DNA of 64,000 nucleotides from Planobispora longispora (GTDB taxonomy: Bacteria > Actinomycetota > Actinomycetes > Streptosporangiales > Streptosporangiaceae): the NCBI RefSeq assembly GCF_016863135.1, contig NZ_BOOH01000051.1, positions 62,001 through 126,000 on the forward strand. Direction: 5' to 3'. Positions 1-64,000 of this stretch are shown piece by piece; position 1 is the first letter of the stretch; the number at the start of each line of letters is the position of its first letter. Made by a program: the position numbers and the translations under genes. The notes beneath the pieces were generated by a model that made no database searches, was not told the origin of the DNA, and worked only from the letters and a program-made list of their open reading frames with translations.

Positions 1-83
1 CACGGCCGGTTGGAAACTCCCTGTTCACGTAGGGGAAGCGAGGAGGAAACCGGATCCGGGCCCCCGGCCGGAGGGGGTGAGGC

Positions 84-133
84 TTGACAGTGCTCGCCCC
101 GCAGGGACACTCTCCTCTTGGAGAGCGCTCTCC
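84..133 (+). promoter_or_regulatory. Promoter with LacI-family type operator
   Basis: A -35-like TTGACA (84-89) is followed after 16 bases by a weak -10-like GACACT (106-111). A perfect 14-bp palindrome, GGAGAGCGCTCTCC (120-133), lies where transcription would begin. It resembles the TGGGAGCGCTCCCA box bound by CebR-type LacI repressors of cellobiose and beta-glucoside genes in actinomycetes. It stands 90 bases before a sugar-transport and beta-glucosidase operon, so glucoside-responsive repression is likely. No repressor gene lies inside the window. Confidence 0.6.
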
Positions 134-222
134 GATCCCGGTCGTATCGGGACTGCGGAACATCCGGACCCACCCCCCGACTCCCCCCGAACTCCGGAGT
201 CCTCACCATCGAAGGAACAACC

Positions 223-1545
223 GTGCGTATTCGAAAGCTCGCCACCACGGCCCTGGCCGGGGCCCTGCTGCTGGCCGCCTCCGCCTGCGGCGGCGACGGC
301 GGCGACGGCGGAACCTCCGCCGAGAGCGGCGCCCCCAAGACCCTCACCTACTGGGCGTCCAACCAGGGCCCCAGCCTCGAGGCCGACCAGGAGATCCTCA
401 AGCCCGAGCTCGACCGCTTCAAGAAGGAGACCGGGATCGAGGTGAAGGTCGAGGTCGTGCCGTGGGCCGACCTGCTCAACCGGATCCTCGCGGCCACCAC
501 CTCGGGCCAGGGCCCGGACGTGCTCAACATCGGCAACACCTGGTCGGCCTCGCTGCAGGCCACCGGCGCCTTCGTGCCCTTCGACGACGCGCTGCTGGCC
601 AAGCTCGGCGGCAGGGACCGCTTCCTCGGCCCGAGCCTCGCGGCGACCGGGGCCTCGGGGCAGCCGCCCGCCGCGGTCCCGATCTACGGCATGACCTACG
701 GCCTGATGTACAACAAGAAGATGTTCGCCGAGGCGGGCGTCGAGGCCCCGCCGAAGACCTGGGACGAGCTCATCGAGACGGGCAAGAAGCTCACCAAGGA
801 CGGCAAGTGGGGCCTGGCCGTGGAGGGCGCCAGCGTCACCGAGAACGCCCACCACGCCTTCATCTTCGGCCAGCAGCACGGCGCCGAGCCGTTCGACGCC
901 TCCGGCAAGCCGCAGTTCGACTCCGACAAGCAGGTCGCCGCGACCAAGCAGTTCCTGGACCTGATGGCGGTCCACAAGATCGTCAACCCGAGCAACGCCG
1001 AGTACGGCAACGGCACCCAGGCCGTGCAGGACTTCACCTCCGGCAAGGCCGCGATGCTGATGTGGCAGTCCATCGCCTCCTCGGCGAAGGCGGCCGGCAT
1101 GAGCGAGGACGACTACGGCGTCGCCCCCATCCCGCTCCCCGACCCCGCCCAGGGCGGCAAGCAGGTCAACGGCATGGTGGCCGGCATCAACATGGCGATC
1201 TTCAAGAGCAGCAGGAACCGGGACGCGGCCGTGGAGTTCGTCAAGTTCATGACGGGCAAGCAGACGCAGCAGAACCTCAACAAGGCCTACGGCTCGCTGC
1301 CCACCGTCAAGGACGCCTACGACGACCCCGCGTTCCAGAGCGAGCACATCAAGGCCTTCCAGGAGATCCTCGCCACCACCGCGGCGCCGCTGCCCCAGGT
1401 GCCCGAGGAGAGCCAGTACGAGACGCTGGTCGGCACGGCGATGAACGAGCTGTTCGCGGACGTGGCCAGCGGCAAGCAGGTCACCGAGGAGCAGATCAAG
1501 GCGAAGCTGACCGAGGCCAACGAGAAGATGCTGGCCGGCAGCTGA
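223..1545 (+). CDS. Sugar ABC transporter substrate-binding lipoprotein
   Basis: This is the extracellular solute receptor of a carbohydrate importer (SBP family 1). The GTG at 223 has a GAAGGA ribosome site 6 bases upstream and gives a 440-residue protein. The N-terminus has basic residues (RIRK), a hydrophobic stretch and a lipobox-like AASAC, so the protein should be acylated and held on the outer membrane face. A start at 118 in the same frame would add 35 residues before the signal peptide and is rejected. Two permease genes and a GH1 glucosidase follow, so a beta-glucoside or cellobiose ligand is inferred. No ATPase is encoded here; such systems often share an MsiK-type ATPase. Confidence 0.88.
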   Translation: MRIRKLATTALAGALLLAASACGGDGGDGGTSAESGAPKTLTYWASNQGPSLEADQEILKPELDRFKKETGIEVKVEVVPWADLLNRILAATTSGQGPDVLNIGNTWSASLQATGAFVPFDDALLAKLGGRDRFLGPSLAATGASGQPPAAVPIYGMTYGLMYNKKMFAEAGVEAPPKTWDELIETGKKLTKDGKWGLAVEGASVTENAHHAFIFGQQHGAEPFDASGKPQFDSDKQVAATKQFLDLMAVHKIVNPSNAEYGNGTQAVQDFTSGKAAMLMWQSIASSAKAAGMSEDDYGVAPIPLPDPAQGGKQVNGMVAGINMAIFKSSRNRDAAVEFVKFMTGKQTQQNLNKAYGSLPTVKDAYDDPAFQSEHIKAFQEILATTAAPLPQVPEESQYETLVGTAMNELFADVASGKQVTEEQIKAKLTEANEKMLAGS

Positions 1546-1628
1546 CCCGCCCACCCGCGGCGCCGGGCGGAGCACCGCCCGGCGCCGCGCTCGCTTCCGA
1601 TCCCCTCGATCCCCCCGATAGGAGAATG

Positions 1629-2648
1629 ATGGTCGCGTCCACCACGCCGCGGCCCGGCGCGCGGCGCGGAACCGGGTCGCGGGAGGGCGGGTCCCCGCGG
1701 TCCAGCGGGAGGGGGCCGGGCCGGATCGCCGCCCTGATCCCGGTGCGGCTGCGCCGCCTCGGCCTGCCGTACCTGCTGATCCTCCCGGCGATCGTGCTGG
1801 AGCTCCTCATCCACCTGGCGCCGATGCTGGTCGGCATCTGGATGAGCTTCCTCAAGCTCACCCAGTTCTTCATCCGCAACTGGTCCGCGGCCCCGGGCGC
1901 GGGCCTGGCCAACTACGAGATCGCGGTGGACTTCGACTCGGCGGTGGGCGCCTCCCTGCTGCGGTCCTTCACCGTCACCGTCGCCTTCACCGTGCTGGCG
2001 GTCGGCCTGTGCTGGCTGCTGGGAACCGCCGCGGCGGTGCTGATGCAGGGGAGCTTCCGCGGCCGAGGGGTGCTGCGCACCCTGTTCCTGACGCCCTACG
2101 CGCTGCCCGCCTACGCCGGGGTGATCACCTGGAGCTTCATGTTCCAGCGCGACTCCGGCATGGTCAACCACATCCTCGTCGAGCAGTCCGGCCTGCTGGA
2201 CGAGCGCCCGTTCTGGCTCATCGGCGGCAACAGCTTCGTCGCCCTGCTGGTGACCTACGTCTGGCGGGTCTGGCCGTTCGCCTTCCTGGTGCTCATGGCC
2301 GGGGTGCAGAACATCTCCGACGACCTCTACGAGGCCTCGGCGATCGACGGGGCCGGCTGGTGGCGGCAGCTGCGCTCGATCACGCTGCCCATGCTGCGCC
2401 CGGTCAACCAGGTCGTGGTGCTCGTGCTGTTCCTGTGGACCTTCAACGACTTCAACACGCCCTACGTCCTGTTCGGCGGGTCGGCCCCCGAGGAGGCCGA
2501 CCTGATCTCCATTCACATCTACCAGAGCTCCTTCGTCACCTGGAACTTCGGCTCGGGCTCGGCGATGTCCGTGCTGCTCCTGCTGTTCCTGCTGCTGGTG
2601 ACCGCGGTGTACCTGGTGGCGACCTCACGGAGGAGAAGCCGTGCGTGA
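1629..2648 (+). CDS. Carbohydrate ABC transporter permease, MalF/UgpA type
   Basis: This is the first membrane subunit of the sugar importer. After a basic, Arg/Gly-rich cytoplasmic N-terminus of about 45 residues come six hydrophobic segments. The loop EASAIDGAGWWRQLRSI matches the EAA loop that contacts the ATPase. Two ATGs (1626 and 1629) follow AGGAG (1620-1624); the second has the better spacing. The reading frame stays open far upstream to base 84, but that part is a shadow of the receptor gene. The gene overlaps the next permease by 8 bases, which indicates translational coupling. Confidence 0.88.
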   Translation: MVASTTPRPGARRGTGSREGGSPRSSGRGPGRIAALIPVRLRRLGLPYLLILPAIVLELLIHLAPMLVGIWMSFLKLTQFFIRNWSAAPGAGLANYEIAVDFDSAVGASLLRSFTVTVAFTVLAVGLCWLLGTAAAVLMQGSFRGRGVLRTLFLTPYALPAYAGVITWSFMFQRDSGMVNHILVEQSGLLDERPFWLIGGNSFVALLVTYVWRVWPFAFLVLMAGVQNISDDLYEASAIDGAGWWRQLRSITLPMLRPVNQVVVLVLFLWTFNDFNTPYVLFGGSAPEEADLISIHIYQSSFVTWNFGSGSAMSVLLLLFLLLVTAVYLVATSRRRSRA

Positions 2649-3480
2649 GCCCCGATGGCTGCCCTGGGCCCGCTGGATCGTGCTCGGGTCCCTCGGCCTG
2701 TTCACCCTCGTCCCGCTGTACGTGATGGCCACCACCTCCATCAAGCCGCTCGGGGACGTGCAGGGCGACTTCCACTGGATCCCCACCACGATCAGCCTGC
2801 AGCCCTTCGCCGACATCTGGCGGACGGTGCCGCTGGCCCACTACTTCGTCAACAGCCTGATCGTGGCCTCCGCCGCGGCCGTGGCGTCGGTGACGATCGC
2901 GGTCTTCGCCGCGTACGCGATCAGCCGCTACCGCTTCCCCGGGCGGAGGATCTTCTCCATCACGGTGCTGTCCACCCAGATGTTCCCCGGCATCCTGTTC
3001 CTGCTCCCGCTGTTCATGATCTTCGTGAACCTCGGCAACACCATCGGCGTGGAGCTGTACGGCAGCCGCACCGGCCTGATCGTCACCTACCTGACCTTCT
3101 CCCTGCCGTTCTCCATCTGGATGCTGGTCGGCTACTTCGACTCCATCCCCACCGCGCTGGACGAGGCCGCCCAGGTGGACGGGAGCGGGCCGGTCGGCGC
3201 CCTGCTGCGGGTGGTCATCCCCGCGGCGATGCCCGGCATCGTGGCGGTCACCATCTACGCCTTCATGACCGCGTGGGCCGAGGTGCTCTTCGCGTCGGTG
3301 ATGACCGACGAGAGCACCCGCACCCTGGCCGTCGGCCTGCAGGGGTACTCCACGCAGAACGACGTCTACTGGAACCAGTTGATGGCCGCCTCCCTGGTGG
3401 TCAGCGTCCCGGTGGTGGCCGGATTCCTGCTCCTGCAGCGCTATCTGGTGCAGGGCCTGACCGCCGGCGCGGTCAAGTGA
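2641..3480 (+). CDS. Carbohydrate ABC transporter permease, MalG/UgpE type
   Basis: This is the second membrane subunit of the sugar importer, 279 residues with six predicted transmembrane segments. The EAA-loop sequence DEAAQVDGSGPVGALLRVV is the ATPase-docking motif. The GTG start lies inside the end of the preceding permease and follows a GGAGGAG ribosome site at about 2631. Length and ending fit the MalG/UgpE half of the heterodimer. The beta-glucosidase gene begins 110 bases downstream, so both are probably on one transcript. Confidence 0.88.
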   Translation: MREPRWLPWARWIVLGSLGLFTLVPLYVMATTSIKPLGDVQGDFHWIPTTISLQPFADIWRTVPLAHYFVNSLIVASAAAVASVTIAVFAAYAISRYRFPGRRIFSITVLSTQMFPGILFLLPLFMIFVNLGNTIGVELYGSRTGLIVTYLTFSLPFSIWMLVGYFDSIPTALDEAAQVDGSGPVGALLRVVIPAAMPGIVAVTIYAFMTAWAEVLFASVMTDESTRTLAVGLQGYSTQNDVYWNQLMAASLVVSVPVVAGFLLLQRYLVQGLTAGAVK

Positions 3481-3535
3481 CCGTCCCGGCCCGCCGGACG
3501 GCCGTCCGAGCCTGACCGGCCCTCCGAGCATGCCC

Positions 3536-3555
3536 GGGCGCGTTCCCGCGCGCCC
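3536..3555 (+). other. Intra-operon hairpin before the glucosidase gene
   Basis: GGGCGCG (3536-3542) can pair with CGCGCCC (3549-3555) around a 6-base loop. It lies in the only sizeable gap of the sugar operon and has no T-run. It may lower readthrough or stabilise the upstream mRNA; chance is possible in DNA this GC-rich. Confidence 0.3.
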
Positions 3556-3590
3556 GCCTCCCGTTCCCTTCTCCCGAGGAGAGTTCACAT

Positions 3591-4943
<1,353 letters not shown>

Positions 4944-4954
4944 CGCCTGTACCA

Positions 4955-4976
4955 CCGCCTTTCGAAAGGTCGGCGG
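4955..4976 (+). terminator. Possible terminator after the glucosidase operon
   Basis: CCGCC (4955-4959) and GGCGG (4972-4976) flank a segment that includes the 12-bp palindrome CCTTTCGAAAGG (4958-4969). A second small stem, GCCCTG/CAGGGC, follows at 4979-4996. There is no T-run, which is common for terminators in GC-rich actinomycetes. It separates the sugar operon from the cobalamin riboswitch. Confidence 0.35.
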
Positions 4977-4989
4977 GTGCCCTGCCTCA

Positions 4990-5110
4990 TCAGGGCATCG
5001 GGCGAGGTTGATACCGTTTGCCCGACGCGCGGTGTGGAGCGAAGTCCGGTGCGAGTCCGGCGCTGTCCCGCAACTGTCATGGCCCGTGACGGGCCGAGCC
5101 AGGTCGCCTC
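4990..5110 (+). promoter_or_regulatory. Cobalamin riboswitch
   Basis: The leader contains the conserved core GGTGCGAGTCCGG (5048-5060) followed directly by CGCTGTCCCGCAACTGT (5061-5077), which are hallmark strings of cobalamin riboswitches. A perfect hairpin, GGCCCG-TGA-CGGGCC, follows at 5081-5095, then a diverged B12-box-like segment, GAGCCAGGTCGCCTC (5096-5110). The downstream genes encode cobalamin uptake and salvage, which fits. In this class cobalamin binding normally shuts expression off. The outer limits are approximate. Confidence 0.85.
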
Positions 5111-5201
5111 TCACCGTGCCGACGCCGTCGAACCCTCGTGGAAAGGGTGATCCGTCATGATTTCAGCGGGTCCTCGGTTCCAGCAGATGAAAGGACCTTT
5201 C

Positions 5202-6167
5202 GTGAGGCCCGTACGTACATCCCTCGCGGGCGCGCTCCTCGGTGTGCTGGCCCTGGCCGGATGCGGCCAGAGCTCCACCGGCGCCCCGCAGGGCGATGCC
5301 GCCACCGCCTCCGGGGCGCCCTCCGCCGCCTCCTCGGAGGCCGGGGCCTTCCCCGTCACCGTCGAGGCGGGCAACGGCCCGGTCGTCATCGCCGAGCGGC
5401 CCGAGCGGATCGTCTCCCTGTCGCCCACCGCGACCGAGAGCCTGTTCGCCGTCGGCGCCGGTGCGCAGGTCGTCGCGGTCGACGACCAGTCGAACCACCC
5501 GGCCGAGGCGCCCAAGACCGATCTGTCCGGCTTCAAGCCGAACGCCGAGGCGATCATCGCGCAGAAGCCCGACCTGGTCGTGCTCGCCAACGACATCGAC
5601 GGCATCGTGGCCAAGCTGGCGAAGGTCAACGTCCCGGTGCTGCTGGAGCCCGCGGCCACCAAGCTCGACGAGGCGTACGACCAGATCACCGACCTCGGCG
5701 CGGCCACCGGCAACACGGCCAAGGCCCAGGAGGTCGTGACCGGGATGAAGAAGAAGATCGACGAGGTCGTGGCCGCCGCGCCCAAGGACAAGAAGCTCAC
5801 CTACTACCACGAGCTGGACACCACGCCCTACTCGGTGACCTCCAGCACCTTCCTCGGCCAGGTCTACGCCCTGTTCGGCCTGACCAACATCGCCGACAAG
5901 GCCCCGGACCTGGCCGGGGGCTATCCCAAGCTCTCCGCCGAGTTCGTCGCCCAGGCCGACCCCGACCTCGTCTTCCTCGGCGACACCAAGTGCTGCGGCC
6001 AGAACAAGGACACCCTGGCCAAGCGCCCCGGCTGGTCCAAGCTCTCCGCGATCAAGAACGACCGGGTCGTCGGGCTCGACGACGACATCGCCTCCCGCTG
6101 GGGCCCGCGCGTGGCCGACCTCGCCGAGCAGGTCGGCGCCGCCGTCGAGAAGGCCGCCTCCGAGTAA
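5202..6167 (+). CDS. btuF: Cobalamin ABC transporter substrate-binding lipoprotein
   Basis: This is a periplasmic-binding family 2 (BtuF/TroA-like) receptor for vitamin B12 or a corrinoid. GTG 5202 has AAAGGA 6 bases upstream and starts directly into a signal peptide ending in a classical lipobox (LALAGC), so the protein is membrane-anchored. In-frame ATGs at 5157 and 5187 are alternatives that would lengthen the N-terminal region. The body carries typical motifs such as PERIVSLSPTATESLFAVG and a WGPRVADLAEQV-like end. It is the first gene after the cobalamin riboswitch and directly abuts the permease gene; the ligand is inferred from that context and from cbiZ. Confidence 0.87.
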   Translation: MRPVRTSLAGALLGVLALAGCGQSSTGAPQGDAATASGAPSAASSEAGAFPVTVEAGNGPVVIAERPERIVSLSPTATESLFAVGAGAQVVAVDDQSNHPAEAPKTDLSGFKPNAEAIIAQKPDLVVLANDIDGIVAKLAKVNVPVLLEPAATKLDEAYDQITDLGAATGNTAKAQEVVTGMKKKIDEVVAAAPKDKKLTYYHELDTTPYSVTSSTFLGQVYALFGLTNIADKAPDLAGGYPKLSAEFVAQADPDLVFLGDTKCCGQNKDTLAKRPGWSKLSAIKNDRVVGLDDDIASRWGPRVADLAEQVGAAVEKAASE

Positions 6168-7361
6168 GTGACCGATCCATCTGATTCCACCGCCCCGCCC
6201 GCCGGCGGGACGGCGGACGGCTCCGCCCACGTGCCCGGCGCGGCGTCCGGCCGTACCGCTCACGCACCCGGTTCCGCCCCCGGCGGCGCCGGTACGGCGG
6301 AAGGCGGCGCGGGCGTTTCCGGCGCACCCGCGGGGCGGGCCACCCGGCTCCGGCCGGCGGCCCTGCTCGTCGCCCTGGGCGTGCTCCTGGCGAGCATGAC
6401 CACCGGCACGCTGGCCGGGGCGGCGGACATCGCCCCCGGGCAGGTGATGCTGGAACTGCTCGACCGGCTGCCGTTCGTCTCGGCGGGCTCCGGTCTCACA
6501 CCCGTCGAGCAGGGACTGCTGGTGGAGCTGCGGCTGCCCCGGGTGCTGCTCGGGGCGGTCGTCGGCGGCCTGCTGGCCATCGCCGGGGCCGCCTACCAGG
6601 GAGTGTTCCGCAACCCCCTGGCCGACCCGTACCTGCTGGGCGCCGCCGCGGGCGCGGGCCTCACCACCACCGCGGTCATCGTGCTGCTCAAGGGCGACAC
6701 CGAGGCCGTCACCATCCCCGCCGCGGCGTTCGCCGGGGCCGTCGGCGGCGTCCTGCTCGCCTACGCCCTGGGCAACGTCGCCGGCCGGGGCGGCGGGACC
6801 GCCACGCTGGTCCTGGCCGGGGTCGCGGTGACCGCCTTCCTCACCGCCGTGCAGACGTTCGTCCAGCAGCTCAGCGTCGAGGACCTCCAGCGCATCTACG
6901 GCTGGATCCTCGGCACCGTCGACGGCGGCTGGGAGCGGATCACGCTGATCGTCCCCTACGCGGCCGTCTCGGTGGCGGTCCTGCTGGCGCACGGGCGGCT
7001 GCTCGACGTGCTCTCGGTCGGCGACGACGAGGCCGTCAGCCTCGGTCTCAACGCCACCCGCGTCCGGCTCGTCGTCCTGCTGGCCGCCTCCCTGGCCACC
7101 GCCGCCGCCGTCGCCGTCAGCGGCCTGATCGGCTTCGTCGGCATCGTCGTCCCGCACGTGATCCGCCGCCTGGCGGGAGGCTCCTACCGGGTCGTGCTCC
7201 CGCTCTCCCTGATCGGCGGGGCGGCCTTCCTGGTCTTCGGCGACGTGATCGCCCGGACCGTGCTCGCCCCGGCGGAGCTGCCCATCGGCGTGGTCACCGC
7301 GTTCGTCGGCGCGCCGTTCTTCGTCGCCGTCCTGCGCGTGACGAAGCGGGTGGAGACGTGA
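6168..7361 (+). CDS. btuC: Cobalamin ABC transporter permease (FecCD family)
   Basis: This is the membrane channel of the corrinoid importer. The GTG start directly follows the btuF stop codon. The protein has 397 residues, longer than the roughly 330 usual in the family, because of a Gly/Ala/Pro-rich cytoplasmic extension of about 60 residues. The rest shows about ten hydrophobic segments, with family motifs RLPRVLLGAVVGGLLAIAGA, FRNPLADPYLLG and, near the end, SGLIGFVGIVVPHVIRRL. The reason for the N-terminal extension is unknown. A 94-base gap precedes btuD. Confidence 0.9.
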   Translation: MTDPSDSTAPPAGGTADGSAHVPGAASGRTAHAPGSAPGGAGTAEGGAGVSGAPAGRATRLRPAALLVALGVLLASMTTGTLAGAADIAPGQVMLELLDRLPFVSAGSGLTPVEQGLLVELRLPRVLLGAVVGGLLAIAGAAYQGVFRNPLADPYLLGAAAGAGLTTTAVIVLLKGDTEAVTIPAAAFAGAVGGVLLAYALGNVAGRGGGTATLVLAGVAVTAFLTAVQTFVQQLSVEDLQRIYGWILGTVDGGWERITLIVPYAAVSVAVLLAHGRLLDVLSVGDDEAVSLGLNATRVRLVVLLAASLATAAAVAVSGLIGFVGIVVPHVIRRLAGGSYRVVLPLSLIGGAAFLVFGDVIARTVLAPAELPIGVVTAFVGAPFFVAVLRVTKRVET

Positions 7362-7455
7362 TCCGGGCCGAGATCGCGGCGGTCACGGAGATTCGGACGG
7401 GGCCCGCGGACCACGGGACGGGCCGCCCCGGAGGGCCGGTCCCCGGGGTGACTCC

Positions 7456-8229
7456 ATGAGCGATGTCAGAGCGCACGACCTCTCGGTCGTCCTGGACACG
7501 CGGACCGTGCTGTCCGACGTCGGCCTCCAGGTGCGCGGCGGTGACTGGCTCGCCGTGATCGGGGCCAACGGCGCGGGCAAGTCCACGCTGCTGAAGGCGG
7601 TGGCCGGAGTGCTGCCGTACTCCGGCGAGGTGCTCATCGACGGCACGTCCGTCCGGCGGCTCAAGCCCCGGGAACGGGCCCGGCTGCTGGCCTACGCCCC
7701 CCAGAGCCCGGTGCTGCCGGCCGACATGACGGTGTTCGACTACGCCCTGCTGGGCCGCACGCCGTACATCCCCTATCTGGGCCGGGAGAGCCGCCGCGAC
7801 CGCGAGGTGACCGCGTCGGTGCTGGAGCGGCTGGACCTCGCGCCGTTCGCCGGTCGCGCGCTCGGCCGCCTGTCGGGCGGCGAGCGCCAGCGGGTCGTGC
7901 TGGCCAGGGCGCTGGTCCAGCAGGCTCCCGTGCTGCTGCTCGACGAGCCCACCACGGCCCTCGACCTGGGGCACCAGCAGCAGGTGCTGGAGCTGGTCGA
8001 CCGGCTCCGCCTGGCCGACGGGCTGACCGTGGTCACGACCCTGCACGACCTGAGCCTGGCGGGGCAGTACGCCGACTCGATGATGCTGATCTCCGACGGC
8101 CGCGTGGCCGCCTCGGGGAGCCCGGCGGACGTGCTCACCGAGAAACTGATCGACGCGCACTTCGGCGCCCGCGTCCGGATCACGAGCGGCCCGGACGGCA
8201 GGCCCGGCGTCCACCTGGAGCGCCCGTGA
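7456..8229 (+). CDS. btuD: Cobalamin ABC transporter ATP-binding protein
   Basis: This is the ATPase of the corrinoid importer, 257 residues. It has Walker A GANGAGKST, a Q-loop at YAPQSP, the signature LSGGERQR, Walker B VLLLDEPT and a switch His in TTLHDLSL. It is most like FecE/BtuD/HmuV-type importer ATPases. The gene ends in a 4-base overlap with the cbiZ start, so the two are translationally coupled. Specificity for cobalamin rests on the riboswitch and on cbiZ. Confidence 0.9.
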   Translation: MSDVRAHDLSVVLDTRTVLSDVGLQVRGGDWLAVIGANGAGKSTLLKAVAGVLPYSGEVLIDGTSVRRLKPRERARLLAYAPQSPVLPADMTVFDYALLGRTPYIPYLGRESRRDREVTASVLERLDLAPFAGRALGRLSGGERQRVVLARALVQQAPVLLLDEPTTALDLGHQQQVLELVDRLRLADGLTVVTTLHDLSLAGQYADSMMLISDGRVAASGSPADVLTEKLIDAHFGARVRITSGPDGRPGVHLERP

Positions 8230-8900
8230 CCCCGGACCTGCGGCTGAGCCACCGCCGGGAGGACGGCGCCCGCCTGGCCTCGCTGCTGTGGGAGCTCGGC
8301 GCCGGCTGGCGGGGGATCTCCTCGGCCATGCTCGGGGGCGGCATCGGCCCGGTGGAGTGGGTGCTCAACGCCCAGGTGCCCGGCGGCTACGCGCGGATGG
8401 ACCCGGTGGAGCACCTGCTGGAGTTGGCCCCGCCCGGCCCCGGCGTCGGCATGCTCACCGCCGCCTCGGTGGGCCGCTTCACCCGGGCGGAGGACGGCGG
8501 GGCGCACGCCGTGACCACCGTCGGCCTGCGCGTGCCCACCTGGGCCGCCGCCCCCGAGGGGGCGGCCGACCCCGAGCTGGCGCCCGTGCACACCCCGGGC
8601 ACGATCAACATCATCGTCGCGGTCCCGGTCGCGATGAGCGACGCCGCCCTGGTGAACGCGGTGATGACGGTGACCGAGGCCAAGACGCAGGCGCTGGTGG
8701 AGGAGGGTTTCCCGTGCACCGGCACAGCCTCCGACGCGGTCTGCGTGCTGGCCCGCGCGGACGGGCCCGAGGAGCTCTTCGGCGGCCCACGCTCCACCTG
8801 GGGCGCCCGGATCGCCCGCGCGGTCCACCGCGCCGTCCGCCAGGGCACCCGGGCCTGGGCCGGTCAGGGCCCCTCACGTACGGCGCGGCGGGCCCGGTAG
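8226..8900 (+). CDS. cbiZ: Adenosylcobinamide amidohydrolase
   Basis: CbiZ removes the aminopropanol (nucleotide-loop) side chain from adenosylcobinamide, giving adenosylcobyric acid, so imported incomplete or foreign corrinoids can be rebuilt. The 224-residue product shows the family's ISSAMLGGGI-like N-terminal region, the PGTINIIVAV strand and an EAKTQAL helix. The GTG start overlaps btuD by 4 bases. The coding end overlaps the convergent CGNR gene by 37 bases, so no terminator separates them. With the riboswitch it completes a corrinoid salvage operon. Confidence 0.88.
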   Translation: MTPDLRLSHRREDGARLASLLWELGAGWRGISSAMLGGGIGPVEWVLNAQVPGGYARMDPVEHLLELAPPGPGVGMLTAASVGRFTRAEDGGAHAVTTVGLRVPTWAAAPEGAADPELAPVHTPGTINIIVAVPVAMSDAALVNAVMTVTEAKTQALVEEGFPCTGTASDAVCVLARADGPEELFGGPRSTWGARIARAVHRAVRQGTRAWAGQGPSRTARRAR

Positions 8901-9457
8901 GCGGCCATCTTGGCGCGTGCGCCGCAGCCGTCCATGGAGCACCAGCGGCGGTGACCGGACCGGCTGGTGTCCAGGAACAGCAACGTGCACGGGTGGAACT
9001 CGCATTCGCGCACGCGCCCGGCCAGCGGCCCGCCGAGCAGATCGACGGCGTCGCGGGTGATCTCGGCCAGCAGCGTCTCCGCGGTCGCCTCGCCCCGGAC
9101 CCGTCGCAGACGGCCGTCGGAGCCGATCTCCAGCCGCTCCGCCGGCGCGGGCCGGGCGGCCCAGTCGTTCACGGTCGCCAGCGCCTCCGGCGGGATCTCC
9201 CGTTCCTGCAGGCGGGCGGTGAACAACTCGTACATCGCCTCTCGGAGGGCGCGCGCCCGACGCAGCTCCGGCTCGCCCGCCGCCGGAGCGGTCAGGCCCG
9301 TCCCGCCCGCCGCCGGGGCGGTCAGGCCCGCCTCGGCGAACCAGCGGTCCAGGTCGGCAGGGGCGGCCAGCCGCTCGACGCGCTCCGTCCGCCGCCTGCC
9401 CATGGTGGCGATGAAGTTCAGGCAGTGCCGTCCGCCGTGGAATCGGAAGGTGCTCAC
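8864..9457 (-). CDS. CGNR zinc-finger protein (ABATE domain)
   Basis: This 197-residue protein has an N-terminal ABATE-like domain (FHGGRHCLNFIATMG start) and a C-terminal CGNR-type zinc ribbon, here RWCSMDGCGARAKMAAYR, with Ala in the usual Asn position. CGNR proteins are widespread in actinomycetes and are regarded as putative stress-linked transcription regulators. The GTG start at 9457 lies 7 bases after a TAACTT -10-like box on this strand, suggesting a leaderless transcript. It is divergent from the MDMPI gene and may control it through the shared palindrome; this is inference. Confidence 0.85.
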   Translation of the reverse strand: MSTFRFHGGRHCLNFIATMGRRRTERVERLAAPADLDRWFAEAGLTAPAAGGTGLTAPAAGEPELRRARALREAMYELFTARLQEREIPPEALATVNDWAARPAPAERLEIGSDGRLRRVRGEATAETLLAEITRDAVDLLGGPLAGRVRECEFHPCTLLFLDTSRSGHRRWCSMDGCGARAKMAAYRARRAVREGP

Positions 9458-9461
9458 CCTG

Positions 9462-9489
9462 TTGAAGTTACCGGATTAACCGGTAACCT
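9462..9489. promoter_or_regulatory. Overlapping divergent promoters with palindromic operator
   Basis: GTTACCGG (9467-9474) and CCGGTAAC (9480-9487) form a perfect 8-bp inverted repeat around ATTAA. For the plus strand, TTGAAG (9462-9467) and TAACCT (9484-9489) make a promoter with a 16-base spacer, placing the RNA start on the ATG at 9497. For the minus strand, TAACTT similarly places the start on GTG 9457. A protein bound to this palindrome would cover both promoters. Confidence 0.55.
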
Positions 9490-9496
9490 GCTTGCC

Positions 9497-10189
9497 ATGA
9501 CACCGAACGATCTTGTGGCTCGCGTCCGCGACGGCCAGCGCCGCCTGGAGAACCTGCTCACCGGCCTCACCGATGACGACGTCCGGGCCCCCTCCGCGCT
9601 GCCGGACTGGTCGCGCGGTCATGTGATCACCCATCTGGAGCAGAACGCCGCGGCTTTCACCCGCCAGGCGGAGTACGCCCGCCGGGGCGAGCTCATCGAC
9701 GTCTACGACGGCGGGGCCGACGGCCGTGCCGCCGCCATCGAGCGCGAGGCCGGCCGCGGGGCCGGGGAGCTCCGCGAGGCCCTCGCCGAGGCGCACGCCG
9801 CCCTGGAGGACGCCTGGGCGGGAACCGGCGAGGACGTCTGGGGGCGGCCCATCCGCTACCGCGACGCCACCCTCCTCGACACCGTCCACGCCCGCTGGCG
9901 CGAGGTCGAGGTCCACATGGTCGACCTGGACCTGGACTACCGGCCGTCGGACTGGCCGATCGACTTCTGCGACCACGCCGTGGACTTCCTGGCCCCCCGC
10001 GTCCCCGTCGGGACGCACGTGACGATGATCGCCGGTGACGCGGACCGCCGGTGGAGCATCGGGAGCGGCGACCCCGTCGTCCTGCGCGGGAACGCGGGAG
10101 ACCTGATCGCCTGGCTGGCCGGGCGGGCTCCCGTCGGGCCGGTCGTCGGCGAGACCGGCTCCCTGCCCGAGCTCGGTCCCTGGCCGTGA
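9497..10189 (+). CDS. Maleylpyruvate isomerase family mycothiol-dependent enzyme
   Basis: The protein has 230 residues. It starts with the MDMPI N-terminal domain, a DinB-like four-helix fold with metal-binding His residues (LPDWSRGHVITHLEQNA and EVEVHMVDLDLDY), followed by a small C-terminal domain. Members use mycothiol as cofactor, in maleylpyruvate isomerisation or unknown thiol transfers; the substrate here is unknown. The ATG is chosen by motif position and by the leaderless promoter just upstream. The same frame stays open back to 8288, but that part is a shadow. It is divergent from the CGNR gene. Confidence 0.85.
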   Translation: MTPNDLVARVRDGQRRLENLLTGLTDDDVRAPSALPDWSRGHVITHLEQNAAAFTRQAEYARRGELIDVYDGGADGRAAAIEREAGRGAGELREALAEAHAALEDAWAGTGEDVWGRPIRYRDATLLDTVHARWREVEVHMVDLDLDYRPSDWPIDFCDHAVDFLAPRVPVGTHVTMIAGDADRRWSIGSGDPVVLRGNAGDLIAWLAGRAPVGPVVGETGSLPELGPWP

Positions 10190-10218
10190 TCATCCGTACG
10201 GCCGTGATCATCCGTACG
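10183..10218. repeat. Perfect 18-bp tandem duplication
   Basis: The unit GCCGTGATCATCCGTACG occurs twice head to tail (10183-10200 and 10201-10218). The first copy contains the stop codon of the mycothiol-dependent-type gene. It looks like a recent slippage duplication in the gap between two convergent genes. Confidence 0.8.
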
Positions 10219-10287
10219 GCAGGGAGCCTCCGCGCCACCTGGGATCCCCGCGCCATCTGTGATCGTGGCGCGCGGCCCCGGCCGTGA

Positions 10288-12087
10288 TCACCGCGTGACC
10301 GTCCCGTCCTCCCGCACGGTGACGCCGTAGTCCCGGGCCGCCGCCTCGGCGGTGACCTTCCCGGCGCGCAGGTCGCCCGCCACCTCCTCCGGCGGCCGCT
10401 CGTGCGGCGGGCCGACGCCCCCGCCGCCGGTGGTCTCGACGACGAACGCCTCCCCGGCGCGGAACAGGGCGTTGTTGACCTTCGAGGCGAGCCGTTCCAG
10501 CGTGCCGTCCGCCCGCCGCCGGTAGAAGCCGCCGAGCCGGCCGGGAAGGCCGCCGGAACGGCCCGGGGGAGGGGTCCGGAGCCGGTCGCCGCGGGTTGTG
10601 ACGTGCGCGTCGGCCAGGAAGCGGAGCACCGTGCGGGAGCCGAGGCCGCCGCGGTGGCGGCCCGGGCCGCCGGAGTCGGGGACGGTCTCCACCGACTCCA
10701 CGATCAGCGGGCAGCGGGTCTCGACCGGCTCGGCCTGCGGGACCGAGTTGCGCCCGATGCCGAAGTGCACGCCCGTCGCGTCCGGCCCGTCCTTGCCCCG
10801 CCGGGCGCCGACCCCGCCGAAGTCATAGGACAGGTGGATCCAGTACGGCGCGCGCACCGCCGCGATGGAGAACGGCTGCAGGATGCCGCTGGCGGCGATG
10901 GCCCGCTCGGGCACGGCGTCCGAGAGCGCCTGGAAGATCGCCTCCATCGCCGCGTAGATGGGTACGAACCGGCCGCCGCAGGGATGGGGGGAGCGGGCGT
11001 CGAGCAGCGAGCCGGGCGGGAGCCGTACCTCGATCGCCCGAAGGCAGCCGTCGTTCATCGCGATCGTCGGGTCGAGGAAGCAGCGGACCGCGAAGATCGC
11101 GGCGGCCAGCGACTGCGAGGCCGAGGCGTTGATCGCCGCCGGCACCTGCGGGTCCGTCCCGGCGAAGTCCACGACCACCCGCCCCCGGCCGGCCGTCCCC
11201 GGGACCCCCGTCCCGGCCGGGCCCGCCGGACCGGCCGTTCCCGGGGTCTCCGCCGCGGCCCCGTTCGCCGGGTCGGCCGTTTCCGGGATCCCCTCCTCCC
11301 GTTCGACCGTGACCGCCACCCGGACCGTGTGGGAGCGGGAGAGGTCGATGCCGTCGTCGTCGATCGAGTAGGACGACGCGTAGCGGCCGGGCGGCAGTGC
11401 GGCCAGGGCGGCGCGGGTCCTCGCCTCGGTGTAGTCGAGATAGTCGTCGATCCCCCGGGCGAGCCCGGCCGGGCCGTACTCGGCGATCATCGCCTCGACC
11501 CGGGCGGCGGCGACGGCGGTGCCCGCGATGAGCGCGCGCACATCGCCCATGACCTTGCCCGGGGTACGGCTGTTGGCCCGCAGGATCGCCTCGATCGCGG
11601 GCTCGATCCCGTGCGAGGTGGCCAGGCGGACCGGGGGCAGCTGGAGGCCCTCCAGGAAGACGTCGGTGGCCAGCGGGGCCATGCCGCCCGCGGACAGGCC
11701 GCCGAGATCCGAGACGTGGATCATCGTGGCGGTGAAGTAGGCGGGGGAGCCTCCGGCGAAGACCGGCCGGTAGACGAGCAGGTCGTTGGTGTGCACGCCG
11801 CCCCGGTAGGCGTCGTTGAGCACGAAGACGTCACCGGGGCGCATGGTCGCGGCAGGGATGTCCTTCAGCACCTCCGGCAGGGCGGCCTTGAGCGCCATGC
11901 TGTTCATGAGCGTGGTGGCCATCGACTGTGCGACCAGGCGGCCCCCGGCGTCGAGGACGGCGGCCGAGGCGTCCGACCCCTCGACGATGAACGTCGAATA
12001 GGCCGAGCGGACGACGACGATGCTCGCCTCCTCCGCCGCCACCACCAGCGCGTTCCGCAGGACCTCGGCGGTCAGGGCGTCACTCAT
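10288..12087 (-). CDS. hyuB: Hydantoinase B / oxoprolinase family protein
   Basis: This is the B subunit of an ATP-dependent hydantoinase/5-oxoprolinase-type enzyme, 599 residues. Family motifs include VLRNALVVAAEEASIVVVRS at the start, DVFVLNDAYRGGVHTNDL, and a Gly-rich GGRFVPIYAAMEAIFQ region. The ATG at 12087 lies behind GGGGGG and gives the canonical N-terminus. A longer frame would add 37 residues of Arg/Thr repeats, which is the overlapping tail of hyuA read in another frame. It overlaps hyuA by 8 bases. Whether the substrate is a hydantoin, 5-oxoproline or another cyclic amide cannot be told from sequence. Confidence 0.88.
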   Translation of the reverse strand: MSDALTAEVLRNALVVAAEEASIVVVRSAYSTFIVEGSDASAAVLDAGGRLVAQSMATTLMNSMALKAALPEVLKDIPAATMRPGDVFVLNDAYRGGVHTNDLLVYRPVFAGGSPAYFTATMIHVSDLGGLSAGGMAPLATDVFLEGLQLPPVRLATSHGIEPAIEAILRANSRTPGKVMGDVRALIAGTAVAAARVEAMIAEYGPAGLARGIDDYLDYTEARTRAALAALPPGRYASSYSIDDDGIDLSRSHTVRVAVTVEREEGIPETADPANGAAAETPGTAGPAGPAGTGVPGTAGRGRVVVDFAGTDPQVPAAINASASQSLAAAIFAVRCFLDPTIAMNDGCLRAIEVRLPPGSLLDARSPHPCGGRFVPIYAAMEAIFQALSDAVPERAIAASGILQPFSIAAVRAPYWIHLSYDFGGVGARRGKDGPDATGVHFGIGRNSVPQAEPVETRCPLIVESVETVPDSGGPGRHRGGLGSRTVLRFLADAHVTTRGDRLRTPPPGRSGGLPGRLGGFYRRRADGTLERLASKVNNALFRAGEAFVVETTGGGGVGPPHERPPEEVAGDLRAGKVTAEAAARDYGVTVREDGTVTR

Positions 12088-14284
12088 GCGATCCCCCCGT
12101 GCCCGCACCCGTGTCTGTGCCCGTGTCTGCTTCCGCGCCTTTCCCCGTGCCCGTTTCCGCACTCGCGCTCGTACTCGCGTCTGTGTCCGTTTCCACATCG
12201 GTGTCCGTTCTTGTGAGGATCACCGCCATGTCCTCCGCGAGCACCGCCCGCCACCCGGGCGGCACCACGATCGTCGACTCCGCGTCCTCCACGATCGCCG
12301 GACCCCCGGTCTCCCGGAGGGACGCCCTGGTGAACACCGGCACCTCCGCATACCCCCCGGTCTCGGCGAAGTACGCCGTCCGCCGCGCCGTACCCGAGGC
12401 GCCGGCCACCGCCGCGCTCCCGCTCGCCGTACCGGCGCCGGAGGAAAGGGCCGTGCCGGGGGGCGGGGCGGCGGGGATCGGCGCCTCCGCGCGGCGGGCG
12501 GCGGGGAGGGTGACGCGGACGCGGTAGCCGACGACCTCGACCGGGCCGCGCTGGGCGATGCCGTACACCTGCTCGTACCGGGCGGAGAAGCGGGCGGCCA
12601 GGTCGCCGGGGGAGTCGGTCCAGGGGACGGTGAGGTCGTGGGCCTGGCCGGTGAAGCGGACGTCGGCCGAGCGCTCCACGGACACGCCGGGGTCGCCGGG
12701 CCGTACTCCCAGGTCGGCGGCCGCCGCCTCGGTGAGCTCGGCGAAGACCTGGGCGGGATCGGCGCCCAGGGCGGACCGGACCCGGTCCACCGACAGGTCC
12801 CCGGCCAGCAGCCCGGCGGCCGAGGCCACGCCGCAGTGGGCCGGGACGACCACGGTGGCGATGCCGAAGCGGGCGGCGACCCGGGCCGCGTGCATCGGGC
12901 CCGCGCCGCCGAAGGCGACCAGCACGAAGCCGCGGGGATCGATGCCGCGCTGGACGGTCACCACGTGCACCGCCGAGCCCATCGCGGCGTTGGCGATCTC
13001 GTGGACCGCGTGCGCGGCCTCGGCCCGGGACACCCCCAGCGGCCCGGCCAGGCGCAGGTCGATCGCCTTCTCCGCGAGGTCCCGGGCGAGCGGCATGGTC
13101 CCGCCCGCGAAGGACGCGGGGTCCAGGTAGCCGAGGACCAGGTCGGCGTCCGTCACGGTCGGCTCCTCGCCGCCGAGCCCGTAGCAGGCCGGGCCGGGTT
13201 CCGAGCCCGCCGAGCGCGGTCCGACCCGCAGGCTCCCGGCCGCGTCCACCCACGCGACGCTGCCCCCGCCCGCCCCGACCTCGGCCAGGTCGATGGCGGG
13301 CGTCTTGATCGGCACGCCGGTCCCGGCCCGGCGCCCGCCGAAGCTGCCCTTGCCGCCGACGTGGAACTCGTGCGTGATCTCGGGCCTGCCGCCCCGGATC
13401 ACGCAGGCCTTGGCGGTGGTGCCGCCCATGTCGAAGGAGATCGCGTCGGGATGCCCGGTCGCGGCGGCGGCCAGCACCCCGGCCGCCGGGCCGGACTCGA
13501 TCGTCGCCACCGCCCGGCGCGCGGCCAGTTCGACCGGCATCACGCCGCCGCCCGACTCCATCACGTGCACGGGGGCGGTGATCCCGATCCCGGCCAGCCG
13601 CGAGGTCAGCCGCCGCAGGTAGCCCTCCATCACCGGCCCGACGTAGGCCGACATGATGGTCGTCGTCGCCCGTTCGTACTCGCGCAGCTCCGGCCAGACC
13701 TCCGAGGAGATCACCACCGTGGGGACGGTCCGGCGGAGGATCTCCGCGACCCGGCGCTCGTGGGCGGGGTCGGCGTAGGAGTGCAGCAGGCAGACGGCGG
13801 CGGCCGTGATGCCGCGCCGGGCGATCTCCCGGCCGACGCGGGCCACGGCGGCCTCGTCCAGCGGCCGCAGCACCTCGCCGGAGCAGGAGATCCGCTCGGG
13901 CACCTCGAAGCAGTCCTCGGCCGCGACCGGCGGCGGGGGAGGGTCGAACCTCAGGTCGTAGCGGTCCTCCTCGACCCTGGCGTACCGGCCCAGGGGGATC
14001 GCGGAGCGGAAGCCGCCGGTCGTGACGTAGGCGACCCGGACGCCGCGGCGCTCCAGCACGGCGTTGGTGGCGAGGGTGGTGGCGTGCACGACCCGGGTCA
14101 CGAGAGAGGGGTCGGTACGGCCCAGCGCGGCGGCGACGCCCGTGATGATCCCCTCGGCCGGATCGTCGTGGGTGCTGAGGCACTTGGCAACGGTGACCTC
14201 ACCCTCCGGCCCCCGGAGCACCACATCCGTGAACGTCCCGCCGACGTCGACGCCGATCGTGTACTCCGGGCGCTGCGGAGGCAT
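12080..14284 (-). CDS. hyuA: Hydantoinase A / oxoprolinase family protein
   Basis: This is the ATP-binding A subunit partnered with HyuB. GVDVGGTFTDV near the N-terminus and SFDMGGTTAKACVI mid-protein are the phosphate-binding motifs of the acetate-kinase/actin-like fold. The start at 14284 (MPPQRPEYTIGVDVGG) is chosen by motif position and has no clear ribosome site. The frame stays open to 14491, adding 69 His/Pro-rich residues. The last roughly 45 residues form a Thr/Asp/Gly/Ala low-complexity tail encoded by degenerate 6-12-bp repeats (about 12090-12210), absent from ordinary family members. Confidence 0.85.
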   Translation of the reverse strand: MPPQRPEYTIGVDVGGTFTDVVLRGPEGEVTVAKCLSTHDDPAEGIITGVAAALGRTDPSLVTRVVHATTLATNAVLERRGVRVAYVTTGGFRSAIPLGRYARVEEDRYDLRFDPPPPPVAAEDCFEVPERISCSGEVLRPLDEAAVARVGREIARRGITAAAVCLLHSYADPAHERRVAEILRRTVPTVVISSEVWPELREYERATTTIMSAYVGPVMEGYLRRLTSRLAGIGITAPVHVMESGGGVMPVELAARRAVATIESGPAAGVLAAAATGHPDAISFDMGGTTAKACVIRGGRPEITHEFHVGGKGSFGGRRAGTGVPIKTPAIDLAEVGAGGGSVAWVDAAGSLRVGPRSAGSEPGPACYGLGGEEPTVTDADLVLGYLDPASFAGGTMPLARDLAEKAIDLRLAGPLGVSRAEAAHAVHEIANAAMGSAVHVVTVQRGIDPRGFVLVAFGGAGPMHAARVAARFGIATVVVPAHCGVASAAGLLAGDLSVDRVRSALGADPAQVFAELTEAAAADLGVRPGDPGVSVERSADVRFTGQAHDLTVPWTDSPGDLAARFSARYEQVYGIAQRGPVEVVGYRVRVTLPAARRAEAPIPAAPPPGTALSSGAGTASGSAAVAGASGTARRTAYFAETGGYAEVPVFTRASLRETGGPAIVEDAESTIVVPPGWRAVLAEDMAVILTRTDTDVETDTDASTSASAETGTGKGAEADTGTDTGAGTGGSHE

Positions 14285-14593
14285 CGAATTTTTCGCGCGG
14301 TCCGGACGTTCCGCGGGCCGGGAATCCTTCGACCGGTCAGAACAACCAGAATGCCGTGGGTGGTCGGATTTTTCCGGATATGCCGGGTGTTTTGAGTCCG
14401 CTGGATGTGCTGGATGTCCGTAGTGTCCTGGATATCCTGGGCGCTCCGCGTGCCCCTCCCGCCCTTCCGGCCCGCCGGTTCGCGCGTTCACGGATCGCAG
14501 GTTATGTCCCGAGCAAGCGCTTGTCTACGTTCGCTTCTCTTGAGCTTGAGGCGATAGGTTGCGACCCTTGTCCTATCCCCCTAGGGAGTGACG
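14285..14593. other. Divergent intergenic region with microsatellite and palindrome
   Basis: This 309-base gap separates hyuA from the pseudo-protease gene. Bases 14398-14446 hold irregular 9-base repeats related to CTGGATGTG; read in the hyuA frame they would give HPA-type repeats, so a longer hyuA cannot be excluded. CAAGCGCTTG (14514-14523) is a perfect 10-bp palindrome in the probable promoter region of the plus-strand gene. I could not assign a convincing -35/-10 pair. Confidence 0.4.
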
Positions 14594-16420
14594 ATGCGGC
14601 GGCGCAGAACGGTTGTGGCACTCCTCGGCGGCCTGGCACTCGTGGTCGCCGCGGTGCCCGCTGCCCTGGCTCACGAACACCCCAGCGGAATCACCGACCT
14701 GGTGACCCCCGCGGTCGTCCGCGTCGAGGCGAAAGCCAAGGTGGACATCACCCTGCTCGACCACATCGGCGAGCTGGTCCACGTCGAGCGGAGCTACGAG
14801 GTGCCGATCGGCACCGGCACCGGCACCGTCGTCAACCCCGAGGGCGCCATCGTCACCCTGACCGGCGTCGTGCGGACGGACGAGGACATGGCGGTCCACG
14901 CGGCCAACCGGATCTTCGCCGAGCACCACAAGGTGAAGATCGCGGATGACTTCGAGCGGCACACCCTCAGCGACGAGACGCTCAACCGCCATCTGCAGCA
15001 GTGCTATCCGCCGAAGCGGCCGACCGCGACGTGCATCATCGACGTCACCACCGAGATCCAGATCTTCCCGAACATCTCGCCCGCGGACGACGAGGGCTTC
15101 CGGGCCGAGGTCGTCCACACCGGGAGCCGTCCCGACGCCCCGGCCGTGCTGATGCCGGTCGGCCGCGCCGACGGCGGCGCGGGCCTGCCCACCGCCCCGC
15201 TCGCGGCCAAGGTGCCCGACAAGGAGGGCGCGCCGGTCGCGGTCGCCGGGTTCACCGGACGGCCCTCGGCGACGGTGAAGGAGAAGGTGGAGATCGCCCA
15301 CCTGCGGGCCGGGGGCGCCGGCGAGGGCGGGCGTCAGTTCAAGGACCCGGAGGGCAAGGTCGACGAGCCGCCCAAGGTGGGCAATCTGATCGACCAGGGC
15401 CTGCTCGGCGGGCCGGTGATCGAGGACAAGAAGGGCGAGGTCGTCGGGCTGCTGATCGGCGGCGGCGCCGACGGCCGGATGATCGGCGTCCGCGAGATCA
15501 CCAAGGCGCTGGCCGAGGCCAAGGTCACCCCCCGGCGCGGCCCGATCGACGCCGCGTTCGAGCAGGCGCTGATCCGCTTCCACACCAAGTACTACGGCGA
15601 CGCCGTCCCGGGCTTCCAGCGCGTCCTGGACCTCTACCCGGGTCACCCCGTGGCCGCCGCCCACCTGAAGACCTCCCAGGCCAAGCGCGGCACCGCCGAG
15701 GACCTGGGGACGAAGCGGGCCGCCGCCCCCACCGACGACCGGGGGACGGGCCTGCCGCTCTGGCCGTTCCTGGCGGGCGGCGGCGTGCTCGTGGCGGCCG
15801 TGGTCGTCGGCGTGCTGCTGTTCTGGCGGCGCGGCGCCGGTCCCGGAGACGACGGGACCGGGGAGAACCGGTTCCCCGGAGCCGCGGGCGCCGAGACCGA
15901 TCCCGGAGCCGTGGGCGCCGGGACGGCGGGCGGCCTCATGGGCGCCGGACCCGGGACCGGGCCAGGGACCGGACCGGGAACCGGTCCCGGCGGGTACGGG
16001 ACCGGAGAGGGCCGGATGGGGGACACCGGCCCCCGGGGAGTCGGCGTTCCGGCTTTCGAAGCGCCGCAGACCGGGCCGCGGCATCCCGGCCCGGATGACG
16101 GAAACGACGTCACCGTGGTGGTGGGCCGCTCCTTCCCTCCGCTGCCGGTGACCTCCTCCCCGGCGGGGACGGCCCAGCCGTCCGCCCCCGGGCAGTCACC
16201 TCCTCCCGGCCAGCCGACCGCCTCCGGCCGGCCGTCAGCGCCCGGCCAGCCCGTGCTGGTCGCCCGGGATCCGGGCGCACGACCGAAGGACACCGAGCGG
16301 GCCGACGACTCCATCACCGCCGGCGGCTCCACCGTCCAGAAATACTGCACCGCATGCGGGATGCGGCTGGGCCCGGCCCACCGCTTCTGCGGCTATTGCG
16401 GTCACCCCGCTGAGGCGTGA
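14594..16420 (+). CDS. Membrane pseudo-trypsin-like protease with zinc ribbon
   Basis: The 608-residue protein has a signal peptide (residues 1-26), an extracellular domain with trypsin/HtrA-like motifs, a TPR-like helix pair (about 322-358), one transmembrane segment (about 389-411), a long Pro/Gly linker and a C-terminal zinc ribbon (CTACG...CGYCG). The protease motifs are degenerate: VTLTGVV stands where active enzymes have a His, and QGLLGGPV puts Leu271 in place of the catalytic Ser of the GxSGGP motif. It is therefore probably a non-catalytic binding or sensing domain. The start follows TAGGGA. The stop overlaps the start of the adjacent Ser/Thr kinase (TGATG), implying a joint role. 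Confidence 0.8.
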   Translation: MRRRRTVVALLGGLALVVAAVPAALAHEHPSGITDLVTPAVVRVEAKAKVDITLLDHIGELVHVERSYEVPIGTGTGTVVNPEGAIVTLTGVVRTDEDMAVHAANRIFAEHHKVKIADDFERHTLSDETLNRHLQQCYPPKRPTATCIIDVTTEIQIFPNISPADDEGFRAEVVHTGSRPDAPAVLMPVGRADGGAGLPTAPLAAKVPDKEGAPVAVAGFTGRPSATVKEKVEIAHLRAGGAGEGGRQFKDPEGKVDEPPKVGNLIDQGLLGGPVIEDKKGEVVGLLIGGGADGRMIGVREITKALAEAKVTPRRGPIDAAFEQALIRFHTKYYGDAVPGFQRVLDLYPGHPVAAAHLKTSQAKRGTAEDLGTKRAAAPTDDRGTGLPLWPFLAGGGVLVAAVVVGVLLFWRRGAGPGDDGTGENRFPGAAGAETDPGAVGAGTAGGLMGAGPGTGPGTGPGTGPGGYGTGEGRMGDTGPRGVGVPAFEAPQTGPRHPGPDDGNDVTVVVGRSFPPLPVTSSPAGTAQPSAPGQSPPPGQPTASGRPSAPGQPVLVARDPGARPKDTERADDSITAGGSTVQKYCTACGMRLGPAHRFCGYCGHPAEA

Positions 16421-18105
16421 TGACACTGAACGAGAGAGCGCTGATCGGCCAGGAAGTGGCCGGTTACCACGTCGAGGACGTCATAGGGAAGGGCGGCATG
16501 GCCGTGGTCTACCTCGCGGTGGACTCCCGGCTGGGCCGCAGGGTGGCGCTGAAGGTCCTCAACCCCCTGCTGGGGGAGGACGACCGGTTCCGGCAGCGGT
16601 TCATCCTGGAGTCGCGGACGGTCGCCGGGATCGACCACCCCAACATCATCCCGATCTACGAGGCGGACGCCGCCGACGACGGCACCCTCTACATCGCGAT
16701 GCGCTACGTCGACGGCCCGGACCTGCGCCGCCTGTTCTACGACCGGGGACCGCTGCCGGTCGGCCAGGTCAACCGGATCGCCGCCCAGGTCGCCGCCGCG
16801 CTGGACACCTCGCACGCGCACGACCTGATCCACCGTGACGTCAAGCCCGCCAACATCCTGATCGCCGGGCACGCCGAGGGTGAGCACGTCTACCTCACCG
16901 ACTTCGGCATCACCAAGCACCGCACCTCGATCTCCGGGCTGACCCAGACCGACCAGTTCATCGGCACCCCCCGCTACATGTCGCCCGAGCAGATCAACAA
17001 GGAGACCATCGACGGCCGCTGCGACCAGTACGGCCTGGCCTGCGTGGTCTACGAGGCGCTGTCCGGGCGGCTGCCGTTCCAGCGCGACAACGAGATCGCC
17101 CTGCTCTGGGCGCACCTGGCGGAGTCGCCGACGCCGCTCAGCACGCTCCGGCCCGAGCTCCCCATGGAGGTCGACGGCGTCATGATGCGGGCGCTGGCCA
17201 AGTCGCCCGAGCAGCGCTACGGCAGCTGCACGGAGTTCATCGCCCAGCTGCGCGACGCGATCAGCGGCCAGGCCTACCGCCTCCAGCAGCCTCCGCCGGG
17301 ACACCACGCCACGCAGGGGCAGGAGGTTCCGCACCTCCAGCGGCTCTCCCCGCTCCACGAGGCACCGCAGCCCCACCAGGTCCATCAGCCCCACGCCCAG
17401 CAGGCCCACCAGGGGCAGGCTCAGCAGTCCCACCAGGCCCGGCAGCCCTGGGAGACCACCGGCTCGGCCACCCGCGCGAGCGCCTCCGGGCGGGGCAGGC
17501 GCGGCGTGCTCATCGGGGCCGGCGCGGCGATCGCGCTGATCGTCACGCTGGTGACGGTGCTCGCCGTGGTCCTGCGGGGCGGCGACGGCGCGTGGGAGCC
17601 CCACCGGGGCTCGGCCGCCGTGCCGGTGGCCTTCGAGCACCCCGCCGACTGGACCGTCATGCAGCACGCGGACGCGTTCACGGTCGCCGCCCCCCGGGCC
17701 GAGGAGTTCCGGGCGCTGTTCAGCACGCCGGTCGTCGCCGACTGGGCGGCCGTCAACGAGATCATCAAGAGCGAGCCGGAGGAGGCCACCGGCGTCTTCA
17801 CCCAGACCCTGGACACGCTCGACCCGCGCGGCGGGTCCCAGCAGCTCCAGGAGACCCTGCAGTCCTCGCTGCCCGGGACGGTCAGCGTGTTCTCCCAGGT
17901 GGTCCAGGTGAGCGTCGGCGGTCAGCCCGGAGTTCGGCTGGAGGGGGCGATCGCCGACCCGCAGCGGGGCGGCCAGCTCGACTTCATCGGGTACGCCGTG
18001 GAGCGGCCGGACGAACCCGCCCTCGTGATCTACTTCTGCGCGCAGGGCCGCTGTGACGACTCCCTGGCCAACCGGCTGGTGCGGAGCGTGTCCTTCCCGT
18101 CGTGA
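16420..18105 (+). CDS. Transmembrane serine/threonine protein kinase
   Basis: This is a PknB-type Hanks kinase of 561 residues. Visible motifs are the Gly loop GKGGMAVVY, Lys45 in VALKVL, HRDVKPANI with catalytic Asp140, DFG at about 161, and GTPRYMSPEQ. A Gln/His/Pro-rich juxtamembrane linker (about 285-345), one transmembrane helix and a 175-residue extracellular domain follow. The outer domain begins VPVAFEHPADW and resembles small PsbP/LpqN-like folds; it has no PASTA repeats. The ATG shares its first base with the stop of the pseudo-protease gene, so the two products are made together. The ligand and substrates are unknown. Confidence 0.9.
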   Translation: MTLNERALIGQEVAGYHVEDVIGKGGMAVVYLAVDSRLGRRVALKVLNPLLGEDDRFRQRFILESRTVAGIDHPNIIPIYEADAADDGTLYIAMRYVDGPDLRRLFYDRGPLPVGQVNRIAAQVAAALDTSHAHDLIHRDVKPANILIAGHAEGEHVYLTDFGITKHRTSISGLTQTDQFIGTPRYMSPEQINKETIDGRCDQYGLACVVYEALSGRLPFQRDNEIALLWAHLAESPTPLSTLRPELPMEVDGVMMRALAKSPEQRYGSCTEFIAQLRDAISGQAYRLQQPPPGHHATQGQEVPHLQRLSPLHEAPQPHQVHQPHAQQAHQGQAQQSHQARQPWETTGSATRASASGRGRRGVLIGAGAAIALIVTLVTVLAVVLRGGDGAWEPHRGSAAVPVAFEHPADWTVMQHADAFTVAAPRAEEFRALFSTPVVADWAAVNEIIKSEPEEATGVFTQTLDTLDPRGGSQQLQETLQSSLPGTVSVFSQVVQVSVGGQPGVRLEGAIADPQRGGQLDFIGYAVERPDEPALVIYFCAQGRCDDSLANRLVRSVSFPS

Positions 18106-18191
18106 TTGATCACTTGTGGCCCACTTGCAAGCGGCTTGTCTGGGCGTTTTGTCCTGTATGAATAGAGCTGATCAGGGTTTAGTCTCCCCGC

Positions 18192-19487
18192 ATGGTGGTT
18201 CCCTCCCCGCTGCTCCGGCGCCTCCGCACGGTGTCGAAGACCGACCTGTCGATCGGCCTGTCGATCATCGTTCTCGGGACGTTCGAGGCGTTCACGGTCG
18301 CGGCCGGGTACGGCGCGGCCGAGACGCCCGAGCTGTGGTGGATCGGCCAGGCCCTGGTCACCGGCGTCCTCGTCTGGTTCCGCCGCAAGGCGCCGGTCGC
18401 GGTCTTCATCCTCATGATCCTCGCCCAGTACGCCTGGCACCGGCAGGGCTACGAGAACTGCCAGGTCTGGCAGCTCTTCTCCCTCCTGCTCGTCTTCCAC
18501 ACGGTCGGCGCGGAGCTGCCCCTCCGGCCCGGCCTGGCCTGGGCGGTCGCCGGCGTCCTCGTCTTCGGCTCGGGCGCGGTGGACCACCGGTGGCTCCCGC
18601 TGGAGGAGGTCACCTTCCTGACCATGATCTTCAGCGCCGCCTACCTCACCGGTCTGGCCCTGCACGCCCACGCCGCCCGGACCCGTCGCCTGGCCGAGCA
18701 CGCCGTACGGCTGGAGCGTGACAGGGAGCGCCGCGCCGCCGAGGCCGTCGCCGAGGAACGGGCCCGCATCGCCCGGGAGCTCCACGACGTCGTCGCGCAC
18801 AGCGTGAGCATGATGGTGATGCAGGCCGGGGTGCTGCGCCGCCGGGGCGGAGGGGACGAGAGCGCGCTGCTCGGCATCGAGCGCTCGGGCCGGGAGGCCG
18901 TCGAGGAACTGCGCGTCATGCTCGGCGCGCTGCGCATGCCGCTGGAGGAGTCCATCCCCCAGGCCGGGCTGGACCAGCTCGCCGTCACGGTCTCCACGCT
19001 CGCCTCCTCGGGGCTGCGGGTCGCGATGGAGGTGACCGGCGAGCCCGTACGGCTCCCGCCGGGCCTGGATCTGTCCGCCTACCGCATCGCGCAGGAGGCG
19101 CTCACCAACGCCGTCAAGCACGCGGGCGGCTCCGCCATCTCAGTCCGCGTCGCCTACCACGACGACTCCGTCGAGCTGGAAGTCTTGGACGAGGGCGGCG
19201 GCGTCCCGTCCGGACTGTCGACCGGCAACGGCCTCATCGGCATGCGTGAGCGCGCCGAGCTGTTCGGCGGCGCCTTCGACGCGGGCCCGCGAGCCGGAGG
19301 CGGCTTCCGGGTCCGCGCGCGCCTGCCGATCTCCCGGGGGTTCTCGTGTCGACGTGACGCCCGCGGCCTGCTCCCGGGGCCCGTCCGGCGGAAGGAAGGC
19401 CGGTGGCGTGCGGACGGGCCGGCAGCGCCCCGGGCATCGGCGTCACGCATTCCGCAGCCGGTATTTCGCACAGAGTTTTCACAGTAG
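18192..19487 (+). CDS. Sensor histidine kinase, NarL/DesK type (HisKA_3)
   Basis: The protein has 431 residues. Four or five transmembrane segments occupy residues 20-160, with no large external domain. A coiled linker leads to the HisKA_3 dimerisation motif ARIARELHDVVAHSVSMM with phospho-acceptor His198. An HATPase domain follows, with N-box AYRIAQEALTNAVKHA and a GNGLIGMRERAELFGG lid. The last roughly 45 residues, after the RARLPIS strand, are basic and Pro-rich and unlike the family; the frame may simply run past the ancestral end. A -10-like TATGAA lies near 18157. The response regulator follows after 55 bases. Confidence 0.9.
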   Translation: MVVPSPLLRRLRTVSKTDLSIGLSIIVLGTFEAFTVAAGYGAAETPELWWIGQALVTGVLVWFRRKAPVAVFILMILAQYAWHRQGYENCQVWQLFSLLLVFHTVGAELPLRPGLAWAVAGVLVFGSGAVDHRWLPLEEVTFLTMIFSAAYLTGLALHAHAARTRRLAEHAVRLERDRERRAAEAVAEERARIARELHDVVAHSVSMMVMQAGVLRRRGGGDESALLGIERSGREAVEELRVMLGALRMPLEESIPQAGLDQLAVTVSTLASSGLRVAMEVTGEPVRLPPGLDLSAYRIAQEALTNAVKHAGGSAISVRVAYHDDSVELEVLDEGGGVPSGLSTGNGLIGMRERAELFGGAFDAGPRAGGGFRVRARLPISRGFSCRRDARGLLPGPVRRKEGRWRADGPAAPRASASRIPQPVFRTEFSQ

Positions 19488-19542
19488 AGGAGGAGGCGCT
19501 TCCTCCCGGGCGTGAACGCCGGGGTCTCGCGCCGGTAACCAG

Positions 19543-20208
19543 ATGAACACTATCCGCATTGTGATCGCCGACGACCAGGCGATGGTCCGCGCCGGGCTCC
19601 GGCTCGTCGTGGAGAGCGAGCCCGGCATGGAGGTGGTCGGCGAGGCCCCGGACGGGCTGGAGGCCCTGGCCGTGGCCCGCCGCACGCGCCCGGACATCGT
19701 GCTGATGGACATCTCCATGCCCCGCATGGACGGCCTCACCGCGGCCCGGCAGCTGCTCGACCAGCCGGACCCGCCCAAGGTGGTCATGCTCACCACCTTC
19801 GACACCGACGAGAACCTCTACGCCGCCCTGCGCGCGGGCACCAGCGGCTTCCTGCTCAAGGTCTCCCCGCCCGAGCAGCTGGTGGAGGCCATCCGCGTGG
19901 TGGTCGGCGGCGACGCCCTGCTGGACCCGGCGGTGACCACCCGCGTGATCGCCTCCTTCGCCGGCCACCACGAGCCCGCGCCCCCGCCCCAGCTCGCCGA
20001 GCTGACCCCGCGCGAGCTGGAGGTGCTCCGGTTCCTGGCCCGCGGCATGACCAACGCCGAGATCGCACGCGAGCTCTTCGTCGGCGAGGCCACGGTCAAG
20101 ACCCACGTGGCGCGGGTGCTGATGAAGCTGCACCTGCGGGACCGGGCCCAGGCGGTGGTGTTCGCCTACGAGTCGGGCGTGGTGCGCCCGGGCGCCGCCG
20201 TCGGGTAG
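19543..20208 (+). CDS. Response regulator, NarL/FixJ family
   Basis: This is the cognate regulator of the adjacent kinase, 221 residues. The receiver domain has the acidic pair Asp10/Asp11, phospho-acceptor Asp56 in IVLMDISMP and a Lys in GFLLKVS. The LuxR-type helix-turn-helix near the C-terminus reads LTPRELEVLRFLARGMTNAE onward, with ATVKTHVARVLMKL as recognition region. Genes of this type commonly control neighbouring transporters, but none is adjacent here, so its targets are unknown. A strong hairpin follows. Confidence 0.92.
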   Translation: MNTIRIVIADDQAMVRAGLRLVVESEPGMEVVGEAPDGLEALAVARRTRPDIVLMDISMPRMDGLTAARQLLDQPDPPKVVMLTTFDTDENLYAALRAGTSGFLLKVSPPEQLVEAIRVVVGGDALLDPAVTTRVIASFAGHHEPAPPPQLAELTPRELEVLRFLARGMTNAEIARELFVGEATVKTHVARVLMKLHLRDRAQAVVFAYESGVVRPGAAVG

Positions 20209-20235
20209 CCGCCGGAGCGGCCGGGCGCCGCCGCG

Positions 20236-20275
20236 CCGCGGCCCGGCCTCCCCGTCCGGAAGGGCCGGGCCGCGG
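20236..20275. terminator. Strong bidirectional hairpin terminator
   Basis: CCGCGGCCCGGCC (20236-20248) and GGCCGGGCCGCGG (20263-20275) are perfect 13-bp inverted arms around a 14-base loop. The hairpin sits between the ends of two convergent genes. It lacks a T-run, as is usual in very GC-rich actinomycetes. Confidence 0.7.
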
Positions 20276-20294
20276 CACGACGGCGGAATCGTGA

Positions 20295-20987
20295 TCAGAC
20301 GGCGGGCGTCACGGCCTGCGGCGCGGTACGGGCGGCCGGGTAGTGGGAGATCCACTCCTCGCGGCTCATCCGGAGCATCCTCACGCCGAGCCAGCCCAGC
20401 GCGACCACCGGGATGCCCCAGAGCACCACGGTCGCCGGGCCGTACGGAACCGCCATCGAGCCGCCGTAGCCGATCGCCAGGACGAGCGGGACCCACCAGT
20501 GGGCGAACCCGGCCCGCCAGACGCCGACCGCCAGGACCGGCATGCCGAAGATGGCGAAGAAGATCCAGGGCATCTGGAAGCCGAAGACGACGCCGGGCAG
20601 GTTCACCATCTCGTCCATGATGCGGGTGGCCTCCTCGGGCGCGTAGTGCTTGCCGAGCCACCACTCCACCGGGTCGGCCATGAGAAGGCCCGAGGCGTTG
20701 ATGTAGCCGAGGATGACGAGCGGGCCCGCGATGTGCCCGAAGACCGTCGCGCGGCGGCGCATCACGTGCAGCAGGCCGAGGGCCGCCAGGGCCATCAGCA
20801 GATACGCCCAGTGGTACATGACCGACTGGACCTGGGCGAGGGCGGGGTCGTCGCCGAAGCTGACCGCCTCGCGCTCGTCGCCCCAGGTGCCGGGATCGAG
20901 GATGACGGCGATCGCCTGGAGCAGCGGGGCGACGATCAGCAGCACGCCGGAGGCGACGCGCCGGAAGTCGGCGGAGTCCTTGAACAT
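20295..20987 (-). CDS. Multi-pass membrane protein of unknown function
   Basis: The 230-residue protein has six or seven hydrophobic segments, beginning at SGVLLIVAPLLQAIAVIL and ending at GIPVVALGWLGVRML, with a short cytoplasmic tail. Loops contain acidic stretches such as EWWLGKHYAPEEATRIMDEM. I do not recognise a specific family. It is monocistronic between a convergent two-component system and the divergent gdhA gene. The start codon lies behind AAGGAACCCCC on the minus strand. Confidence 0.75.
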   Translation of the reverse strand: MFKDSADFRRVASGVLLIVAPLLQAIAVILDPGTWGDEREAVSFGDDPALAQVQSVMYHWAYLLMALAALGLLHVMRRRATVFGHIAGPLVILGYINASGLLMADPVEWWLGKHYAPEEATRIMDEMVNLPGVVFGFQMPWIFFAIFGMPVLAVGVWRAGFAHWWVPLVLAIGYGGSMAVPYGPATVVLWGIPVVALGWLGVRMLRMSREEWISHYPAARTAPQAVTPAV

Positions 20988-21152
20988 GCGGGGGTTCCTT
21001 GCTGTGCGGAGACCTGAGCTGGCCTTATGCCGAGGAAGGTAGTCCGCGGCACCGCATCCGGTCGTCCGCCGCGGGGCGGACCCGGCGTCCCCCCGCGGAG
21101 GTAAGGGCTGTTCGCCCGGGGGTGATGAAAAGCGCGTCGGCCTGTTCTCATA

Positions 21153-22542
<1,390 letters not shown>

Positions 22543-22577
22543 GGAGGCCGAGCCGGGCACGGGAATCGATGACCATG

Positions 22578-22633
22578 GCGATGGTGCAGGATCCGCGCGT
22601 GATCGCGCACCATCGCTGTGATCGATGGTGCGC
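22578..22633. terminator. Mutually exclusive hairpins after gdhA
   Basis: GCGATGGTGC (22578-22587) pairs perfectly with GCACCATCGC (22607-22616). The same middle segment extended, GCGCACCATCG (22605-22615), also pairs perfectly with CGATGGTGCGC (22623-22633). The two stems cannot form together. The element lies between convergent genes and most likely ends transcription from both sides. Confidence 0.6.
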
Positions 22634-22663
22634 TCTCCCGACGGGCCGTACGGCGCCGCCCGC

Positions 22664-23644
22664 TCAGGGGGCGACGGCGCGGCGGAGGCCGGTGAGCGAG
22701 GCGGCCAGGAGGCGGGTGCGGCCGGTGGACTCGGCGTAGTCGGCGAGGGCCGCGCACAGGAACACCGCCAGCACGCGCGCGGCCGTCTCGCGTTCGGGGC
22801 CGGGCGGGCGCCCGTAGGCCGACAGCAGCGCCGTGCGGGCCGCTCCCGAGAAACCCGAGTAGGCCAGCGAGAGGTCCACCGCGGGGTCGGCCAGGCAGAG
22901 GTCGCCCCAGTCGATGACGCCGGTCGCCCGGCCGTCCGGGCCGACCAGCAGGTGGCGCAGGTGCAGGTCGCCGTGGACGACCGCGGCGGGGCCGGGCGGC
23001 GGATCCGCCTTCTCTCCCTCGGCGAGGAGCCGCTCGACGGCCGGGTCGGGTTCCCACGTGCCGCGCCGGGCGAGCCTGTCCAGCCGCTCACGGGCCATCG
23101 GCGCCCGGACCCCGGGATCGCCCCGGCGCATCGGGTCGGCGGGCAGTCCGGAACCCGCCTCGGCGACCAGACGCGGATCGTGCAGGGCGCGCAGGAACGC
23201 GCCGAGATCGGCGGCGGCCCGCACCCGCCCGGTCTCCGGGAGATCGGCCTCGGCCAGTTCCCCGCCGGGGATCAGTTCCGCGCCCCAGAAGGGCCACGGG
23301 TAGAGGCCGCCGGGACGCCCGATGCGCGTGGGGACCGGCAGGGCCAGGGGAAGCGCCGGCGCGAGGGCGGACAGGGTCGCGATCTCCCGTTCGACGCCGG
23401 GCAGCGCGACGGCGCGGCGCGGGAACCGGAACACCCACCGCTCGCCGACGAGGTGGACCGTGTTGTCCCAGCCGGTGGCCAGCAGCGTGACCGGCGCTCC
23501 GCGGAGATCGGGAAACTGCTCGCCCACGAGCGCCGCCGCGTCGGCCTCCCCGACGTCGTGCTCGGCGGCCCACTCCGCCGCGGGCTCGTCTCCCCGTTCG
23601 TCGCTCGTCACGGCCGTCACGTTATCGCGTGCGATCGGTGTCAC
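22664..23644 (-). CDS. Aminoglycoside phosphotransferase (APH) family kinase
   Basis: This is a protein-kinase-fold small-molecule kinase of up to 326 residues. Motifs are GWDNTVHLVGERWVFRFPRR (ATP loop and Lys), VVHGDLHLRHLLV (Brenner motif with catalytic Asp) and GVIDWGDLCLADPAVDLS (metal-binding Asp). The family includes aminoglycoside, homoserine and fructosamine kinases, so antibiotic resistance should not be assumed. The start is uncertain: GTG 23644 lies in a duplicated sequence, and GTGs at 23620 and 23611 are alternatives, the last 9 bases after a GATAAC -10-like box. The upstream ATPase gene ends 18 bases away. Confidence 0.82.
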   Translation of the reverse strand: MTPIARDNVTAVTSDERGDEPAAEWAAEHDVGEADAAALVGEQFPDLRGAPVTLLATGWDNTVHLVGERWVFRFPRRAVALPGVEREIATLSALAPALPLALPVPTRIGRPGGLYPWPFWGAELIPGGELAEADLPETGRVRAAADLGAFLRALHDPRLVAEAGSGLPADPMRRGDPGVRAPMARERLDRLARRGTWEPDPAVERLLAEGEKADPPPGPAAVVHGDLHLRHLLVGPDGRATGVIDWGDLCLADPAVDLSLAYSGFSGAARTALLSAYGRPPGPERETAARVLAVFLCAALADYAESTGRTRLLAASLTGLRRAVAP

Positions 23645-23675
23645 GCGCGCGGCCGATCGGTGTCACGCGTGCGGC
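23632..23675. repeat. 22-bp tandem duplication across a gene junction
   Basis: A 22-base unit beginning CGATCGGTGTCACGCG is repeated head to tail (23632-23653 and 23654-23675) with one C/T difference. It spans the end of the ATP-binding protein gene and the start region of the APH-family gene, duplicating a potential GTG start. Confidence 0.8.
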
Positions 23676-24118
23676 GCCCCCGGGACGGGGCACGCGTCGA
23701 GGGCGCACCACACGGTGCGTCCCAGGATGCCGCGGTCGCGCACGCCCCAGCGCCCCTGGGAGAGCTCGCGGACGATGGCCAGGCCGCGGCCGCACTCCGC
23801 GTCGTCCGGCACGGCGTCGAAGACACGCGGCCAGGAGGATTCTCCGCCCGGGTCGGTCACCTCCAGGAAGAGGAGATTCTGCACACGGGTGAGCGTGAGC
23901 ACGATCAGGTCGCCCGTGCTGCCGCGGCCGGTGTGCACGGCTGCGTTGGTGACGAGTTCGGAGGTCGCCAGCCGTACGTTCTCGTAGGCCCTGTGATCCG
24001 CGCCGATCCACTCCCGCACGCAGGCGCGGGCCTTCGCGGTGGACGCGGGCTCGAAAGCCAGACAGGCCTCCCCGAGGATCTCGGCCTCGACGCCTTCAGG
24101 AACGATTACCGAATTCAT
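23663..24118 (-). CDS. ATP-binding regulatory protein (RsbW-like HATPase)
   Basis: This 151-residue single-domain protein has a GHKL ATPase fold of the anti-sigma/RsbW type. The N-box is ENVRLATSELVTNAAVHTGR, the G1 box EVTDPGG, and the lid GRGLAIVRELSQ. Small HATPases of this kind are very numerous in actinomycetes, often beside an HTH (DUF5753) gene and a DUF397 gene as here. It lacks a dimerisation domain and probably acts by protein binding rather than as a sensor kinase. It is divergent from the HTH gene across 136 bases. Confidence 0.85.
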   Translation of the reverse strand: MNSVIVPEGVEAEILGEACLAFEPASTAKARACVREWIGADHRAYENVRLATSELVTNAAVHTGRGSTGDLIVLTLTRVQNLLFLEVTDPGGESSWPRVFDAVPDDAECGRGLAIVRELSQGRWGVRDRGILGRTVWCALDACPVPGAPHA

Positions 24119-24254
24119 GGATACCTGCTCGGTGGCCGGTTTTCTGATTTGTGTTTCGAGGATGGCACTATGCGGCTACCGTCTGTATCGGAATGACCAC
24201 AGCCCATGTTCAACGCTTTCTGTGAAACCACCGGTGAAACGGAGGTGGCAGGTG

Positions 24255-25088
24255 ATGCCGAAGCCCAGAGAGCTTGACCCCAGCACCTCGCCGATTGCCT
24301 TTTTCGGCTATGAGCTGCGGCGGCACCGGCAGGAGGCGGGGCTGACCCAGTCGAAGCTGGCCAGCAGGGCGGGGTTCGCGCTGGGCACGATCTCGATGGC
24401 GGAGACCGGGCGACGGCCCCCGACGGAGGATTTCGCACGGCGGTGCGACGAGGCGCTGGGGGCCGACGGCGCCCTCATCCGCATCAAGGAGATGATCGAC
24501 AACGTCTCGGCCCGGCTGCCCACGTGGTTCCGGCCCTGGGCGGAGATCGAGCAGACCGCCGAGAGCCTGCGCACGTGGGAGCCGCTCATCGTGCCGGGCC
24601 TGCTCCAGACGGAGGACTACGCGCGGGTGCTCTTCAGCGGCGAGCCCCGCGCGACGGCCGGGGGAGTGAAGCGGGACGTGGCCGCCCGGATGGAGCGCCA
24701 GCGCATCCTGGAGCGGGAAGATCCGCCCATGCTCTGGGTCGTCGTCGACGAGGGTGTGCTCGGCCGCCGCATCGGTGACGACGCCGTCATGGCCGCGCAG
24801 CTCGACCACCTGCTCGGAGTGGCCCGCCTGCCGCACGTCACCCTCCAGGTGCTGCCCTTCGAGGCGGGCAGCACCGTCGGGCTGCTCGGCGGGTTCGCCA
24901 TTGCGCAGGTCCGGGGCTTTGCCAATACTGTTTACATGGAGTCGGCTGGCCAGGGTCAGGTCACCGACCGGCCCGACGACGTGGCGGATATCACGACCAA
25001 ATACGAGGCGATCCGCGCCGAGGCGCTTCCTCAGCGGGCTTCGCTGGCGCTCATTCGGGAGATGAAGCAGCGATGGATCGGGAACTGA
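24255..25088 (+). CDS. XRE-family HTH regulator with DUF5753 (Scr1-like)
   Basis: The 277-residue protein has an N-terminal helix-turn-helix (YELRRHRQEAGLTQSKLASR, then TISMAETGRRPP) and a DUF5753 domain starting near TWFRPWAEIEQTAESLRTWE and including VPGLLQTEDYARVLF. This class is highly expanded in Streptomyces-like genomes and pairs with DUF397 proteins. The ATG at 24255 follows GGAGG; GTG 24252 is a close alternative. The frame stays open to 24039 but lacks motif support there. It overlaps the DUF397 gene by 16 bases. Confidence 0.9.
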   Translation: MPKPRELDPSTSPIAFFGYELRRHRQEAGLTQSKLASRAGFALGTISMAETGRRPPTEDFARRCDEALGADGALIRIKEMIDNVSARLPTWFRPWAEIEQTAESLRTWEPLIVPGLLQTEDYARVLFSGEPRATAGGVKRDVAARMERQRILEREDPPMLWVVVDEGVLGRRIGDDAVMAAQLDHLLGVARLPHVTLQVLPFEAGSTVGLLGGFAIAQVRGFANTVYMESAGQGQVTDRPDDVADITTKYEAIRAEALPQRASLALIREMKQRWIGN

Positions 25089-25276
25089 ACGAGGCTGTGT
25101 GGGTGAAGTCGCCGTTCTCCGGCGGCAACGGTGGCAACTGCGTGGAGATAGCCAAGCTGTCGGGCGGGCGGGTCGGCGTCCGTGACAGCAAGGATCGATC
25201 TGGTCCGGCACTGGTGTTCACTCCGTCCGAGTGGACCGCTTTCACCCGCTGGGTCCGTACGGACGACACGGTCTGA
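25073..25276 (+). CDS. DUF397 small protein
   Basis: The protein has 67 residues. It shows the DUF397 pattern WVKSPFSGGNGGNCVEIA, then VGVRDSKDRSGPALVFTPSE and a final W-containing helix. DUF397 proteins are encoded next to DUF5753 regulators and have been proposed to act as small partners of them, in an arrangement resembling toxin-antitoxin pairs. The 16-base overlap with the regulator gene supports coupled translation. Confidence 0.92.
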   Translation: MDRELNEAVWVKSPFSGGNGGNCVEIAKLSGGRVGVRDSKDRSGPALVFTPSEWTAFTRWVRTDDTV

Positions 25277-25346
25277 GCGGGTGCCGTACGGCCGCGCGCC
25301 GGGACGGCGCGCGGCCGTGCCGATGAGACCCACGGGGGAGGGACGG

Positions 25347-25463
25347 TCAGCGCGTTTCCATCCAGACGCTGACGATCTGGTGGTGGATGACGATGGCGTC
25401 GGAGGCCGTCCCGGCGACCGGGGCGGTCGCCGAGACGAGCGCCGCCCGTCTTCTCGTGTTCAT
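25347..25463 (-). CDS. Small 38-residue protein of unknown function
   Basis: An unlisted short gene on the minus strand starts at ATG 25463, with GGGAGG exactly 6 bases upstream, and ends at TGA 25347. The product starts MNTRRRAALVSATAPVAG and ends VIHHQIVSVWMETR. The N-terminus is basic and then Ala-rich, followed by a His-His and a Trp. A second ATG 4 bases upstream in another frame is too close to the ribosome site. I do not recognise the family. An AT-rich near-palindrome 87 bases upstream may be its operator. Confidence 0.5.
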   Translation of the reverse strand: MNTRRRAALVSATAPVAGTASDAIVIHHQIVSVWMETR

Positions 25464-25549
25464 GCATGACCTCCCGGGGGTGGAGATGTCGTGTGCATGG
25501 CTGCCGGAGCCCGGCGGCCAGGTCGCCGCAGCGACTGGCGCTTATTTCA

Positions 25550-25564
25550 TAAGAAACTTTCCTA
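25550..25564. promoter_or_regulatory. AT-rich near-palindrome, probable operator
   Basis: TAAGAAACTTTCCTA (minus strand TAGGAAAGTTTCTTA) is a near-perfect palindrome with 7-base arms and one mismatch, inside a markedly AT-rich stretch (25541-25576). Related TTAGGAAAGTTTCCTAA-type boxes occur upstream of some actinomycete secreted-enzyme genes, to my recollection. Here the nearest downstream gene is the 38-residue minus-strand gene. Confidence 0.45.
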
Positions 25565-25701
25565 AAAATTAACCTAGTCACACCTCTGTGGCGTCGTCAA
25601 CACTCTGGTGCGCCCGGAGCGGGAGGTCCGGTGAGCCGCGGCCGGGGCGTCGGAGGCGTGCGGCGGTGCGGAGACGGGACGGGGCCGCGGCACGGCGTGC
25701 G

Positions 25702-25754
25702 TGTGAAATGGCGTGGCCGCGACGGGGCGAGGTTGTGAAACGGCGCGGCCGCGA
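25702..25754. repeat. 21-bp imperfect direct repeat
   Basis: TGTGAAATGGCGTGGCCGCGA (copy 1, 25702-25722) recurs at 25734-25754 with two differences, at a 32-base period. It lies in a stretch (25577-25990) where I see no convincing gene: reading frames are open on both strands but lack ribosome sites and recognisable motifs. Confidence 0.6.
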
Positions 25755-25770
25755 TATCCCGGCGCACGAA

Positions 25771-25809
25771 GGCCGGGCGCCCCGGAAGAATCTCCGGGGA
25801 CGCCCGGCC
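25771..25809. terminator. Strong hairpin, probable terminator
   Basis: GGCCGGGCG (25771-25779) pairs with CGCCCGGCC (25801-25809), and CCCGG (25781-25785) pairs with CCGGG inside it, closing an AAGAATCT loop region. It lies about 180 bases past the end of the secreted-protein gene on the minus strand and would stop that transcript. Confidence 0.5.
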
Positions 25810-25990
25810 CTCGTGGTCGGGAATGATCGGCGGTTCGGCATCGGCGGCCATGCGATGAACGCGTCGACGCCCTCTCCGCTCCCGGACGGTGAAACCGGAA
25901 TGCGCGATCGGAATGCGCGATGGAGCGCATTCCGCAATGCGTCCTCCGGAATCATCCGCCGGGAATCAATTCACGAACGAGACTTCAGGC

Positions 25991-26389
25991 TTATCGGAAA
26001 TCGCCGTCCGTCTGGATGCGGACGCTCGCGAACACGTTCGTCGTGCCGTTGTTCTTCGCGCAGACCGCGTAGAACCCGGGTCCCTGGAACGTGCCGCCCG
26101 AGCTGCGGCCCTCGGTCTGGTAGAAGGTCGAGTTGTCGTCGGTGGAGCTGAGCAGGGGGCCCAGGTCGCCGAAGCTCGGCGACGGACCCCGGACGGCGAA
26201 GCGGACACCGGGGAACCGTGCGGTGCCCGTGGTCCGGTACTTGTCGGAGGCGTACTGCTGAACGCAGATCCGTTCGCCGGGGACCAGCGTCTTGGAGACG
26301 TTCTGCTCCGCCAGGGCGGCCGTCGCACCCCCGAAGAGAACCGTCGCGACGCCTGCGGTGACGATCGCTCCGGTTACCAGCTTCCGCAT
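25991..26389 (-). CDS. Small secreted protein of unknown function
   Basis: The 132-residue product has a clear Sec signal peptide (MRKLVTGAIVTAGVATVLFG, cleavage after TAALA near residue 27). The mature part of about 105 residues is beta-rich looking and has two Cys residues (GERICVQQY and YAVCAKNN) likely to form a disulfide. It contains several NGTT/TDDNS-like turns. I recognise no family. The ATG follows GGGAGG. The upstream region (26440-26520) is unusually AT-rich, consistent with a strong or specially regulated promoter. Confidence 0.8.
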   Translation of the reverse strand: MRKLVTGAIVTAGVATVLFGGATAALAEQNVSKTLVPGERICVQQYASDKYRTTGTARFPGVRFAVRGPSPSFGDLGPLLSSTDDNSTFYQTEGRSSGGTFQGPGFYAVCAKNNGTTNVFASVRIQTDGDFR

Positions 26390-26714
26390 GGATGAACCTC
26401 CCGTTCTTCACGGCCGGGCCGGTCCCGTGCCGTATTGCCGCGGATTCGCGGGGAGTATGACGGGCGGATGAAGATTAGTTTTTAACAGTATTGATCCATA
26501 TTTTTCGTGAATTCTGGAAATGGAGCTCCCGGTCTGCGTGGAGCAGGGGTGCGGGTCATTTCAGCGATAGTGCTATCGCCGAATAAATGGGTGTGATCCC
26601 GTTATGTCGCCATGGTCGCCCGCACCTACGCGCATGACGGCCGCCCGCCGGGCCGCCCCGCCCCTTCACCACCTCGTAAGGTTTCGCCGTCCGCCCCGTG
26701 CCTACGCTTGACCC
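26390..26714. other. Intergenic region with AT-rich promoter and 16-bp palindrome
   Basis: This 325-base divergent gap holds an AT-rich tract (26470-26520) facing the secreted-protein gene. It also holds GCGATAG-TG-CTATCGC (26564-26579), a symmetric site with 7-base arms that looks like a TetR- or MarR-type operator. No gene is seen. The downstream lipoprotein gene has CTTGACC just before its GTG and may be leaderless. Confidence 0.5.
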
Positions 26715-27329
26715 GTGATCAGATCTCGTACGGCGGCCGCCCTCGCCGCGACCGCCCTGCTCGCCGCGGGATGCGGAGCCGGAATGGACGACACGGCCAC
26801 GCAGGCCCGCGGCGGTGAACCGTCGCCGGCGAGCACCGCGCCCGCCCCGGCCACCACGGCTCCTTCTCCCACGAGCGGCTCGGGGGAGCCACCCGAGCCG
26901 ACGGCGGCCTCGAAGGCGCCCGTCCCGGAGGCGCTGACGTTCACCGCCAAGACCCTGGACGGCAAGACCTTCGAGGGGGCCGGCCTGGCGGGCAAGCCGG
27001 TGGTCTTCTGGTTCTGGGCCCCGTGGTGCCCCAAGTGCCTGTCCGAGGCGCCCGCGGTCAAGGCCGCGGCCGGCAAGTACGGCGACGTCGCCTTCGTCGG
27101 GGTCGCGGGCCTCGACACCGAGCCCGCGATGAAGGAGTTCGTCCGGCGTACCGGGACCGGGAACATCGTGCAACTCTCCGACGAGAAGGGCGCGGTGTGG
27201 ACCAGGCTGGGCGTCAGCCAGCAGTCCACGTTCGTGTTCATGAAACCGGACGGCTCGACCGAGAAGGCCTCGGGCCCGCTCGACTCCGGCGAGCTGAACG
27301 GGCACGTCGAGAAGCTCCGCGCCGGATAG
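26715..27329 (+). CDS. Thioredoxin-like (TlpA/DsbE) lipoprotein
   Basis: The protein has 204 residues. A signal peptide with lipobox LLAAGC gives a membrane-anchored lipoprotein. A Thr/Pro/Ser-rich linker leads to a thioredoxin fold with active site FWAPWCPKC and a cis-Pro region (VSQQSTFVFMKPDG). It should exchange thiols or disulfides on the outer membrane face, like MPT53/DsbE-type proteins. GTG 26715 is the start. The gene is followed by ccdA after 17 bases, which would supply its electrons. Confidence 0.88.
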   Translation: MIRSRTAAALAATALLAAGCGAGMDDTATQARGGEPSPASTAPAPATTAPSPTSGSGEPPEPTAASKAPVPEALTFTAKTLDGKTFEGAGLAGKPVVFWFWAPWCPKCLSEAPAVKAAAGKYGDVAFVGVAGLDTEPAMKEFVRRTGTGNIVQLSDEKGAVWTRLGVSQQSTFVFMKPDGSTEKASGPLDSGELNGHVEKLRAG

Positions 27330-27346
27330 CGCCGGGACGGTCCCCG

Positions 27347-28228
27347 ATGCTCTCCGCCGACCTGCCGCTCGCCCTGGCCCTCGCCGCGGGCACGGTCGCC
27401 GCGTTCAACCCGTGCGGCTTCGCGATGCTCCCGGCCTACCTCACCATGTTGATCGTCGATGACGGCGGCGGGAGGGAGGCGGACGGCGGGGCCGTACGAC
27501 GCGGCCCGATGTTGCGGGCGGCGCTGCTGGCCGCCGCGATGACCGCCGGGTTCGTCACGGTCTTCGGCCTGTTCGGGGTGGTCGTCACCCCGCTCGCCCT
27601 CTCCGTCGGGCAGTACCTGCCGTGGGTGACCGTCGTGATCGGGACCGTCCTCGCCGGGCTCGGCCTGTGGCTGCTGAGCGGGAGGGAGCTGCTCCTCCCC
27701 GTCCCCGCCCTCGGCTCCGGCCGCGTCACCGCCTCCCCGATCTCGCTGTACGGCTACGGCCTGTCCTACGCGGTGGCCTCCCTGTCCTGCACCGCCGGGC
27801 CGTTCCTCGCGGTCACCTCGGCCTCCCTGGCGAGCGGCGGCGTCCTGGGCGGCCTGGCGGTCTTCGTCGCCTACGCGGCCGGCATGGGGCTGGTCGTCAC
27901 CCTGCTCTCGCTGGCCGTGGCGCTGGCACGCGGCGCGGCGGTCGCCCGGATGCGCCGGATCCTGCCCCACGTGCCGCGGATCAGCGGCGGCCTGCTCCTG
28001 CCGGCCGGCCTGTACGTCGTCTACTACGGCTGGTACGAGCTGCGCGTCTTCGCGGGCTCGTCCGCCGACGACCCGATCGTGGGCGCGGCGACGGCCGTGC
28101 AGGGGGCGGTCGCCGCCTGGGTCGAGGCGCTCGGGGCGGGGTGGATCGCCGTCGCGCTCGCCATGCTCGTCCTCGGCGCGGTCACGCTGCGCCGGGTACG
28201 GCGGAGCGCCGGATCCCGCCGCCGGTGA
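27347..28228 (+). CDS. ccdA: CcdA-type thiol-disulfide electron transporter
   Basis: The 293-residue protein belongs to the DsbD/CcdA family and carries electrons from cytoplasmic thioredoxin across the membrane to the thioredoxin-like lipoprotein encoded just upstream. Six transmembrane segments are visible. The paired Cys residues lie in AAFNPCGFAMLPAYL (first helix) and SLSCTAGPFLAV (later helix), as expected. A seventh or eighth helix follows. ResB/ResC genes for cytochrome c maturation are not next to it, so it may serve general oxidative folding or cysteine reduction. Confidence 0.9.
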   Translation: MLSADLPLALALAAGTVAAFNPCGFAMLPAYLTMLIVDDGGGREADGGAVRRGPMLRAALLAAAMTAGFVTVFGLFGVVVTPLALSVGQYLPWVTVVIGTVLAGLGLWLLSGRELLLPVPALGSGRVTASPISLYGYGLSYAVASLSCTAGPFLAVTSASLASGGVLGGLAVFVAYAAGMGLVVTLLSLAVALARGAAVARMRRILPHVPRISGGLLLPAGLYVVYYGWYELRVFAGSSADDPIVGAATAVQGAVAAWVEALGAGWIAVALAMLVLGAVTLRRVRRSAGSRRR

Positions 28229-28234
28229 CGCCGC

Positions 28235-28846
28235 TCAGCGCAGGCCCGCGAACCAGCGTCCCGCCTCACGCCAGCAGTCGGCCGTGGTGAACCCGCCGGC
28301 CACGGCCAGGCGGACGACGTCGGTCACCGAGACCGTCGCCCACCCGAACCAGCCTCCGACGGCATCGGCGCGGCGGAGCCGTACCCGGTCGACCCGGCTG
28401 TCAGTCCCGGGCGGTTCGGCTTCGACGACGGCCTCGCCGCCGGGCCGTACCAGCTCCCTGATCCGGAGCAGCAGGGCTCCGGGGTTCCCGCCGATGCCGA
28501 TGTTGCCGTCGGCCAGCAGCGCGGTCGCCCAGGTACCGCTGCCGGGCACGTCACCGAAGACATCCCGGACCAGGGCGGGACCTCCGGCCCGGCGGGTCAG
28601 GCGGACGGCGCGCGGGGTGATGTCGATGCCCAGAGCGGGGATGCCGCGGCGGGTGAGCGCGACGATGAGCCGTCCGGGTCCCGAGCCGACGTCCAGGGTG
28701 GGACCGGCGCACCGGTCCAGGACGGACTCGTCGCCGTCGATCGGTTCACGCCAGCGGGTCGCCTCCAGCGGCCGCCTGGTTCCGTCGAGGTATTCGATCT
28801 CGGTCGCCACTCCGGAGAGGGAGTCGGCGTAGAGCCTGCCCATCAT
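28235..28846 (-). CDS. Class I SAM-dependent methyltransferase
   Basis: The 203-residue protein carries the SAM-binding motif LDVGSGPGRLIVAL, an acidic motif II at GIDITPRAV, and a downstream PGGEAVVEAEPPG strand. The substrate is unknown; neighbours are glycosyltransferase-like genes, so a glycolipid or polyketide-like acceptor is possible. Tandem ATGs at 28846 and 28843 are both possible starts. Its start overlaps the end of the DUF2064 gene by 4 bases, so it is the last gene of a three-gene operon. It ends 7 bases from the convergent ccdA stop. Confidence 0.85.
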   Translation of the reverse strand: MMGRLYADSLSGVATEIEYLDGTRRPLEATRWREPIDGDESVLDRCAGPTLDVGSGPGRLIVALTRRGIPALGIDITPRAVRLTRRAGGPALVRDVFGDVPGSGTWATALLADGNIGIGGNPGALLLRIRELVRPGGEAVVEAEPPGTDSRVDRVRLRRADAVGGWFGWATVSVTDVVRLAVAGGFTTADCWREAGRWFAGLR

Positions 28847-29571
28847 CGCGAGGCGCCCGCTCCCGTCGCCCCGGTTCCAGCCCCGGCTCCCGTCGCGATC
28901 CCGGTCACGGCCCCGGTCGCGGCCCCTGCTGACATGACCGGGGCCACGGCCCGGAAGGCGGCGGCGAACCGCGTGCCGGGCGCCTCGGCCGCGATCCGGA
29001 GGGCGTCGTCCGCCGTGTCCACGTCGTTCAACTCCGGCATGGTCGCCACGGTCAGCCCGGCCGCCCGCAGGCGCCGCAGCTGGGCGGCGCCGGTGTCGGG
29101 CCGGGACATGGGCACGCCGAGCAGGAGCGCCGGATCGGGACGGCGCAGGCCCAGCAGCCAGAAGCCGCCGTCGGCCGCCGGGCCGTAGACCGCGTCGTGG
29201 TCGGCCAGCGCGGCGCCCGCAGTCCGCAGCAGGTCCGGTGTGACGTGGGGGGTGTCCATGCCGATGAGGACGACGGGTTCACGGTGCAGCCGGTAGGCGT
29301 CGGCGAAGGCCGCGGCGAGCCGCTCGTCGAGGCCGTCGCCGCGTTGCGCGATCACGACGAAGCTCTCGGGGCCTCCGGGCAACCATGTCCCGGGGAGCCC
29401 GTCGAGGGCGAGGACGCGGTGCCGTACCGGTGCGGCGGCGACGGCGCGCAGGGTGTCCTCCAGGGCGGCGGCGGCCAGCCGCGCGGCCTGGCCGGGAGTG
29501 AACGGCGGGGTCAGGCGGGTCTTGACCCGCCCGGCGACCGGTTCCTTGGCGATGACCACGATCTGTGTCAT
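28843..29571 (-). CDS. TIGR04282/DUF2064 glycosyltransferase-like protein
   Basis: The 242-residue protein resembles nucleotidyl/glycosyl-transferase-fold DUF2064 proteins. Motifs are IVVIAKEPVAGRVKTRL at the N-terminus, VVLIGMDTPHV and YGPAADGGFWLLGL. The last roughly 30 residues are a Gly/Ala/Thr low-complexity tail. It overlaps both neighbours by 4 bases (ATGA), so three products are made together. DUF2064 genes are commonly paired with a GT2 glycosyltransferase, as here. The sugar donor is unknown. Confidence 0.87.
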   Translation of the reverse strand: MTQIVVIAKEPVAGRVKTRLTPPFTPGQAARLAAAALEDTLRAVAAAPVRHRVLALDGLPGTWLPGGPESFVVIAQRGDGLDERLAAAFADAYRLHREPVVLIGMDTPHVTPDLLRTAGAALADHDAVYGPAADGGFWLLGLRRPDPALLLGVPMSRPDTGAAQLRRLRAAGLTVATMPELNDVDTADDALRIAAEAPGTRFAAAFRAVAPVMSAGAATGAVTGIATGAGAGTGATGAGASR

Positions 29572-30248
29572 GCCGTCTTCTCCAGGGCCTTCCCCGGGAC
29601 GTTCCCCATGACGCGCCGCATGTCGCCGATGGCCCGCAGGGTTCCCCGGACCGTGCCGGTCACCTTGGAGCGCCCGGCACGCGGCAGGTAGTCCACCCGG
29701 GCCTCGGTGATCCGCCATCCGGCCGCCGCGGCACGCAGCACCATCTCCAGCGGGTAGCCGAAGCGGCGGTCGGTCAGGTTCAGGCCGAGGAGGCCGGCGC
29801 GTCTGGCCGCCCGCATCGGGCCGAGGTCGTACAACCGGGCGCCGGTGCGCCGCCGCAGGCTCGCGGCCAGGACGGCGTTGCCCGCCCGCGCGTGCACCGG
29901 CCAGGCGGCAGCGGACCGCGGGACACGCCGGCCGAGCACCAGATCGCCCCGGTCCTCCCGCACGGGTTCGGCGACGGACGGCAGCTGGCGGGGGTCGAGG
30001 GAGGCGTCGGCGTCCATGAAGCACACGATCTCGGAGGTCGCGGCCAGCAGACCGGCGTGGCAGGCGGCACCGAACCCGGGCCGGGGCTCGGTGACCACCC
30101 ACGCGCCGAACTCGGCGGCGATCTCGGCGGAGCGGTCGGTGGAACCGTTGTCGACCACGATCGGGCGGTAACCGCGTGGCATCCGCTCAAGCACCCAGGG
30201 GAGAGCGGTCTCCTCATTCAGACATGGCAACACCACGTCGATCTTCAT
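29568..30248 (-). CDS. Family 2 glycosyltransferase
   Basis: The 226-residue GT-A protein starts MKIDVVLPCLNEETALPWVL, typical of polyprenyl-phosphate sugar transferases. The metal-binding motif is CFMDADASLD, with a second motif, GARLYDLGPMRA. It has no transmembrane helix, unlike DPM-type enzymes with extra domains. ATG 30248 gives the canonical start; the frame stays open 33 bases further. It is the first gene of an operon with DUF2064 and a methyltransferase, and divergent from the membrane glycosyltransferase gene. Confidence 0.9.
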   Translation of the reverse strand: MKIDVVLPCLNEETALPWVLERMPRGYRPIVVDNGSTDRSAEIAAEFGAWVVTEPRPGFGAACHAGLLAATSEIVCFMDADASLDPRQLPSVAEPVREDRGDLVLGRRVPRSAAAWPVHARAGNAVLAASLRRRTGARLYDLGPMRAARRAGLLGLNLTDRRFGYPLEMVLRAAAAGWRITEARVDYLPRAGRSKVTGTVRGTLRAIGDMRRVMGNVPGKALEKTA

Positions 30249-30340
30249 GGCTCCGACGTTAGACCGGTCACGGCCGGTCAACTCTTACGAAGTGATGACA
30301 TGATCCCGGGAAATCCCCAGTTCAGACCTACCGTGGGAAA

Positions 30341-31828
30341 GTGATCGAAGGTTCACGGCCGCAGCCGGGGAAGGCCTCCCGGCGATCGCCGAGGGCGGCG
30401 GAGGACGGCACGGAGCTGCGGGCCGGGCCCGGGACGGGCGCGGGCCACCCGGCGGGGCGGGAGACGGGCGCGGGCCCGCGGGCACGGGGAGAAGGGGACG
30501 CGGGACACCGGGCGCGGCGCATCGCGACGGCGGCGTGGGGCGCGTCGATCGTCGTGGCGTCCGCGGCGGGAGCCGTCCTGCACGGGCTCGGCGTGCTCAC
30601 CATCGACCACCTGCCGCCGCTGCACGGCCATTTCCGCCTTCCTCCGATCGCGTTGCTCCCCGCCGTCGCGTTCGCCGCCGTCGCGTTCGCCGCCGTCGCG
30701 GTCCCGGCGCTGCCGTCCCTTACCCGGCGGCTGCGTTTCGGGTGGGCGCTGGCCGTCGCGTACGGCTCCGCGCTGGCCTGGACCGTGCTGCTGGCGATCT
30801 CGGCCGACGGGCTGGCGGAGCCCTTCACCCACCCGCAGGAGTACCCGGCGGTGCTGCCCGCCGTGGGGGATGACCCGCTGGGCTGGCTGGACACCTTCAC
30901 CGAGCGCCTGCCGGGCTACCCCACCCACGTGCGGGGTCATCCGCCGCTGGCCGTGCTCGTGGTCTGGGCGCTGCGGGCGGCCGGGCTCGCGGGACCGCTG
31001 TGGGCCGCGCTGCTGGTCGTCGCGGTCGGGTGCTCGGCCACGGTGGCCATCGCGCTGACCGTGCGGGGCCTGGCCGGGGAGGAGGCCGCGCGCGGGGCGC
31101 TGCCGTACCTCGCCCTCACCCCCGCCTCGGTCTGGATCGCCACCACCATGGACGCCTTCTTCGCGGGAGTGGGTGCCTGGGGGGTCGCCCTGCTGGTCCT
31201 CGGCCGGAGCCCGGCGGGCCGGGTGCTCACCGCGGCCGCGGCCGGGGTGTTGCTGGGAGCGCTGCCGTACCTCAGCTACGGTCTGGTCCCCTACCTGCTC
31301 ATCCCCGTCGTGGTCATCGTGGCGGCGCGGGTCCCGAGGGCGGTCGTGCTCGCGGCGGTGACGGGTGCGGGTGCGGTGACGGCGGCGTTCGCGGCCGGCG
31401 GGTTCCTCTGGCCCGCCGGGGTGCTGGCCACCCACGCGGAGTGGTCGGCCGATCCCGGCGCGGCCCGGCCGTACCTGTACTTCCTGGTGGCGAACCTGGC
31501 GGTGCTGGCCCTGCTGACCGGTCCGGCCACCGCGATGGGACTGGTACGGCTCACACCCGGTGCGCTGCGGTCCGGCCCGGCGTCACCTGATCCCGCGGTC
31601 CCCGGCCGGGCCGCCGTCCGGGGGGTCGGGATCCTGGTCGCCGCAGCCCTGGTGGCGGTGCTCGCCCTGGACGTCAGCGGGGTGACCCGGGGCGAGGTGG
31701 AACGCATCTGGGTGCCCTATGCCGTCTGGATCGGTCTGGCCGCGAGCCTGGCGGACGGACGCCGCCCGCTCGCCGCCCAGGCCGTCACCGGCCTGCTGCT
31801 GCAGGGACTGGTCATCTCTCCCTGGTGA
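30341..31828 (+). CDS. Multi-pass membrane protein, probable lipid-linked sugar transferase
   Basis: The protein has 495 residues with about eleven hydrophobic segments after a 55-residue Gly/Arg/Ala-rich cytoplasmic N-terminus. The first large outer loop includes TFTERLPGYPTHVRGHPPLA, similar to the acidic/His loops of GT-C (mannosyltransferase-like) enzymes, and a TPASVWIATTMDAFF segment follows the next helices. It would use a polyprenyl-phosphate sugar outside the membrane, perhaps one made by the divergent GT2 product. The GT-C assignment is from topology and loop pattern only. Confidence 0.7.
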   Translation: MIEGSRPQPGKASRRSPRAAEDGTELRAGPGTGAGHPAGRETGAGPRARGEGDAGHRARRIATAAWGASIVVASAAGAVLHGLGVLTIDHLPPLHGHFRLPPIALLPAVAFAAVAFAAVAVPALPSLTRRLRFGWALAVAYGSALAWTVLLAISADGLAEPFTHPQEYPAVLPAVGDDPLGWLDTFTERLPGYPTHVRGHPPLAVLVVWALRAAGLAGPLWAALLVVAVGCSATVAIALTVRGLAGEEAARGALPYLALTPASVWIATTMDAFFAGVGAWGVALLVLGRSPAGRVLTAAAAGVLLGALPYLSYGLVPYLLIPVVVIVAARVPRAVVLAAVTGAGAVTAAFAAGGFLWPAGVLATHAEWSADPGAARPYLYFLVANLAVLALLTGPATAMGLVRLTPGALRSGPASPDPAVPGRAAVRGVGILVAAALVAVLALDVSGVTRGEVERIWVPYAVWIGLAASLADGRRPLAAQAVTGLLLQGLVISPW

Positions 31829-31841
31829 GCGGGCTGCGAGG

Positions 31842-32843
31842 TCAGCCCAGCGGCGCGGTGGAGAACTCCCGCATCCCCTCCGCGAACCCGACGGACGCGC
31901 GGAACCCCAGCCCCGCGCGCGCCCGCTCGGGTGAGGCCACGATGTGCCGTACGTCGCCGAGCCGGTACTCGCCCGTGACCACCGGCTCCGGACCGCCGCG
32001 CTCGGCCGCCAGGACGGCGGCCAGTTCCCCGACGGTGTGCGGGACGCCGCTGGCCACGTTGTAGGCGACCAGCCGCCCCGGCTCTCCCGCGCGGGCCGCC
32101 GCCAGGTTCGCCTCCGCGACGTCGCGGACGTGGACGAAGTCACGCCGCTGCCGGCCGTCTTCGAACACCCGCGGCGCCGTTCCCCGCTCCACGGCGGACC
32201 GGAAGATCGCCGCCACTCCCGAGTAGGGGGTGTCGCGGGGCATCCGAGGCCCGTACACGTTGTGGTAGCGGAGCGCGACGGCCGCGCCGCCGGTCTCGCG
32301 CGCCCAGTTGGCGGTCAGGTGCTCCTGGGCGAGCTTGGTGGTGGCGTAGGCGTTGCGCGGGTCGGGCGGGGCGTCCTCGCCGATGGTCGCGGAGTCCACC
32401 GTGGCGCCGCACCGGGGGCAGCGCGGTTCGAACCGTCCCCGCTCCAGGTCCTGTACGGCGCGCGGCCCGGGCCGTACCCGGCCGTGCTCGGCGCAGTCGT
32501 AGGCGCCCTCACCGTAGACCACCATCGAGGAGGCCAGGACCAGCGCGCCGACGCCGTGGCGGGCCATCGCCGCCAGCAGCACGGCCGTGCCGTGCACGTT
32601 CACCGAGGCGTAGTCGGGGAGGTCGGCCACATCCACGCCGAGCCCCACCTTGGCCGCCTGGTGGACGACCAGGTCCACGCCGCGCAGCGGCCGGTCGAGC
32701 GCCCGCCGGTCACGGACGTCCCCGGCGATCACGTCCGTCGCGGGCCGCAGGTCGAACCCGGTGACCTCGTGTCCGGCCCGCCGGAAGACCTCGGCGACAT
32801 GCCCGCCGATGAATCCGGCGGCTCCGGTGATCAGCATTCTCAC
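31842..32843 (-). CDS. NAD-dependent epimerase/dehydratase
   Basis: This is an extended short-chain dehydrogenase acting on nucleotide sugars, 333 residues. GTG 32843 (VRMLITGAAGFIGGHVAEVF) places the GxxGxxG motif at the N-terminus; ATG 32837 is a close alternative. The catalytic Ser lies in LASSMVVYGEG and the YxxxK in NAYATTKLAQEH. A segment with RCPRCG (about residues 135-145) suggests a small metal-binding insert. It converges on the membrane glycosyltransferase gene, completing a sugar-modification neighbourhood. The exact sugar is unknown. Confidence 0.9.
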   Translation of the reverse strand: MRMLITGAAGFIGGHVAEVFRRAGHEVTGFDLRPATDVIAGDVRDRRALDRPLRGVDLVVHQAAKVGLGVDVADLPDYASVNVHGTAVLLAAMARHGVGALVLASSMVVYGEGAYDCAEHGRVRPGPRAVQDLERGRFEPRCPRCGATVDSATIGEDAPPDPRNAYATTKLAQEHLTANWARETGGAAVALRYHNVYGPRMPRDTPYSGVAAIFRSAVERGTAPRVFEDGRQRRDFVHVRDVAEANLAAARAGEPGRLVAYNVASGVPHTVGELAAVLAAERGGPEPVVTGEYRLGDVRHIVASPERARAGLGFRASVGFAEGMREFSTAPLG

Positions 32844-33364
32844 CGGGCCGACGGTATCCGGGCCTCCGGGACGGCAGAAGGACTGGCTCGACGACGTTCG
32901 CAGGCCGTAAGAATTACGGTGATCAGAGGAGGGCGGGGCCCGGGGCGCGGGTCCTCTCATCGGATCACGCGGCCCACCTGCCGGGTACTGCGGTTCTCTC
33001 GCCGCGCCGCGGGTAGGGGTCCGTATAGGTCCGTCCGAATCTCATGTTATGGCCATTACTTGACACTCTTTACCTAATTTTTGGAAACAGGCCATAACTA
33101 GCAGGCATGACCGCTTCTAGCCTGCTTTCTTTGCATTTAGCGCCAAATTTCAGTCTGATTGGTGCTCATGTGAGGCAAGTTTCTGTTTTTTCGGCTGAGA
33201 ATCGGGGAGAGGGCCCTAATCTGGGGACAAGAGAGACCCGATCCCGGGAAGATGTGTCGTGGTGCTGCCCGCGCAGCGGCAGGTTGGCCCTCGGGAAGGG
33301 GTTCCAGCGGAGTCCGCTTGCGTCCCCGCCGGTCAACGCCGTTTCTTCCCCGAGGAGATTCGAT
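32844..33364. other. AT-rich promoter/leader region with long-spaced inverted repeat
   Basis: This 521-base gap is much richer in A and T than its surroundings from about 33040 to 33240. GTTATGGCC (33046-33054) and GGCCATAAC (33090-33098) are perfect inverted arms 35 bases apart, with TTGACA (33060-33065) between them. The long leader before ATG 33365 also contains a GTTTTTTCGG tract near 33185-33195. A frame opening at 33107 runs into the next gene but lacks a ribosome site. The region could hold an operator, a structured leader or a small RNA. Confidence 0.4.
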
Positions 33365-33658
33365 ATGAGCGATCACCGCAGCCGGTGCGAAGTCTGTGGC
33401 GGCGTCCGGCCCGCGCAGAACCCCGGTGAGTACACCCGTGATCGGCTGCTGCTGATCGCCGAGGTCGGGTTCTGCGCCTGCCGGACCGCCGCGACCGCCG
33501 CCGACGGCCATGCTTCCCCCGAGCCCGGGTCCGCCGAGCCCCGGACCGCGGAGATCCGGTCCGCCGAGCCGGAGACCAGGCCCCAGTCTGCCGCGCCTCG
33601 TCCGGCCGAGGCTCAGCCCGCCAGGCCCCAGCCCGTCGGGCCCAGGGCCGGAGGCTGA
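33365..33658 (+). CDS. Small Cys-containing protein with Pro/Ala/Glu repeat tail
   Basis: The 97-residue protein starts at ATG 33365 behind GAGGAG. The first 40 residues hold CEVCGG and, later, FCACR, a four-Cys pattern that could bind one zinc. The rest is a low-complexity tail of PE/RP/AEP units. I recognise no family. It follows an unusually long AT-rich leader and precedes the DUF6421 operon by 150 bases; a functional link is not shown. Confidence 0.6.
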   Translation: MSDHRSRCEVCGGVRPAQNPGEYTRDRLLLIAEVGFCACRTAATAADGHASPEPGSAEPRTAEIRSAEPETRPQSAAPRPAEAQPARPQPVGPRAGG

Positions 33659-33766
33659 GCGCCGCCCCCATGGGCTGAGCGCCGTCCCCGCGCCGATCGC
33701 CTGCCCCGGTGCTCCTGTGACTCCTGGGCAGCCGTAAGGCGTGTGCTCAAACCGGGACATGGTGTG

Positions 33767-33802
33767 TATATTTTCCTTCAGTGAGTCCTGTCTGAAGGAG
33801 GA
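33767..33802 (+). promoter_or_regulatory. Promoter with inverted repeat overlapping the ribosome site
   Basis: TATATT (33767-33772) is a good -10 box. CCTTCAG (33775-33781) and CTGAAGG (33792-33798) are perfect 7-base inverted arms; the second overlaps the AAGGAGGA ribosome site of the DUF6421 gene. The arms could form an operator around the RNA start, or a hairpin masking the ribosome site if transcription begins upstream. Confidence 0.5.
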
Positions 33803-33808
33803 TTTGTG

Positions 33809-35905
33809 GTGAGGGCCTTCCCCCGGGTGTTGTTCGACGAGGCGCACAGTGAGTCCTGGACGATCCGGCGGGACGTGGCCGAGGCGATGAATCCCGGCCA
33901 TCCGGACGACAACAGCTACGCCCGCGCCGCCGAGCTGCTGCGCCGCCTGGGGCACGTCGTCACCGCGCACACCGAGGGCGCCGTCACCCCGGCCGTCCTC
34001 GCCGGCGCCGACGCCTTCGTGATCGCGCACCCCTCCGGGGACCGCTGGGAGCGCACCGTCGACTCGGGCAGCCCGGTCTTCACCGCCGAGGAGATCGACG
34101 CGATCGAGGAGTATGTCGCCGGAGGCGGGGGCCTCGTCGTGCTGGCCGAGTGCGAGCAGGACAAGTACGGCAACAACCTCGCCGATCTCCTCGACGTCTT
34201 CGGCGTCAAGGTCGCGCACGCCACCGTCCAGGACCCCAGGAACGCCCACAACGGCGTGGCCTCCTGGATCCTGGGCGTTCCCGGTGAGACGGGCCGCGAG
34301 GACCTCCTGGCCGGGGCCCGCCGCGCCTGCTTCTACCGATCCGGGGTGCTCGCCGCCCCCGCGGACGCCACGGTGCTGTTCTCGACCTCCCCCACCGCCG
34401 CCCCCGCCGGGGAGCCGCTGGCGGTGGCCGTACGGCACGGTGAGGGCCGCGTCGTCGTGGTCGCCGACTCCGACCTGTTCGGCGACGACTCGATCGCCGA
34501 CTACGACCACGCCGCCCTCTGGGGCAATCTCATCACCTGGGTCTCCCGCATCCCCGCGAAGGCCGCGCCGGGCGCGGTGGAGGGTGAGAAGAGGGGAACG
34601 GCGCGGGAGGAGGCGCTCGCCGTCTTCCGGAGGCTCAAGGACGCCGTCGAGCGGCTCAGGCCGCTCCAGGCCAAGGACGGCTCGATCGAGGGCGACCGGG
34701 ACCTCGCCGTCGCGCTGATCTCCGAGATCGTCGAGCACGTCGCGGCTCTCGCGCCCCGTTTCCCGCACGACGAGGCCTACCTCGCCGCCGTCGTCGCCGA
34801 CTTCCGCAAGTGGGTCGAGCAGGGCCTCGGCGTGCCCGACTTCCTCGACTCGCTCAACGCCTTCCACCCCGACACCCAGCGGGTCGACGGGCTGGAGCAC
34901 CTGGTCGTCTTCCCGATGTACACCCAGAACGGCACCACCTTCCGGTACGTCGAGGCCGTGTGGATCCGCACCGTCTGGCCCGAGTGGCTGGCCGAGCTGG
35001 AGCGCACCCGCTACGACAACCCGCTGTTCGTGCCCATCGCCTTCGAGGACTTCACCTCCGGCTACGACACCAACTCGGCGGTGCTGTTCCCGGAGACCGT
35101 CGCGGTCCGCGAGACCCCGGCCCGCTTCACCTGGGGAGGCATCTTCTGCGACCGGGAGGCCGCCCGGTTCCGCAGGGTCGGCCGGGCCGCCGCGGACACG
35201 CTGAAGCTGGCGCTGCCGCCGGACGCCGCCCGCCTGCTGGAGTCGCAGGAGCTGGCCCAGGACACCTTCGTGCTCTGGGACCTCGTCCACGACCGCACGC
35301 ACAGCCACGGCGACCTGCCGTTCGACCCGTTCATGATCAAGCAGCGGATGCCGTACTGGCTCTACTCCCTGGAGGAGCTGCGCTGCGACCTGACCGCGTT
35401 CGGCGAGGCCGTGAAGCTGGAGGAGGAGGGCGTGCCGCACGCCCGGTACGTCCAGTACGCGATCCTGTTCGACCGGCTCTTCCGCTTCCCGATCACCGGT
35501 GACCGGGTCCGCAACTACGACGGCCTCGGCGGCCAGCTGCTCTTCGCCTACCTGCACCGCAACGACGTCGTACGGTGGACCGACAACCGGCTCAGCGTCG
35601 ACTGGTCGCGGCTCGCCGGCGGCGTGGCGGACCTGCGCGGCGAGGTGGAGAAGCTCTACCGCGACGGCATCGACCGCTCCAAGCTCGCCCACTGGCTGGC
35701 CGCCCACGAGCTCGTCGCGGCCTACGTCGAGCCGCACCCGGCCTCGGTCTGGGCCCGGGGCGTGGACGCGCTGCCGACCGAGGGCTTCCCGAAGGCCGTG
35801 GTGGACGCGGTGCTGTCCGACGAGTTCCCGCTGAGCATGTTCTACGAGGCCCTGCGCCGTAAGCTCGGCGAGGTCGTCGACTCCACGAAGGGGATCCGAG
35901 CATGA
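33809..35905 (+). CDS. DUF6421 protein fused to an N-terminal GATase-like domain
   Basis: The 698-residue protein has two parts. Residues 1 to about 245 look like a DUF4350/GATase1-like Rossmann domain (VLFDEAHSESW, ADAFVIAHP, YVAGGGGLVVLAECEQD, GRVVVVADSDLFGD). The remainder matches the actinobacterial DUF6421 family and contains a striking motif, HDRTHSHGDLPFDPFMIKQR, whose His/Asp residues could bind a metal. Of GTGs 33806 and 33809, the second is better spaced from AAGGAGGA. It overlaps the SDR gene by 4 bases. Function is unknown; the fusion and His motif suggest an enzyme. Confidence 0.75.
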   Translation: MRAFPRVLFDEAHSESWTIRRDVAEAMNPGHPDDNSYARAAELLRRLGHVVTAHTEGAVTPAVLAGADAFVIAHPSGDRWERTVDSGSPVFTAEEIDAIEEYVAGGGGLVVLAECEQDKYGNNLADLLDVFGVKVAHATVQDPRNAHNGVASWILGVPGETGREDLLAGARRACFYRSGVLAAPADATVLFSTSPTAAPAGEPLAVAVRHGEGRVVVVADSDLFGDDSIADYDHAALWGNLITWVSRIPAKAAPGAVEGEKRGTAREEALAVFRRLKDAVERLRPLQAKDGSIEGDRDLAVALISEIVEHVAALAPRFPHDEAYLAAVVADFRKWVEQGLGVPDFLDSLNAFHPDTQRVDGLEHLVVFPMYTQNGTTFRYVEAVWIRTVWPEWLAELERTRYDNPLFVPIAFEDFTSGYDTNSAVLFPETVAVRETPARFTWGGIFCDREAARFRRVGRAAADTLKLALPPDAARLLESQELAQDTFVLWDLVHDRTHSHGDLPFDPFMIKQRMPYWLYSLEELRCDLTAFGEAVKLEEEGVPHARYVQYAILFDRLFRFPITGDRVRNYDGLGGQLLFAYLHRNDVVRWTDNRLSVDWSRLAGGVADLRGEVEKLYRDGIDRSKLAHWLAAHELVAAYVEPHPASVWARGVDALPTEGFPKAVVDAVLSDEFPLSMFYEALRRKLGEVVDSTKGIRA

Positions 35906-36570
35906 TCATTCTTGTCGCCGGCGCGGCCGGCCCCGCGGGTCAGGCGGTCGTCCGCCGCTTCGCGGACCAGGGACACACCGTCATCGGCGTCGACAAGTCG
36001 GGCGCCGACGGGACGCTCACGGAGCACCCGAGCGAGCGCGACCACAGACAGGTGGACCTCCTCGACTTCGACGCGGTGCGGAAGCTCGCCGCGGACGTCC
36101 GGGCCGAGCACGGCCGCGTGGACGGCGTCGTGCACCTGGTCGGCGGCTGGCGCGGGTCGAAGACCTTCGCCGAGACGAAGCTGGAGGACTGGGCGCTCCT
36201 GCACGACCTCCTCGTCCGCACCCTCCAGCACGTCACGCTCGCCTTCGAGCCGCTGCTCAAGGCGAGCGAGCGCGGGCGGTTCGCGATCGTCTCCGCCAAG
36301 GCGGCCGAGCGCCCCACCCAGGGCAACGCGGCGTACGGCACCGCCAAGGCCGCCGCCGAGGCGTGGACCCTCGCCTTCGCCGACGCCCTGGAGGGCACCG
36401 GCGCCACCGCGAACATCCTGGTCGTCAAGGCCCTCGTGCACGAGGGCATGCGCGCGGCCGCCCCCGACAAGAAGTTCCCCGGCTTCACCGACGTCGAGGA
36501 CCTCGCCGCGGCGATCGAGGGCCTGTGGGACACCGACGTCAACGGCACCCGAACGGATCTCACCCAGTGA
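35902..36570 (+). CDS. Short-chain dehydrogenase/reductase
   Basis: The 222-residue classical SDR has the cofactor motif ILVAGAAGPAGQAV, an NNAG-equivalent at VHLVGGWRG, a catalytic Ser in AIVSAKAAERP and YxxxK in AAYGTAKAAAEAW. The acidic/neutral residues after the second strand (GVDKSG) suggest NAD rather than NADP. The start overlaps the DUF6421 stop by 4 bases and the stop overlaps the aldolase start by 4 bases, so the three proteins are probably made in equal amounts for one pathway. The substrate is unknown. Confidence 0.9.
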   Translation: MIILVAGAAGPAGQAVVRRFADQGHTVIGVDKSGADGTLTEHPSERDHRQVDLLDFDAVRKLAADVRAEHGRVDGVVHLVGGWRGSKTFAETKLEDWALLHDLLVRTLQHVTLAFEPLLKASERGRFAIVSAKAAERPTQGNAAYGTAKAAAEAWTLAFADALEGTGATANILVVKALVHEGMRAAAPDKKFPGFTDVEDLAAAIEGLWDTDVNGTRTDLTQ

Positions 36571-37703
36571 CGGACGCGACACCCCGCGCCGTGACCGGCG
36601 CCCCGGCCGGATCGGCGAGCGGTTCCACGGCCGGGACCGCGACCGACGCGGTCCGCAGGCACGACCCGGCGGTCAAGGGCTTCGCCAGCGACAACTACGC
36701 CGGGATCCACCCGGAGGTCCTCGCCGCGATCGCGCTCGCGAACGGCGGCCACCAGACCGCCTACGGCGACGACGTCTACACCGAGGCGCTCCAGGACGTC
36801 TTCCGCGGGCACTTCGGCCCGGCGGCCGAGGTCTGGCCGGTGTTCAACGGCACCGGCGCCAACGTGGTCGCGCTGCGCGCGATGACCGCCCACTGGGAGG
36901 CCGTGGTCTGCGCCGAGTCGGCGCACATCCACACCGACGAGGGCGGCGCGCCGGAGCGCACGGCCGGGCTCAAGCTGCTGCCCGTGGCCACCCCGGACGG
37001 CAAGCTCACCCCCGAGCTGATCGACCGGCAGGCGTGGGGCTTCGGCGACGAGCACCGCGCCCAGCCCAGGGTCGTCTCGATCACGCAGACCACCGAGCTG
37101 GGCACGCTCTACACCCCGGAGGAGATCAGGGCGATCTGCGAGCACGCCCACGGCCTGGGCATGCTCGTCCACCTCGACGGGGCCCGGGCCGCCAACGCCG
37201 CGGCCGCGCTGGACGTGCCGCTGCGCGCGTTCACCACCGACGCGGGCGTGGACGTGCTCTCCTTCGGCGGCACCAAGGCCGGGCTGATGTTCGGCGAGGC
37301 CGTCGTCGTGCTCAACCCCGACGCCGTGCGGGGCCTGCGCTACCTGCGCAAGAGCGCGATGCAGCTCGCCTCCAAGATGCGCTTCGTCTCGGTGCAGTTC
37401 GAGGCGCTGCTCGCCGGGGACCTGTGGCTGCGCAACGCCCGCAACGCCAACGCGATGGCCCGGCGGCTGGCCGAGGCCGTCCGGGGGATCCCCGGTGTGG
37501 AGATCCCGCGCCCGGTCCAGGCCAACGCGGTCTTCGCGATCCTGCCGCCGGAGGTCACCGAGCGGCTGCAGAAGCGCTTCCGCTTCTACACCTGGAACGA
37601 GGCCACCGGTGAGGTCCGCTGGATGACCGCGTTCGACACCACCGAGGCCGATGTCGACGCCTTCGCCGCCGCCGTCGCCGAGGAGATAGCATTGTCCGCA
37701 TGA
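36567..37703 (+). CDS. Threonine aldolase family PLP enzyme
   Basis: The 378-residue product is a beta-eliminating-lyase-fold enzyme. Low-specificity threonine aldolases split beta-hydroxy amino acids to glycine and an aldehyde. Motifs are FASDNYAGIHPEVLAAI, the YGDDVYT segment, HLDGARAANAAAAL and the PLP-binding Lys in SFGGTKAGLMFGEAV. The first 25 residues are a variable Ala/Gly/Thr extension. The GTG start overlaps the SDR stop. The stop codon TGA overlaps the ATG of the trpS leader peptide (ATGA), linking this operon physically to trpS control. Confidence 0.9.
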   Translation: MTDATPRAVTGAPAGSASGSTAGTATDAVRRHDPAVKGFASDNYAGIHPEVLAAIALANGGHQTAYGDDVYTEALQDVFRGHFGPAAEVWPVFNGTGANVVALRAMTAHWEAVVCAESAHIHTDEGGAPERTAGLKLLPVATPDGKLTPELIDRQAWGFGDEHRAQPRVVSITQTTELGTLYTPEEIRAICEHAHGLGMLVHLDGARAANAAAALDVPLRAFTTDAGVDVLSFGGTKAGLMFGEAVVVLNPDAVRGLRYLRKSAMQLASKMRFVSVQFEALLAGDLWLRNARNANAMARRLAEAVRGIPGVEIPRPVQANAVFAILPPEVTERLQKRFRFYTWNEATGEVRWMTAFDTTEADVDAFAAAVAEEIALSA

Positions 37704-37753
37704 GCCACCGCAGCCTGGGTCTGTGGCGGGCCGCCTCCCGGCGGACCCGCTAG
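37700..37753 (+). CDS. trpS leader peptide
   Basis: A 17-residue reading frame, MSHRSLGLWRAASRRTR, starts on ATG 37700, overlapping the aldolase stop by 4 bases, and ends at TAG 37751-37753. A single Trp codon (position 9) is followed by GC-rich segments able to pair with the downstream terminator stem. This is the layout of a ribosome-mediated attenuator: stalling at Trp when charged tRNA-Trp is scarce would favour an antiterminator and allow trpS expression. Confidence 0.75.
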   Translation: MSHRSLGLWRAASRRTR

Positions 37754-37778
37754 CCAGCCCAGCCTGCGCAGAGAAAAC

Positions 37779-37804
37779 GGCCGCCGTTCACCGGCGGCCT
37801 TTTT
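37779..37804 (+). terminator. Intrinsic terminator / attenuator before trpS
   Basis: GGCCGCCG (37779-37786), loop TTCAC, and CGGCGGCC (37792-37799) form a perfect 8-bp stem followed by TTTTT (37800-37804). It is one of the few textbook T-run terminators in the window. The upstream CGGCGG near 37738-37743 can pair with CCGCCG of the stem and would prevent its formation, giving the alternative antiterminator. Confidence 0.8.
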
Positions 37805-37855
37805 CGTCTCCCGGGCCGGTGATCCGGCGGTCCCTCCACCCCGAAGGGACGAGAA

Positions 37856-38821
37856 ATGAACAAGCGCGTCTTCTCCGCCTTCCAGGCGACCGGCCGTCTG
37901 ACCCTCGGCAACTACCTCGGCGCGATCCTGCCCGCCGTACGGCTCCAGGACGAGGCCGTCTGCGTCTACGCCGTCGCCGACCTGCACGCCCTGACCGTCA
38001 GGCACGATCCCGCGCTCCTGCGCGCCCGCACCCGCGAGGTGGCGGCTCTGCTGCTCGCCTGCGGGCTGGACCGCTCCGTGCTCTACCTCCAGTCGCGGGT
38101 GCCCGCCCACGCCGAGCTGCACTACCTGCTGGAGAGCACGGCCCACGAGGGCGAGATGCGCAGGATGGTGCAGTTCAAGGAGAAGTCGGCGGCGCAGGAG
38201 GAGGTGCGGCTCTCGCTGCTGACCTATCCCGCGCTGATGGCCGCCGACATCCTGCTGAACCGCGCGGACCTCGTGCCGGTGGGGGACGACCAGCGCCAGC
38301 ACATGGAGCTCACCCGCGACCTGGCGCTGCGTTTCAACCGCCGGTACGGCGAGACGTTCGTCGTCCCCGAGGCCGTGTACCCCCGGGTGGCCGCCCGGGT
38401 CATGGACCTGGCCACGCCCACCGCGAAGATGAGCAAGTCCGGAGCCTCGGAGGCCGGGACGGTCTACCTGCTCGATCCTCCCGACGCCGTCCGGCGCAAG
38501 ATCATGAGGGCCGTGACCGACTCCGGGAGCGAGGTCTGCTACGACCCGGAGGGCAAGCCGGGCGTCTCCAACCTGCTCGCCCTGCTCGCGGCCTGTTCGG
38601 GCAGGCCGGTGGAGTCGCTGGCCTACGGCTCGTACGGCGCGCTGAAGAAGGACGCGGCCGAGGCGGTGAGCGAGGCGCTGGCGCCGGTCCGGGAGCGTTT
38701 CGCGGTCCTGTCCGCCGACCCGGCGGAGCTGGAGCGGCTCCTGGCCGCTGCGGCGGCCAGGGTGATCGAGGAGACCGCCGGTCTGCTGGCCGCCGCCCGC
38801 CGGGCCGTCGGCCTGGCCTGA
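37856..38821 (+). CDS. trpS: Tryptophanyl-tRNA synthetase
   Basis: This enzyme charges tRNA-Trp (EC 6.1.1.2). It has 321 residues, at the short end of bacterial TrpRS. The class I motifs are TGRLTLGNYLGA (HIGH equivalent TLGN, residues 16-19, as in other bacterial TrpRS) and AKMSKS (191-195). The ATG follows GAAGGGACGAGAA. Control by a Trp-containing leader and terminator suggests an inducible, possibly second, TrpRS. From recollection, the indolmycin-resistant TrpRS1 of Streptomyces coelicolor is controlled by ribosome-mediated attenuation; whether this gene is its counterpart needs a comparison. Confidence 0.93.
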   Translation: MNKRVFSAFQATGRLTLGNYLGAILPAVRLQDEAVCVYAVADLHALTVRHDPALLRARTREVAALLLACGLDRSVLYLQSRVPAHAELHYLLESTAHEGEMRRMVQFKEKSAAQEEVRLSLLTYPALMAADILLNRADLVPVGDDQRQHMELTRDLALRFNRRYGETFVVPEAVYPRVAARVMDLATPTAKMSKSGASEAGTVYLLDPPDAVRRKIMRAVTDSGSEVCYDPEGKPGVSNLLALLAACSGRPVESLAYGSYGALKKDAAEAVSEALAPVRERFAVLSADPAELERLLAAAAARVIEETAGLLAAARRAVGLA

Positions 38822-38864
38822 GGGGAGCCGGTCCCGGGGCCCCGGAGGGAGCCGATCCCCCCGG

Positions 38865-39164
38865 TCAGGGTTTGTGGCCTGTCTCGTTCTCGTACTGGGT
38901 GAGCTGCTGTTCCAACGCCTTCATCAGCTCGAACACCTGGCTCGGGGGGATGCGGATCCGGCTGACGATCCGGGTCGGCACGCTGACGAAGGGCTGCCCC
39001 GACGACGGGTCGTTGGCCAGCTGCGGCGGTCGGGTGATGACCGCGAAATCCAGGACGAACCCATCCTGGGTATGCCATACCGAGGCGAAATTGGCGTACT
39101 GCCCCATTTCAACCTCAGCGGAGATGCTCACCTCCAGGCGGTTCTCCGGCTCGTCGTTCACCAT
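38865..39164 (-). CDS. DUF3467 protein
   Basis: The 99-residue protein matches DUF3467: VSISAEVEMGQYANFASVWHT at the start, then FVLDFAVITRP and the helix PSQVFELMKALEQQLTQYE. DUF3467 proteins are small cytoplasmic proteins of unknown function in many bacteria. ATG 39164 lies behind GGAGGA; a start 30 bases earlier is in frame but lacks a ribosome site. It lies downstream of the DUF305 gene on the same strand and converges on trpS. Confidence 0.88.
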   Translation of the reverse strand: MVNDEPENRLEVSISAEVEMGQYANFASVWHTQDGFVLDFAVITRPPQLANDPSSGQPFVSVPTRIVSRIRIPPSQVFELMKALEQQLTQYENETGHKP

Positions 39165-39230
39165 GTGAGTCTCCTCCGGCCAGGCCGTCCCCACGCTCCC
39201 GGCCGGGAGCCGGCCACGGACGCTCAGGCG

Positions 39231-39899
39231 CTATTCAAGAATGGACGGCAGCGGCTGGGCACCCCGCTGCCTGAGCATGTCGGTCATCAGTTTGATCTCA
39301 CCGCTCTGCGTGTTGACGATGTGCCGGGCCATCGTTACCACCTCGTCGCGTTCGGACAGGTTCAGCAGGGCCTCCGCCATCTGCACGCCGCCCTCGTGAT
39401 GGCGGATCATGAGCTGGAGGAAGAGGACCTCCTTGTCCTTCCCGGTGGCCTGACGGAGCCGTTCGAGCTCGTCCTCGCTCGCCATGCCGGGCATCGCGGC
39501 CGACGTCCCGGCGCCGGTGGCCGGCGTCCCGCCGCCGTGGCCGTGACCGGCCATCCACGCCATCGGCGGCTGCCCGCCCGCCTGGTTGAGCTCCCACTGC
39601 TGCAGCCAGCCCATGAACATGCCGCGCTGGGCGGTCTGGGTGATGATGATGTCGTAGGTGAGGACCCGCAGCTTGTCGTCGGCGCTGCCGTCCCTGGTGA
39701 TGAACGACATCTGCACGGCCTGTGAGTGGTGGACGGCCATGTCGCGGGCGAATCCGGCCTCGGCGGAGGCGTCGGTCGGCTCGCCGTCCCGGCCCAGGAC
39801 GAACAGCAGGACGACGGCTGCGACCAGGCAGCCCAGCAGAACGCCCAGCGCCGTGCGTCGCCATGACTTCCGCGGGTAGTCTTCAACAGGGTTTTCCAT
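39231..39899 (-). CDS. DUF305 membrane-anchored protein
   Basis: The 222-residue protein has a signal anchor (LGVLLGCLVAAVVLLFVLG, residues 18-36) and an external DUF305 domain of ferritin-like helices. Paired His motifs MAVHHSQAVQMS and IRHHEGGVQMAEAL are typical, and a His/Gly/Met-rich loop (HGHGGG, PGMAS) suggests metal, perhaps copper, binding. It is divergent from the DUF3105 gene; these two are frequently neighbours in actinomycetes. Confidence 0.9.
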   Translation of the reverse strand: MENPVEDYPRKSWRRTALGVLLGCLVAAVVLLFVLGRDGEPTDASAEAGFARDMAVHHSQAVQMSFITRDGSADDKLRVLTYDIIITQTAQRGMFMGWLQQWELNQAGGQPPMAWMAGHGHGGGTPATGAGTSAAMPGMASEDELERLRQATGKDKEVLFLQLMIRHHEGGVQMAEALLNLSERDEVVTMARHIVNTQSGEIKLMTDMLRQRGAQPLPSILE

Positions 39900-40020
39900 T
39901 ACCCGCCAAGCCTACTCACCCCGGACGGCGCCGTGCCGTCACGTGCCCGGTGTCCCTTATTCTCCCTATACGGCGGCAGGGCATAAGGTAACCCGCAGTT
40001 GTACGCCGGCCGGAGGATCG

Positions 40021-40731
40021 ATGACGAAGGACAAGACGCAGGCGAGACGCGATCACCTCGCCAAGATGCGTGCCCAGCAGAAGGCCAAGGAGCGCAGGAC
40101 GGCGCTCTTGATGTGGGGCGTCGGCGGTGTGGTCATCGTCCTGATCGTCGGCCTGGTCGGCTTCTATCTGGTGAAGCAGGCCAAGGAGACCTCGCTGGAC
40201 GCCGTCGTCAGCGCCAAGTATCCCGGGAGCGTCCACGTCCCGGCCAAGGTCTCCTACAAGGAGACCCCGCCGATGGGCGGGGAGCACCACGAGGTCTGGC
40301 AGAACTGCGGGATCTACGAGGCGCCGATCAACAACGAGAACGCCGTCCACTCGATGGAGCACGGCGCCGTGTGGATCACCTACCGGCCCGACCTGCCCAA
40401 GGACCAGGTGGACGTCCTGAAGGAGATGGCCTCCAGCGACTACATGCTCCTGAGCCCGTACCCCGGCCTGCCGAGCAGCGTCGTGGTCAGCTCCTGGAAC
40501 AAGCAGCTCAAGCTGGACGGCGCCGACGACCCGCGCCTGCCGAAGTTCATCCAGAAGTTCAAGCAGGGTCCCGAGACGCCCGAGCTCGGCGCGACCTGCG
40601 ACAGCGAGCTGACCACCACCACCGCCGAGAACCCGATCCCGGAGGCCAGCCCGACGCCGACCGGGAGCCCGGCCCCCAGCGGCAGCCCGACCGCGGAGCC
40701 CGAGGCGTCCCCGTCGCCCACCTCCTCCTGA
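40021..40731 (+). CDS. DUF3105 membrane protein
   Basis: The 236-residue protein has a charged N-terminus (about 25 residues), one transmembrane segment ([20 protein letters not shown]) and an external DUF3105 domain. The motifs [18 protein letters not shown] and [16 protein letters not shown] are rich in His and Cys and probably bind metal. The last 50 residues are a Pro/Ser/Thr tail. ATG 40021 follows GGAGG; the frame stays open to 39943 without support. It probably works with the divergent DUF305 protein; the role is unknown. Confidence 0.9.
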
Positions 40732-40800
40732 CCTTCCACCGGGGTACGGCCGCCCGGACGCCGGAAGCGGCGGCCGTACCGGCCGGGAAGATCCGGAAGA

Positions 40801-41916
40801 TCAGGCCAGCACCCGCTCCAGGGGCACCGCCTCCAGTCCGTGGGCCTCGGCCACCGGCTGGTTGGTCAGGTGCCCCTTGTGCGTGTTCAGGCCCAGGGCC
40901 AGCGCGGGATCGCCGCGCAGCGCCTCGTGCCAGCCCAGCTCGGCGATGGCCAGGGCGTAGGGCAGCGTCACGTTGGTCAGCGCGTAGGTCGAGGTGTGCG
41001 GGACCGCGCCCGGCATGTTGGCCACGCAGTAGAAGAGCGAGTCGTGGACCTGGTAGGTCGGCGCGGCGTGCGTGGTCGGCCGGGAGTCCTCGAAGCAGCC
41101 GCCCTGGTCGATGGAGATGTCCACCAGCACCGATCCCGGCCGCATCCGGGAGACCAGTTCGTTGCTCACCAGCGTGGGAGCCTTCGCCCCGGGCACCAGC
41201 ACCGCGCCGATGACCAGGTCCGCCTCGAGGACCGCGCGCTCGACCTCGTAGCTGTTGGACGCGACCGTCTGGCAGTGCCCCCGGTAGACGACGTCGGCCT
41301 GGCGGAGCCGGTCGATGTTCTTGTCCAGCAGCACGACCTCGGCGTGCATGCCCAGCGCGATGACGGCGGCGTTCATCCCGGAGACGCCGGCGCCGATTAT
41401 CACGACGTTGGCCGCGTGCACGCCCGACACCCCGCCCATCAGCACGCCGCGCCCGCCGCCCTGCCGCATCAGATGGTAGGCGCCCACCTGCGGGGCGAGC
41501 CGCCCGGCGACCTCCGACATCGGGGCCAGCAGCGGCAGGAAGCCGCCCGGGGTCTGCACGGTCTCGTACGCGATGCCGGTGATGCCGGAGTCGAGCATGG
41601 CCCGGGTGCACGCCTCGGAGGCGGCCAGGTGCAGGTAGGTGAACAGGACCTGCTCCTTGCGCATCCGGTGGTACTCCTCGGCGACGGGCTCCTTCACCTT
41701 CAGGACGAGGTCGCCCTCCGCCCACACCTCGTCGGCGCTGTCCAGGATGGTCGCCCCCACGCTCTCGAAGTCGGAGTCGGGAATCGACGATCCGACGCCG
41801 GCGCCTTTCTCGACGAAGACGCGGTGTCCCTGCCGGACGAACTCGTGGGCGCCGGCAGGCGTGAGGGCCACGCGATACTCATGGTTTTTGACCTCGCGGG
41901 GAACTGCGATCTTCAC
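40801..41916 (-). CDS. ald: Alanine dehydrogenase
   Basis: This enzyme interconverts L-alanine with pyruvate, ammonia and NADH (EC 1.4.1.1). It has 371 residues, exactly the usual length. The GTG start ([18 protein letters not shown]) follows GGAGGA. Motifs include [12 protein letters not shown], the Rossmann [17 protein letters not shown] and [19 protein letters not shown]. In actinomycetes the gene serves alanine use as a nitrogen source and redox balance under low oxygen. It is monocistronic and divergent from the SecD-head gene. Confidence 0.95.
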
Positions 41917-42129
41917 AAGTCCTCCAGGGTTCGCCTGTGTCCTCTTCACTCTGCGTTCCCGGGGAAGGCCTCACCATGCACAAGCTGGAAGGAATCGAGC
42001 AACTCTCGTGACAGCCTGTTAATTCCGGCTGCCAAGCGTGTTTCCGTGGACCGGACTTGACCGCTCGATTACCCCCCCGTTGCATTGATCGGTAGGCTCG
42101 CCGCCAGCAAACGTGAGGAATGCTGGGAT

Positions 42130-43218
42130 ATGACGATGGAGATGCACGCGGGTCCGGGTGGGCCGCCCGAGCCTCAGGGACCTCCACCGAGTCCGTCCGG
42201 TCTTCCGCCGGAGCCGCAGGGTCCGCCCGGCGAGCCGAGGGCGAGCCGGATCACCACGATCGCTCTGATCACCGCCCTGGTGCTCGCGGTGCTCGTCACC
42301 GGCGTGCTCGGCACCATCGCGGTGCTCATGACGCGCAATCCCGACATGCCGCTCGGCGCCCCGCCGCCGCGGAAGCTGGCCGCCCCCATCCACTTCGCCC
42401 CGGTCACCGGGACGCAGCCGGGGGCCTGCGCGACCCCCGACAGCTATCCCGACGACGCCGGGCAGGTCTGCTACACGGTCGCCCCGGGAGTCGAGATCTC
42501 CTCGGTGCGGGAGATCGAGGCGGTACGGGAGACCACCGGCGCCTACTCGGTCCGCATCGCCTTCGCGCCCGCGTCCCGCGACCAGATCAACAGCGTGACC
42601 GAGGAGGCGGACGGACAGCAGCTCGCGATCGTCGTGGGCGGCAGGGTCGTGGCGGCCCCCCGCGTCGGGGAGGTGATCACCCAGGACAGCCTGCGGATCT
42701 CCGGCTCGCTCACCAAGGAGCAGGCGGATGCCATGGTCGCCCGGCTGCGCGGCGGCACGGCGGCGCCCGCCACCCCCGGCGCGCCCGGTACGGCCACCGC
42801 CGGTCCCGGACTCCAGTCGCCCCTCAGCCCGACGGCGACCGCGCCGGCCTCGGTGCCCACCGCCCCCGGCACGGGCACCACCGCCCCGGGAACGAACCCC
42901 ACCGCCCCGGGAACGAATCCCACCGCCCCGGGAACGAATCCCACCGCCCCCGGCACGGGCGCCACGGCGCCCGCCGTGCGCTCCACCGCTCCCGGCGCGA
43001 CCCCGTCGGCTAACCCCGCGTCGGCCCGGCCGACGCCCACCCGGGGCAGCCGTCCGATCCGCAGCGGCGGCCCGGGCACCGACCCCCGCTTCCGCACCTG
43101 CAAGGAGGCGTTCTCCGAGGGCTACGGGCCGTACCACCGGGGCGTCCACGAGGAGTACGCCTGGTACACCGACCGGGACCGGGACGGGGTCGCCTGCGAC
43201 ACCGAGGACATGAGCTGA
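42130..43218 (+). CDS. SecD-head-like membrane protein with Excalibur domain
   Basis: The 362-residue protein has an unusual order: a Pro-rich cytoplasmic start, one transmembrane helix (about 41-66), a domain resembling the P1 head of SecD (about 85-208; VAPGVEISSVREIEAVRE, GRVVAAPRVGEVITQDS, TKEQADAMVARLRG), a Thr/Ala/Pro/Gly repeat linker, and a C-terminal Excalibur calcium-binding motif (FRTCKEAF...DRDRDGVACD). It lacks the other SecD helices, so it is not a translocase subunit. It may be a wall-spanning scaffold or a modulator of secretion. ATG 42136 is an alternative start. Confidence 0.72.
   Translation: MTMEMHAGPGGPPEPQGPPPSPSGLPPEPQGPPGEPRASRITTIALITALVLAVLVTGVLGTIAVLMTRNPDMPLGAPPPRKLAAPIHFAPVTGTQPGACATPDSYPDDAGQVCYTVAPGVEISSVREIEAVRETTGAYSVRIAFAPASRDQINSVTEEADGQQLAIVVGGRVVAAPRVGEVITQDSLRISGSLTKEQADAMVARLRGGTAAPATPGAPGTATAGPGLQSPLSPTATAPASVPTAPGTGTTAPGTNPTAPGTNPTAPGTNPTAPGTGATAPAVRSTAPGATPSANPASARPTPTRGSRPIRSGGPGTDPRFRTCKEAFSEGYGPYHRGVHEEYAWYTDRDRDGVACDTEDMS
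42880..42942 (+). repeat. 21-bp minisatellite encoding TAPGTNP repeats
   Basis: Three head-to-tail copies of a 21-base unit (ACCGCCCCGGGAACGAAYCCC) occupy 42880-42942, flanked by degenerate copies. Each copy encodes seven residues (TAPGTNP) of the extracellular linker. Copy number could vary between strains and change linker length. Confidence 0.85.
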
Positions 43219-43266
43219 CCGCCCGCCCGGTCCACCACCCGGCCCGCCCGGCTCCGGGCCGGGCGG

Positions 43267-44643
43267 TCAGGCGGTGAGCCGCTCGACGGCGTCGATGCCG
43301 AAGTACACCAGGAAGATCGCCGTGACCGCCCAGAGCAGCCACGGGATCCGCCGGGCCCGGCCGGTCGCCGCCTGGACGACCGTGTAGGCGATCACGCCCG
43401 CGCCCACTCCGTTGGTGATGGAGTAGGTGAAGGGCATCAGCACGATCGTGAGGAACGCCGGGATCGCGATGGTCAGGTCGTCCCAGGGCACGTTCTTGGC
43501 CTGGGTCATCATCAGCGCGCCCACCAGCACCAGCGCGGGCGCCGCCGCGGCGGCCGGGACGATCTGCGCGATCGGGGTGAACAGCAGCGTCAGCGTGAAC
43601 AGGCCGCCGGTGACGAGGGAGGCCAGGCCGGTCCTGGCGCCCTCGCCGACCCCGGCCGCCGACTCGACGAAGACCGTTCCGGCGGAGGCGCTGCAGAGTC
43701 CGCCGATCGCCCCGGCCGTGCCGTCCACCGTCAGGATGGCGCCCAGCCGGGGCACCCGGCCCCGCTCGTCCACCAGCCCGGCCTCGTCGCTGACCCCGAT
43801 GACGGTCCCCATCGCGTCGAAGAACCCCGACAGCACGAGGGTGAACAGCACGACGGTCGCGGTCACCGCACCCGCCGCGGCGAACCCGCCGAACAGGTCG
43901 ACCTGGCCGATCAGTCCGAAGTCCGGCGCGGCCACCACCGTCTCCGGCACCCGGGGCACCACCACGCCCCAGGACGCCGGGTCGACCGCGGCCACCGAGT
44001 TGACCAGCACCGCCAGCACGGCGGTGACCGCGATCCCGATCAGGATGGCCGCGGGGGTCCGCCGCACGTGAAGGACGATCATCAACAGCAGGCCGAAGCA
44101 GAACAGCGCGACCGGCCAGCCCGACAGGTGCCCGGTCGTGCCCAGCTGCACGGGCGTGCCCTCGCCCCGGGCCACGAATCCGGCGTCCACCAGGCCGATC
44201 AGCGCGATGAACGTGCCGATGCCCATACTGATCGCGTGCTTCAGCGGCAGCGGGATGGCGTTCATGATGAGCTGCCGGAGCCCGGAGACGGCCAGCAGCA
44301 CGATCACCAGGCCCTCCAGCACCACCAGCCCCATCGCCTGGGCCCAGGTCATGTGCGGCGCGGCCTGGTAGGCGACCACCGCGTTCAGCCCCAGCCCCGC
44401 CGCCAGCCCGAACGGCGCGTTGCCGGCCACTCCCATGAGGATCGTGCTGATCGCCGCCGCGAGGATGGTCGCCGTGGTGAGCTGCGGGATCGACAGCTTC
44501 GCCCCGGTGACGTCGGTCGCCCCGCCCAGGATGATCGGGTTGAGCAGGATGATGTAGGCCATCGCCATGAACGTCGTGAGGCCGCCCCTGACCTCCCGGC
44601 CGACCGTCGTGCCGCGCGCCGACAGCTCGAAGAACCGGTCCAC
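43267..44643 (-). CDS. NCS2-family purine permease (AzgA-like)
   Basis: The 458-residue membrane transporter has 12-14 hydrophobic segments. The start RGTTVGREVRGGLTTFMAMAY and NAPFGLAAGLGLNAVVAYQ are characteristic of the AzgA/PbuG branch of NCS2 proteins, which import adenine, guanine or hypoxanthine by proton symport. The helix region AGTVFVESAAGVGEGARTGL is another family hallmark. It lies just downstream of a xanthine dehydrogenase subunit on the same strand, consistent with purine uptake for catabolism. Confidence 0.9.
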   Translation of the reverse strand: MDRFFELSARGTTVGREVRGGLTTFMAMAYIILLNPIILGGATDVTGAKLSIPQLTTATILAAAISTILMGVAGNAPFGLAAGLGLNAVVAYQAAPHMTWAQAMGLVVLEGLVIVLLAVSGLRQLIMNAIPLPLKHAISMGIGTFIALIGLVDAGFVARGEGTPVQLGTTGHLSGWPVALFCFGLLLMIVLHVRRTPAAILIGIAVTAVLAVLVNSVAAVDPASWGVVVPRVPETVVAAPDFGLIGQVDLFGGFAAAGAVTATVVLFTLVLSGFFDAMGTVIGVSDEAGLVDERGRVPRLGAILTVDGTAGAIGGLCSASAGTVFVESAAGVGEGARTGLASLVTGGLFTLTLLFTPIAQIVPAAAAAPALVLVGALMMTQAKNVPWDDLTIAIPAFLTIVLMPFTYSITNGVGAGVIAYTVVQAATGRARRIPWLLWAVTAIFLVYFGIDAVERLTA

Positions 44644-44680
44644 GGATCCCCCTTCTCACACGTGGGGGATCGACCGCTTC

Positions 44681-46891
44681 CTACCCGTTCAGCGCGATGT
44701 CATGGGGACGGATCGGCACCCGGGGCAGCTCCAGCCCGGTCGCGGCCCGCACGGCGGCCGCCACCGCCGGGGTGGACGACAGCGTGGGCGGCTCGCCCGC
44801 GCCGCGCAGGCCGTACGGCGCGTGCGGATCGGGGTTCTCCAGGATCGAGACCTTCATCGGCGGCATGTCGAGGGCGGTGGGGATCAGGTAGTCGGTGAAC
44901 GACGGGTTGCGCACCACGCCGCCGGAGACCTGGATCTCCTCCATCAGCGCCAGCCCCAGCCCCTGCGCCGAGCCGCCGTGGATCTGCCCCTCCAGCGCGA
45001 TCGGGTTGAGGATCCTCCCGACGTCCTGCACCGCCGCCAGCTCCACGACCTTGACCAGGCCCAGCTCCACGTCCACGTCCACCACCGCGCGGTGCACGCA
45101 CAGGGCGAGCTGGGTGTGGGAGTCGCCCTGCCCGGTCACCGGGTCCATCGGGAAGGTCGGCCGGTGCCGGTAGACCCGGGTCTCCTCGACCGGGCCGGTG
45201 CGCTCCAGGACCTCGGCCAGCGTCGATCCGTCGGCCCGCAGTTTGCCCAGCCGTTCCCGCACGGCCTCGCACGCGGCCCGGACCGCGCCGCCGGTGACGT
45301 ACGACTGCCGGGAGGCCGAGGAGGAGCCCGCCGAGCCGACCGCCGTGTCGGCCGTGGCCACCGTCACCCGGTCGATTCCCAGCTCGGTGCGGGCGATCTG
45401 CTCCTGGACGGTCACCAGTCCCTGCCCGACCTCGGCGGCGGCGGTGTGCACGAGCACGTGCGGCTCGCCGCCGAGCAGCTCCACCCGGACCCGGGCGGTG
45501 GAGTAGTCGTCGAAGCCCTCGGAGAAGCAGATGTTCTTGATGCCCACGCCGTAGCCGACGCCGCGCCGCACCCCCTCGCCGCGGGTGGTCTGGGAGACGC
45601 CGCCGGGCATGTCCAGAAGGTCGTCCCCGCTCGCGGGCGGGAGCGGCATCGCGGCGAGCTCGCGGAGCATGCCGGCCAGCGGCGCGGGGGAGTCGATCAC
45701 CTGTCCGGTGGCCAGCCGCGAGCCCTGGGAGACGGCGTTGCGGATCCTGATCTCGACCGGGTCGAGCCCGCACGCCTCGGCCAGCTTGTCCATCTGCGAC
45801 TCGTAGGCGAAGCACGCCTGCACCGCGCCGAAGCCGCGCATCGCGCCGCAGGGCGGGTTGTTGCTGTAGACGCCGTAGGCGTCGACGCGGATGTTGCCGA
45901 CCTCGTACGGCCCGACCCCGAGCGAGGCGGCGTTGCCGACCACGGCGGGGGAGGAGGAGCAGTAGGCGCCGCCGTCCAGGAGGATCTCCGCCTTGACGTA
46001 GACCAGCTTCCCCTCGCGGGTCGCGCCGTGCTCGTAGCGCATCCGGGCCGGGTGCCGGTGCACGTGCCCGAAGAACGACTCCTCCCGGCCATAGACGATC
46101 TTCACGGGCCGGCCGGTGCGCAGCGCCAGCATGCACGCGTGGACCTGCATCGACAGGTCCTCCCTGGCGCCGAACGCGCCGCCCACCCCGGCCAGCGTCA
46201 CCCGTACCTTCTCGGCGGGCAGCCCGAGGCACGGCGCGACCTGGTCGCGGTCCACGTGCAGCCACTGGGTGGCGACGTACAGGTCCACCCCGCCGTCCTC
46301 GGCCGGTACGGCCAGGCCGGACTCGGGTCCCAGGAACGCCTGGTCCTGCATGCCGACCTCGTACTCCCCGGTGACCACGACGGGCGCGGAGAACTCCGAG
46401 CCGACCCGGACGGGCTGGTGGCGCAGCACGTTGCCGGAGTCGTGGACCCGCGGGCAGTCCGGATCGAACGCGGCCCGGCGCGGATCGGTCACCGCCTCGC
46501 GGAGCTCGTAGTCCACCACGATCGCCTTCGCCGCCCGGCGGGCCCGCTCCGGGTGGTCGGCGGCCACCAGCGCCACCGGCTCACCCTGGTAGCGGACCTG
46601 ATCGACGGCGAGCACCGGCTGGTCCCTGCGCTCCAGGCCGTAGAACTTCTCGCCCGGCACGTCCTCGTGGGTGAGCACGGCGAACACGCCCGGCATCGCC
46701 AGCGCGGGACCGATGTCGATCGAGCGGATCCAGGCCGACGGGTGCGGACTGCGCAGGGTCGCGCCCCAGACCATGTCCGCGAGATACAGGTCGGAGGAGT
46801 AGGCGAACTCGCCCGTCACCTTCAACGCCCCGTCGGAGCGGAGCACGCTGTCCCCGACGCCCTGGCTCTGCCGTGTCTCGGTCTCGCTCAT
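44681..46891 (-). CDS. Xanthine dehydrogenase family molybdenum-binding subunit
   Basis: The 736-residue protein is the large molybdopterin-cytosine/guanine-dinucleotide-binding subunit of a xanthine-dehydrogenase-type hydroxylase (SALKVTGEFAYSSDLY-like start, GVGGAFGAREDLSMQVHACM, NPPCGAMRGFGAVQACFAYE, and GAGEPPTLSSTPAVAAAV with the catalytic Glu region). The FAD and 2Fe-2S subunits usual beside it are absent on both sides. Purine oxidation is inferred from the adjacent NCS2 permease; other aromatic N-heterocycles or aldehydes are possible. Confidence 0.88.
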   Translation of the reverse strand: MSETETRQSQGVGDSVLRSDGALKVTGEFAYSSDLYLADMVWGATLRSPHPSAWIRSIDIGPALAMPGVFAVLTHEDVPGEKFYGLERRDQPVLAVDQVRYQGEPVALVAADHPERARRAAKAIVVDYELREAVTDPRRAAFDPDCPRVHDSGNVLRHQPVRVGSEFSAPVVVTGEYEVGMQDQAFLGPESGLAVPAEDGGVDLYVATQWLHVDRDQVAPCLGLPAEKVRVTLAGVGGAFGAREDLSMQVHACMLALRTGRPVKIVYGREESFFGHVHRHPARMRYEHGATREGKLVYVKAEILLDGGAYCSSSPAVVGNAASLGVGPYEVGNIRVDAYGVYSNNPPCGAMRGFGAVQACFAYESQMDKLAEACGLDPVEIRIRNAVSQGSRLATGQVIDSPAPLAGMLRELAAMPLPPASGDDLLDMPGGVSQTTRGEGVRRGVGYGVGIKNICFSEGFDDYSTARVRVELLGGEPHVLVHTAAAEVGQGLVTVQEQIARTELGIDRVTVATADTAVGSAGSSSASRQSYVTGGAVRAACEAVRERLGKLRADGSTLAEVLERTGPVEETRVYRHRPTFPMDPVTGQGDSHTQLALCVHRAVVDVDVELGLVKVVELAAVQDVGRILNPIALEGQIHGGSAQGLGLALMEEIQVSGGVVRNPSFTDYLIPTALDMPPMKVSILENPDPHAPYGLRGAGEPPTLSSTPAVAAAVRAATGLELPRVPIRPHDIALNG

Positions 46892-46991
46892 TTCAGCAGT
46901 ACATCAAGCCGCCCCGGGTGCCGCCATGGCAGACACCGCGAAACCCGTGGTCCGGCGTTGGCGACTGTTGCGCTGCCCGGCCGTCCCCGCC

Positions 46992-49900
46992 TCAGCCGGC
47001 CGTCCCCGCTCGGCCGGCCGTGCTCCCGTTCTCGGACGCCGTGAGCATCCCGCGGGCGGCGAGGACGACCCTCTCCTCTTCGAGGGCTTCCTTCTCCAGC
47101 ACCTCGTTCCCCGTCGCCCGGCAGAGAGAGAAAGTCTGCTCCAGGTAGTCGGCGGCCCGGTCGAGCTCGCCGAGAAGCCGGTGGGAGCGGGCGAGTCCGA
47201 ACAGGAAATGCGGTTCGGCGACGGGCATCTTCGCGGCCCGCGCGGCGACGAGCCCCTTCTCGAAGCAGGCCCTGGCCGATACCGGATCCTCTTTGTCGAG
47301 GTGGACCTTGCCGATTTCCTCGCGAAGCGTCGCCTCATAGCGGAGCGGGTGGACGCTCTCGGGAAGATGGGAAAGGGCTTCCTCCAGCGTGGCGAGCGCC
47401 TGGTCAAGCTGCCCCAGACCCCTGCGCGCTATGCCGATCATCAAGAGAGCGTAGAACCTGCCCTGCCCGAATCCGATCGCTCCGCTGAGGGCCAGCTGCG
47501 CTTCCGCATATGCGATGGCCTCCCCATGACGCCCCAAGTCGTTGCAGGTCTGGGCGAGACCGCCCAGAGAGCGCTGTTCACCGTACGAGTCGCCCAGCTC
47601 ACGATAGAGGGCGAGTTGCCTCTCGTAATGGGAGAACGCTTCCGCATAGCGATAGGCGAGGCAGAGAGCGCTCGCATGGTAATAGTGGCCGGTCGCTGTG
47701 AGCACTCGGTCGCCCAGACGGCTTCCCGCATCGAGGGCGCGACGGGTGACGTCGAGCGCGGACATGCGGTGGCCGGTGTACAGGAGGTTCCAGAAGGTCT
47801 CGGAAACCAGGGCGAGACCGAGCCGGACAGTCCGATCGGCGGCGGACGCCATGCCTTGGGAGGCGGCGGACAGGAGATTGGACCGCTCCTGATCCAGCCA
47901 CTGCTGGGCCTCTCTTCCTGAGGCGAGCGGGACGGGATTCTCTCTGAGCCGGATGTCGGGCAGGAGGGTGCTGCGAGGATACCCGGTCAGTTCCATGGCG
48001 AGACGGGTGGTCGCGACGTACGCCTCCAGCGCCCTGTCGAGCGCTTCCCGGGAAGATTCCTGCCCCGTCCTTTCAGCCTGTTCCCGGGCGAAGAGCCGTA
48101 CCAGGTCGTGCAGGCGGTACCGGTCCGGCTCGTCGCACTCGACGAGATGGGCGTCCAGCAGCCGTTCCAGCGCCCGCTCCGCGAGATCGACCGGGGCGTC
48201 CAGCAGGGCCGCCACGACGTACGGCGTCACGTCGGCCACCTCGAGCATGCCGATCAGGCGCAGGGCCCGGGCCGCCGTCCGCTCCAGGGAGGCGCCGCCG
48301 GAGAGCAGGTCGTAGCTGACCGCCAGGCTGGAGCGGACCGCGACGTCGCCCGCCTCCAGCTCGCGCAGGCGCCTGCGCTCGTCCTCCAGCCGCGTCACCA
48401 GGTCGGCCACCGCCCAGCCCGGCCGGTTCGCCAGCCGGGCCCCCGCGATGCCCACCGCCAGGGGCAGCCCCGCGCACAGGTCGATCAGCCTGCCCGTCGC
48501 CCGGACGTCCGCGGCGGCGCGCCCGGCGCCCACCAGCTTCGCGAACATCGCCGTCGCCTCGGCCCGGCGCAACCGCCCGATCGGCACCCGGACGCAGTCG
48601 TCGACCAGGACGAAGTTCTCCCGGCTGGTGGCCAGGATCGCGTTGCCCTCCGGCACCGACAGCAGGGGGCGGATCTGGGCCAGATCCGCGACGTCGTCCA
48701 GCACGACGAGGGTCCGGCGGCCGTGGAGGAGACTGCGCCACATGGCCGCGGCCTGGTCGACGTCGTCCGGTACGGCGTGCGGGGGAGTGCCCAGGTCCCG
48801 CAGGAAACGGCCGAGCACGTCCAGCGGCTCCAGCCTGCGGATGCCCGGAGTCGCCCCGTGCAGGTTGGCGTAGAGCTGCCCGCCGGGGAAGAAACCGGCG
48901 ACCGCGTGGGCGGTCCGGACGGCCAGGGCCGACTTGCCCGATCCCGGCGCCCCGGTGATCGCGACCACGTGGTGCGGGCGGGCGCCGTCCCAGGGGGCGA
49001 GCAGCGATCGCAGCCGGACGAGTTCCTCGGTCCGGCCGACGAAGCCGGTGAGATCGCGCGGTAGCTGACGCGGCGGCGCGGTTGCGGCGGGGGAAGGCGG
49101 GCCGGCCGGATCCGGCTCGGGAGCGGTGAGCGCGGACGGAGCGGGAGCCGCGGAGTCCGCGGAGTCCGCGGAGCTCACGGAACCCGCGGAGCTTGCGGAG
49201 CCTGTGGAGTCCGCAGGGCTCACGGGGCCCGTAGGACCGACGGAACTCGCGGAGCTCGCGGAACCTGCGGAGCTCGCGGAGCTCGCGGAGTCGGAGACGC
49301 GGAGCTCGCGGAGCTCGCGGAGCTCGCGGATGCGCCGGTGGAGTTCCCGGACCGGCTCGCCGGGTTCCAGCCCGCTCTCCTCCGCCAGGGCCTTCCTGAG
49401 CCGCTCGTAGGCGCGCAGTGCCGCGGCCCGGTCGCCGGACAGGTGGAGCCCGCGCATGAGCTGCTCCCAGAGCCGCTCGTTCACCGGGTGGGCCGCGGCC
49501 TCCGGCCGCAGCCGGGCGACGGCCTCCAGGTGCCTGCCCATGCCGAGCTGCAGCTCCGCGAGCTCTTCCGCCGCCGCCAGCCGCTCTTCGGCCAGGCGGC
49601 CCGCGGCGTCGTCGAGCACCGTGCTCCCCCGGGCGTCCTGGAGGGGCTCGCCGTGCCACAGGTCGAGGGCGTGTTCGAGGTGGCGGCACGCGGTCTCCGG
49701 GTCGCCGGCGCGTGCCGATCGCCTGCCGCGCCGTACGTGATCGCGGAAAACGAGCAGGTCCAGCTCGTCCGGCTGGAGCGCGATGAGGTATCCGGTCCCG
49801 TGGGTGCGGATCGGCGCCGAGCGCGGGCGGTCGGGGGAGAGGAGTCCGCGGAGCGTGTGGACGTAGGTCTTGAGATTCCGATCGGCGGAGGGCGGAGGGG

Positions 49901-50060
49901 CGTCGTCCCACAACGCCCGCATCAGGTGGGGGACGGGGACGGGGGCGCCGCCGCCCAGGAGGAGCGCCGCCATCAGCTGGCGGTGTTTGAGCCGGGAGAC
50001 GGGGACGGTCTCACCGCCGGGACGTCGAACGGCCACACTACCCAAGATCGAAAATCTCAC
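46992..50060 (-). CDS. AfsR/SARP-family regulator (BTAD, NB-ARC, TPR)
   Basis: The 1022-residue regulator has an OmpR-like winged-helix DNA-binding domain (1-95), a bacterial transcriptional activation domain (about 97-242), a Ser/Ala linker (about 250-325), a STAND/NB-ARC ATPase (Walker A GAPGSGKSA near 367-375; Walker B RTLVVLDDVADL) and C-terminal TPR helices (about 720-985). SARPs usually activate secondary-metabolite genes; no biosynthetic cluster is visible here, so its targets are elsewhere or undefined. A 9-bp minisatellite makes part of the protein. The upstream region is AT-rich. Confidence 0.92.
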   Translation of the reverse strand: MRFSILGSVAVRRPGGETVPVSRLKHRQLMAALLLGGGAPVPVPHLMRALWDDAPPPSADRNLKTYVHTLRGLLSPDRPRSAPIRTHGTGYLIALQPDELDLLVFRDHVRRGRRSARAGDPETACRHLEHALDLWHGEPLQDARGSTVLDDAAGRLAEERLAAAEELAELQLGMGRHLEAVARLRPEAAAHPVNERLWEQLMRGLHLSGDRAAALRAYERLRKALAEESGLEPGEPVRELHRRIRELRELRELRVSDSASSASSAGSASSASSVGPTGPVSPADSTGSASSAGSVSSADSADSAAPAPSALTAPEPDPAGPPSPAATAPPRQLPRDLTGFVGRTEELVRLRSLLAPWDGARPHHVVAITGAPGSGKSALAVRTAHAVAGFFPGGQLYANLHGATPGIRRLEPLDVLGRFLRDLGTPPHAVPDDVDQAAAMWRSLLHGRRTLVVLDDVADLAQIRPLLSVPEGNAILATSRENFVLVDDCVRVPIGRLRRAEATAMFAKLVGAGRAAADVRATGRLIDLCAGLPLAVGIAGARLANRPGWAVADLVTRLEDERRRLRELEAGDVAVRSSLAVSYDLLSGGASLERTAARALRLIGMLEVADVTPYVVAALLDAPVDLAERALERLLDAHLVECDEPDRYRLHDLVRLFAREQAERTGQESSREALDRALEAYVATTRLAMELTGYPRSTLLPDIRLRENPVPLASGREAQQWLDQERSNLLSAASQGMASAADRTVRLGLALVSETFWNLLYTGHRMSALDVTRRALDAGSRLGDRVLTATGHYYHASALCLAYRYAEAFSHYERQLALYRELGDSYGEQRSLGGLAQTCNDLGRHGEAIAYAEAQLALSGAIGFGQGRFYALLMIGIARRGLGQLDQALATLEEALSHLPESVHPLRYEATLREEIGKVHLDKEDPVSARACFEKGLVAARAAKMPVAEPHFLFGLARSHRLLGELDRAADYLEQTFSLCRATGNEVLEKEALEEERVVLAARGMLTASENGSTAGRAGTAG
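49150..49329 (-). repeat. 9-bp minisatellite read in two frames within the SARP gene
   Basis: Degenerate 9-base units related to CGCGAGCTC (minus strand) run through this segment. The copies nearest the BTAD domain (49299-49329) are read as Arg-Glu-Leu, extending a charged helix. After a short interruption the same unit is read in another frame as Ser-Ala-Ser, making the flexible linker. Slippage here could lengthen the helix or linker without breaking the gene when whole units change. Confidence 0.8.
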
Positions 50061-50788
50061 CGGGGCCCCAAGACGTTAAGACGGACAAGCCATACTGAAC
50101 AGTGGATAAATGAGCTTCACGAGGCTAGTGCTGATTTTTTTGTGAATCAACCCGCCTCTATGTGGGGCTGGGTATTCGTAATGTATTTACGGTGTATCGA
50201 ACATCGGCGCCGGCATACTCGGGGAATGGCCCCGCCGGCGGGATCCGGTCGCTTATCCGGAGGCCGGCGATCGCGTGAGGGGATGAGGCGGCGATCCCCG
50301 GCTTGATTGACGGGACGGCGCGCGGGTGAAGAAGCGGTGCCGCGAGGTGGCCGGGAAGCTCCGAGGGGAGCGTGCGCCGCGGGTGCCGTCACCCGGCGCG
50401 AGTGACTTCCGGGCCTCCTTGGGGCTTTGCGGCGATTCCCCGCCCCGCGGATCCGCGGGGGCGCCGGTGCGATCGGTAAGCGTGCTGACCGAAGTGCCGC
50501 GCTGCTCTTGTGCTGGGCAATGGGATGTGGTTTTCTCGCCGTATGTCATCGTTGTCATGAGGGGGCAGCTTGATGACGTTGGCGAGTGGACGTGTGGTGC
50601 GGGCCGGTGCGCCCTTGACATGGCGGCTGTCCGGCGTGTCCCACTGCCGGTGGGCCCGTGGAACACGCCGAACATCTCTGAAGCGTGTGAGGGAACTCGC
50701 TTCTTCTGGAAGAAAACTGCCGGGTCGCGGTTATGCGCCTCTTCGCGGCTCATGTCCTCCGTGCCGCGCAGAGACGCGTCGTATCAAA
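50061..50788. other. Long intergenic region upstream of the SARP gene
   Basis: The first 200 bases are AT-rich and probably hold the SARP promoter; CGTAA-TGTAT-TTACG near 50187-50201 is a small symmetric site. From about 50320 to 50790 frames are open on both strands. One plus-strand frame (from about 50558) has a GEWTCGAGRCALDMA stretch faintly like the start of an HxlR-type regulator, but then loses any pattern. I call no gene; a decayed regulator remnant is possible. Confidence 0.35.
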
Positions 50789-50944
50789 CTAGATGGGGTA
50801 GCCCCAGGGGCCGGCCTGCTGGACCACACCTTCTGCCGCAGGGGAGGCAGACGAATCAGCGCCAGCGGCCGTAGCATTGCCTGCAACGGCGACTACGGTC
50901 GCGAACAGGACCGCGAGGGCAGAGAAGGCAAGGCGTCGACGCAC
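50789..50944 (-). CDS. Secreted small peptide, candidate pheromone precursor
   Basis: The GTG at 50944 has AGGAG 6 bases upstream and encodes 51 residues. VRRR is followed by a hydrophobic core (LAFSALAVLFATVVAVAG) and an AGA cleavage site near residue 29, leaving about 22 residues that end VVQQAGPWGYPI. The tail is short, hydrophobic and aromatic, as in exported signalling peptides. The frame extends 13 codons upstream without a ribosome site. It is divergent, across 54 bases, from an XRE-TPR regulator. Processing and signalling are inferred. Confidence 0.65.
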   Translation of the reverse strand: MRRRLAFSALAVLFATVVAVAGNATAAGADSSASPAAEGVVQQAGPWGYPI

Positions 50945-50998
50945 GGGAGACTCCTGTCGTAGGTTCTGCTGCTCAACCAACATCTTTCAAGGGGTAAC

Positions 50999-52291
50999 GT
51001 GACTGGTCAAGACTTGGTCGGGCAGCGTATCAAGACCGTGCGCCGTCAGCGCGGCCTTTCCCAGGCGCAGCTCGCCCACCCCGAACTGTCCGACAGTTAC
51101 GTGTCGCTCATCGAGAGCGGCAAGCGCACTCCGACCCCCGCGGTGCTGGAACTTCTCGCCGTCAAACTCGACTGCTCGCTCACCTATTTGCTGAACGGCG
51201 TGACCGCGGAGCAAATGCAGGAGATCGAGCTCGCCCTCGGCTATGCCCGGATGGCCATGGAGAACGGCGAGGTGGCCGAGGCGCGCACCCGATACACCGA
51301 ACTCCTCACGGACAACGGACTCGCGGGCCTGCCGCAGCTCCGTCAGGAGGCCGAGTACGGCCTGGCGATCGCGGCGCAGGCCTGCGGCGACCTCGACGCG
51401 GCGATCGGCCTGCTGAACCGGCTGCGTGAGCGCGACGCGGCCGACATGTCCCCCGAGCGGCACATCGACATCGTGACGGAGCTGTCCATGTGCTACCGCG
51501 AGCGGGGAGACCTCGGGCGGGCGGTGACCGTCGTGGAGGAGATCCTCGGCGGGGCCGTGCGGCCCGTGTGGACCGACGGCCTGATCAGGCTGGGCGCGCA
51601 GCTCCTCGCCGCCTACATCGACCGGGGGGACCTGCTGCGGGCGCAGCAGTTCTCCGACGAGCTCATCGCGGCGGCCGAGACTCTCGGCACGCCGCTGGCC
51701 CTCACCCTGGCGCACTGGGGAGCGGCCATCCTCGCGGTGGAGACCAAGGACGGCGACAAGGCGGTCACCCATGTCCAACGGGCGGTGGCCATCCAGTCGG
51801 AGTACGGCGACCCCCGCCGTTCCAGCCGGCTGCACAACGACTACGCGGCCATCATGCTGCTGGTCCGTCCCACGGAGGCGGCGACCTGGCGCGACACCCT
51901 GGAGCGGGTGAAGGTGGAGCTGGCCGAGAGCGCCAGCACGTCGAGGGACAAGCTGCGCTGCGCGATGAATCTCATCCGCGCCGAGCTCCTGCTCGGTTCT
52001 TCGGAACGGGCCGAGGCGCACATCCAGACGATCAGCGCCCTCCTCGAGGGGATGCCGAACGACCTGCGGGCAGACGCCCATCTGATGGCCGGCCAGGTCC
52101 TCGCCGAGCTCGGCAGGACCGGGGAGGCCGTCGGTGAGCTGACCGAGGCGATCGCACTGCTGGAGCCACTGCCGACCACCCGGTTCACCACCCAGTCCTG
52201 GGTGACCGCCGCGCAGATCCTGGACCGGGTCGACGAGACCGACCGCAGCGTGGAGGCCTACCACCGGGCGCTGGCCTGCGTGGGCCTGTAG
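50999..52291 (+). CDS. XRE helix-turn-helix regulator with TPR domain
   Basis: The 430-residue protein has an N-terminal XRE helix-turn-helix (VGQRIKTVRRQRGLSQAQLA, SDSYVSLIESGKRTPTPAVL, residues about 7-65) and a long alpha-helical TPR array to the end. The layout equals that of peptide-binding RRNPP regulators (PlcR, NprR, Rgg), though TPR-XRE proteins in actinomycetes are mostly uncharacterised. The GTG start lies behind AAGGGG. A gene for a short exported peptide lies back to back with it, making a sender-receiver pair plausible. Confidence 0.85.
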   Translation: MTGQDLVGQRIKTVRRQRGLSQAQLAHPELSDSYVSLIESGKRTPTPAVLELLAVKLDCSLTYLLNGVTAEQMQEIELALGYARMAMENGEVAEARTRYTELLTDNGLAGLPQLRQEAEYGLAIAAQACGDLDAAIGLLNRLRERDAADMSPERHIDIVTELSMCYRERGDLGRAVTVVEEILGGAVRPVWTDGLIRLGAQLLAAYIDRGDLLRAQQFSDELIAAAETLGTPLALTLAHWGAAILAVETKDGDKAVTHVQRAVAIQSEYGDPRRSSRLHNDYAAIMLLVRPTEAATWRDTLERVKVELAESASTSRDKLRCAMNLIRAELLLGSSERAEAHIQTISALLEGMPNDLRADAHLMAGQVLAELGRTGEAVGELTEAIALLEPLPTTRFTTQSWVTAAQILDRVDETDRSVEAYHRALACVGL

Positions 52292-52369
52292 GTCTTCCGG
52301 GCCTTCAGCACGCTGAGAGAGACGGAGGGGGCGGGACCGGGGCAGGCTCTCGGTAGCCTTGGGGATGCC

Positions 52370-52975
52370 ATGAAGACTTCCCCATTCGCGGCCGCCCTGG
52401 TGCTGCTCGCCGCCCTCGTCCTCAGCACGGTCCCCGCCGCGCCGGCTCTGGCCCACGACACGCTGAAAAGCAGCGACCCCGGCAAGGGGGAGAAAGTCGA
52501 GAGCCTGGAGAGGGTGAAGCTGACGTTCACCGCCTCGGTGCGCTTTCCGAAAGTCGTCGTGCGCTCGGCGGACGGCGCGCCGTACCACGACGGCAAGCCC
52601 GCCTCGGACGGTCCCGTGGTGACCCAGGAGGTCAAGCCGGACCTCCCGCCGGGCGAATACGTCATCGCCTACCGCGTGGTCTCCTCGGACGGTCACCCGA
52701 TCGAGGGGGAGGTCCCCTTCACCCTGACCGGGAGCACGGCTCCGAGCCCGGCCGCGGAGACGCCCGGGACGAGCGCGAGCCCGAGCCCGGAGGAGAGCCC
52801 GGCCGGTACGGCGGCGCCCGGGGCCTCGGAGTCCCCGGTGCGGCTCACCCCGGCTCCGGCGGCGGACACGGCGGGCTCCGGCGGTGTGCCCGGCTGGCTC
52901 TGGCTCGTCATCGGAGGACTGACCGGCATCGGCATCGGACTGTTCTTCAGCATGCGCAACAAGAAGCAGCCATGA
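52370..52975 (+). CDS. copC: CopC-domain copper-binding membrane-anchored protein
   Basis: The 201-residue protein has a signal peptide ending ALA, after which the mature protein begins with His (HDTLKSSDPGKGE), as in CopC proteins that bind Cu(II) through the N-terminal His. The CopC beta-sandwich includes VVSSDGHPIEGEVPFTL with a second conserved Asp/His pair. A Pro/Ser/Ala linker and a C-terminal transmembrane helix (WLWLVIGGLTGIGIGLFF) tether it outside the membrane. It overlaps the copD-ctaG gene by 4 bases. Confidence 0.9.
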   Translation: MKTSPFAAALVLLAALVLSTVPAAPALAHDTLKSSDPGKGEKVESLERVKLTFTASVRFPKVVVRSADGAPYHDGKPASDGPVVTQEVKPDLPPGEYVIAYRVVSSDGHPIEGEVPFTLTGSTAPSPAAETPGTSASPSPEESPAGTAAPGASESPVRLTPAPAADTAGSGGVPGWLWLVIGGLTGIGIGLFFSMRNKKQP

Positions 52976-55110
52976 GCACCGCGGAGCGGGACGGCGGCGA
53001 GAAAACCGGCGTCGGGAAAACCGGCGTCGAGAAGATCGGCAGCGAGAAGGCGAGCATCGTGGCGGAGGAAGGCGTCCGGGACGGGACCGGACGGACGGTG
53101 CGGCTGGCGCTGGCGGGCGCGGGCGCCGCGGTCGCCGCCCTGGTGGTCGCGATGATCGCGACCGGGGCCGCGACCCCCCGGATCATCCCCGGGCTCTCCG
53201 ACGAGGGCGCGCTCACCCGGTGGGGACTGCCCCTGGCCAAGCTGGTGATGGACGCCGCGGGCGTGCTCACCGTCGGCACGCTGCTGGCCGCCGCCGTCTT
53301 CTTCCCCAGCGACAAGGGGCTGCTGGGCAAGTCCGCGCAGGCGTACGTCAGAGCCGCCTCATGGCTGGCGCTCGTCTGGGCGGCCGCCGCCGTGGCGACG
53401 ATGGTCTTCAGCCTGTCCGACGTGCTCGGCCTGCCCGTCGCCGACGTGCTCGGCGGCGACGAGCTGACCAGTTTCGCCAGCCAGGTGTCGCAGGGCATCT
53501 CGCTCACCCTGGTGGTGCTGTTCGCGGTGGCCGTCGCGCTGTTCTCCCGGGGGGCGATCACCGTCGGCGCGGCGGGCGGCCTGCTCGTCCTCTCCCTGGT
53601 GACCATGCTCCCGCCCGCGCTGACCGGGCACTCCGCCTCCTCCCCCAACCACGACCTGGCCACCACCGGCGTGGCCGTCCACCTGGTGGTCCTGGCGCTC
53701 TGGGTGGGCGGGCTGGCCGTGCTGTGCGCCCACGCGCTGCGCGGGCAGCCGCACCTGGAGGTCGCCGCCACCCGGTTCTCCTCGATGGCGCTGTGGTGCT
53801 TCATCGGCGTGGGATTGTCGGGCCTGTTCAGCGTGGTGGCCCGGCTCACCTCGCTCTCCGAGCTGTTCACCTCCGCCTACGGCCTGCTGCTGCTGGCCAA
53901 GACCGCGGCGTTCGCGCTGCTCGGGGTCGCGGGCTGGTGGCATCGGCGGCGGACCCTGCCCCAGCTCGCCTCGGCCCGCTCCGGAGCGTCCGGAAAGTCC
54001 GGCGCCGGGCGGTCGGGCGCGTTCGCGCGCTTCGCCATCGGCGAGGTCGTGATCATGTTCGCGGCCGTCGGGCTGGCCGTCGCGCTCTCCCGCACGGCGC
54101 CGCCCCCGGCGGTCCTCCCGGCCGATCGGGCCTTCGAGCTGCTGGGCTACCCGATGCCGCCGGAGATCTCGCCGGCGAACCTGGCCTCGCTGTGGTGGCT
54201 CGATCTGTTCTCGGGCACCCTGGCGGTCCTGCTCGGCGGGCTCTACCTCGCCGGGGTGCGGCGGCTGGCCCGGCGCGGCGACTCCTGGCCGTGGGGCCGT
54301 ACGGCGGCGTGGTTCACCGGCGTGCTGATCCTGGTCGTCGCCACCCAGAGCGGCGTCGCCCGGTACGCCAAGGTTCTGTTCAGCGTGCACATGGTCGAGC
54401 ACATGACGCTGTCCATGCTGGTCCCGATCTTCCTGGTGCTCGGCGCTCCCGTCACCCTGGCCCTGCGCGCCCTCAAGCCCGCGGCGCGCCGCGGGGACCG
54501 CGGTCCCCGCGAGTGGCTGACCACGATCCTGCACAGCCGGTTCGTCCGCTTCGTCGGCCACCCGGCGATCGCCACCGCGATCTTCGTCGGCTCCGCCTAC
54601 GTGCTGTACTTCACGCCGCTGTTCGCCGCGGCGATGGAGGAGCACCTCGGGCACATCGCGATGACGGCGCACTTCCTGCTCAGCGGGTGCCTGTTCTTCT
54701 GGGTGATCATCGGTGTGGACCCGGCGCCGCACCGGCTTCCCCACGTGGCCCGGCTGATCGTCCTGTTCGTCACCATGCCCTTCCACGCGTTCTTCGGCAT
54801 CGCGCTGATGAACATGGGCACCGTCCTGGCCGCCGACTGGTACGACCAGCTCGGCCGCACCTGGGGCGCCCCGGCGCTCGCCGACCAGCGGGACGGCGGG
54901 GCCATCGCCTGGGGCTTCGGGGAGATCCCGACGCTGATCGTGCTGATCGCCCTGGCCATGCAGTGGTGGCGTGACGACGATCGGAAGGCGCGCCGCGCCG
55001 ACCGCCGCGCCGACGCGGTCGCGGCGCGGACCGGAGGGAGCGGCGACGCCGAGCTCGACGCGTACAATGAGTACCTGGCCAAACTCAATAAGCGAAATCG
55101 CGCCGAATAG
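52972..55110 (+). CDS. CopD-CtaG fusion membrane protein
   Basis: The 712-residue protein has about 14-16 transmembrane segments. The N-terminal half matches CopD, the inner-membrane copper importer (TGVAVHLVVLALWVGGLAVL, then FSSMALWCFIGVGLSGLFSV). The C-terminal half matches the caa3-type CtaG assembly factor (ARYAKVLFSVHMVEHMTLSM, AHFLLSGCLFFWVIIGVDP, MPFHAFFGIALM). Copper taken in with CopC can thus be used for cytochrome oxidase assembly. Such fusions are common in actinomycetes. The first 45 residues are a charged Lys/Gly/Glu-rich cytoplasmic extension. Confidence 0.92.
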   Translation: MSTAERDGGEKTGVGKTGVEKIGSEKASIVAEEGVRDGTGRTVRLALAGAGAAVAALVVAMIATGAATPRIIPGLSDEGALTRWGLPLAKLVMDAAGVLTVGTLLAAAVFFPSDKGLLGKSAQAYVRAASWLALVWAAAAVATMVFSLSDVLGLPVADVLGGDELTSFASQVSQGISLTLVVLFAVAVALFSRGAITVGAAGGLLVLSLVTMLPPALTGHSASSPNHDLATTGVAVHLVVLALWVGGLAVLCAHALRGQPHLEVAATRFSSMALWCFIGVGLSGLFSVVARLTSLSELFTSAYGLLLLAKTAAFALLGVAGWWHRRRTLPQLASARSGASGKSGAGRSGAFARFAIGEVVIMFAAVGLAVALSRTAPPPAVLPADRAFELLGYPMPPEISPANLASLWWLDLFSGTLAVLLGGLYLAGVRRLARRGDSWPWGRTAAWFTGVLILVVATQSGVARYAKVLFSVHMVEHMTLSMLVPIFLVLGAPVTLALRALKPAARRGDRGPREWLTTILHSRFVRFVGHPAIATAIFVGSAYVLYFTPLFAAAMEEHLGHIAMTAHFLLSGCLFFWVIIGVDPAPHRLPHVARLIVLFVTMPFHAFFGIALMNMGTVLAADWYDQLGRTWGAPALADQRDGGAIAWGFGEIPTLIVLIALAMQWWRDDDRKARRADRRADAVAARTGGSGDAELDAYNEYLAKLNKRNRAE

Positions 55111-55291
55111 CGCGACGGCTACGGCCCTCTATCCTCATCTGCCGCCCCGACCGTCTCCCTGTAACCTTTCAGGCGGGGGTTCGGGCATCGCCGCAGCGGG
55201 TGCAGCGTTCTGTCACCGTTACGCGCCGCGTTCGTTCACGTGCTCGGTTGGGGACCGATGACCGAGACGTGTGCGTCAGGAAGGTTGAGGA

Positions 55292-55705
55292 GTGTCCGAA
55301 GAACTTCGCATACGCGAGGGAAGGAGCCTGGCCCAGGCTCTCGAGGAGCATCTCGCCGACTGGTCGGGACGTACCGGGATCGCGGTGGAGATCTGGGCGC
55401 TGCCCACCCACGACGCGCCTCCCCGGGTCGCCCGGGCGGTTCTGGCCACCCTGGGGGAGGCGCTGTCCAACGTCGAGCGGCACAGCGGGGCCGGCCTCGT
55501 CTCGATCGCCGTCACGCTCGGGCCCAGCGGCCTGCGCATGACGGTGAGCGACCACGGCCAGGGGTTCACCGGTCAGGCCGGGGGGCGGGGCGTCACCGCC
55601 ATGCGGACCCACCTGAGCGAGATCGGCGGCACGGTCACCGTCAACGGGGTGCCCGGCGCGGGCACCACCGTCACCGCCGTGGTGCCCAGCGACCGCGATC
55701 GTTAG
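55292..55705 (+). CDS. Stand-alone HATPase domain protein
   Basis: The 137-residue protein consists of a GHKL ATPase domain like the C-terminal part of NarL-type histidine kinases: N-box ATLGEALSNVERHSGA, G1 box VSDHGQGF, and GVPGAGTTVTAVVP at the end. It has no dimerisation or phospho-acceptor region, so it is not a complete kinase. The GTG start follows AGGAAGG. It may be a regulator acting on a partner, or a remnant of a kinase gene. It converges on map. Confidence 0.82.
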   Translation: MSEELRIREGRSLAQALEEHLADWSGRTGIAVEIWALPTHDAPPRVARAVLATLGEALSNVERHSGAGLVSIAVTLGPSGLRMTVSDHGQGFTGQAGGRGVTAMRTHLSEIGGTVTVNGVPGAGTTVTAVVPSDRDR

Positions 55706-55748
55706 GGCGCCGGGCCGGGACCCGCTCAGGGGAGCGCCGGGATCTCGC

Positions 55749-56597
55749 TCAGGGGAGCGTCAGGATCTCGTGGCCGGTCTCGGTGACCAGGATGGTGTGC
55801 TCGAACTGGGCGGTGCGCTTGCGGTCCTTGGTCACCGCGGTCCAGCCGTCCGGCCAGATGTCGTACTCGATCGTGCCGAGCGTCAGCATGGGCTCGATGG
55901 TGAACGTCATGCCGGGCTCCAGCGTGACCGCCAGCGACGGGTCGTCGTAGTGCGGGACGATCAGGCCGGAGTGGAACGTCGTGCCGATGCCGTGGCCGGT
56001 GAAGTCGCGGACCACGCCGTAGCCGAACCTCTTGGCGTAGGCCTCGATGACCCGACCGACCACGTTGAGCTGCCGGCCCGGGGCGACGGCCTTGATGGCC
56101 CGGCTGGTGGCCTCGCGGGTGCGCTCGACCAGCAGGCGCGACTCCTCGTCCACGTCGCCGACCAGGAAGGTGGCGTCGGTGTCGCCGTGCACGCCGCCGA
56201 TGAAGGCGGTGATGTCGACGTTGACGATGTCGCCGTCGCGCAGGACGGTGTCGTCCGGGATGCCGTGGCAGATCACCTCGTTGATCGAGGTGCACAGGGA
56301 CTTGGGGTAACCCCGGTAGCCGAGGGTGCTCGGGTAGGCGCCGTGGTCGAGGACGAACTCGTGGCCGATCCGGTCGAGCTCGTCGGTGGTGACGCCGGGC
56401 GCCACGTGCCGCCCGACCTCCTCCAGCGCCTGGGCGGCGATCCTGCCGGCGACCCGCATCCGCTCGATGATCTCGGGGGTCTTGACGTCGGACTCGCCGG
56501 TTTTCGGGGTTTTCTTCCCGACGTACTCCGGCCGCTGAATGTGGGCGGGGACTTTACGCATGGGCGAAATCCGCCCGGGCTGGAGCACTGTTGTCAT
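55749..56597 (-). CDS. map: Type I methionine aminopeptidase
   Basis: This enzyme removes N-terminal methionine from new proteins (EC 3.4.11.18). It has 282 residues, including a short N-terminal extension ([15 protein letters not shown]) typical of the actinobacterial MapB class. Metal ligands lie in [28 protein letters not shown] and EPMLTLG. The ATG at 56597 follows GGAAAAC and lies 8 bases after TAGACT, so a near-leaderless transcript is possible. A second map gene is usual elsewhere in such genomes. Confidence 0.93.
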
Positions 56598-56642
56598 GTT
56601 TTCCAAGTCTAGTTGGGGTTACGGCAGGGCAGGATGGTTGAT

Positions 56643-56822
56643 ATGGGTGATCAGTGGTGGTTCTGCCTGAAGCACATGACGGCCGAACCCGAGAGCGGCT
56701 GTCCCAACAAGGATCGCATGGGTCCCTACGAGACGCGCGAGGCCGCGGCCGACGCGCTGAAGACCGCGGCCGATCGCAACAAGAAGTGGAAGGAGGACGA
56801 CCGGGACTGGAACGGCGGCTGA
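56643..56822 (+). CDS. Small conserved-looking Cys/His protein
   Basis: The 59-residue protein starts MGDQWWFCLKHMTAEPE and continues GCPNKDRMGPYETREAAADA, ending in a charged helix and DWNGG. Two Cys and a His (CLKH...C) could bind metal; the second half resembles short SPOR-like helices. It is divergent from map, with its start only 45 bases away. I recognise no named family. The AT-rich spacer gives both genes promoters. Confidence 0.7.
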   Translation: MGDQWWFCLKHMTAEPESGCPNKDRMGPYETREAAADALKTAADRNKKWKEDDRDWNGG

Positions 56823-56895
56823 CCGCCGGCTCCCGGGCCGCCCTCCGGACTTCCGGGCCGGCTCCCGGGCGCCCCGGCTCCTCCCGGAGCGCCTC

Positions 56896-57555
56896 CTAGG
56901 CGTCGACGACCGCGTAGGCCCGCACCGGGAAGGTGCCCAGGCCCGCCACCATCGGCGGGGTGGCGTGGAAGCGGAACCCGCCGTCCGGGAGGGCGGCGAG
57001 GCCGGTCATGTGCTCCACGATCGGGATGCCCGCCCCGAGCAGCAGCGTGTGCGCGGGGCGGGGCCCGCGCGGCGGCGTGTCGTCGATGTTCAGCGCGTCG
57101 ATCCCGACCAGCGCCGGCCCCGCCTCCGCCAGCCACCGCGCCGCCTCGGGCTCCAGGTAGGGGTGGCCGTGCAGGTAGGCCTCGGTGCCGAAGTGCCGGT
57201 CCCAGCCGGTGTGGACGAGCACCGCCTTGCCCCGCACGTCCAGGCCGGTCAGCAGGTCCAAGCCGACCGAGCGCAGGCCCTCGGCGCGCACGACCAGGCC
57301 GGGCAGGTCGGCCATCGCCTCCAGCGGCACCTCGGACAGGTCCGGGCCGCCGGGGTAGCGGTGGTAGGGGGTGTCGAGGTAGGTGCCGGTGTTGCCGGCC
57401 AGCTCGATGCTGCCGATGTGGAACTCGGTGCCCGGCTCGTAGACGTCGCGCGAGGCCTCGCGGCTCAGGTGGACGCCCAGCCGGGGCCCGGGGATGCCGG
57501 GGTAGGTGACCATGCCCTCGGTGATCCGGTGGCTCAGCTCGATCAGCCGTCTCAC
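56896..57555 (-). CDS. Cyclase family protein (kynurenine formamidase-like)
   Basis: The 219-residue metal-dependent hydrolase has the PF04199 pattern: IELSHRITEGMVTYPGIPGP at the start, then GNTGTYLDTPYHRYPGG (metal ligands His/Asp) and VGIDALNIDD. The family includes kynurenine formamidases and isatin hydrolases; the substrate is not determined here. GTG 57555 overlaps the stop of the upstream membrane-protein gene by 4 bases and is preferred to longer in-frame starts, up to 57657, that overlap that gene further. Confidence 0.87.
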   Translation of the reverse strand: MRRLIELSHRITEGMVTYPGIPGPRLGVHLSREASRDVYEPGTEFHIGSIELAGNTGTYLDTPYHRYPGGPDLSEVPLEAMADLPGLVVRAEGLRSVGLDLLTGLDVRGKAVLVHTGWDRHFGTEAYLHGHPYLEPEAARWLAEAGPALVGIDALNIDDTPPRGPRPAHTLLLGAGIPIVEHMTGLAALPDGGFRFHATPPMVAGLGTFPVRAYAVVDA

Positions 57556-57821
57556 GATGCGTTCAACGCCTTCTTCCTGGATCGGGCCGTGACCATCCTG
57601 GTGACGGCCGTCACGCCGATCACCGCCCAGACGGCGTTGAGGATGGTCGAGGGCCATGCGGTGTGGTAGGCCGTGCTGATCATCAGGGCGATCGAGCCGA
57701 AGAGGTTGAGCAGCTGGTACGGCATGCCGTCCCCGGCCATCCGGGACGACGAGGCCATGACGTAGGCGAACAGCAGGGTCGCGGCCCCGGCCCAGCCGAT
57801 CAGGTCGATGAGGAGCGTCAC
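57552..57821 (-). CDS. Small membrane protein, CBU_0592 family
   Basis: The 89-residue protein has three hydrophobic segments (LIDLIGWAGAATLLFAYVMA, YQLLNLFGSIALMIST, STILNAVWAVIGVTAV), with a basic tail RKKALNAS. The pattern matches the CBU_0592-like small membrane protein family of unknown function. It overlaps the cyclase-family gene by 4 bases and is divergent from the LysR regulator, which may control both. Confidence 0.8.
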   Translation of the reverse strand: MTLLIDLIGWAGAATLLFAYVMASSSRMAGDGMPYQLLNLFGSIALMISTAYHTAWPSTILNAVWAVIGVTAVTRMVTARSRKKALNAS

Positions 57822-57877
57822 GGAATCACGCTCCGGTGCGGGAGGAACTCATGGCACCATGATTCCGAGCTCCTTAT

Positions 57878-57904
57878 CTGAAGGGCAAGTAAAGATTCCT
57901 TCAG
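57878..57904. promoter_or_regulatory. LysR-type operator between divergent genes
   Basis: CTGAAGG (57878-57884) and CCTTCAG (57898-57904) form a perfect 7-base inverted repeat with a 13-base spacer, immediately upstream of the LysR gene and facing the divergent membrane protein-cyclase operon. A second symmetry, CAGCTC/GAGCTG, covers 57902-57922. This is the usual position for a LysR autoregulatory site. Confidence 0.55.
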
Positions 57905-57924
57905 CTCGTCGTAAGCTGAGCTGT

Positions 57925-58878
57925 ATGGACATCGACCCCCGGCGGCTCCGGGTGCTGCACGAGGTCGCCCGCCGCGGCGGCGTCATGCGCGCGGCGGAGG
58001 CGCTCCACCTGACCGCCTCCGCGGTCTCCCAGCAGCTCGCCCTCCTGGAGCGGGAGGTCGGGCTCGCGCTCATCGACCGCTCCCAGCGCCGCGCGGCCCT
58101 CACCCCGGCCGGGCGGGTGCTCGCCGGATACGCCGAACGGGTCGAGGAGGAGCTGGCCGAGGCCCGCAGGGAGCTGACCCGCTTCACCGAGCGCCTGTCC
58201 GGGCCGGTGACCGTCGCGGCCTTCCCCACCGTCATCCGGCACCTGCTGGTGCCCGCGCTGGGCGCGCTCGCCGGCGACCACCCCCGCCTCGAACCGCGCA
58301 TCATCGAGCTGTACGGCCCCGCCGCGCTCCAGGAGCTCCGGCTCGGCGGCGTGGACCTGGTCATCACCGAGCACGACGCCGACGAGCCCGTCCAGGAGCG
58401 GCCGTCGGTCGTCTCCCACCGGATCCACGTGGACGAATACCGGATCGTGGTGCCTCCGGGCTGGACGCCGGGGCAGGAGGGGATCCCGCGCGACGTGGCG
58501 GATCTGGCGGACGCGCCCTGGATCGCCGGGCCCCCGGGCCAGGCGTGCGGCCACGCGCTGGACCGGCTGGCCGCCCTGCACGGGTTCACCCCGCGCCGGG
58601 TCCACGTGATCGAGGAGTTCCCGCCGATCCTGGCCCTGGTCGCGGCCGGCCACGGCGCGGCGATCGTGCCGTCCCTGGCGCTGCTGGACGTCCCGGCGGG
58701 GGAGGTCGCCGTCACCGCCATCCCGGGGGTGGGCGCGCGCAGGCTCGACGCGGTGACCCGCGTCAGCCGTACCCGCTCCGGAGAGCCCGACCCGGTGCAG
58801 GCCGTGGTCATCGCCGCGCTGCGGGAGGCCGCCGACGGCCTGACCGTCCGGCTCGGCGAGCACTGGGCGCCGCGGTAG
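57925..58878 (+). CDS. LysR-family transcriptional regulator
   Basis: The 317-residue protein has an N-terminal winged helix-turn-helix (RVLHEVARRGGVMRAAEALH, SAVSQQLALLEREVG) and a periplasmic-binding-like effector domain (SGPVTVAAFPTVIRHLLVPA onwards). The ATG 57925 is set by the domain start; the longer frame from 57808 has no support. It is divergent from the CBU_0592/cyclase operon, so it probably controls those genes in response to their substrate or product. The effector is unknown. Confidence 0.92.
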   Translation: MDIDPRRLRVLHEVARRGGVMRAAEALHLTASAVSQQLALLEREVGLALIDRSQRRAALTPAGRVLAGYAERVEEELAEARRELTRFTERLSGPVTVAAFPTVIRHLLVPALGALAGDHPRLEPRIIELYGPAALQELRLGGVDLVITEHDADEPVQERPSVVSHRIHVDEYRIVVPPGWTPGQEGIPRDVADLADAPWIAGPPGQACGHALDRLAALHGFTPRRVHVIEEFPPILALVAAGHGAAIVPSLALLDVPAGEVAVTAIPGVGARRLDAVTRVSRTRSGEPDPVQAVVIAALREAADGLTVRLGEHWAPR

Positions 58879-58942
58879 GGCCGCCGGGGACCCAGGGAGC
58901 CCGCCGGGACGCCCTCGATTCCGGGAGCGGGTCGCCGGGCGC

Positions 58943-59521
58943 TCAATCCGGGACGTGCGGTCCGCTGAGGCGCTCCAGCATGCGGGCGAGGCGGTCGCGG
59001 AACCCCTGGCGGCGGGGGGCCTCGCCGGCGGCCATGCTCACCAGGTGCTGGGCGCCGTCGAAGGAGACCGGCGCCCGGAGGGGGACCGCCAGGGCGTCGT
59101 GGGCCAGCCCTTCCAGGTCGGGGTCGCCGCAGTCCAGCGCGAGGATGGTCGCCCCGGTGCGGCGGGCGTCGCCGACCCGCTCCAGCAGCGCCTCCGGCGC
59201 CCGCTCCTCCGCCACCACGAACAGCGTCTCGCCCCGCGCCGCCCGCTCGATCCGCTCCAGCCCGACCCGCAGGTGGGCGGGGGCGTCCGGGGCCGGGGTC
59301 CAGCGCACCAGCGTCGGGGCGAGCTGCGGCAGGCCCGACAGGCGCGCCTCGTCGCCCAGGTGCGCGGTCAGGTGCCAGGGCTCGTCCGCGGGGGTGCCGA
59401 CCACCAGCAGACCCCCGGGGGAGCGGGTCGCACGCAGAGCCGTGCCCAGCTCGCGGGTGCGCTCGACCCAGGAGGTCGATTCCAGGACCTCGCGCAGGAA
59501 TGCCACCGACCCAGCGTCCAT
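58943..59521 (-). CDS. Conserved-looking hypothetical protein next to F420 reductase
   Basis: The 192-residue soluble protein has no signal peptide. Motifs such as GGLLVVGTPADEPWHLTAHL, TLFVVAEERAPEALLERV and GATILALDCGDPDLEGLAHD suggest an alpha/beta SIS-like fold with alternating strands and Gly/Asp turns. I cannot assign a function. It is divergent from the F420 reductase gene with 156 bases between, a pairing that may be functional. Confidence 0.65.
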   Translation of the reverse strand: MDAGSVAFLREVLESTSWVERTRELGTALRATRSPGGLLVVGTPADEPWHLTAHLGDEARLSGLPQLAPTLVRWTPAPDAPAHLRVGLERIERAARGETLFVVAEERAPEALLERVGDARRTGATILALDCGDPDLEGLAHDALAVPLRAPVSFDGAQHLVSMAAGEAPRRQGFRDRLARMLERLSGPHVPD

Positions 59522-59677
59522 GGGACCAATGGTGCCCCAGGCACCCTGAGACTGTCTGTGGAACTCAGCTCTGGCATCATCTGGGCGTGGAGCGTGCGAC
59601 GGCGGGTCCGGACGGGCGCGGCCATGTCAGCGGCCCGGCGCGGAGCGGGGCCGGACGGGAACGATGAGGAGCGATGA

Positions 59678-60352
59678 GTGAGCACTGACCTGCCGGACGT
59701 GAGCGGAATCTCCCTCGGCATCCTGGGCGGCACCGGCGACCAGGGCAAGGGACTGGCCAGGCGGTTCGCCATCGCCGGGCACACCGTGCTGATCGGGTCG
59801 CGCAGCGAGGAGCGGGCGCGCGAGGCCGCCGAGAGCCTCGCCGGGCTCGCCGGGCCGGTCCGCGGCGCCGACAACGCGACCGTGGCGGCCGAGGCCGACG
59901 TGGTGATCGTGGCGGTGCCGTGGGACGGCCACAAGGCCACCCTGGAGTCCCTCCGCGCCGAGCTGGACGGGAAGATCGTCGTCGACTGCGTGAACCCGCT
60001 GGGCTTCGACAAGCAGGGCGCCTACGCGCTCGCCGTCGAGGAGGGCAGCGCCGCCCAGCAGGCCGCCGCGGTCCTGACCGGCAGCCGCGTGGTCGGCGCC
60101 TTCCACCACGTCTCGGCCGTCCTGCTGCTGGACCCGGAGGTCGAGGAGGTCGATCTGGACGTGCTCGTGCTGGGCGACGACCGCGAGGCCACCGACCTCG
60201 TCCAGGCGCTGGCCGGCCGGATCGCCGGGGTCCGCGGCGTGTACGGCGGCCGTCTGCGCAACGCCCACCAGGTCGAGGCCCTCACCGCCAACCTGATCTC
60301 CGTCAACCGCCGCTACAAGGCCCACGCCGGCTTCCGCGTCACCGACATCTGA
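59678..60352 (+). CDS. npdG: NADPH-dependent F420 reductase
   Basis: This enzyme transfers hydride between NADPH and the deazaflavin cofactor F420, supplying reduced F420. The 224-residue protein has the Rossmann motif SLGILGGTGDQGKGLARRFA with IGSRSEERA binding the NADP phosphate, and the downstream VVDCVNPLGFDKQGAY and VGAFHHVSAVLLLDPE. Family length is typical. The GTG start is the first with motif support. F420 enzymes are widespread in actinomycetes. Confidence 0.92.
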   Translation: MSTDLPDVSGISLGILGGTGDQGKGLARRFAIAGHTVLIGSRSEERAREAAESLAGLAGPVRGADNATVAAEADVVIVAVPWDGHKATLESLRAELDGKIVVDCVNPLGFDKQGAYALAVEEGSAAQQAAAVLTGSRVVGAFHHVSAVLLLDPEVEEVDLDVLVLGDDREATDLVQALAGRIAGVRGVYGGRLRNAHQVEALTANLISVNRRYKAHAGFRVTDI

Positions 60353-60468
60353 CCGGCCGTCCCCGCGGGGGTCCCGGCCGGCCGCGGTTCCGGGACGCGC
60401 CGGGACGGCGTGCGGGCGCGGCGCGGTCTGGTCCGGGGCGGTCCGGCGCGGCGCGGATGCGCGGCGGG

Positions 60469-61074
60469 TCAGATCCAGCCCGCGTCCTCGGCGATGCGGA
60501 TGGCGTCGATCTTGTTGCGCGCCCCGGTCTTGGTGATGGCCGAGGTCAGGTAGTTGCGCACCGTCCCGGCGGACAGATGCAGCCTGGCGGCGATCTCCTC
60601 CGCCGGGGCGCCGCGCGCGGCCTGCCCGAGGACCTCCCGCTCCCGGGCGGTGAGCGGGCTGGCGCCGTACTCCATGGCCGTGGAGACCAGCTCGGGATCG
60701 AGCACGCGCAGGCCCCGCGCGGTGCGGCGGACGGCGTCGGCGAGGCGGTCGCCCGGGGCGTCCTTGACGAGGAACGCCTCGATGCCGCAGCCCAGAGCCC
60801 GGCGGACCTGGCCGGGCTGGCCCATCGCGGTGAGCACCAGCACGCGGCAGCCGGGCAGCCGCTCCCGCAGCTCCACCGAGGCGGTGATGCCGTCGACGCC
60901 GGGCAGGTCGATGTCCAGGATCGCCACGTCCGGCCCGGTGCGCAGGGCCGCGGGGACGATCTCGTCGCCCCGGGTGACCTCGGCGACCACCTCGATGTCG
61001 GGCTCCAGCCGGAGCAGCGCGGTGAGCGCCGCCCGGATCATGTGCATGTCCTCGGCGAGGAGCACCCGGATCAC
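60469..61074 (-). CDS. Response regulator, NarL/FixJ family (DesR-like)
   Basis: The 201-residue regulator has receiver residues Glu8/Asp9, phospho-acceptor Asp54 in VAILDIDLPG, and Lys in EAFLVKDAP. A LuxR-type helix-turn-helix (LTAREREVLGQAARGAPAEE, then TVRNYLTSAITKT) follows. The GTG start overlaps the stop of the kinase by 4 bases. It is the last gene of an ABC exporter-kinase-regulator operon and probably controls that exporter. The frame is also open through the disrupted kinase, so a frameshifted kinase product would run into it. Confidence 0.9.
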   Translation of the reverse strand: MIRVLLAEDMHMIRAALTALLRLEPDIEVVAEVTRGDEIVPAALRTGPDVAILDIDLPGVDGITASVELRERLPGCRVLVLTAMGQPGQVRRALGCGIEAFLVKDAPGDRLADAVRRTARGLRVLDPELVSTAMEYGASPLTAREREVLGQAARGAPAEEIAARLHLSAGTVRNYLTSAITKTGARNKIDAIRIAEDAGWI

Positions 61075-62217
61075 GCGGTCACGTCCAGCGCGAGCGGCAC
61101 CTCCACCGAGAGCCGGAATCCGCCGTTCCCGGTCCGCTCGGCGCGCAGCGAGCCGCCCAGCCCGCCCGCCCGCTCCCGCAGGCCGGTCAGGCCGCCGCCG
61201 TCGGCCGCCCGCTCGGGGGCGCCGTCGTTGACCAGCTCCAGCCGTACGGCCCCGCCCGCCGCAGAGGTGCTGATCGAGCAGGTCGTCGCCCGGCTGTGCC
61301 GGATCACGTTCGTGACCCCCTCGCGCACCGCCCAGGCCAGCGCCTCCTCGGTGCGCCGGTCCAGCTCCAGCCCGGCGAGGTTGGTCTGACAGCCGACGCC
61401 CGACGCCTCCAGCAGCGCCACGGCGCGCCGCACCTCCTCCGCCAGCGACATCCCCCGGTAGCCCCGCGCGACGTTCCGCACGTCCTGCGCGGCGTCCCTG
61501 GCCACCTGGACCAGGTCGGCGAGCTCGTGCCCGGCCGAGACGGGATCGCGCTCGACGAGCCTGCGGGCGAGGTCGCCCTTGAGCGCGATCGTGGTCAGGC
61601 TGCTGCCGAGCCCGTCGTGCAGGTCCCGGGAGATGCGCAGCCGCTCGCGCAGCACCGCGGCCTCCGCCAGCTCGGCCCGGGCCCGCTCCAGCTCCCGGGT
61701 GACCGCCACCAGCCGCACCGCCGCGTACAGCACGAAGCTCGTGACCAGGACCGTGATCCCGACGTAGAACCCCCCCGTAGAAGACGGAGACGGGGGAGCT
61801 GGAGGAGTTGGAGGAGCTGGAGGGATTGGAAGAGTAGGCGAGCGTGGCGAACCACACCTGTCCTCCCACCACCGGCGCCAGCGCGACCAGCCCCCACGGC
61901 ATGCGCAGCCGCAGCAGCAGGACCGAGCCGAGCATGGAGGGGAACGTGACCCAGAAGAAGCCGAGCACGGTCATCGGGGCGTAGGCGGCGATGATCAGGA
62001 TCACCGTGGAGACCGTCAGCCCGCCCGGTTCCGCGCCGTCGAGGGCGGCCTTCACCTCCCTGTGGAACGGTACGTAGAAGGCGACGAGCGCGGCGGCGGC
62101 CACGGCGATCTGCAGGGCGGACCCCGTGGACAGCAGCATCAGGAGCGCCGTCAACGGGAATCCCACCGCGATGGTGACGATCGCGCCGATGGCGAGCTGC
62201 TTCGGGGTTATTCGCAT
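61071..62217 (-). pseudogene. Sensor histidine kinase with frameshift at a G7 run
   Basis: The gene encodes a DesK-like kinase but is split between two frames. Residues 1 to about 149 (four transmembrane segments, then Ser/Asn repeats) are read from ATG 62217. The rest (a fifth helix, YAAVRLVAVTREL, RISRDLHDGLGSSL with the phospho-His, EGVTNVIRHSRA, DGGGLTGLRERAGGLGG) is read one frame over. The switch falls at seven G residues (minus strand; plus-strand 61770-61776). With six Gs the product reads on as YGGFYVGITVLVTSFVLYAA and is a normal 381-residue kinase. It may be a real mutation, phase variation or a sequence error. Confidence 0.85.
61770..61833 (-). repeat. Homopolymer and 9-bp simple repeat in the kinase gene
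   Basis: A run of seven C on the plus strand (61770-61776) adjoins imperfect 9-base repeats (61791-61833) of the type GGAGCTGGA/GGAGTTGGA. The repeats encode a Ser/Asn stretch between membrane helices, unusual for this protein class. Both tracts are slippage-prone and lie next to each other. Confidence 0.75.
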
Positions 62218-62245
62218 ATCGGACGATTATTCCTGTAGCGGGCAA

Positions 62246-63022
62246 TCATGACCGGCGCGGTTCCCAGCGGAACCGACGGGCGATCACGAGCAGGGCGATC
62301 GCGGTCCATACGGCCAGGTTCAGCGCCGGTACGGCCGCCGCCCTCAGATCCCCGGCGAGCGTGCCGTCCGGGGCGTAGGCCGTGCGGGCCAGATCGGTGA
62401 TCGCCTCAGTGGGCAGGAGGCCGAGCGCCGTGCCCACCCAGTCCGGCAGCATCTCTCCCAGCGGGCCGAAGCCTCCGCCGCCGAGCCCGGCGAGCATGAA
62501 GAACGGCATCGCCATGGCGGCGGCGATCTCGGCGCGCGGCACCAGCGGGGTGAACGCCACCCCGAGCAGGCACAGCACGGTGGAGCCGAGGACGACGGCG
62601 AGCGCGAAGAGCAGGGGGTCGCGGGGGACCGGGAGGCTCGTCGTCGCGTACAGGACGCCGGAGATCACGGCCGCCAGCAGCGTGCTCTGCAGCACGAGGT
62701 TGGCGACCTCGCCACCCAGGATCGAGCCGTCGCCCAGCCCGGTGGTCCGCATCCGCTTGAGCAGGAGCTGGTCGCGGCGGGCGGTGATCGTGACCACGAT
62801 CTGGTTGAACGTGGAGATCACCAGGACCATCGCCAGCACGCCCACATGCTGGCCCACCACGAGGTCGAGGCTCCCGCCGCGGAGCCTGTCCATCATGAAG
62901 GGCAGGCCGATGCCCAGCCCCAGGAAGAGCAGCACCGACGTGCTCAGCGCCGCGCGGTCGCGCCAGAACAGGCGGCCGCCGAAACGGGTCACGACCGCCA
63001 GGTCACGTACGGACATGCTCAC
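62246..63022 (-). CDS. ABC-2 type transporter permease
   Basis: The 258-residue membrane subunit has six hydrophobic segments, starting FWRDRAALSTSVLLFLGLGI and ending AVWTAIALLVIARRF. The TARRDQLLLKRMRTTGL coupling helix is a hallmark of ABC-2 exporters of the YadH/DrrB type. The GTG start overlaps the ATPase stop by 4 bases. The kinase gene follows after 28 bases. The cargo may be a drug, lipid or antimicrobial peptide. Confidence 0.9.
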   Translation of the reverse strand: MSMSVRDLAVVTRFGGRLFWRDRAALSTSVLLFLGLGIGLPFMMDRLRGGSLDLVVGQHVGVLAMVLVISTFNQIVVTITARRDQLLLKRMRTTGLGDGSILGGEVANLVLQSTLLAAVISGVLYATTSLPVPRDPLLFALAVVLGSTVLCLLGVAFTPLVPRAEIAAAMAMPFFMLAGLGGGGFGPLGEMLPDWVGTALGLLPTEAITDLARTAYAPDGTLAGDLRAAAVPALNLAVWTAIALLVIARRFRWEPRRS

Positions 63023-63969
63023 GCCGCCTCACTCTTCGCGGAATCCTTCACGGGGGTCTCCTCGGGGGCTGTCCCGGCGTTCCCGGCGTTCCCGGCGAGG
63101 TCGAGGAAGAGGTCCTCGAGCGTCGCCGTACGGACCTCCAGCCCGCGCAGGCGCACGCCGCGTTCGCCCGCCCAGCCCAGCAGGGTCTGCGCGGCGAGGT
63201 CGGGGTCCTCGACGCGGCAGACCGCGGTACGGCCCTCCACGGCGGTGACCGGGACCGGGAGGTCCTGCGGGGAGACCTCGGCGGGCAGCTCGAAGGCGAC
63301 CCGGCCGGCCTGCGCGGCGAGCGTCTCGGCCATCCCGCCGCTCGCGACGATCGTCCCGCGATCCATGATCGCCATGGTGGACGCCAGCCGCTGGGCCTCG
63401 TCCAGGTAGTGGGTGGTGAGCAGGATCGTGGTCCCCTGCCCGGCCAGGTCCCGGATGACCTGCCAGGTGTTCTTGCGCGCCTCGGGGTCCATCCCGGTGG
63501 TCGGCTCGTCGAGGAAGAGCACGTCGGGGCGGTTCAGCACGGCCAGCGCGAGGTCGAGGCGGCGCTTCTCGCCGCCCGAGAGCTGGCGCACCCTCGTGTC
63601 CGCCTTGGCGCCGAGCCCGGCGAGCTCCAGGGCCTCGTCCCGGGACCGGGGCGCGGCGACGAAGTCACGCCAGGCGTCCACGGTCTGGGCCACGGTCAGG
63701 TCGGGGAAGAACCCCGCCTCCTGCAGCATGATCCCGGTCCGCCTGCGCATCCGGGCGCGGTCCGCGACCGGGTCGAGCCCGAGGACCCGCACGGTCCCCC
63801 GGCCGGCGGGCCGGAACCCGGCCAATACCTCGACGGTGGTGGTCTTCCCCGCGCCGTTCCGCCCGAGCAGGGCGAAGAGCTCACCCTGCTCGACTGTGAA
63901 CGATACGTCTCTGACCGCCTCGAACTCCCCGTAGCTCCTGCCGAGCCCGTCCACCTGAATCGTCGTCAT
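63019..63969 (-). CDS. ABC transporter ATP-binding protein (drug-export type)
   Basis: The 316-residue ATPase is of the DrrA/CcmA-like type. Walker A is GRNGAGKTTT, the Q-loop GIMLQEAGF, the signature RQLSGGEKRRLDL and Walker B VLFLDEPTTGMD, with switch His in LLTTHYLDEAQ. A C-terminal extension of about 90 residues is typical of exporter ATPases, ending in an Ala/Gly-rich tail. ATG 63969 is preferred over ATG 63981. It is the first gene of an operon with a permease, a sensor kinase and a response regulator, the usual layout for inducible export of a toxic compound. Confidence 0.92.
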   Translation of the reverse strand: MTTIQVDGLGRSYGEFEAVRDVSFTVEQGELFALLGRNGAGKTTTVEVLAGFRPAGRGTVRVLGLDPVADRARMRRRTGIMLQEAGFFPDLTVAQTVDAWRDFVAAPRSRDEALELAGLGAKADTRVRQLSGGEKRRLDLALAVLNRPDVLFLDEPTTGMDPEARKNTWQVIRDLAGQGTTILLTTHYLDEAQRLASTMAIMDRGTIVASGGMAETLAAQAGRVAFELPAEVSPQDLPVPVTAVEGRTAVCRVEDPDLAAQTLLGWAGERGVRLRGLEVRTATLEDLFLDLAGNAGNAGTAPEETPVKDSAKSEAA

Positions 63970-64000
63970 GTCCACGAGCATGGAGAGGGGCGGCGGCCGG

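Follow-up and report, generated by a model that had tools for sequence, protein, structure and literature searches.

An exported-peptide gene paired with an XRE-TPR regulator gene across Actinomycetota: a candidate RRNPP-type pheromone family

We report that a short gene for a putative exported peptide and the gene of an XRE-TPR regulator stand back to back in a 64,000-nt stretch of Planobispora longispora DNA (contig NZ_BOOH01000051.1, positions 62,001 to 126,000; called the window here), and that this pair, as judged from sequence comparison, is real, conserved and widespread in actinobacteria. Our preferred reading, held at a probability of about three in four, is that of an RRNPP-type peptide-pheromone circuit belonging to a sender-receiver family in Actinomycetota. 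What can be read directly is a Sec-like precursor with a short variable tail, encoded head to head with the XRE-TPR gene; in the window's family most homologues show a spacing of about 45-70 nt, and related forms of the precursor and XRE-TPR pair are found elsewhere in Actinomycetota. The combination of a lineage-specific exported tail with a neighbour resembling a Firmicutes receptor, in many actinobacteria, suggests a widespread peptide language. An earlier note on this DNA had proposed an actinobacterial sender-receiver circuit; the conserved pair and its signal-like tail support that proposal in part, but it was drawn too narrowly, for in place of one circuit we find a family whose tails are of the -CC, W..P and tandem-repeat kinds.

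The divergent gene pair in the window

The predicted precursor starts with MRRR, followed by a hydrophobic core, an A-x-A site (cut between NATAAGA and DSS) and then 22 residues ending in GPWGYPI; export was called from charge and hydropathy and from the A-x-A site, the last by eye. The 51-aa peptide had no match in Pfam or NCBIfam at 0.001. An alternative, longer peptide ORF of 64 aa begins at ATG 50983, but most orthologues have a start codon close to where the GTG lies, at a distance of 45-70 nt from that of the regulator. The regulator itself begins at GTG 50999, which leaves 54 bp between the two divergent start codons. Its Pfam matches comprise HTH_3 (residues 11-64; 1.2e-10) and TPRs from residue 84 to 412, with TPR_2, TPR_12, TPR_14 and TPR_19 above cut-off in the 430-aa protein, and its NCBIfam matches all lie far under the model cut-offs. 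Direct reading of the start codons and of the Pfam matches bears out what had been described from the letters alone, i.e., a short gene with a ribosome site, a signal peptide and a tail of about 22 residues ending in GPWGYPI, separated by 54 bases from a regulator with an XRE domain and a TPR array. The coordinates are collected in Table 1.

Table 1. Features of the peptide-regulator pair, with positions in the window.
Feature	Position	Strand	Basis
Exported peptide precursor gene (predicted), 51 aa, GTG start	50789..50944, stop included	-	Divergent exported ORF likewise placed in most orthologues
Predicted Sec signal peptide, residues 1-29 (MRRR...NATAAGA)	50858..50944	-	Sequence; orthologues with similar n-/h-region
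Predicted released peptide, residues 30-51	50792..50857	-	Deduced from the A-x-A site; variable among orthologues
C-terminal tail GPWGYPI, proposed signal	50792..50812	-	Positional match to the -CC / W..P tails of orthologues; mature end deduced
Ribosome site of the peptide gene, AGGAG	50951..50955	-	GGAG-type in most orthologues
Ribosome site of the regulator, AAGGGG	50989..50994	+	Orthologues similar
XRE-TPR regulator, 430 aa, proposed cytoplasmic receptor	50999..52291	+	Pfam; PlcR/NprR profile match; helical solenoid in a modest-confidence AF2 model
XRE/HTH_3 DNA-binding domain, residues 11-64	51029..51190	+	Pfam; dN/dS 0.02 pooled (residues 1-68)
TPR solenoid, residues 69-430, proposed peptide-binding groove	51203..52288	+	Pfam, model; dN/dS 0.25 pooled
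TTGACC within codons 3-4 of the regulator, proposed -35 of a peptide promoter	51005..51010	-	CAA codon bias; promoter role putative
AAAGAT, possible -10, 17-nt spacing	50982..50987	-	Partly conserved block ACATCTTT on the opposite strand; putative, weak

The start of the regulator gene shows a constraint at the DNA level. CAA serves as its first Gln codon at 84 of the 86 loci with a divergent peptide and at two of the seven loci without one, and the later Gln codons of the regulators number 128 CAA versus 1376 CAG. The hexamer GGTCAA on the regulator strand reads TTGACC on the opposite strand, a -35-like sequence for the peptide gene, and the constraint on CAA fits a putative peptide promoter lying inside the start of the regulator.

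Distribution of the pair and dialects of the tail

A search with the window regulator gave matches in 45 of 60 relatives (E<=0.001, generic XRE matches counted in). When ORFs were scanned at 30 loci, a divergent short exported ORF was present at the best match of all 18 of 18 genomes, the window's included (L002-L019, with regulators 40-100% identical to the window's), and also at L021, L024 and L026; none was found at L020, L022, L023 and L025, nor at the paralogue L032 (the second match in genome G002 of the window's genus; 41% identity). A profile (A1) made from 20 regulators, every one of them with a peptide, matched in 129 of 200 family genomes and 68 of 394 class genomes at 1e-25, and in 22 of 296 phylum genomes at 1e-20. 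Flanks were examined for part of these matches, namely 100 regions hand-picked for spread together with loci returned by searches; this gave 169 loci which, with five repeats, correspond to 164 distinct regulators, and 167 of the loci had sufficient upstream DNA.

At these 167 loci a blind scan, which made no use of the tail sequence and asked for an exported ORF no more than 300 nt away and preceded by a Shine-Dalgarno-like site, detected an opposite-strand exported ORF in 129 cases, with one ending in -CC at 104 loci and with start-to-start distances of 37 to 271 nt, mostly 53-58. As GC-rich DNA is rich in short ORFs, the peptide could in principle be a chance ORF beside an ordinary regulator. 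We consider the probability of this negligible, given that the 129 of 167 compare with 0/21 opposite-strand candidates (1/21 on any strand) at control genes (paralogues sharing about 30-40% identity, plus RamB-like XRE genes), that of 835 mononucleotide-shuffled upstream regions 16 gave a candidate, with both strands considered, and 0 gave a -CC candidate, and that, within 617 kb of DNA flanking 40 loci, 91 candidate exported ORFs were found of which 25 end in -CC, all 25 being located within 600 nt of the regulator match. Two of the control paralogues (L036, L042) have an exported-looking ORF on the same strand about 800 nt upstream, beyond the 300-nt rule. An XRE-TPR paralogue of about 32% identity (G000:C16:96253-97554) is present in many family genomes, and no opposite-strand exported ORF within 300 nt was seen at the control loci that were examined.

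When the 164 distinct loci are sorted by their tails, the classes are 109 CC (a class which permitted up to seven residues past CC, for which the pick favoured CC, and into which one downstream peptide, L258, was entered by hand, the blind count being that of the scan of 167), 18 W..P (hand-written patterns taken from the tails of the window clade), 6 other and 31 without a peptide. Among the six, L207 yields a -CC tail on a relaxed scan, and L027 and L246 have xWP tails. The earlier note had named orthologous regulators lacking an adjacent small exported peptide as a finding that would speak against it; this objection mostly falls away, with a -CC or W..P peptide beside 127 of the 164 homologues (107 of 144 without the 20 alignment seeds), but the 31 have none. 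Eleven of the peptide-less homologues belong to a single 13-row group of the tree, and the GPRVHCC-stop pattern, sought genome-wide as an orphan peptide, was absent from 6/6 genomes (four with an examined peptide-less locus, G382 placed in the group by its match, and G206 included by mistake). These peptide-less regulators, and the existence of peptide-less XRE-TPR paralogues, lend some weight to another explanation, in which the peptide acts as an effector (bacteriocin-like, a morphogen or a surface peptide) whose gene is simply under the control of the XRE-TPR protein, itself a sensor of something else; divergent pairs of a regulator and its target gene are common. We regard this explanation as unlikely, for reasons that emerge from the tails and from the receptor.

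The tails vary in a structured way. In a FastTree phylogeny of the 164 regulators (midpoint root) the CC label needs 13 changes versus 46 when shuffled, and one supported group of 17 W..P rows and four peptide-less paralogues is nested among -CC rows. The window clade has W..P-like tails in place of -CC: GPWGYPI in the window, and GPWNGPA, GPLNNAE (without W), IGWVYPG, SPWQWPI, YGWGWPG, LGWNHPD and others. Related regulators often have tails in common (RADFLCC, xDWCC, YEFAAGCC, FDNGCC, GPRVHCC, PGDFCC). In genus g133 the regulator and a -CC peptide are present in 15 of 15 genomes, yet the tails differ (CECC, SLYCC, RLDCC, SLPCC, RLECC, NQLCC, QGYCC, NHLCC, GSLCC, DNGCC in two, TPLCC, SVWCC, AEPCC, YEGCC).

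Other families show further forms. In family f5 precursors with two to eight tandem G(N/D/I/E)WP copies, such as IGNWPDPM, VGDWPHA and VGIWPNS, are found at 22 of 30 loci and at none of the other eight, a count which includes the query's own locus (L052) and some near-copies. The look of these f5 precursors beside their XRE-TPR genes (L052-L066, L068, L070, L071, L073-L076) is that of pheromone precursors. Tandem copies of a short peptide argue against an effector, and, since such copies are otherwise hard to explain, the short repeat is probably the active product. In family f20 an xWP tail (SIEWP, DIDWP, SIDWP, EIGWP) is seen at 8/30 loci, -CC at 5/30 and neither at 17/30, where L082 is the query's own locus and the -CC of L111 appears only on a wider scan without the Shine-Dalgarno rule; f20 has plasmid relatives in Streptomyces, Kitasatospora and Embleya. 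Beyond the class, short precursors (28-35 aa) are encoded at 13 of 21 loci and show, by eye, an aromatic-Pro tail directly past the hydrophobic segment (FPWGGT, FPWPK, YPWPK, NWPHH, PWPHCC, PWPPCC, PFPGCCG and similar), and no such peptide was found at the other eight, two of which are cut by the contig end. The loci of these three lineages at which no peptide was found count against the pheromone reading, as do the 31 peptide-less homologues. Precursors of about 30 aa whose tails reach only some 5-8 residues past a membrane segment also speak against an effector. Tails containing both W-P and CC (PWPHCC, PWPPCC, WPGMCC in f21, NWPKCC at L241) form a link between the dialects.

In family f27, whose genomes measure 1.6-2.2 Mb, four loci have CC at or close to the end of the tail; these small genomes (L242-L245) retain the pair, and three of the four tails extend past CC (CCLV, CCG, CCDAIPA). 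We consider it slightly better than even that the pair represents an ancient, phylum-wide pheromone family of Actinomycetota, with an ancestral W-P core and C-terminal Cys-Cys from which the -CC-only, W-P-only and tandem-repeat dialects were derived. If so, its reach would run from Streptomyces and allies to genomes as small as 1.6-2.2 Mb. A modified or ring-closed signal, of a kind not known among RRNPP peptides, could be formed through the Cys pair.

Relatives were also found on mobile and distant records. Plasmid searches matched the window's regulator in 14 Streptomyces, one Nonomuraea and one Streptosporangium records, and gave 37 records for L027 and none for L026. On plasmid pADI95-16a of Streptomyces sp. 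ADI95-16 the gene of the annotated hypothetical protein WP_123083198.1, which ends in DIPLCC, follows that of the regulator WP_123083197.1 downstream and shares its strand, with a BTAD regulator nearby; between the XRE-TPR gene and the BTAD regulator (L258, 4536-5043) there are two hypothetical exported peptides, one with the DIPLCC end and one with the end DPREKM. In Nonomuraea gerenzanensis the divergent peptide ends in ...MTGDAGCC. Record NZ_LT559118.1 (L257; 11.85 Mb, 'plasmid I') is chromosome-like in size and synteny and is perhaps mislabelled. Two tandem regulator matches each occur at L173, L178 and L192 (G362, G383, G321), a possible case of receptor duplication and divergence. No relative was found among viral contigs, and a single distant Chloroflexi match (L001) among genome contigs was left out of the analysis.

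Neighbouring genes and divergence of tail and receptor

Homologues of CopC and CopD are encoded downstream of the regulator at 20 of 21 loci (19 family loci and N. gerenzanensis), the one exception being the f21 locus. A terminal Cys pair is able to bind Cu(I). Both facts would suit an extracytoplasmic metal or thiol system with the -CC peptide as a ligand of copper (or of another thiophile) and copC-copD as targets of the regulator. We nevertheless judge this very improbable, as the MetAP and Xdh neighbours are kept as well at most f1 loci, so that the arrangement looks like plain synteny, as the window clade keeps copCD with a tail that has no Cys, and as the tandem W-P peptides lack Cys too. 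Moreover, searches of 20 neighbourhoods beyond the family, 13 with -CC peptides among them, gave no match to CopC, CopD, SARP or the other window neighbours sought (E<=1e-4). A SARP homologue lies beside only seven of the 21 loci, one of them a fragment; the SARP was accordingly rejected as an obligate partner, and the suggestion that the giant SARP next to the pair might be its output found no support. Absence from the outside-family neighbourhoods makes copper and SARP alike unlikely as a general output. No common partner emerged when 10 neighbour ORFs from loci beyond the family were scanned with Pfam, some of these being merely the longest ORFs and maybe in the wrong frame.

The HTH and the TPR part of the regulator differ in how fast they evolve. 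Across 88 f1-type peptide-regulator sets HTH identity stays at 0.97-1.00 where TPR identity spans 0.7-1.0, and over the same span the identity of six tail residues (those before CC where present) falls from 0.67 through 0.33 to 0.23, being 0.23-0.33 at 70-90% TPR identity. Pooled dN/dS over 24 disjoint close pairs was 0.02 for the HTH, 0.25 for the TPR, 0.65 for the signal and 0.82 for the tail. A fast-evolving TPR against an almost fixed HTH points to a ligand, and thus away from a regulator that merely controls an effector gene.

Tail similarity correlates with that of the TPR at 0.48 and with that of the HTH at 0.18 (Mantel permutations <=0.06); when signal similarity is held fixed, the correlation with the TPR is 0.41 for the tail versus 0.39 for the linker, and with the tail hardly above the linker the association may reflect shared descent. 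In a per-column test residues 244, 248 and 284 ranked top for the tail and occupy groove positions of TPR5/TPR6 in a hand-set register. For the groove as a whole, tail-associated columns were not significantly enriched (p=0.27, or 0.13 with CC only), whereas the control with the signal peptide was enriched in the CC-only set (p=0.013) and had a higher r than the tail. The predicted co-variation of the peptide C-terminus with the TPR pocket was therefore not confirmed, the tail doing no better than the linker control and the signal control doing as well or better, and a tail-receptor association that shared descent may explain is a further point on the side of the effector explanation. N241 is found in 116 of 130 -CC receptors versus 7 of 59 W-P receptors, with only four independent pairs to compare it with -CC, of which on average 1.6 went the same way and 0 the opposite. 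W240 was rejected as a marker of peptide sensing, as it is also present in 13 of 16 control paralogues. Three paralogues (L251-L253) that group with the window's clade, and at which no peptide was detected, have R for the common W240 (RA, RA, RV).

Proposed circuit and known signalling systems

RRNPP receptors measure about 250-500 aa and carry TPRs, and most RRNPP subfamilies have an N-terminal XRE HTH; a short propeptide gene with an export signal lies alongside, and the tails diversify between related strains or species. The pair described here shares these features, with export as predicted by hydropathy. Alignment of profiles with hhalign related A1 to the f5 regulators (A2; 2.3e-28 over 396 columns) and to the f20 regulators (A3; 5.3e-31 over 394 columns), from which it follows that three regulator groups with differing tails form one homologous family. 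Against PDB sequences the best HTH-plus-TPR match of A1 was PlcR (6.2e-12; residues 4-189, i.e., the HTH and first TPRs), with NprR at 3e-9 and 6e-9 and with the HTH domains of ComR and SinR also matched; engineered TPR proteins scored above PlcR, up to 3e-16. A2 and A3 matched PlcR or ComR through the HTH only, and the window regulator sequence alone gave only two HTH matches. A single-sequence AF2 model is a helical solenoid (pLDDT 63; below 50 for residues 1-68). In a VIA comparison with structures it gave Z scores of 16.5 for RapI (rmsd 5.7, 239 aligned), 16.3 for RapH (7.5, 271), 16.2 for NprR (9.8, 318) and 15.0 for PlcR (10.0, 237), all below the 20.8 of LGN, which indicates generic TPR similarity; eukaryotic TPR proteins mostly top the Foldseek and VIA lists, and the PHROGs matches are almost exclusively to the HTH. 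The receptor resembles PlcR and NprR in its XRE plus TPR arrangement and by profile, a relation that may or may not reach beyond generic HTH and TPR similarity.

On our preferred reading, a pheromone circuit, the precursor would be exported and cut by signal peptidase and then by further peptidases, and a tail of about 7-10 residues (-CC or W..P) would re-enter the cell through an oligopeptide ABC importer. The window's genome encodes 14 SBP_bac_5 proteins, which makes peptide import possible. Once inside, the tail may bind the TPR groove and alter the hold of the HTH on an operator within the overlapping divergent promoters, and on other targets. The peptide and regulator genes would then form an autoregulated switch, and the differing tails of related species could serve as private channels (pherotypes).

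Firmicutes and their elements are where receptors that sense re-imported peptides in the cytoplasm have been described. RRNPP_detector has been run on genomes of Firmicutes and of viruses, and according to the same paper the signals of actinobacteria are typically small enzyme-made molecules (PMC10075063). Within the covered literature on RRNPP systems and actinobacterial peptide pheromones, available in part and with most subscription papers and preprints outside it, no such family was found. If the pairs do signal, a phylum rich in antibiotic producers would hold many private peptide channels, readable from genomes and testable with synthetic 7-10-mers; these would offer a handle on silent gene clusters and on development, and the origin of RRNPP-type signalling would become a cross-phylum question.

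The adjacency of a propeptide and a TPR receptor is shared with the RRNPP systems NprR-NprX, Rap-Phr, Rgg-SHP and AimR-AimP. With PlcR-PapR of the Bacillus cereus group the likeness is an XRE HTH plus TPR regulator adjoining a short exported precursor. In PapR the C-terminal heptapeptide is the signal. The differences are that PlcR-PapR belongs to another phylum, whereas here the tails are -CC or W..P, the layout is divergent with 54 bp between the genes and some precursors hold tandem copies; in addition, the window regulator has about nine TPRs (in our own register) against fewer in PlcR. The A-factor/ArpA system of Streptomyces differs in that its signal is a small molecule and its receptor of the TetR type. 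It is similar in having, in actinobacteria, a cytoplasmic receptor for an extracellular signal, there a gamma-butyrolactone; besides butyrolactones, the review that describes this also mentions peptides that are cyclic or modified (PMC4748050).
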